From IMG/VR virus record IMGVR_UViG_3300029286_000237, positions 1 through 24,661 of that record: DNA of 24,661 nucleotides, one strand, 5' to 3'. Of this stretch, positions 1-24,661 are shown in pieces. The notes under the pieces were generated by a model. That model saw only the letters and a program-made list of their open reading frames with translations, was not told the DNA's origin and made no database searches. The position numbers were made by a program, and so were the translations under genes. The DNA comes from a virus. Every line of letters starts with the position of its first letter. Position 1 is the stretch's first letter.

Positions 1-224
1 GTCAAAAAATTAGTAGAACCACTGCCAACTGTTGTTTCATCCCATAAATCTGTGCGTTTTGAATGACGCAACATAGAATCAAATAATGTAAATGGTTGGC
101 TGAAACGCTGCCTACCAAATGCATCTACTGCGCCACTATCTGGCCCTTGCTGGACTAATTGTCCACGATGATCAGCTTCAATATGCGTTTCAAATTGCTC
201 ACCACCGCGAATAACTTGCCCCAT
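1..224 (-). CDS. Virion structural protein, N-terminal part (runs off the window)
   Basis: An open frame of 74 codons starts at an ATG (222-224) and continues past the window edge, so the C-terminus is missing. An AGAGG-type ribosome binding site sits just upstream of the ATG. The start reads MGQVIRGGEQFETHIEAD and is followed by VDAFGRQRFSQPFTLFDS and a WDE segment. That pattern (an AFGR-x-R-x-S-x-P-x-TLFDS block near the N-terminus) recalls large phage structural or fibre proteins, although I am recalling it rather than having searched it. The first dozen residues resemble those of the 110-aa protein at 386-718 (M-[GA]-Q-x-I-x-x-G-E-Q-[FY]-E), so the two may share an attachment segment. Both genes are preceded by the same 14-bp hairpin-forming repeat. 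The exact function is unknown. Confidence 0.75.
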   Translation of the reverse strand, partial: MGQVIRGGEQFETHIEADHRGQLVQQGPDSGAVDAFGRQRFSQPFTLFDSMLRHSKRTDLWDETTVGSGSTNFL

Positions 225-243
225 AAATACCTCTTGCTATTAT

Positions 244-258
244 ACCATCGTAATGGTT
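244..258 (-). repeat. Intergenic hairpin repeat, copy 1
   Basis: In the transcript this reads ACCAT-TACG-ATGGT, a 5-bp stem closed by a UACG (UNCG-type) tetraloop, directly after the stop codon of the 42-aa gene and upstream of the ribosome binding site of the next gene. A 14-bp identical core recurs at 740-753 in the same relative position. There is no U-tract, so it is not a standard intrinsic terminator. A role in mRNA stability or processing is a guess. Confidence 0.6.
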
Positions 259-386
259 TACGCTTCCAATTCAATCATCAAACCATTTTCCAGTTCAAGA
301 AATTCTCCATTTTCCGCAAGCAAATAAAGCCGAATAATGCCACGGCTTAATGCATTATGAAAAGCAATGGCAATGGCAAAAATCAT
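258..386 (-). CDS. Small hypothetical protein, 42 aa, coupled to the upstream gene
   Basis: The ATG (384-386) overlaps the TAA stop of the upstream gene in a TAATG arrangement, which suggests translational reinitiation. The frame ends at TAA (258-260). The product has a short hydrophobic start (MIFAIAIAFHNAL) and a tail rich in Glu and Leu (LAENGEFLELENGLMIELEA). The second half looks like ordinary coding sequence. I do not recognise a family. The coupling, and the fact that this gene fills the space between two structural genes, are the main support. The apolar start is too short and lacks the basic residues of a confident signal peptide. Confidence 0.55.
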   Translation of the reverse strand: MIFAIAIAFHNALSRGIIRLYLLAENGEFLELENGLMIELEA

Positions 387-718
387 TATAAAATCCCCAC
401 TAAACCAGAAGCAGTGGTAGAAGAAGATCTAACCCTCTTCACTTGTAATGGCAAGAAGCTACCACCTGGAACATTAAACAATGTAACTGGATTTGTATCA
501 CCAGAACAAATAATGCTTAAATTACCAGTAAATCCTACATATACGCCTGTAGTAATAGATGCTAAATCCGCTCCATCATTAGGAGTGATAGTAAATGCAG
601 ATGCACCTTGCAGTCCATCTACATCCACTTCCCCTTCTACATTTACGGCACCACCATCAATGTCACCTTTAATTAAAAAGGCTTCATACTGTTCGCCATT
701 AACAATTTGTTGAGCCAT
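386..718 (-). CDS. Small beta-rich structural protein, 110 aa
   Basis: The sequence has many Gly, Val, Thr and Ser residues, and predicted short strands fit a compact beta-sandwich virion protein. The N-terminus MAQQIVNGEQYEAFLIKGD resembles that of the truncated gene at 1-224. The C-terminal part contains VPGGSFLPLQVKRVRSSSTT, a pattern I associate with small phage capsid or tail accessory proteins, where a beta-sandwich ends in a basic strand. The gene is preceded by the second copy of the 14-bp hairpin repeat and is followed by the coupled 42-aa gene. No clear Shine-Dalgarno sequence is visible. Function is unassigned; it may be a tail or fibre decoration protein. Confidence 0.75.
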   Translation of the reverse strand: MAQQIVNGEQYEAFLIKGDIDGGAVNVEGEVDVDGLQGASAFTITPNDGADLASITTGVYVGFTGNLSIICSGDTNPVTLFNVPGGSFLPLQVKRVRSSSTTASGLVGIL

Positions 719-739
719 GATAAATGCTATTCACTTTAT

Positions 740-753
740 CCATCGTAATGGTT
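740..753 (-). repeat. Intergenic hairpin repeat, copy 2
   Basis: This copy shares 14 identical bases with 245-258. In the transcript it forms CCAT-TACG-ATGG, a 4-bp stem with the same UACG loop. It lies a few bases after the stop of the 48-aa gene and about 20 nt before the start of the 110-aa gene. Both copies precede genes with similar N-termini, which suggests that the element and the gene start were duplicated together. Confidence 0.6.
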
Positions 754-900
754 CTACCCCTTCCCCTGCCCTCGCATTGGTTTGTTTCCTTTTCGTCGTG
801 GCCGTGAATGTTTTCCTTGACCAATTGAAGTTAATTTGGGAGCACTAGGCTTATGTTCGCGTTTAAGTCCTGCATTGCCACCTTTGCTTTTTACTGTCAT
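754..900 (-). CDS. Small very basic protein, 48 aa
   Basis: The ATG (898-900) overlaps the TGA stop of the upstream gene in an ATGA arrangement, strong evidence of translational coupling. The frame runs to TAG at 754-756. The product is rich in Lys, Arg and Gly, starts MTVKSKGGNAGLKREHKP, and ends in RGQGKG, with a stretch SIGQGKHSRPRRKGNK in the middle. It has almost no hydrophobic core, so it is probably disordered and may bind nucleic acid or another polyanion. I recall similar short basic proteins beside tail-fibre genes of marine and freshwater phages, but cannot confirm this by search. Confidence 0.65.
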   Translation of the reverse strand: MTVKSKGGNAGLKREHKPSAPKLTSIGQGKHSRPRRKGNKPMRGQGKG

Positions 901-1421
901 CCTGCCTCCATGTAATATTGAGCACCATTAATATAAATGGGCACTAGCTTGTTGACCGTTACGCCACTAGCCATTGTTAAATTATCATAATCAATAATTT
1001 CACTAACAGTAACACCAGAATTCATGACTACCGTAGTAGTGGCTAATTCAAATGTTCCCTCTTGGTACGAATAATTCCACAAACTATCAGCAGATAAAGT
1101 GGGAGTTAAACCACTAATTGCAATAGTATTAGCAACAATTGGCCCTTGGTTAGTCCAAGTGCCAGTTAGTGTGTCGCCAGTTCGATTTGCATATAGTGCA
1201 GGTGTCACTCCACTAAGGGTGCCAGTAATAAAATCTAATTGCCCTTGATAATTACTACTAGCACCAGCAATACGTTGCACGTCAATATTACTAACGCCTG
1301 CACTGGTATAAAGTCCTTTGATGCGATTAAAATCAGCAGTGGCCAAACCAAGATTAATTCTAGCTTGTTCTGGTGATAGCAAATCAGAAAGATTGTTTTT
1401 GCGAACTAATCCCCTTGTCAT
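897..1421 (-). CDS. Putative tail fibre or fibre-associated protein, 174 aa
   Basis: The N-terminal 30 residues contain NNLSDLLSPEQARINLGL, the repeat-like motif common near the N-terminus of phage tail fibres and short fibres. It is followed by a beta-rich, Ser/Thr/Gly/Val-rich region with several SGV or SGL steps (LSGVTP, ISGLTP, NSGVTV, ASGVTV). The start overlaps the stop of the 176-aa gene (ATGA), and its own stop overlaps the start of the 48-aa basic gene, so the three genes look translationally chained. Related NLSD-type starts occur in the proteins at 5137-6474 and 6474-7028. Probable role: a small fibre, or a fibre tip or shaft segment. Confidence 0.7.
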   Translation of the reverse strand: MTRGLVRKNNLSDLLSPEQARINLGLATADFNRIKGLYTSAGVSNIDVQRIAGASSNYQGQLDFITGTLSGVTPALYANRTGDTLTGTWTNQGPIVANTIAISGLTPTLSADSLWNYSYQEGTFELATTTVVMNSGVTVSEIIDYDNLTMASGVTVNKLVPIYINGAQYYMEAG

Positions 1422-1948
1422 ACCCTAAACTCCGCTTCGGGGGGCGTATATCCTGGCACTAAAAGAAAAGTTCCTAAACCAAAATCTTGCACAAGTTTAT
1501 ACAATTGAGCTTTATCTTCTTCTGTTAATACTGTTTCGCTATCAATAGAAGCAAAACAAGCATTAATGCCATCAATGTGTGGTTTGCCAGCGCGAGCATC
1601 AGCCAAGAAAGCAATAAGTTCTGTGCAATCTACGTTAGCTTGTAAGCTAGTGGCTGCTGCTGCACGGGCTTTACTGTAAGCACTACTCATCATAAGCGCT
1701 TCAGAAAAACCTTGCCAATCTGCACGAGACAATAAACGAACGTATTCAATTTGTTGAATTTGTTCTTCAGTTAGTGCAATAATTTCCCATTCAGCACCAG
1801 TCCATCGAGCCTGTTGAGTGCGCGGATTGAATACAGGAGCAGGGAAGGGTCCTGAATAACCAAGTTCGGTTAACTTGCTTTCTGGAGCATCAACTAAAGG
1901 AAGAGGCAGCGAAGAGGGGATGCCACCATGATAGGAGAAAAGAGCCAT
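1418..1948 (-). CDS. Hypothetical protein downstream of the DGR reverse transcriptase, 176 aa
   Basis: The N-terminal third has a Trp-containing segment, PRTQQARWTGAEWEI, of the type seen in tail-fibre-assembly (Tfa-like) proteins. It is followed by a mainly alpha-helical region: TEEQIQQIEYVRLLSRADWQ, then ALMMSSAYSKARAAAATSL, and a C-terminal helix LTEEDKAQLYKLVQDFG. The gene starts 4 nt after the reverse transcriptase stop. That position is one where a DGR accessory gene could lie, but the sequence does not look like Avd (which is a four-helix bundle of about 120 residues). A fibre-folding or assembly role is the more natural guess, because the next gene is a fibre-like protein. Confidence 0.7.
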   Translation of the reverse strand: MALFSYHGGIPSSLPLPLVDAPESKLTELGYSGPFPAPVFNPRTQQARWTGAEWEIIALTEEQIQQIEYVRLLSRADWQGFSEALMMSSAYSKARAAAATSLQANVDCTELIAFLADARAGKPHIDGINACFASIDSETVLTEEDKAQLYKLVQDFGLGTFLLVPGYTPPEAEFRV

Positions 1949-1952
1949 GTTT

Positions 1953-2954
1953 TTATGCTTTTGTTTTCATTATAGGCCACACAGTATGGCGCAGGAATTT
2001 TTGATTACGAGCAAACTTTCCCCAACCATACCAGCTTCCCATTGAACGACGAAGTTTTTTAAAACGAAGAGTGCCTTTTCTATAGCGCCTTACGGCTTTC
2101 ATGGCATGGCCGCGAATAGAACGACGTAGTAAACGATATTCAGCAAATGTACGATAGCCTAAAAAATCTACGCCTTCAATATGTGGAGGAAAAATTTGAT
2201 GATTTGGCTTGAGCTCTAAATGCTCTTGTCTTAATTGTTCTTTCATTTCCTTAAGAAGACAATGAAGAGTGCGTCTGTCTTTAGCAAATACAATTAAATC
2301 ATCAACATAGCGAAAGTAATACTTAACGCGTTTTTCATCTTTTAGCCAATGATCAAAAGGAGTTAGGGCAATGTTGCCAAAATATTGACTTAGATAATTG
2401 CCAATAGGAATACCAGGGGCACTATCAATAATTTCATCAAGCAATGCCAACATTTGCTTGTCTTTGATCTTGCGACGTAAATGAAGCTTAAGCCTGTCGT
2501 GATCAACTGAAGGGTAGTATTTCCTGATGTCACATTTTAAGCAATAGCGCGTACCTTGAGGGTCGTTGCGCATTGCTCGTTGCATTCGCTTTAAAGCATC
2601 ATGCACTCCTCGTTCTGGAATGGAGCCATAGGTATCACGAATAAACCATGCATGCCAAATTGGTGCTAACACTTGCACCACGGCATGATGCAAAATTCTG
2701 TCAGGGAAATATGGAAGAACATAGATGTAGCGTTCTTTTCCGCGTTCGTTGACTATAAAATTTTCGTATTGTCCTGTTTCAAACAAGCCTGTTTTTAGAA
2801 GCCATTGAAGAGTGAGCAAACAATCTCCTTTGTTAGCTTCTGTCCATTGCACAATTTTTCTATTGCGTTTCCCTCTGCTAGCAAAATGATGCGCCCATTC
2901 TAAATTTTCCAAATCATAAACTTGTTCATATAAATGACCATGACGTTTTGGCAT
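1953..2954 (-). CDS. DGR-type reverse transcriptase, 333 aa
   Basis: This enzyme should copy the template-repeat RNA into cDNA with errors at adenines, for retrohoming into the variable repeat. Reverse transcriptase motifs are visible in order: LPYFPDRILHHAV (80-92), CDIRKYYPSV with the first catalytic Asp D142 (141-150), IPIGNYLSQYFGN (182-194, the GNxxSQ signature typical of DGR and related bacterial enzymes), YFRYVDD with catalytic D218/D219 (213-219), and GVDFLGY (261-267). A basic C-terminal thumb follows (YRKGTLRFKKLRR). Length is normal for the DGR class, with no extra maturase or endonuclease domain. An AGGA ribosome binding site lies 9 nt before the ATG. The template repeat and its spacer lie immediately upstream and the target gene just before that, which rules out a group II intron enzyme. 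Confidence 0.95.
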   Translation of the reverse strand: MPKRHGHLYEQVYDLENLEWAHHFASRGKRNRKIVQWTEANKGDCLLTLQWLLKTGLFETGQYENFIVNERGKERYIYVLPYFPDRILHHAVVQVLAPIWHAWFIRDTYGSIPERGVHDALKRMQRAMRNDPQGTRYCLKCDIRKYYPSVDHDRLKLHLRRKIKDKQMLALLDEIIDSAPGIPIGNYLSQYFGNIALTPFDHWLKDEKRVKYYFRYVDDLIVFAKDRRTLHCLLKEMKEQLRQEHLELKPNHQIFPPHIEGVDFLGYRTFAEYRLLRRSIRGHAMKAVRRYRKGTLRFKKLRRSMGSWYGWGKFARNQKFLRHTVWPIMKTKA

Positions 2955-3134
2955 TAGAACTGTTCCTGAGATCCTTCACTACATTCGCGGGCAAAGCCCC
3001 TACTAGCGGTGCGGGAAATTCCCGAACAGCAGACTTAGATTTCCCCTGCAAATAAAAAAAGAATGCAGGCGAGGCGAATAGTCAACACAATATTAACGGA
3101 AATGATCGTTAGCAAAATGAATTGTTGCTCAGGA
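2955..3134 (-). other. Spacer between template repeat and reverse transcriptase, with hairpins
   Basis: This 180-bp non-coding stretch separates TR from the reverse transcriptase start. It holds two short inverted repeats: 3012-3024 (CGGGAA-A-TTCCCG, a 6-bp stem) and 2989-2999 (GGGC-AAA-GCCC, a 4-bp stem). A weaker 5-bp stem, AGCAA/TTGCT in the transcript, lies just after TR (3111-3129). In the Bordetella phage DGR the equivalent spacer RNA is needed to prime cDNA synthesis, so this region is the likely counterpart. That role is inferred from position and structure only. Confidence 0.6.
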
Positions 3135-3259
3135 AGTGCGAAAGGAGGGAGCCAATATTATCGTTGGTATTAGAAGGGTCATTATTGGCATTGAAATTCC
3201 ACGGACCGCATTCCGCCTCATTATTCGAGTTGCCGCCGACATTGAGCACTCGCCACCCC
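3135..3259 (-). repeat. DGR template repeat (TR)
   Basis: This 125-bp segment aligns without gaps to the VR at 3312-3436, offset by 177 bp. There are 23 differences, and every one is an adenine in the coding (minus) strand of TR. Translated in the target frame, TR carries eleven AAC or AAT codons, the classic AAY arrangement that lets mutation reach many residues without creating stop codons. All eleven differ in VR. TR lies between the target gene and the reverse transcriptase on the same strand, the normal DGR order. Confidence 0.95.
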
Positions 3260-3277
3260 ATAACTACCCGCCTGTGA

Positions 3278-3302
3278 TATAATGAACCACCCTTTCACTA
3301 TA
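3278..3302 (-). promoter_or_regulatory. Candidate DGR target-site hairpin downstream of VR
   Basis: In the coding strand TATAGTGAA and TTCATTATA flank a 7-nt AGGGTGG loop, giving a 9-bp stem with one G-T pair. It begins 9 bp past the 3' end of VR. In the Bordetella phage DGR a hairpin or cruciform just downstream of VR marks the target for retrohoming. The loop here is longer than the 4-nt loop described there, so this is a candidate only. There is no following T-tract to suggest a terminator. Confidence 0.5.
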
Positions 3303-3309
3303 GCCTGCG

Positions 3310-5133
3310 CTAGCGCGAAAGGAGGGAGCCAATACCATCGCCGGTAAAAGAAGGGTCACCAAAGGCACGGAAACTCCACGGACCGCATTCCGCCCCAAAA
3401 AACGAGCTGCCGCCGACAACGAGCACCCGCCACCCCGATGTGCCATAAGTGCCATAGCGCATATCAGTCACATAAGTAGAAGTGGTGCCGCCATCATCAG
3501 GGAAGAAAAAGAGTCCAGCATCATCTCTAAAACCGCCAATGTACAAACCGTTTGAAGCAGTGCTCACTTGGTTATTTGTATCTGTGAAATTAGTAGTAGT
3601 GCTATCCGCAAAATTATTAGGATTAAGAGCTAAATAAATTTGGCCATTGGCGCCTGCATTGATATTTATGCCATGCACCCAGCGCCAGGTGCCAGCATAA
3701 TAATGCTCCACTCCTCGCCATTGCATTGCCGCTAAATCATCAGAACCAGCCGTGGAATTACGTCCGTCAGTGGTATTGTTAAATGTTGTATTACCTTTAG
3801 TATTTAAAATGCCAAGTTGATAATCACGATAGCCAGCCAGTGCGTTGTAATTATCACGTCCTCTGCCAATGCCAACGGTAGGATCTTGAATAAAATAATT
3901 GCGATATTCCATAACCGTCAGAAGCTGACAGGCATTCCATAGTGCATAATCACCATTCGCCCATCCAGAAGCAATAGCACGAGCCCTAGAAAGACCAGTG
4001 GCACGAGTGTGACTCGTATAAACGCCAGAAGCCGTGATACTTTGTAGCTTCGTGCCGTCAGTAGTGCCTTGATAAGCAGCAATGTAACGATAACGAATGG
4101 CAGAATTAGCATTAAAGCCGCTAATTGTCGTAGCAGTGCCACTGCTCGTGTAATAACCGAATGCACTACCATTCCACACTCTTGTTACGCCACTAGCATC
4201 ACGCTGCCCTACATAAGGCGATGGTTCAAAAACAGTTGCATTAGTGCCATCAATATATACAGTGCATTGCGCTGTAGTATCTCCACTCGCCCAAAATGCT
4301 GGATGCCTAATCCATTTGCTTTTTTCTCCTGCCCCTAAACCATCATATTCTGTTTTAGGCAACACATAATAAACTCTCAATGGATCAGTGGTAGACAATC
4401 CTGATGGCACCAATAATTTATATTCACCATCTACATCAGCACCAGCTACATTCTTCCATCCCAAGCCATCATTCCAATCAATACGAACAAAAAATTCAGG
4501 CACTTCCACCATTACATTACCACTTGCAGCCGTATTAATAATTCCTGTGGCCGTAACAGAACCATTGGCAGGAGTGCCTGAGGTGATGGGTACAATACAT
4601 TCCCATACAGCTCCTGCATGAGTAACACGATTACGGAAGTTGTAAGTGGTGCCACTCACCCATGCGCTTAAACCACTACGAATATAATTATTAGTGCTAC
4701 CATTACCAGCTTTATTCTCTCCTTCGTAAATTTTTAACCATTCACCAGCAAGATATGTACTATCTGCACCATCTAAATAATAATTAACAAAACCACTTGC
4801 ATGCACTCCCACTCGCCTCATTGAACTATGCACTCGTAAATCAGGCTGAGTGGTATAGCCAGCTCCTGCAGCCGCAGGCCCTGTAAAAGTACCTAAATTT
4901 AAAGTGTTGCGATATTCATAGTAAGTATCGTTAGTTTGATTCCAAATAAATGGTGTGGTATTTACCATGATGTCCGTATAGAACGGGCTGGTTCCTACGC
5001 CTAAATAAGTGCGAATGCCACTTACGGTTACTTTTTTGTTTGGTGTTACACCATCACTTACATCTTGAATGACAAATGCATCACCATCAGCTAATGCAGA
5101 TCCAATGTCGCTTAAGGCAGAAATTTTAGTCAT
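3310..5133 (-). CDS. DGR target protein: tail adhesin with C-type-lectin-like variable domain, 607 aa
   Basis: Probable receptor-binding tail protein. The N-terminus is fibre-like (MTKISALSDIGSALADGDAF). A segment at about 157-180 (WVSGTTYNFRNRV, then G-x-VWEC) resembles a small carbohydrate-binding module of the CBM5/12 kind. From about residue 375 the sequence resembles the C-type-lectin/FGE-like fold used by DGR variable proteins: LWNACQLLTVMEYRNYF, MQWRGVEHYYAGTWRWVHG, IGGFRDDAGLFF, then GWRVLVVGGS and AECGPW. The last 41 residues (567-607) are the variable repeat. Relative to TR, thirteen residues are replaced: 572, 576, 578, 579, 580, 587, 589, 591, 592, 596, 598, 600 and 607. The invariant GWRVL, VGG, AECGPW and DPS residues form the scaffold. 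The stop codon TAG lies at the VR edge. The gene starts 3 nt after the previous stop with no clear ribosome binding site, so it is probably coupled. Confidence 0.93.
   Translation of the reverse strand: MTKISALSDIGSALADGDAFVIQDVSDGVTPNKKVTVSGIRTYLGVGTSPFYTDIMVNTTPFIWNQTNDTYYEYRNTLNLGTFTGPAAAGAGYTTQPDLRVHSSMRRVGVHASGFVNYYLDGADSTYLAGEWLKIYEGENKAGNGSTNNYIRSGLSAWVSGTTYNFRNRVTHAGAVWECIVPITSGTPANGSVTATGIINTAASGNVMVEVPEFFVRIDWNDGLGWKNVAGADVDGEYKLLVPSGLSTTDPLRVYYVLPKTEYDGLGAGEKSKWIRHPAFWASGDTTAQCTVYIDGTNATVFEPSPYVGQRDASGVTRVWNGSAFGYYTSSGTATTISGFNANSAIRYRYIAAYQGTTDGTKLQSITASGVYTSHTRATGLSRARAIASGWANGDYALWNACQLLTVMEYRNYFIQDPTVGIGRGRDNYNALAGYRDYQLGILNTKGNTTFNNTTDGRNSTAGSDDLAAMQWRGVEHYYAGTWRWVHGININAGANGQIYLALNPNNFADSTTTNFTDTNNQVSTASNGLYIGGFRDDAGLFFFPDDGGTTSTYVTDMRYGTYGTSGWRVLVVGGSSFFGAECGPWSFRAFGDPSFTGDGIGSLLSR
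3312..3335 (-). promoter_or_regulatory. Candidate IMH (initiation of mutagenic homing) at the 3' end of VR
   Basis: The last bases of VR before the stop codon are GC-rich with a pyrimidine run (GGCTCCCTCCTTTCGC in the coding strand) and are identical in TR up to one A-to-G difference near the very end (TR 3137, VR 3314). That GC-rich, conserved 3' boundary is where the IMH element sits in characterised DGRs. The G in VR also completes a small palindrome, GCGCTAGCGC (3307-3316), centred on the stop codon, which TR lacks. Confidence 0.55.
3312..3436 (-). repeat. DGR variable repeat (VR)
   Basis: The 125-bp 3' end of the target gene is the diversified copy of TR (3135-3259). The 23 substitutions all fall on TR adenines; the other 8 of the 31 TR adenines are unchanged. 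They cause 13 amino-acid replacements and one silent change (CGA to CGG at residue 569). The resulting residues are Val, Ser, Phe, Gly and Arg, as expected from random replacement of adenine in AAY codons. No other copy of this repeat was seen in the window. Confidence 0.95.
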
Positions 5134-5136
5134 TGT

Positions 5137-6474
5137 TTAACCGAGGATGAAAGAAATGCTGCCTTCTGTTTGCAGCGGTTGACCGTCTTCTAATTCTATT
5201 GGTTGAGAACGGTCGGGATCATATACAAAATCATAGCGCCAAGCAAAGTATTCTTCAACACTTCTTAACTCTTTTGTGCTTAATAGCGTGTCAAAAGCCG
5301 CAAAAGCAAACATAGTGCCAGTAAAAAAACCAGCACTTGCATTAGCATTGGCTCCCAAGCGATACTCCGAACCTGCATTATAAGTGAATTGAGCTGTAAA
5401 ACGATTGCTTAAAAAATCCCAACGATTACCATTAATCCGTAATTCAATGCCATAATCTTGACTTGCTTGCACACTAAATACTAATGTGCCATTTGCTGAC
5501 ATATTACGAGGAAAATCACTTAAAATTGCATTGCTAAACACACCAAAATCACCATTTCCGTCACCACTGCGCCATCGAGGTGATGTATTGTTCAACGTGC
5601 TAAAAATATTAAAATCACTATCTCCTCTTGCTACTGATTCCCCAATGGAAGCAACAACTACAATGGTTGCAGCATCAGGAAAAGACGATGCAATATTACC
5701 AAAAGATAAAGAATCATTACTTCCATCAAAAACAATACCAGGTTTACTATTTAATACATTAATGGTGTAAATAGGTCTATTAGCTGAAGTGTCTTGTTGG
5801 GCTATCGTGCGACCCAAGACATCTCGCCATTGCACCACGCCATTACTACCATCCAAATTAAACGAGCTATGCTCGGAATCCAACCAAATTCGATTGGAGC
5901 TATAGGCAGAAGGTGGTGCAAGGTAAAGAGGGCTTTTTCTTGTAGTCCATGAAGGTTGCTCCCCTATTGTTAAATATTGCTTGTAACGTACATAATAATT
6001 AGACCAATCATAAACAGTGCCATTATAATTAAAACCACTAACAGTAATAGTAGTTGACCGCACTGCTCCTAATTTATATTCCGCTCCTGTGTTATAGTCG
6101 CCTGAAATAGTAGGAGAAAAATAACTAGCAGTAGATGGCCCATAAATAATATTAGCCGCATCAGTGAAGGGGCGGTCATTATTAACAATATCAGCTTGAA
6201 TATTACTTATAAATGAATCTCCATTTTTATTAATTTTTTGAGCAAAAATAGCAGCCGCCGCAGACGAACCAGACAGTGCAGCTACTATTTGCTCTTCTAA
6301 CGAGCTGGAAAGACCAATAATAGCCTGGTAGTCATTGCTATCTACGCCTGAAGCGGATGTATTAACCAATAAAGCTAAATCACGACGATCAAAACCTAAA
6401 TTATCCCAGCAAGTATTTCTATTTAAAATTTCTGATAAATTGCTAGCAGCACGAAAACCGTATTGTTGTACCAT
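5137..6474 (-). CDS. Tail fibre or adhesin with LamG/ConA-like domain, 445 aa
   Basis: The N-terminus (FRAASNLSEILNRNTCWDNL) has the NLS-x-NLG fibre motif shared with the next gene upstream. The middle is a Ser/Thr/Gly-rich beta region (TITVSGFNYNGTVYDWSNYY). From about residue 190 the sequence fits a concanavalin-A/LamG-like jelly roll: NRIWLDSE, GVVQWRDVLG, SKPGIVFDGSNDSLSFG, ELRINGN, then FTGTMFAFAAFDTLLSTKEL and a helix EEYFAWRYDF, the usual closing pattern of such domains. These domains commonly bind glycans, so a role in surface recognition is plausible. The ATG overlaps the stop of the upstream gene (TAATG), and the DGR target follows after 3 nt. Confidence 0.8.
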   Translation of the reverse strand: MVQQYGFRAASNLSEILNRNTCWDNLGFDRRDLALLVNTSASGVDSNDYQAIIGLSSSLEEQIVAALSGSSAAAAIFAQKINKNGDSFISNIQADIVNNDRPFTDAANIIYGPSTASYFSPTISGDYNTGAEYKLGAVRSTTITVSGFNYNGTVYDWSNYYVRYKQYLTIGEQPSWTTRKSPLYLAPPSAYSSNRIWLDSEHSSFNLDGSNGVVQWRDVLGRTIAQQDTSANRPIYTINVLNSKPGIVFDGSNDSLSFGNIASSFPDAATIVVVASIGESVARGDSDFNIFSTLNNTSPRWRSGDGNGDFGVFSNAILSDFPRNMSANGTLVFSVQASQDYGIELRINGNRWDFLSNRFTAQFTYNAGSEYRLGANANASAGFFTGTMFAFAAFDTLLSTKELRSVEEYFAWRYDFVYDPDRSQPIELEDGQPLQTEGSISFILG

Positions 6475-7028
6475 TAGTTTGGCCCCACTTTAGCAAATAA
6501 AATAAATTCATTAGTTTCAATGGGAACAGCTTTATCTGGAGATGAAAGTATCCCTGATGTCATTGCTGGTGTCCATCGAAGTGCTGAAGTTAATTTTAAA
6601 GAAGATAACACAATGGGGAATAATGCAGTAGAACCGGAAAATGGCGATGAAGATAATGAAGCCAGTGGTGTTCCATTCACTCTTAAGCCGGATGCTGTTA
6701 ATGCACCTCTATTAATTAAAAAAACACCTGATGAAATAGGGGAAGCTTTTAGTAATGAATTTTCTTCAACAACAACAGTTGCAGACGTAGTATCAACAGC
6801 AGTGGTAAGGCGAGGTTGGACTAACGTCGTAAGCCCTTTTATTAAAACAAAATCACGAACAGAAGTATTTCTAACATTACTAAGCGCAAGAATATCTTTT
6901 CCTTTAATGGTAATTGTTGTTACACCTGTAATTGTATATTGAACACCATTGCCCAAGTTGTCCCATGTTGCTTCAATGCTTGCTACATCACTTAAATTAT
7001 TCGCACTAATCAGCCCTGGTAATGCCAT
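6474..7028 (-). CDS. Small tail-fibre-like protein with NLSD motif, 184 aa
   Basis: It starts MALPGLISANNLSDVASIEATWDNLG, split here as MALPGLISANNLSDVAS plus ATWDNLG. This is the same N-terminal fibre signature as the 445-aa and 174-aa proteins. The rest is beta-rich (ITGVTTITIKGKDILALSN) with repeated SG-hydrophobic steps (ISSGVFL, TASGLRV, MTSGILS) and no recognised enzymatic domain. Both ends overlap neighbouring genes by one base in TAATG junctions, so translation is probably chained through this cluster. It may be a short fibre or an adaptor between the tail tip and the larger adhesins. Confidence 0.75.
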   Translation of the reverse strand: MALPGLISANNLSDVASIEATWDNLGNGVQYTITGVTTITIKGKDILALSNVRNTSVRDFVLIKGLTTLVQPRLTTAVDTTSATVVVEENSLLKASPISSGVFLINRGALTASGLRVNGTPLASLSSSPFSGSTALFPIVLSSLKLTSALRWTPAMTSGILSSPDKAVPIETNEFILFAKVGPN

Positions 7029-9415
7029 TATTGTTCCTCCCAGTTAAGAGTGGCACTTGCAACGCCACTTCCAACCCTAGCAGTAGCAACGACAAATAGC
7101 GCTCCACTGTTGTTTATTGTACCGGGCTTACCAGTAATAAACATTTTGTCAGGACCAAATAAACCACTTAAATCAAACTGTTTCATTTCATTCGCTCCCA
7201 AGAAATATGTAGCTACTCGCTGAGGGGCAAATAAAGTGCGATAACCTTGTGTATCAACAAGCACTGCGGATAGCGGGTCAGAAGATGATCCTTCAAATTT
7301 ATTTGCAATCGTTACAGCACCTCCTGCCGCTGTAGTATCTTGCGTAAGCCCACTTGCGTTGGCCCATTGAGTGATTGCTGTTGTAGAGCCACTGTTTGGT
7401 GTTATACGTTCTGTTGGAGTGCCTAAAGCTAATACCACATCATTTAATTGCGAGCTATCCATTAATTCTGCTACTAATACCATGGGCCAAGGATTGGTCA
7501 CGCCAGTTAAAGTGCGAATAGTACCACCAAATGATACCAATGTATTAGAAGTGCCACTGGGAAAAGTAATTGAAAATTCAGCTTGCCTATAAGGTTCAAA
7601 AGGTAAATCTATCTCTCCTACAATATTACCATTCCTATCAAAATTTAAACCTGTATATTTACTAGCGAACCACATAACATCTTGACTTGTACTATATGCA
7701 CCACTAGCTTGAAACCACGCGCCTAGTCTCCATTGACCGCCTCCACTATTAAAAAAGATCGAGCCAGTAGCACCACTAGCGCCTGTAGGCGTGATGCCAC
7801 TACTAATGGCATAGCTATTCATGCGCGATAGACGAATTGATGTGGTGCCTGCTGGGATGGCTCTGTCTGTTGTTATTTGAGTGAGTCCAGGATTGATTGC
7901 TACAACATGCGTGTTGAAAATATTAGTTCCTGTGACGCGCACACGACGACCAGTTAAATAATTAGTAGAGCCACTTAGTTCTGCTGAAATATCAGCAAAT
8001 GTACCTCCGCTAATTTGCAATACGTTGTCATTAACACGAGTTATAGTTAAGCCAGAACTAGCCGATTTTGTTAAATTAGTGCCATTGCCATAATAATAAC
8101 TTTCCCCTGCTCCCGTTCCATTTCCTTGAAGCACTAAATCAAAACGAGCTTCCGTGGAAGCAAATGCAGCCAAACTAACTGGATAAACTGCTTTTTGGTT
8201 ATCTATGTTATTAATTTGCCCTTTTACTTGTAAGCCTAAAATTGCTCTACTTGTACTATCAATATTCTTTGCTCCGCCTAAAGCTGCGCTACCAAGAGTA
8301 ACAGTGCCTTTATCACCACCATCAATATAAACACTACTGCCATATAAATTAATGAAAGCAGGATTTACAGCTCCAGCGGTATTACGTGCTTGAATAAACA
8401 TTTTCATGAAAGCACTTTTTAAGCTTGGAAATTCAAGTTGATTTTCAATTACCACATAATGTAATTCCACCCATCGTGCTTCGTCATGATCTACTGGTAC
8501 ATAAGCTAAAAATTTAGCTCCTACGGCGCCATACCAGCTAAATTCAATTTTAAACATTGTTACTCTTGACAAATCAAGGCCCCAATTTGTTAACCCTTCA
8601 TTAATTAAAATTTTATCTCCAGTCCATTCTAGTCGAGGGAATTTCACTTCTTCAATGGTATTAAGAATAGAATTAAATCGTCGATAGATAATAAATAAAT
8701 CGGTGCCTTTTTCTAGCTGAAAATAATAACCATCCCCATAATCATTCCTGCATCCCCATTGCACCACTTCTCCGGCATAGCTGCTGCCAGTAGACATTCG
8801 TGTGCCAAAAGTAAATCCAGTAACACGACCTGGTTGATAGCGAAAAGTACGCTTAGTTTCCCAATATGCATTCATCACACCATTGGTATAACCACCAGGG
8901 AAGCGTCCACTATTGTCGTCAATAGTAAATGAAAAACTGACGGGAGGTGGAAAACAATATGCCTGCACTGCACTTTCTGTTGGTAGATGGCGATTGAAGA
9001 TGCCATAACTATCCCTGTAAGTCCAGTCCGAAGGGTCTAAATAATAGGTGTAGAAACCGTCGGACGTCCATTCTTTAGTATTTACACCATAGATATTTAC
9101 GTTTTCCAGTAAACTCAATGCAGTTTCAGAACGTGGAATCCCCAGTAAGCTAGTATCAACTTCACTTTGTTGCCTATTAGTTACATTAACTAGCGCAGGT
9201 CCATCTTCATCATTTGTAATTACAACTGGATAACAAGACTCACTTAATGCTTGAAATTCAAAGCTTTCTCCCGTTAGTTGCTCACTGGTATTACCGTCAA
9301 TTAAATCCACCCCACTAGCAAAATCAATTAACTCGGCTTCTGTTTCAATTAACCCTAGTGCTTCAACATCTTCCTCCAACTGGTAATAATCTTCAAGATC
9401 TTCTTGAAATGTCAT
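7028..9415 (-). CDS. Large tail structural or fibre protein, 795 aa, paralogue of the 582-aa protein
   Basis: After an acidic N-terminus (DLEDYYQLEEDVEALG), the protein shares ordered blocks with the 582-aa product: SLLGIPRSETAL (89-100), FRYQPGRVTGFTFG (191-204), SWYGAVGAKFLAYVP (293-307) with EARWV just after, and YIDGGDKGT (363-371). The shared core therefore covers roughly residues 83-372. The C-terminal half is specific to this protein and beta-rich, with many Gly, Ser and Thr residues, consistent with a distal receptor-binding region. I recall the FRYQPGR block from structural proteins of cyanobacterial phages, which is part of the reason for the host inference. No catalytic motif is evident. 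The start is 9 nt downstream of the paralogue's stop. Confidence 0.8.
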   Translation of the reverse strand: MTFQEDLEDYYQLEEDVEALGLIETEAELIDFASGVDLIDGNTSEQLTGESFEFQALSESCYPVVITNDEDGPALVNVTNRQQSEVDTSLLGIPRSETALSLLENVNIYGVNTKEWTSDGFYTYYLDPSDWTYRDSYGIFNRHLPTESAVQAYCFPPPVSFSFTIDDNSGRFPGGYTNGVMNAYWETKRTFRYQPGRVTGFTFGTRMSTGSSYAGEVVQWGCRNDYGDGYYFQLEKGTDLFIIYRRFNSILNTIEEVKFPRLEWTGDKILINEGLTNWGLDLSRVTMFKIEFSWYGAVGAKFLAYVPVDHDEARWVELHYVVIENQLEFPSLKSAFMKMFIQARNTAGAVNPAFINLYGSSVYIDGGDKGTVTLGSAALGGAKNIDSTSRAILGLQVKGQINNIDNQKAVYPVSLAAFASTEARFDLVLQGNGTGAGESYYYGNGTNLTKSASSGLTITRVNDNVLQISGGTFADISAELSGSTNYLTGRRVRVTGTNIFNTHVVAINPGLTQITTDRAIPAGTTSIRLSRMNSYAISSGITPTGASGATGSIFFNSGGGQWRLGAWFQASGAYSTSQDVMWFASKYTGLNFDRNGNIVGEIDLPFEPYRQAEFSITFPSGTSNTLVSFGGTIRTLTGVTNPWPMVLVAELMDSSQLNDVVLALGTPTERITPNSGSTTAITQWANASGLTQDTTAAGGAVTIANKFEGSSSDPLSAVLVDTQGYRTLFAPQRVATYFLGANEMKQFDLSGLFGPDKMFITGKPGTINNSGALFVVATARVGSGVASATLNWEEQ

Positions 9416-9424
9416 AAGCTTTGC

Positions 9425-11173
9425 CTACACTTGCTCTTCCCAGGTTAAACTAGCGCTCATGCTAACAGTAGCAGCAGATCCTTGCCCGAATACATACAAT
9501 GTATCTCCTGATGCTGCAGTCAATGGATAAGACAAATAGTCTTTGTTATAACCAAAATATGGCGCCAAATCAATATCTACGCCGCCTGCTCCTACAAAAA
9601 ATGTTGCAACTGTAGTGCCACCAGATACCACTGTAATTCCACTGGTAGTAGTAAATTCAATGGGAGACAGTGAATCAGCAGAAGTAAATGAAGGTGTTCC
9701 AGATACAAGAGTTGGATTTTTAATTAGTTTTACTACAGCCCTACCATCACCACCAATCCCCATTCTTGTTGGATACACTTGCATCCGATTGCGAATGGCA
9801 CTAGCTCCTACTGTGCTTTTGGTGCGCAATGCAAGCAGCATGGTGCCGCTAGTTGTTACGCTTCTGTCTATTGAATTACTTTGTGAGCGAGCGGTAATTG
9901 TTCCTTTATCACCACCATCAATATAATAAGATGCACCATATTTATATAAACTATTTGCATTACCACTGCTTCCTTTCTGCACTAAGTATGAAATAGGCAG
10001 TGTTGGATTAGCGAGACTAGGGCTTGTTAGTTGATTAGAAGCTCGCAAATGATGAATCCTCACCCATCGAGCCTCTCCTACTGTTGTAGCATCTGGCACA
10101 TAAGCTAAGAAATGACCACCAACAGCACCATACCAACTATATTCAATTTTATACATTGTAACTTTTGAAAAATCTATATCCCATACGCTTTGTTTTGTTT
10201 CAATATCACCTTCGTCAGTGGTAACAGCAGTTCCTGGTGTATAAGTAACATTAGGGGAGCCCGCTGTACCACCAATGCTTACGCTAAAACTATCTCCACC
10301 AGGGGTTCTGTCTGAATAGTATTGAGTGCGAGTTAAAGCATCTAGACGGTCATGACTAAAAAACTTACGTGGCACTCGATATTCATAAGTGTAGCGGGCA
10401 GAGTTAGGCACTACTAAATAATTTGCAGCAACAGTAGCAGTGCCATCAGTTGAAGCATTACTGCCAATATTATTGCCAACACCTTGTAAACTTAAATCAA
10501 ACAAAGCAGCATGAATATAAGTAAGACCTGCGCGAACAATCACCAAATCAGTGCCTGCTGTACCACGATCCCCATCACTAACATTTGCAGTGCGAATGCC
10601 ACTTTCATTGCTTTCAAATGCACTGGTGCGTCTTACACAATAAAAGTTAGTTTCTTTGTCTCCAATAGCAGTTTGCCCTCCGCCTTGCACTTCCAAATAG
10701 TAACCATCGCGCTTATCAAAAGCACCAAATTTTTTAATATCAGTAATATTTGTGCTTAAATCTACGCGCAAACCAAAAGTAGCAGCACTAACTCGTCCTG
10801 GTTGATAACGAAAAAAACGTTTGCTGCTTAATATTTGATATGCATTAGTAGCGGCTGTACCTAATGCGACTTTAGCTGCACTTTCAGAAGCAATGTGAGT
10901 GGTGGCCCCTGTTCCTTCACTTGCCCATTCATTAGGATTAATGTCATAAGTGGTAACATCAGCAAAAATACCAAGCGCCACTTCAGCACGAGGAATACCA
11001 AGCAAGCTCAAGCTAACTTCACTGATTTGCTGGTTTTGCACCACCACTGGCACGGCTTCTTGATCAGAAGCAATTACTACTGGCAAGCTTTTATCTGCTG
11101 TTTGCGGACCAGGAGGAATTGGTGCTGTACGTCCTACCGTTACAACTGATACGCCTTCTTTTAAATCAGCCAT
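9425..11173 (-). CDS. Large tail structural or fibre protein, 582 aa, paralogue of the 795-aa protein
   Basis: It carries the same blocks in the same order as its downstream neighbour: SLLGIPRAEVAL (56-67), FRYQPGRVSAATFG (121-134), SWYGAVGGHFLAYVP (346-360) and YYIDGGDKGT (417-426). The N-terminus is different and shorter (VSVVTVGRTAPIPPGPQ, then LPVVIASDQ). A larger insertion separates the second and third blocks, with repeats of charged and aromatic residues (YTYEYRVPRKFFSHDRLDAL). The C-terminus (VTWEEQ-like: SASLTWEEQV) also matches the end of the neighbour (TLNWEEQ). This is a tandem duplication followed by divergence. A GAGG ribosome binding site lies just before the ATG. Confidence 0.8.
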   Translation of the reverse strand: MADLKEGVSVVTVGRTAPIPPGPQTADKSLPVVIASDQEAVPVVVQNQQISEVSLSLLGIPRAEVALGIFADVTTYDINPNEWASEGTGATTHIASESAAKVALGTAATNAYQILSSKRFFRYQPGRVSAATFGLRVDLSTNITDIKKFGAFDKRDGYYLEVQGGGQTAIGDKETNFYCVRRTSAFESNESGIRTANVSDGDRGTAGTDLVIVRAGLTYIHAALFDLSLQGVGNNIGSNASTDGTATVAANYLVVPNSARYTYEYRVPRKFFSHDRLDALTRTQYYSDRTPGGDSFSVSIGGTAGSPNVTYTPGTAVTTDEGDIETKQSVWDIDFSKVTMYKIEYSWYGAVGGHFLAYVPDATTVGEARWVRIHHLRASNQLTSPSLANPTLPISYLVQKGSSGNANSLYKYGASYYIDGGDKGTITARSQSNSIDRSVTTSGTMLLALRTKSTVGASAIRNRMQVYPTRMGIGGDGRAVVKLIKNPTLVSGTPSFTSADSLSPIEFTTTSGITVVSGGTTVATFFVGAGGVDIDLAPYFGYNKDYLSYPLTAASGDTLYVFGQGSAATVSMSASLTWEEQV

Positions 11174-11179
11174 GGTTCC

Positions 11180-11878
11180 TCAAGGAAAACAATTGGAAAA
11201 AGTGGTGCCTACGATTACTCCGCCGCCCACTGCAGTATCTTGTTTTAGTCTATAAACCTTTCCACCAATTCCTGAGGCTGTAACACCAGAAAGAGCTGCA
11301 ATGGTAAAAGAATAAGGAGCAACGTAAGTAAGGCCCGTCAAATTAGTATAGATGCGAGCACTTGTGCCATTGTAGTTGATGCCACTGGAAGTGGTGGTAC
11401 CACTAAATACCACTCGTTCTGTAGCACCAAGACCATGATTAGTTTGAGAAATAAATACACCACTGCTAACACTAACTAAACTAGCTAATTCGTCTTGTTT
11501 TTCAATGCGAGCATCCCACGACAATGAACCTTGCACTTCATTTTCAGTGTAAGTAGTGGGAAAGAAACTTTGACTAATAGCTGCATTTTGTGGTTCCTGC
11601 GCTGCATCCCAAATTGTTGCCACTTGAGAAGACGTGAGCCATAGCCTTACCACACCATTGCGAAGTGGCTCCTGCTTTTCCACATTAAAAGCAGTAACTT
11701 GTGATAGTGCTCCAGCAGTTGTGTTTTTCCATACGGAAGCACACACTTCTACTGAAGTTAAATCAAATGGTTCTCCATCACTATCTTGCAGTAACAAGCT
11801 AATGCCATCAAAAAAATCTCTACGCAATAAATGCAAATTAATTTGAGGAACAAGTTTAGTAGCAAGAAAAACGCTCAT
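11180..11878 (-). CDS. Tail-tip or baseplate-associated protein, 232 aa
   Basis: The N-terminal third (LHLLRRDFFDGISLLLQDSD, then GEPFDLTSVEVCASVWKN) resembles the opening strand-turn-strand of phage baseplate upper (BppU-like) and related domains, where a short strand is followed by D-x-DG-x-P-x-DLT. The rest is a beta-rich segment with SGV/SGI steps, including SGINYNGT, which is echoed by SGFNYNGT in the 445-aa protein. The ATG overlaps the stop of the upstream 135-aa gene (ATGA). A role linking tail tip to adhesins is likely, but the family match is only an impression from the sequence. Confidence 0.6.
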   Translation of the reverse strand: MSVFLATKLVPQINLHLLRRDFFDGISLLLQDSDGEPFDLTSVEVCASVWKNTTAGALSQVTAFNVEKQEPLRNGVVRLWLTSSQVATIWDAAQEPQNAAISQSFFPTTYTENEVQGSLSWDARIEKQDELASLVSVSSGVFISQTNHGLGATERVVFSGTTTSSGINYNGTSARIYTNLTGLTYVAPYSFTIAALSGVTASGIGGKVYRLKQDTAVGGGVIVGTTFSNCFP

Positions 11879-12282
11879 GCCACCTCTCGATATGAAAGCA
11901 TCACCGTATAAGTGGTGGTACCACTTACCACAGCATTAATCTTTTCACTAATTACACTTTCAAAAAGCCCCAATGGATTGCTTTGTGCCAGATTACCATT
12001 AGCAGCAATATGAAATGGAGGTGTTTTGTCTGCTGATGCACCACTTTGAAGCTTCACCGTACAGCCCGATACTGAAGTGATAGTCATAGCCATCACTCTT
12101 AATTTCCGGCTACTTACTGCTGCAATTACATCTGCACTAGCCGTGCCAGTAATAAAAGCACTTTTCAATTCAGAAGTGAATAAATCATTATTCACAATGA
12201 ATGGATCGCCAACGGCACCAGCGCCAGTGGCTCTTACGTAGGCAGCATTGCCAGCAGCATCAAGTCCGTAAAGATTTGCCAT
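11875..12282 (-). CDS. Small beta-rich virion protein, 135 aa
   Basis: The sequence has a Gly/Ala-rich start (MANLYGLDAAGNAAYVRATG), then alternating hydrophobic strands (RKLRVMAMTITSVSG, TVKLQSGASADKTPP) and a last strand TTTYTVMLSYREVA. This fits a single beta-sandwich or jelly-roll domain of the kind found in small phage decoration and tail-tip proteins. No enzymatic motifs or membrane segments are visible. It sits between the FN3-like gene and the BppU-like gene, with a 1-nt gap upstream and a 4-nt overlap downstream, so it is probably made together with the tail-tip proteins. Specific function unknown. Confidence 0.7.
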   Translation of the reverse strand: MANLYGLDAAGNAAYVRATGAGAVGDPFIVNNDLFTSELKSAFITGTASADVIAAVSSRKLRVMAMTITSVSGCTVKLQSGASADKTPPFHIAANGNLAQSNPLGLFESVISEKINAVVSGTTTYTVMLSYREVA

Positions 12283-12283
12283 G

Positions 12284-12682
12284 TTAAAGAATCAAGAAAA
12301 GATAGCGCTGGTTAGGCACTTCGGTACCATTTACCAATCTTACTGTCTGATTTGTTGTAAAGTCAAACGATAGAGGGCTGGAAAATGCTACTGTGCTATA
12401 AGCATAAGGAGAGCGAATGCCATTGATACCTATTGTAGCAATTCTAATTTGATAAACCCCTTGCCCGCTGTAATCATCATTGGGAAAACGAATGTAATTA
12501 GTAGCAGTGCGTCCAATATTCACCCATAGTTTATTTTCAACGTCCAGATAATCCACGTCAAACGCACCAATAAATGGATTGTTTTGCAATGGATGCCAGC
12601 AAATAGCTGGATTTACGGCTGCATTAAGAATCGAATATGACGAATATTGAGGATAGTCCCATGCCACTTCATTGTAAGCCAT
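12284..12682 (-). CDS. FN3-like tail-tip protein, 132 aa, probably detached from gpJ
   Basis: The middle of the protein has the strand and turn pattern of a fibronectin type III domain: LWVNIGRTATNYIRFP, then VYQIRIATIGINGIRSPYAY (the Y-x-I-R-I-A-T-I-G-x-N-G-x-R-S core typical of FN3). In lambda-type gpJ proteins FN3 domains follow the hub region in the same polypeptide. Here the 710-aa gpJ homologue stops first, and this gene starts on its stop codon (TAATG, 1-nt overlap). A split of the ancestral gpJ, with the two parts made by coupled translation, is a reasonable explanation. It may alternatively be an independently acquired small domain. Confidence 0.65.
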   Translation of the reverse strand: MAYNEVAWDYPQYSSYSILNAAVNPAICWHPLQNNPFIGAFDVDYLDVENKLWVNIGRTATNYIRFPNDDYSGQGVYQIRIATIGINGIRSPYAYSTVAFSSPLSFDFTTNQTVRLVNGTEVPNQRYLFLIL

Positions 12683-14814
12683 TATGCTCTTGTTCCAAGA
12701 ATAATACTGCCTGGTGTTACCAGTGGTATTGTTTGCAGTCTAGAGAGTGAAACACGCTTAGAACCTAGTTGAGGGCTATCGGCAATAGCAAATTTGTCTT
12801 CATTATATAAAGAAGCAATTACTGTCATTCGTCCGTCGTCTTCATTAATGGAAATCACACGGAATTTTCTTATGCCATCAGCATCCTCCTGTAACACCCA
12901 AGGAGCGCCTTGTACGGGCGCTTCAGACAGAACTGGATTAATACTGAGTACAGAAGTGGTCTCAGGGCTGTTAAGCACCGTACGGCTCTCTAGGGAGCCA
13001 TCAGGAAGCATTACAGTGAGTGTGTAGGATTTGCCGCTCAGCAGAGTGAATGGAGAATCAATGGTAATGGCAATTGTTGTTGCTGCAGTAATTCTTCCCC
13101 CATAGCGCTTCCCTCCTTTGGTTGGATCTGCAATACCAATGATCTCCCCTGGTAACAAAAAAAATCCTTCTGTGCCAGTTTTAAACGTAACAGTTTCCGT
13201 ATCTAATTGATTTGTTAATAAAATCCATCTTCCCACTCGTTGCGCTTGTCCCTGAGAAGTGGTACCAAAAGCCCTAACTTCTACTTCATGGTAGCCATAG
13301 CGATCCAGTCCCTCAGCATCTTCCACGTATTCAATCTTGCTTTTATAGGAATCATCCGGATCATTCCAACTCACCAAAGCAACTGTTTTTCTTGCTTTAC
13401 GTGCTGTGCCTTCATAAGCAAATGGTGGTGTTGTTACATTGCCATTATCATCTGTTTCTTGAACAACATTAGCAGGAGAGAATATTTTAGTAATTACTTT
13501 AGGGCGATCTTGAATAGCAACAACTGTTCCCTCGCTGAAATATAGCATCCCACGAAAAGCAGCAGCTAAACTATTTAAAACGCTATAAGCTTCTCCTCGG
13601 TCTGTAATGTAAGCATTAAAAGTAAAACGTGGTTCTCTACCGCCTTTGCCATCACTTACTAATTCATCACAATATTGAGCAATTGGATATAAACTATAAC
13701 GATCCACTTGATTTTCATCTATAAACTGTCCTGCTCCATATCTTGTATTAGTAAGTAAATCATAAAATATCCACACTGGATTATTACTCCATTCTGTTTT
13801 AAATGTACCATTCCAAATGCCTGTATATGATCGCGCAATAGGATCATAATTTTGAGGAATTTTAACTTTAATTCCCAGCATATCCGCTGCTACCGTTGGC
13901 ACTGCAGAAAAATTTTCAGCTCCAATCTTTAAGCCAAGCAATGCCGTGTTGGGGTAGCGAAATGATTGATTTATAATTCCTACAATCGCTTTAAAATATA
14001 AATCATTACTTTCAGTGGTGGTATTAGGATCTGCCATTGTTCTTTCGACGCTTACTATCCATGGACCACTGCCGGATAATGAATATTCGTATTCAAAATC
14101 TACTGGCCCTCTTGATTTACCACCAATTACTTTATTATCATTTACAATTACCGAGCCACCTTCTGCTTGAATTTGAATATTAAAACTTACAAATCCTCCC
14201 CTAACATCACCATTATCTTTATTAACATAAAATAATGCAGCAATTCCTATTCTCACTCTTATTCGATTAAACAAGCTACTGGTGGTAACCCTATACACAC
14301 GACCGGCTGCTCTTGTAAGTTTAATATTCACACCTTGTTCTGCTCTTACATCATCAAAACCAGGCATCGGATCTTGATTTTGTACTCCCACGCGATAATC
14401 AGCAACAATAGTATTTACACCACCATTGGCATTATCACGAGTCAATCCTGGTATTGAACTAGAAATAGCAGGAATTAAACTTCCTTTGCCTTGTGCCGTT
14501 GAAGGAGAACCTGTAAAAAATGCATTAATCGTAAAATTAGAACTGCCGTCTCTATTCCTTAATGGCACACCATCTAAAAAAATACGAGTGAGTGGATCTA
14601 CACCATCTTCAAAACCTTGTACTTCCCCTTCGGACAACACTGCAACAAAACTAGCTTCCGACCGGCTTCGTAAGGATTCAGGATCTTCTTCTGGCTTCCG
14701 CGCATTACCGCCGCCTTTACCTTTGCCGCCTCCGCCTCCGCCTCCGCCGCCTTTGCCGCCGCCCGCGCCGCTATAAATAATATCGTCTTCTAATTCCATG
14801 GTAGGTAAAGTCAT
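12682..14814 (-). CDS. Central tail-tip (hub) protein, lambda gpJ-like, 710 aa
   Basis: The gpJ family forms the central tip hub that binds the host receptor and controls DNA ejection. The N-terminal signature is clear: SEGEVQGF (61-68) and IFLDGVPLRNRDGSSNF (78-94), matching the SEG-PIEG and LDGTPL-like blocks of gpJ. An unusual glycine-lysine tract precedes it (residues 15-37: nine consecutive Gly bracketed by Lys), encoded by CCG/CCT-rich repeats around 14700-14765. At 710 aa it is shorter than lambda gpJ (1132 aa); the missing part would be the C-terminal FN3 and receptor-binding region. It follows gpI with a 1-nt overlap, in the usual I-J order. Confidence 0.88.
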   Translation of the reverse strand: MTLPTMELEDDIIYSGAGGGKGGGGGGGGGKGKGGGNARKPEEDPESLRSRSEASFVAVLSEGEVQGFEDGVDPLTRIFLDGVPLRNRDGSSNFTINAFFTGSPSTAQGKGSLIPAISSSIPGLTRDNANGGVNTIVADYRVGVQNQDPMPGFDDVRAEQGVNIKLTRAAGRVYRVTTSSLFNRIRVRIGIAALFYVNKDNGDVRGGFVSFNIQIQAEGGSVIVNDNKVIGGKSRGPVDFEYEYSLSGSGPWIVSVERTMADPNTTTESNDLYFKAIVGIINQSFRYPNTALLGLKIGAENFSAVPTVAADMLGIKVKIPQNYDPIARSYTGIWNGTFKTEWSNNPVWIFYDLLTNTRYGAGQFIDENQVDRYSLYPIAQYCDELVSDGKGGREPRFTFNAYITDRGEAYSVLNSLAAAFRGMLYFSEGTVVAIQDRPKVITKIFSPANVVQETDDNGNVTTPPFAYEGTARKARKTVALVSWNDPDDSYKSKIEYVEDAEGLDRYGYHEVEVRAFGTTSQGQAQRVGRWILLTNQLDTETVTFKTGTEGFFLLPGEIIGIADPTKGGKRYGGRITAATTIAITIDSPFTLLSGKSYTLTVMLPDGSLESRTVLNSPETTSVLSINPVLSEAPVQGAPWVLQEDADGIRKFRVISINEDDGRMTVIASLYNEDKFAIADSPQLGSKRVSLSRLQTIPLVTPGSIILGTRA

Positions 14815-15416
14815 TACGCAGCCACTTGTTGAGTGGAAAGTGATGAACTAATAATTAAAGGGCTTTGCGCAAGAAATCTACCATAAAGTAAAGGTATTGG
14901 TGACCCTTGTGAAGTTAATTCTGCAGCGCGATCAAACAAAAAACTATCTTTACGTTCTGCTTCTCCTTTTGGTGTTTCCACTGGTGGCGTAAGTAATGAT
15001 GCAATACCAGTTAAAACCATGCCCACACCAAAGCTAAACAATAAACTTCCAACACCAATTGGTGTCGCACCAAAAGTGCCAATTGCAGCAGCACCTATAA
15101 CGGGAACAAAAGCTAATGCAATTAATGCCACACCAACTAAAATTCGTCCTACAGTGCCACCACCACTAATGATTGGTGCAATTACAAGGCGCCTGCAGCC
15201 CATCAGCACATTGGCATAATCCATGCCATCTGGATCTTCATCTACAAGCCTGAAACCAATGCCATGTTCATGAGCATCCGCCATGTATTGCCTAAATCCA
15301 TCCAATTGATTGCACAATGCTGACATTACATCCTTAGGAGAATTTGCCATGAATTCATAGCTGCGACCAAATTTCCGCCCTAACTCCCCTAGCAGCTTCA
15401 CTTTAATTAATTGCAT
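14814..15416 (-). CDS. Tail assembly protein, lambda gpI-like, 200 aa
   Basis: The gpI family is needed for tail-tip assembly but is not usually found in the mature particle. The N-terminal 75 residues look like the ubiquitin-like fold of this family (MQLIKVKLLGELGRKFG, then FRLVDEDPDG). Residues 77-143 are a long Gly/Ala/Leu/Val-rich apolar stretch with two possible membrane-spanning helices. The C-terminal GSPIPLLYGR (171-180) is the characteristic family motif. Length matches lambda gpI (about 220 aa). The gene overlaps gpK by 10 nt and gpJ by 1 nt. Confidence 0.88.
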   Translation of the reverse strand: MQLIKVKLLGELGRKFGRSYEFMANSPKDVMSALCNQLDGFRQYMADAHEHGIGFRLVDEDPDGMDYANVLMGCRRLVIAPIISGGGTVGRILVGVALIALAFVPVIGAAAIGTFGATPIGVGSLLFSFGVGMVLTGIASLLTPPVETPKGEAERKDSFLFDRAAELTSQGSPIPLLYGRFLAQSPLIISSSLSTQQVAA

Positions 15417-16126
15417 AATAATTGCTTGTGCCTCAATATTCTATTTGTTACCTTAGCCCAATAGCCGCCATAAACATTCTGTTCTGAAATGCGCCCCATT
15501 AAATGATGATAAAAAATATTAGACGAAGGTGCAACTATAAAACCAGCATGATTAGGGAAACGAGATTGTAATTGCATTAATAACATATCTCCTTTTTTCA
15601 ATGGGCCATTGCAATCAATAAAGCCTTGCTGTTCTACATTTTTTTCAAACATACGCCATTCAGGATTTTCCCATTCGCCTTCTTCTCCACGATCAAAATC
15701 ATCCAGCACAATACCAAATTCCCTATTATAAAAATCTTTCATCAATGCATAACAATCATAAATGCCATATTGCCATGGTCTTCCTAAGTAAGGAGCATTT
15801 CCTGATGGATCAATTTCTGACCATTCATTGGTGCCTGTGCAATATAAAACCCATGGCAATTTACTATGTTTACATGCTTCAATATCATGAGCACTAAAAT
15901 TATTTAATTGATTTGGATGAGAATGAAATACTGCTTGAATATCTCCTTTGGTTGATGCTTTTGCATAGTCCTTTGCATCAATGGCAAAATATTCCAATGG
16001 TAAAGAATGCATATTGTCACAAGGTAAATATTCATTATTCACGATTAAACCACATGCTTCTTGAGGAAAACACTGCATAGCATGAATTTTCATGGTGGCA
16101 TACAATGCTGAAAATTGCTGGATCAT
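15407..16126 (-). CDS. Tail-tip peptidase, lambda gpK-like: JAMM plus NlpC/P60 domains, 239 aa
   Basis: The N-terminal half carries a complete JAB1/MPN (JAMM) zinc metalloprotease motif: E23 in PQEACGLIV, then H68-S-H70-P with S78 and D81 at the exact H-x-H-x7-S-x2-D spacing. The C-terminal half fits NlpC/P60: the nucleophile C125 in YGIYDCYALMKDFY, H193 in NHAGFIV, and a polar residue supplied by the HHLMGR region. The protein probably cuts peptidoglycan or processes a tail component during infection. It overlaps gpL by 4 nt (ATGA) and gpI by 10 nt, as in lambda. All catalytic residues appear intact. Confidence 0.92.
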   Translation of the reverse strand: MIQQFSALYATMKIHAMQCFPQEACGLIVNNEYLPCDNMHSLPLEYFAIDAKDYAKASTKGDIQAVFHSHPNQLNNFSAHDIEACKHSKLPWVLYCTGTNEWSEIDPSGNAPYLGRPWQYGIYDCYALMKDFYNREFGIVLDDFDRGEEGEWENPEWRMFEKNVEQQGFIDCNGPLKKGDMLLMQLQSRFPNHAGFIVAPSSNIFYHHLMGRISEQNVYGGYWAKVTNRILRHKQLLCN

Positions 16127-17268
16127 CGGACGAGGTTGGCGCCAGGGAATGCACCAAATGGCAGGGAATCATGCGGAAATCTTATTTGGCAGCTTCTTAA
16201 GCGTTTACCACATACATCCAAATTAAAGGCGGGATCGCCCGCTGGTAATGCAGCAATAGCATTATTTAATGAAATTATAGATGCATTATAAGTGGCGAGG
16301 GCAGTTGCTAGATCAGCATCAGCACTTGCTAAATTAGTAGTGGCCGTAGAACATGCCGCTGCATTCAACCCCCATTCTTCAATTTCATAATATACAGTAT
16401 TGCTACCATCATCAAAATCTCGTTGAACGCCTTGTCTATATACAAGCCCTAATGTAACAGCACTGCCTGCCCATATAGCTGTAAGTACACCATCATTGCC
16501 ATTGCTGCTCACATAGTAATCAGAGAAACCACTTCTGTCGTATTGGCTATCCAACAATGAATATGGAGCGCAAGCAATTACTTCTGCTTCTTTAGCCTTA
16601 TTTCTGACGGCAGACGCACTTAAGTATTCTCTATATCGTTGTTCTTTCACTGTATAAGCATTGAGTACAGCCACGGCTTCTGCACTGCTCCCTACTAAAC
16701 TTATCATTTCATCGTCTTTTGTGAATATTGGTGGACCAGTGTAGCTACATTCGCTGCTGCGATATTTCCATAAGCAATGATTCTGCGTAATAACACGACG
16801 GGGCAATTGCAACCCCTCCAAATCCATCACACTATTTAATTGCCAAGAAATTACTAATGCAGACTCTTCAACTTTACGTTCAATGTAAAAAATATCAACG
16901 GGGAATTCTTGTGTTGTATCAGCTAAAGGTTCACCATCTAAATATTTAGCAAATGTTCGTCGCCTTGTAATTTTAGCACCTACTAAATCATCATAATCAG
17001 CAATTGCCGTGCTAAATGTTCCTAAGATATTAGCAACAGTTAAAGATGGTTGTGCAATTTGCCCAGTGGTATTACGTTCGTATCCTGTTGATATAATTGG
17101 CAATGCATCATAAGTGTTACCTTTCCATTCAATAGCAGAAGAGTCAGGCTTTAATTGATTAGTGAAATAATAAATATCATTGGCATCTCCCGTAATGGGA
17201 GACAAGTCAATATCATACATTTCAACAATGGCATCATGCCATCCTTTTTGAATATCAGCTTCTAGCAT
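16123..17268 (-). CDS. Minor tail protein, lambda gpL-like, with a large insertion, 381 aa
   Basis: gpL forms a ring of the tail tip and in lambda binds an iron-sulfur cluster through four cysteines. The first pair is in CLWKYRSSECSYTGPP (C165, C174) and the second in VCGKRLRSC (C353, C360), followed by RFPHDSLPFGAFPG, the usual C-terminal pattern. The N-terminal part (EWKGNTYDALPIISTGYERN, DLEGLQLPRR) also fits. Lambda gpL is 232 aa; this one is 381 because about 175 residues separate the two cysteine pairs. The insert contains an Ala/Lys helix, an Ala/Thr/Leu-rich segment and extra cysteines C233 and C306. Confidence 0.88.
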   Translation of the reverse strand: MLEADIQKGWHDAIVEMYDIDLSPITGDANDIYYFTNQLKPDSSAIEWKGNTYDALPIISTGYERNTTGQIAQPSLTVANILGTFSTAIADYDDLVGAKITRRRTFAKYLDGEPLADTTQEFPVDIFYIERKVEESALVISWQLNSVMDLEGLQLPRRVITQNHCLWKYRSSECSYTGPPIFTKDDEMISLVGSSAEAVAVLNAYTVKEQRYREYLSASAVRNKAKEAEVIACAPYSLLDSQYDRSGFSDYYVSSNGNDGVLTAIWAGSAVTLGLVYRQGVQRDFDDGSNTVYYEIEEWGLNAAACSTATTNLASADADLATALATYNASIISLNNAIAALPAGDPAFNLDVCGKRLRSCQIRFPHDSLPFGAFPGANLVR

Positions 17269-17608
17269 CGTAAATCCTTTCTACAGAAAAAGAAAATTTG
17301 TTGCTATTTGGCCCCATACTAACCCATTGCCATTGGTTTGGTATAAGTCTGTATTTATATAAGCGATCATCCATAAAAAATTGCGAATAAAAGAAATCAC
17401 CTTGTAGTGCTGCTAATTGAGCATCTAATGCCATGGCAATTGAATCAGCAATTGGCACTGTATCAATTTGATACTTTCTGATTTCATTGTTGACACCATC
17501 AGGAGCTATTTGCATATAGCCATCACCAAATTTTGTTTCTTTAGTGCGAGTGCCTCTTACGACTGTAAGGCCATATTCGCAAGGTAAAGCTAATGTTGGT
17601 TGAGTCAT
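17255..17608 (-). CDS. Minor tail protein, lambda gpM-like, 117 aa
   Basis: The family motif is present as KFGDGYMQIAPDGVNNE (26-42), the F-G-D-G-Y-x-Q...DG-x-N pattern. The protein ends in a strand-rich half typical of this family (LYKYRLIPNQWQWVSMG, then FSFSVERIYD). gpM joins the distal end of the tape measure to the tip complex in lambda. Length fits lambda gpM (about 109 aa). The gene starts 2 nt after the tape measure stop and overlaps gpL by 14 nt, preserving the H-M-L-K-I-J order. Confidence 0.88.
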   Translation of the reverse strand: MTQPTLALPCEYGLTVVRGTRTKETKFGDGYMQIAPDGVNNEIRKYQIDTVPIADSIAMALDAQLAALQGDFFYSQFFMDDRLYKYRLIPNQWQWVSMGPNSNKFSFSVERIYDARS

Positions 17609-17610
17609 GA

Positions 17611-20600
17611 TTAACGCCTCCCCGCTAGAACACCGCCTGGTCTTAATTCAGCCACAATCACTTGTTTTACAGCTCCTTCAATTTTACGTCCTAAGTCTAC
17701 AGAATTAGAACCGTTTGCATTGCTTGAACTTTGACCATCGGAATTTACATTGACCACAATATTGCTAGTGATATTGCTAGCTAAGCCGTCAGACACGCCT
17801 CCGAGGTCAACAGGAACGCTTTTGCCGTCAGGCAATGGAATGATGGCTTCGTTGTATTTACCTTCGCCTACGAGCCCCAACGTTGGCCCTTGCACGATGC
17901 CACCAGCGGCAAATGCAGTGAAGCCTCCTTTCCATACAGCGCCATTAGCTGCGCCCATCACTCCCAATGGGTTATTAATATTTGCTGGTGCATTAAGATC
18001 CGATAATCCAGGTACGACTCCAGTTACGGCAGCCCCGGCTGCTGCTGCAGGGTTGACCATACTAAGTATGCTCTTGATTCCTTGAATCATTAATAGCTTT
18101 AAATAATCCGCAATCATTTTTGTCACCATGTCAGTGAAATAATCTCCAATGCTGCGGAAACTACTTGCCAATGCTTCCTGCATGGTCATGGAACCTGTGA
18201 CGACATTCTTAAAAGCTCCGGTTATTGACTCGCTAATGCTTGAAGCAATGTCATTGGATTTTTGCTTGATTTCTTCTAATCGTGCAATGTTTTTTTCTGC
18301 TGCTATTATTTGCGGAATTTCTTCTTCTCTGAAGCCTTCTTGCTTTAATTCCTCGCGTCTTGCTGCCTCGTCTGTGGGTGCTTTTGCTATTGCCAAGCGA
18401 TCCTTTAGTGAAGCCATAGCTGTCAAAAATGCACCATCTTTTGTTAATTTATTTTTTCTTTCCAGTAATGGATTTAGTTGATTTAAATTCTTTGTTAATT
18501 CTTCAATAGTATTATTGTGTATTGCATTTTGCTCTGTTGCTTTTTCTTGGGACATCCTTCCTTCTTTCACCAGCGCATTGTTTTCCTCTATTTTTTTACT
18601 AGCAACTCCAATGCCATCGTTAAATTTTTCTTGCTTTTCGTAGCGTTCCATTTCAAAATCTATCACATCCTTTGATACGCCTTGTTTAATTAAATTATTG
18701 CGTTTTTCTAATAAATTATTTTGCAATTGCTGCTCTTCTGGTGAAAATATAGAAGCAGCATAATTAGCAATTGCTACAGCAATGCGCTTGTAATATAATT
18801 CCTCCTCTTGCAATCCAAGTAATTTTTCTTTGCGCAATGCATTTTCTGCTGCCTGTTCCGCCAATATATCGCGTTTTTCACTGCCAGGCACTTTGCGAGG
18901 TGCTCCAGCTCCAGCAGTGCCACCGCCAGCCCCTCCTATTCCTAATATCGCCCTTACGCGAGCAGATCCAGCGTATTCTTTAGGTCCGATAGGCCCTGAA
19001 CCTCCATGCTGATACCCAGGAATATCCATAGCTAATCCTTTATGATGCAATGATCCAGGGCCGCTGTGGGGGCCTGTAACACCAGCGCCAAACCCTTGGA
19101 ATTCCGTGACTTTTATATCTGCTGCCGTTAGCTTTTTGTAAGCAGCAATAGCAAGTTCTCTAGTAGCAAATGCTATGTGATCATGATAATTTTTAACGGT
19201 TCCATGATCTGGCCGATAATCTGCCCGCGAAGGATCACCGGAAATATATTCAATTATTCCTGCTCCTGTTGCACCTCCTATAGCACCGCCTGTAGCGCCT
19301 CCCGCTGGTCTTGCTCCTCCAGCAACGCTTCCTTGCGCTAAAAGAACATCAGATCTTGCTTTGAACATTGCATTTGCTCTTTCTTGTTCAATTTGTGCTA
19401 ATTCGCGTTGAAAACGAATCGCATCTTTCTGGAAGCTATTAGCACGAGCTTCTCTTAAATCAAAACCCAGATTCATTAATTTTATTTGATGGTCAAACAG
19501 CATTTGCTGCCGATCAATATCAGCTTGAGTTTGAGCTTTTGCTAGCTGATCTTCAAGATTGTAGTAACTTTCAAGATTGGTCTTATCTTTGTCCGACCCT
19601 GATAAATCAATTTTTTCAAGCTTACCCTGCTCCTTCAATGATTCTTCATTTTGCCTTTCTTTGATATTTTTTGCCGTATCACGAGCAGTCCTGGTTGATT
19701 GTAATAATTTTCGGGCTAAAAGCTCTCTATTGAATGCTTTTTCTGATTCCTTTTCCGCTTGTGCTATCAATATGTCATTAGCCATTTTACTTCTTGCGTT
19801 TTCCTCGTTAGTGTCCCCGCTGACAATTTGAGCGGCAGCTTTCATCTTTGCAACCTTTTCACTTGCGACTTTTGATTCCTTGCTTGCTTTTGCTAAATTA
19901 GTATTAGCTTCCAGGTAAGCTTTGGTCGTCCCCTCAAGGTCCCCAGCCCCCGCCATTGCGTCCAATTCTCTATCTAATTCTTGAATTTCTTTTTTAGATT
20001 TAGCAGCCGCATCACCCACTCCAAGTAATTTTCCTATGAGGAAATCAAGGCCCATCAGTATTCCACCAAGAACAAGTCCAGTAATTGCAAGCTTCAACGC
20101 AATCACTCCAATGCGAGCAGCCCCTGTTGCTACTGGAATACCCATCAAGGCCCCTATAAATGTATAAATCCATTTCACAGCAGCTTGTATTCCCGTCACC
20201 TGTAAAAGCTTTAATGCTGCCGTGAGAGTGCCTATTGCTGCTGCGGCAAGCAATGCGCCCCTTCCTAACGGAGTGGAAGCAAAACTAATTGCAGCAGAAA
20301 TAGCTTGCACAATATATGGCACTAAAACAGCAAATCTGCCACCCAAATCAACTAAGGCAGCTCCTGCTTGTCTTAATGATGGCTCTAAATTCCGAATGGC
20401 TGTATAAAAAGATTGAGCCCTAGGAGACAAAGCATCAAAACCTTCCCCGGCTTTACTGAAATTGCCCGTAAGAGCTTTAACTGTTAATGAAACATCATTA
20501 ATCAAAGAATTAATTTCTGGCCCAAAAGCAGCAGCAAATTTATCTACAATAGGCCCAAAACTTTCATACATTAATTTTAAATTATTTTGAATTTTATTAA

Positions 20601-22800
20601 CAGCACCCTGTAGTGTTTTAGCTGCACCTTCTGCTGCTGGGCCGTATTGGCTGTTCATTAAAATTGCAACATTCCCCAAGACTTGTTGCATTGCTTTACC
20701 TTGGAAGGCACCATCTTCCATGGCTTTTGTAAATTCTGGAATGCTCATTTGAGCTGCCCTGGCGAATAATCCCAAGGCTCCAGGTAATACATCCCCTAAT
20801 TGCCCCTTAAGTTCTTCGCTCATGATTTGCCCTTTGCTTGCCATTTGAGCAAAGGCGTAATTCACGCGATCAACTTTGTCAGAACTCAAACCAAAAGCAG
20901 CAGCAGCTTTAGATATACCAGTAAAAAGATTTTCAATTTCAACTTGATTGAAACCTGCTGGCTGCATAGAAGCATAAAGCTTAACAAAGCCTTGGCGAGC
21001 ACTTTCTAGTGGCGTATTAAATCGTTGCGCAAGATTATCAACAAAAGCCAATGATTGATCAAATGTTTGCGATTCGCTAGTAACTGCTTTTAATTGATTT
21101 TTATAAGTAGCCAATCCCTTTGCGGCCTCAAAAGCTTCACCCGGCAAGCTGGTCAGAAAAGCTAATGCTTTGTAGGCAGTACCGAACAAAAGAACTTGCT
21201 TAATCGCATTCCCAAATTCTCCAGCAAGACTGCCAATAGCTCCGCTTAATGGCAGTTGCTTAGTATTTAAAATTTGCTGAACTTGGCCATAGGCGGATTT
21301 AATTGAACTCAGCCCTTTTCCGGCAGCGTAATAACCTGCCCCTAATTGAGTGGATTGAGGGCTGGGTGGAGCGCCACCACCGCCAGACCGAACTAATGCT
21401 CCGCCTGCTGAGTACGGAACAATGGCTTCCCGTGAACGTGCGCCACGATACGCAGTGCTATAAGGAGAAGGAGCCCTCCCAGCAACGCCTCCTTCTCTTA
21501 AGGTATCTACACTTCTCAAGGCTGATCTCATGCGAGCTTCGCGCTCACGACGAGCAAACAATTCCTGAGTAGTTTCCCCCGCAGTGCTATAACGACTTGG
21601 TGTTCGACCAACTGAAGGCGTTAACAAGCCTGCAACTCTTGCTCCAGGCAACAATGATTGTCTAGTAGGCTTAAATGCTCCACCTGCTTGAGCTGTAACA
21701 CCTCTTGCTACCGCCTTGAAATATTCTCTTATTGCGCCAGCAAGTATATTGTTTAATTCGAGAACATTAGCTTGAGATGGACGGCCAGGCAGTAAGCCAG
21801 CAGGAACTCTACCGCCAAGTAAGCTTTGAGGAGATTCTGTAACTTTAACTGTTCTAATGTTTTGTTTGAATGAATCAACAAAAGCATAAGCCGCTCCTCT
21901 AAGAATTTGCTTCAATTCTTCTCCTAGAGCGGTAGGGAGATATTTTTGAGAACCAAAAGCAGTGCCCGGAAGTGATGAAGGAATAGCTCCAAAAGGTAAT
22001 GCTCTCCCACTAGAAGACGGCCCAATCGATGGTGGGCGAGAAGGAATAGTGCTAGCCCAGTCAACATCAGGTATTTGCCTTCGTTTCGCTCTAATTTGAG
22101 ACGGATCAATACCTGCCATGAAAAAGATGGCACGAGCTAATTGATCTAATGCACTGCGTTGAATTCTGCCCTTATCATTAGATTCATTTTTCATCCGCAT
22201 TTGCATGCCAGAAGCCGTCTTGCCGATCATGCCTTCTTTCTTCATATATTCCATCAACCCGGCGGCACCTTCTGCTGAACCAGCAAAACCTCCGCCTTGA
22301 ACATTAGCTTTTACATTGACAGTAATTCCAGACAAAGAATCTTTAACAGCTTTCTTGAAATCAGCAACATCTTTTTTTGTAATTGATGGCTTAATGCTGA
22401 CCGGGATGCGAATTTTCCCCCCAGTATTTTCTAATCCGCTTTCTTTTATTTTTCTATACATTGCCGCAACCACAGTAGTTGCGTCTTTTTGCGTTACACC
22501 ATTTTTAATTCCAATTGGTATGTCAACTTTCTTTTGTGTTTCTAACGCCGCAAGTCCTTGTTTGATCCCTTGAATTTTTTTTGGCAATTCGTCTATATTG
22601 CCACCAATTTCTATTCGATAAACACGCCTCTTAATTGCACGTTGTAAATTATTTAATTCAACGTCTAAAGTTTGCCGATTAAATTTAACATTTAACCTGG
22701 GAGCAAATTCACTTTGAGTTATAGCCGTAAGTTTTTGAACCTGAGTCCTAAAGAAGGCCAGGTCCAGCGTTACATTAAGTCTTAACTCAGGAGCAGCCAT
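17611..22800 (-). CDS. Tail tape measure protein with embedded M15-type peptidase motif, 1729 aa
   Basis: Sets tail length and helps pass DNA across the envelope. Blocks typical of the family: FGTAYKALAFLTSLPGEAFE and SEELKGQLGDVLPGALGLFA in the first half; hydrophobic helices in the GALMGIPVATGAARIGVIAL and ITGLVLGGILMGLDFLIG area; a charged coiled-coil section; and the C-terminal ending FKNVVTGSMTMQEALASSF and GGIVQGPTLGLVGEGKYNEA. Between the coiled coils, about residues 1181-1290, is a separate domain with SLHHKGLAMD (1250-1259), an exact match to the SxHxxGxAxD zinc motif of M15/VanX-VanY peptidases. I chose ATG (22798-22800); the frame can also start at TTG 9 nt upstream (22809). Neither has a clear ribosome binding site. 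Confidence 0.93.
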   Translation of the reverse strand: MAAPELRLNVTLDLAFFRTQVQKLTAITQSEFAPRLNVKFNRQTLDVELNNLQRAIKRRVYRIEIGGNIDELPKKIQGIKQGLAALETQKKVDIPIGIKNGVTQKDATTVVAAMYRKIKESGLENTGGKIRIPVSIKPSITKKDVADFKKAVKDSLSGITVNVKANVQGGGFAGSAEGAAGLMEYMKKEGMIGKTASGMQMRMKNESNDKGRIQRSALDQLARAIFFMAGIDPSQIRAKRRQIPDVDWASTIPSRPPSIGPSSSGRALPFGAIPSSLPGTAFGSQKYLPTALGEELKQILRGAAYAFVDSFKQNIRTVKVTESPQSLLGGRVPAGLLPGRPSQANVLELNNILAGAIREYFKAVARGVTAQAGGAFKPTRQSLLPGARVAGLLTPSVGRTPSRYSTAGETTQELFARREREARMRSALRSVDTLREGGVAGRAPSPYSTAYRGARSREAIVPYSAGGALVRSGGGGAPPSPQSTQLGAGYYAAGKGLSSIKSAYGQVQQILNTKQLPLSGAIGSLAGEFGNAIKQVLLFGTAYKALAFLTSLPGEAFEAAKGLATYKNQLKAVTSESQTFDQSLAFVDNLAQRFNTPLESARQGFVKLYASMQPAGFNQVEIENLFTGISKAAAAFGLSSDKVDRVNYAFAQMASKGQIMSEELKGQLGDVLPGALGLFARAAQMSIPEFTKAMEDGAFQGKAMQQVLGNVAILMNSQYGPAAEGAAKTLQGAVNKIQNNLKLMYESFGPIVDKFAAAFGPEINSLINDVSLTVKALTGNFSKAGEGFDALSPRAQSFYTAIRNLEPSLRQAGAALVDLGGRFAVLVPYIVQAISAAISFASTPLGRGALLAAAAIGTLTAALKLLQVTGIQAAVKWIYTFIGALMGIPVATGAARIGVIALKLAITGLVLGGILMGLDFLIGKLLGVGDAAAKSKKEIQELDRELDAMAGAGDLEGTTKAYLEANTNLAKASKESKVASEKVAKMKAAAQIVSGDTNEENARSKMANDILIAQAEKESEKAFNRELLARKLLQSTRTARDTAKNIKERQNEESLKEQGKLEKIDLSGSDKDKTNLESYYNLEDQLAKAQTQADIDRQQMLFDHQIKLMNLGFDLREARANSFQKDAIRFQRELAQIEQERANAMFKARSDVLLAQGSVAGGARPAGGATGGAIGGATGAGIIEYISGDPSRADYRPDHGTVKNYHDHIAFATRELAIAAYKKLTAADIKVTEFQGFGAGVTGPHSGPGSLHHKGLAMDIPGYQHGGSGPIGPKEYAGSARVRAILGIGGAGGGTAGAGAPRKVPGSEKRDILAEQAAENALRKEKLLGLQEEELYYKRIAVAIANYAASIFSPEEQQLQNNLLEKRNNLIKQGVSKDVIDFEMERYEKQEKFNDGIGVASKKIEENNALVKEGRMSQEKATEQNAIHNNTIEELTKNLNQLNPLLERKNKLTKDGAFLTAMASLKDRLAIAKAPTDEAARREELKQEGFREEEIPQIIAAEKNIARLEEIKQKSNDIASSISESITGAFKNVVTGSMTMQEALASSFRSIGDYFTDMVTKMIADYLKLLMIQGIKSILSMVNPAAAAGAAVTGVVPGLSDLNAPANINNPLGVMGAANGAVWKGGFTAFAAGGIVQGPTLGLVGEGKYNEAIIPLPDGKSVPVDLGGVSDGLASNITSNIVVNVNSDGQSSSNANGSNSVDLGRKIEGAVKQVIVAELRPGGVLAGRR

Positions 22801-22832
22801 ATCCGACAATAAGCCTATTGTTAATAGTGTAG

Positions 22833-23303
22833 CTAATCACTGCCTTGTTCACGCGAAGAGGCGGTTTTTAATTCATTTGCCAATAATGAAATTACCCTAC
22901 CGTCTAATCGTCTTGTTTTCATCAAACGCTGTAGTATCACTAGGCTTTCGTCTGATATACCAGCTTGTTTTTTCAGTTTCCTAGTATCAAATGGCAAGAA
23001 ATCATCTGCTGATACCCTTGCTTTTTTCCCGCCTAATGCCCCCACTACAACAGTGCCTAATTTAGCTGTTGAAATGCTATTGATATTATATTGCGTTATA
23101 TCATGCTGTTCTAACCATTTCAATGCTTTTATCACATCTTTCATTCTTTGCCTACCAAAGCTATCTGCCTCCCATCGGCAATCATTAAAATCTGACGCAT
23201 TAAGGCGAAAATAAATATCGTCCCATTTGGTTAAGTTTTTTAAAAATTGCCGGGCTTGTTTTTCTAAACGTTCGGCAATGCTTCCTTCGTCCGGCGTGGT
23301 GCT
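22833..23303 (-). CDS. Tail assembly chaperone, frameshift-encoded C-terminal extension
   Basis: This is the -1 frame continuation of the chaperone gene (23264-23809). After slippage at 23303-23309 the reading continues STTPDEGSIAERLEKQARQF, then NLTKWDDIYFRLNASDFNDC, KALKWLEQHDIT and SADDFLPF, adding 156 residues for a fusion of 325 aa. The frame is open across the whole stretch and only stops in the other direction at 23331, inside the short form. An ATG at 23142-23144 with an AGG nearby could start a 103-aa internal product, but the uninterrupted coding-like sequence upstream of it argues that it is part of the fusion. The arrangement matches gpG/gpGT, where the T part contacts the tape measure and the major tail protein. 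Confidence 0.85.
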   Translation of the reverse strand, partial: STTPDEGSIAERLEKQARQFLKNLTKWDDIYFRLNASDFNDCRWEADSFGRQRMKDVIKALKWLEQHDITQYNINSISTAKLGTVVVGALGGKKARVSADDFLPFDTRKLKKQAGISDESLVILQRLMKTRRLDGRVISLLANELKTASSREQGSD

Positions 23304-23809
23304 TTTTTTGCTTGTCCTGCTTCTTGCGCCTCAGCTTCTTGCTCGCTAGCAATAAATTCCATGCCTTTTACAATCACTCGCCGTCCCATAGCTTTAGTGT
23401 CTTCAATGGACCAATCATCAAGGGGCAACCATTCGTCTTTAATTAAACCTTCGCCTCTGCAACGAATGAATGCAGTTACCATGCGAGCATTACCAGTTTC
23501 AACACTACCGCTGCTATTGATCATGCCAAGTGTTTCTTCAGTAAAATCACTTAGTAGTTCCATCTCTGTCATATCAGCACCACCTTGCAATAAAGCAAAT
23601 GCTTCATCCAATGGAATATCTTTTGTAGTAGCAATGCGTTTTGCTAATTGCACAGCACGGATAGTTGCCTGGCTTTGAACTTTGCTTAGTTCTTCCTGCT
23701 CAATACCTTCAGCTACTAACCATCCACCATACTTCCGTAAACGGATCTTGGGCGTTAGTTCAAAAAACTCAGGCTCTTCGCTTTGGAGAAGGAAACTATA
23801 CTTGCTCAT
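23264..23809 (-). CDS. Tail assembly chaperone, short form (gpG-like), 181 aa
   Basis: Position directly before the tape measure, a mostly helical composition (SKVQSQATIRAVQLAKRIAT, IPLDEAFALLQGG, MTEMELLSDF), and a frameshift site near the 3' end identify it as the tail assembly chaperone. These proteins coat the tape measure during tail assembly and are not kept in the virion. The final residues GQAKKAPRRTKEALPNV contain the two Lys codons of the slippery site. The short form ends at TAG (23264-23266), 37 nt past the slip point. It overlaps the upstream 79-aa gene by 14 nt. Confidence 0.85.
   Translation of the reverse strand: MSKYSFLLQSEEPEFFELTPKIRLRKYGGWLVAEGIEQEELSKVQSQATIRAVQLAKRIATTKDIPLDEAFALLQGGADMTEMELLSDFTEETLGMINSSGSVETGNARMVTAFIRCRGEGLIKDEWLPLDDWSIEDTKAMGRRVIVKGMEFIASEQEAEAQEAGQAKKAPRRTKEALPNV
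23303..23309 (-). promoter_or_regulatory. Programmed -1 ribosomal frameshift site, A AAA AAA G
   Basis: The heptamer is read GC-A AAA AAA-G in the zero frame (codons GCA AAA AAA, residues A167 K168 K169) and fits the X XXY YYZ rule with X=Y=Z=A. Shifting back one base opens the 156-codon extension that is otherwise without a convincing start. Similar A-rich heptamers are used by gpG/gpGT-type genes and by dnaX. No strong downstream stem-loop was evident by eye. Confidence 0.8.
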
Positions 23810-24035
23810 GATGGAGAACGTTTAAAGTGGCGTTGAAGACTTTCACCCTTTCGTTTTGAGAACGAAATTCCTTAGGCACTTCAACTAAAAAAGAATGATC
23901 TTCGTTTGAAATTCTAATGGTTTCTTCTGGAAATGCCATGAGGCAAATGATTCCAGCTTCAATGCTTGCTCCTACGTAAGAGCAATTAATCGCATGCACA
24001 CGACCATCCTTGCTCCATAGGTAATCAATTTGCAT
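23796..24035 (-). CDS. Hypothetical protein between head-tail joining and chaperone genes, 79 aa
   Basis: A short protein with a probable beta-rich fold (MQIDYLWSKDGRVHAINC, then EETIRISNEDHSFLVEVP, RVKVFNATLNVLHHEQV). I do not recognise the family. In lambda the corresponding place holds the tail terminator and major tail protein genes, but this product is too short for either. It overlaps both neighbours (11 nt upstream, 14 nt downstream), which supports its being a real gene. A minor head-tail or tail component is the reasonable guess from position. Confidence 0.6.
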   Translation of the reverse strand: MQIDYLWSKDGRVHAINCSYVGASIEAGIICLMAFPEETIRISNEDHSFLVEVPKEFRSQNERVKVFNATLNVLHHEQV

Positions 24036-24486
24036 GAAGTGCTTCTAATGCAACGCTCACTCTAAGGTTAAGAGCTCTGCCGGGAGCTTTACGAAAAAAA
24101 GACGATGGTATGGAAATATCATCAGTGAATGGTCTTGCCGTGATGTTTGTTCCCAAACCTTCGTGAACATACCATGCATATTGTCCTCCGCTTCTATTAG
24201 TGGCGCCCCAATGCCATGAAGCCACAGCACTTGTAGCACTTCTGGCAAGTTTAAAGCTGTCAACACCACTTTGATACAAATCACCCAGATCATAAATATC
24301 ACGAGGGCTGCCAACCGTTTGGCCATTTTCGCGTTCAGTAATGCCATCATATTTCCATCTTTCCCCTTTGAATTGATCATCCCAATGAGCTTCATTAATA
24401 TCTTCACTAGCCCAAATTTCAAATGCATTAATTAATGCCTGCTCAATAGCAGCCCCGCCAATAATCCTTGCATTAGCAACTGCCAT
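24025..24486 (-). CDS. HK97-gp10-like head-tail joining protein, 153 aa
   Basis: The segment GGQYAWYVHEGLGTNI followed by ARPFTDD matches the Y-A-x-x-V-E-x-G-T...P-x-P-F pattern of the HK97 gp10/lambda gpZ-like family, which acts at the tail side of the head-tail interface. The N-terminal half is helical and charged (IEQALINAFEIWASEDINE). Length is normal for the family (about 130-190 aa). It begins 2 nt after the stop of the upstream partial gene. Confidence is moderate because the motif match is by eye. Confidence 0.7.
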   Translation of the reverse strand: MAVANARIIGGAAIEQALINAFEIWASEDINEAHWDDQFKGERWKYDGITERENGQTVGSPRDIYDLGDLYQSGVDSFKLARSATSAVASWHWGATNRSGGQYAWYVHEGLGTNITARPFTDDISIPSSFFRKAPGRALNLRVSVALEALHAN

Positions 24487-24488
24487 GA

Positions 24489-24661
24489 TTAAGGGCCAGG
24501 ATAAAGACGACGAATGGTCATATCAGGAATAATAAATCTACAGCGTTCATAAGCCACATCATCACCAGGCGTAAATCGTAAACTAGCGTCAGGAAAACGT
24601 CTTACCATCCTGTCCATTGCTTCTGCAATTTGTTTACCATCAGGATTATATTGCACAGTTA
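24489..24661 (-). CDS. C-terminal end of an unidentified structural gene (cut by the window edge)
   Basis: An open frame of 56 complete codons runs from the window edge to TAA (24489-24491), just before the gp10-like gene. The visible end reads TVQYNPDGKQIAEAMDRMVR, then RFPDASLRFTPGDDVAYERC, and RFIIPDMTIRRLYPGP. Gene order suggests a head-completion or neck protein, but the fragment is too short to assign. Confidence 0.6.
   Translation of the reverse strand, partial: TVQYNPDGKQIAEAMDRMVRRFPDASLRFTPGDDVAYERCRFIIPDMTIRRLYPGP

Follow-up and report, generated by a model that had tools for sequence, protein, structure and literature searches.

The window (the whole stretch of DNA analysed, a linear virus record of 24,661 bases) contains what we consider, at a probability of roughly 95%, to be a genuine diversity-generating retroelement (DGR) aimed at a siphophage tail adhesin and rewriting the tip of that adhesin. 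Its carrier is a bacteriophage with close affinity to the phages of cyanobacteria. This reading is directly supported by adenine-only differences between a template repeat (TR) and a variable repeat (VR), by TR-to-VR copying within each lineage, by the position of the reverse transcriptase (RT) in the DGR clade, by purifying selection on the RT, and by the tail-operon context. The machine itself is of a known, standard kind, and the added value lies in its set of close relatives. All DGR features are on the minus strand:

3310..5133, minus: DGR target, a tail adhesin of 607 aa (phrog_5302) in tail-operon position
4999..5133, minus: target N-terminus, an anchor of about 45 residues
4573..4665, minus: CBM_5_12-like carbohydrate-binding segment, residues 157-187 (Pfam PF02839)
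3313..4176, minus: putative C-terminal receptor-binding domain in the phrog_5302 region, probable C-type-lectin fold
3312-3436, minus: VR, the final 125 nt of the target gene, to the first stop-codon base
3260..3311, minus: VR-TR spacer, 52 nt, predicted in some but not all relatives to form a short hairpin that surrounds the target stop codon
3135-3259, minus: TR, 125 nt, with 11 AAY codons that keep to the target reading frame
3135-3154, minus: candidate IMH* at the TR 3' end, 20 nt, with one fixed A versus G in VR
2955..3134, minus: non-coding TR-RT spacer, 180 nt, likely the 3' part of the DGR RNA
1953..2954, minus: DGR reverse transcriptase, 333 aa (Pfam RVT_1, PDB 8ub7 match, DGR clade)
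2385..2405, minus: RT motif IGNYLSQ, residues 184-190, the DGR form of the group II intron QG...SP motif
2298..2309, minus: RT catalytic motif YVDD, residues 216-219

A repeat search of the window returned the TR/VR pair as the top family, and no second VR or TR was found elsewhere in the window. Aligned with TR (3259-3135), VR (3436-3312) shows no gap in 125 nt and 23 mismatches, which comprise 13 A>G, 9 A>T and 1 A>C and all fall on adenines of TR. Thus 23 of the 31 TR adenines are changed versus none of the 94 non-A positions (hypergeometric P = 1.0e-18 from the window alone). All eleven TR AAY codons are altered in VR (11/11), giving 13 amino-acid changes, and VR is free of stops. VR extends to the first base of the stop because the target stop codon lies at 3312-3310. 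A preliminary description, made from the sequence of the window, had reported this alignment, the adenine-only differences and the codon and amino-acid changes, and our recount agrees with its coordinates and counts, with a single refinement. The final A/G difference (GCACT in TR, GCGCT in VR) is constant in 5/5 TR/VR pairs, for which reason it is best read as the difference between IMH* and IMH rather than as a random hit, leaving 22 stochastic changes in the window. Since VR and TR show no non-A difference, neither repeat has fixed a point mutation after the most recent copying event.

Scans of viral contigs identified related cassettes in L002/L008, L003, L004/L006/L020, L005 (an RT fragment) and L007, and a search with a 20-base pattern from the TR 3' edge added L017. 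Across the five distinct loci with both repeats (the window included, and the last 5 nt omitted), 111/151 TR adenines differ in VR versus 1/449 other bases (P 2e-85). In all ten lineage pairs the non-A substitutions of VR track those of TR, being equal in number in nine pairs (for example 6/88 and 6/88, or 15/84 and 15/84) and 8/88 versus 7/88 in the tenth, while VR adenine sites common to two lineages differ at 52-88%. Two copies drifting independently would not stay in step in this way; the pattern is instead the one predicted by one-way copying with adenine errors, which suggests that VR has been repeatedly overwritten from TR. This comparison makes it most likely that the DGR of the window has been active since the window and L007 diverged. 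A near-identical contig, L020, is 99.9% identical to the window over 13,384 bases and differs by 13 SNPs, none of them in VR or TR. The preliminary description had called diversification recent or ongoing; five lineages bear out "recent", but with 0/13 L020 SNPs in VR "ongoing" is over-stated at the finest scale.

Three further features of these contigs were observed. Five of the 13 SNPs between the window and L020 fall within 22 bases (window 8918-8939), inside gene 7028-9415. L003 (1-7) and L017 (1-8), which are independent contigs, both start 6-7 nt upstream of VR, and these starts at the 5' edge of VR may reflect an assembly break caused by population variability of VR or by the TR/VR repeat. 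L017 (484-1481) retains both repeats, but two breaks spread its RT over three frames, and at several places its TR reads A against a G in its own VR and in the other TRs; L017 represents either a decaying DGR or sequencing error.

The RT ORF matches Pfam RVT_1 and the reverse transcriptase family phrog_1423 (1e-110). Its best PDB match is 8ub7 ("Reverse transcriptase"), which we take to be the Bordetella BPP-1 bRT, over nearly the full length (3e-43), followed by group II intron RTs (6e-18), and direct tblastn gave 33% identity to BPP-1 brt. The IGNYLSQ motif resembles that of BPP-1 (IGSLTSQ) and of other DGR RTs, whereas outgroup RTs read QG...SP. In a maximum-likelihood tree of 20 RTs, 14 DGR-type RTs lie on one side of a branch with 100/100 support, opposite a small outgroup of six rows (group II intron, RT-Cas1 and retron-type/defence-type RTs); the Shewanella phage QDWS RT, first labelled as outgroup, had been moved to the DGR side before the tree was built on account of its IG...SQ motif. 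A supported set of eight comprises the RTs of the window, L002, L003, crAss-like cr55_1, Psychrobacillus phage Perkons, an E. eligens plasmid, Lactobacillus phage LBR48 and hankyphage p00; among the known systems, the RTs of cr55_1, Perkons, the E. eligens plasmid and LBR48 are the nearest, with 43-46% identity for cr55_1 and Perkons. These four RTs exceed that of the window in length, and an overlapping small gene comes after several of them; in the window, by contrast, a tail gene which is present in DGR-less relatives too begins 4 nt past the RT. The RT genes of the window and L003 are identical at 78, 90 and 50% of first, second and third codon positions, and the far greater divergence of third positions indicates purifying selection on the protein. 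The identification of a DGR-type RT in the preliminary description is therefore upheld by clade, motif and top structural match, as is its intact YVDD in an ORF of 333 aa.

Residues 320-606 of the target match phrog_5302 ("tail protein"), a family that also contains the genes adjoining the DGR-type RTs of the E. eligens plasmid and cr55_1, so that these two systems share a target family with the window. The target aligned to the RT-adjacent gene of E. eligens with an hhalign probability of 96% (2e-9), and it is homologous to the corresponding gene of cr55_1. By this kinship with other DGR targets, the C-terminus likely has a C-type-lectin fold. AlphaFold models of the whole target and of its last 237 residues had pLDDT values of 28 and 31, too poor for a fold search; no PDB sequence match was found for the C-terminus, profile comparison with Mtd showed no similarity, and comparison with ANMV-1 AdtA gave a weak match. 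The C-type-lectin-like C-terminus of the preliminary description is likely through homology, and its earlier wording was over-stated. The CBM_5_12-like segment is marginal (PF02839, 28.0 bits versus a cut-off of 26.2).

At least ten related loci, near-duplicates among them, have genes in this slot that open with the N-terminal 45 or so residues of the target (51-78% identity) but are unrelated to it beyond them. This marks the N-terminal part as an anchor that has been joined to different tips. In L054, L058, L059, L064, L069, L071, L076 and L077, the gene after the homologue of 5137-6474 has only its first 39-54 residues in common with the target; in these slot genes the anchor has been retained and the tip swapped.

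The target gene comes behind those for the tape-measure, minor tail and J-like proteins and occupies the distal end of a tail operon of siphophage type, in keeping with the tail-adhesin operon of the preliminary description. The tail module is collinear with that of Synechococcus siphophage S-CBS4 for about 15 genes in order, starting at the tail assembly genes and continuing past the J-like protein, with gene-by-gene identity mostly of 35-65%, and S-CBS4 also provides the best phage match of the J-like protein (47%). The corresponding region of S-CBS4, however, has no match to the RT or target of the window. The S-CBS4-like tail module suggests a possible cyanobacterial host, and two scans of genome contigs for a host or prophage found no relatives in cellular genomes. 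Elsewhere in the module, 7028-9415 and 9425-11173 are neighbouring paralogues encoding virion proteins (31-38% identity in parts, both phrog_1645), and in two relatives some 500-640 additional bases lie within or ahead of the 6474-7028 homologue (L011:3599-4239 and L014:3719-4242). No DGR described in a cyanophage was found in the literature searched. A metagenomic survey drawing on the same data source reported over 30,000 DGRs (Roux et al. 2021, PMC8144416), and the contig of the window may already be among them.

The cassette resembles the BPP-1 DGR (mtd, avd, TR, brt) in its order of a target with a terminal VR, TR and RT on one strand, in RT length (333 versus 328 aa), in its adenine-specific differences and in having a tail adhesin as target. 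It differs in that Mtd has no sequence similarity to the target of the window, and in that BPP-1 has avd (bbp7, 128 aa) between VR and TR; here these repeats are 52 nt apart, TR and RT are separated by 180 nt, and 4 nt separate the RT from the next gene. No Avd-like ORF was found in the window or in the DGR-bearing relatives, all of them partial contigs, by comparison with the Avds of BPP-1, ACA1 and FP_Brigit. The direct comparison was used because PF05635 missed the known BPP-1 Avd and was unfit as a probe, and the BPP-1 and ACA1 Avds detected each other at 1e-4. Gene 1418-1948, next to the RT, also occurs in DGR-less relatives and is therefore not a DGR accessory. Avd is needed in BPP-1 and is reported for most DGRs, but not all have it. 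Its lack in this contig does not exclude membership among DGRs, and since the contigs are partial an Avd may lie elsewhere in the genome. The cassette described earlier as complete-looking is so for TR, VR, RT and RNA spacer, but not for Avd.

An alignment of five loci revealed long invariant blocks in the TR-RT spacer, which is as conserved as the RT gene between the window and L002 (88 versus 88% identity) and more so between the window and L003 (81 versus 73%). The spacer folds better than shuffled sequences (z = -2.5), and in the consensus fold CCUGAG, just 3' of TR, pairs with CUCAGG, just before the RT start, forming a predicted closing helix; covariation gives no support to this helix because its pairs are invariant. 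A hairpin downstream of VR is predicted in the window, L007 and L009 and is absent in L002. Rfam returned no known RNA in the region.

In the proposed mechanism, TR and its downstream spacer would be transcribed as one RNA, and the DGR RT would copy the TR portion, misincorporating opposite adenines as the mismatch pattern suggests. The cDNA would then take the place of VR; by analogy with BPP-1, site and direction would probably be set by the 3'-terminal IMH region, and TR would be left unaltered by the cycle. The variable positions would be AAY codons, in which one or two changes at the As could not yield stops. The outcome would be a phage library, varied in residue at about 12 adhesin-tip positions, with which new receptors could be tried.

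Six relatives have targets 71-79% identical to that of the window and the same flanking genes, with no DGR in their contigs. On a tree of the relatives, the distribution of DGRs requires at least four changes. L009 has a scar (L009:7810-7945) in which the target stop, the VR-TR spacer and the first TR bases are fused to the last 24 RT codons, and this direct joining of cassette remnants means that the cassette was deleted. L012 is 91% identical to the DGR-bearing L003 over 2.6 kb downstream, and the two are sisters in the tree (100/100), where L003 is placed by two genes only. The tips of three DGR-less relatives still differ from their nearest TR chiefly at adenines, with 24/31 A versus 5/89 other positions changed in L011 (P 2e-14), 24/31 versus 13/89 in L009 and 14/27 versus 6/93 in L012. 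L009 is certainly a case of loss rather than of a missing gain, and loss is likely in L011 and L012. The notion that the DGR-less relatives never had a DGR is ruled out for L009 by the scar, and the adenine footprint of L011 argues against it. The scrambled tips could also have been transferred from a DGR-bearing phage, or a DGR could reside elsewhere in those genomes.

Could the cassette of the window be something other than a working DGR? Short tandem-like duplications do occur in fibre genes, and an ordinary duplication of the gene end might acquire differences at adenines through chance or composition. Such an origin is barely credible: it is refuted by the adenine-only pattern, which has a P of 1e-18 in the window and is one-sided in five loci, and by the adjacent RT, which the tree places in the DGR clade. 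An RT-based defence system (a retron or DRT) lying beside an unrelated repeat is just as improbable. PADLOC and NCBIfam RT models do match the RT domain, but every NCBIfam match is far below its cut-off, and we reject this reading on the IG...SQ motif, the grouping with DGR RTs in the tree, and the TR/VR pattern, the template following the reading frame of the target gene.

A DGR that was active in the recent past and is now silent, its cassette intact in sequence and its VR fixed, deserves more weight but is still unlikely. It would fit the comparison with L020 (13.4 kb with 13 SNPs, all outside VR), the repeated loss of the cassette among relatives and the lack of a detected Avd in the contig. 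Against it, the RT is open, retains its catalytic motifs and is under strong purifying selection across relatives, and VR has no non-A difference from TR. We favour a genuine DGR that rewrites the adhesin tip; weighing against it are the lack of an Avd gene in cassette and contig, the identical VR of L020, and the missing VR-end hairpin in L002.

The five cassettes with TR and VR and the six DGR-less sister loci, with their scar and fossil adenine footprints, form an informative comparative set. They suggest, as a tentative proposal to which we give somewhat less than even odds, that in cyanophage-like siphoviruses the DGR is a dispensable optimiser: the tip would be scrambled, the retroelement deleted and the selected tip kept, several independent times, so that the adhesin slot would alternate between DGR-driven, DGR-less and completely replaced tips behind a conserved anchor. 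If true, this would also be the first DGR in relatives of cyanophages, and one that works without Avd. The relatives make the time for which a mutator is retained after a receptor has been found testable by comparison.
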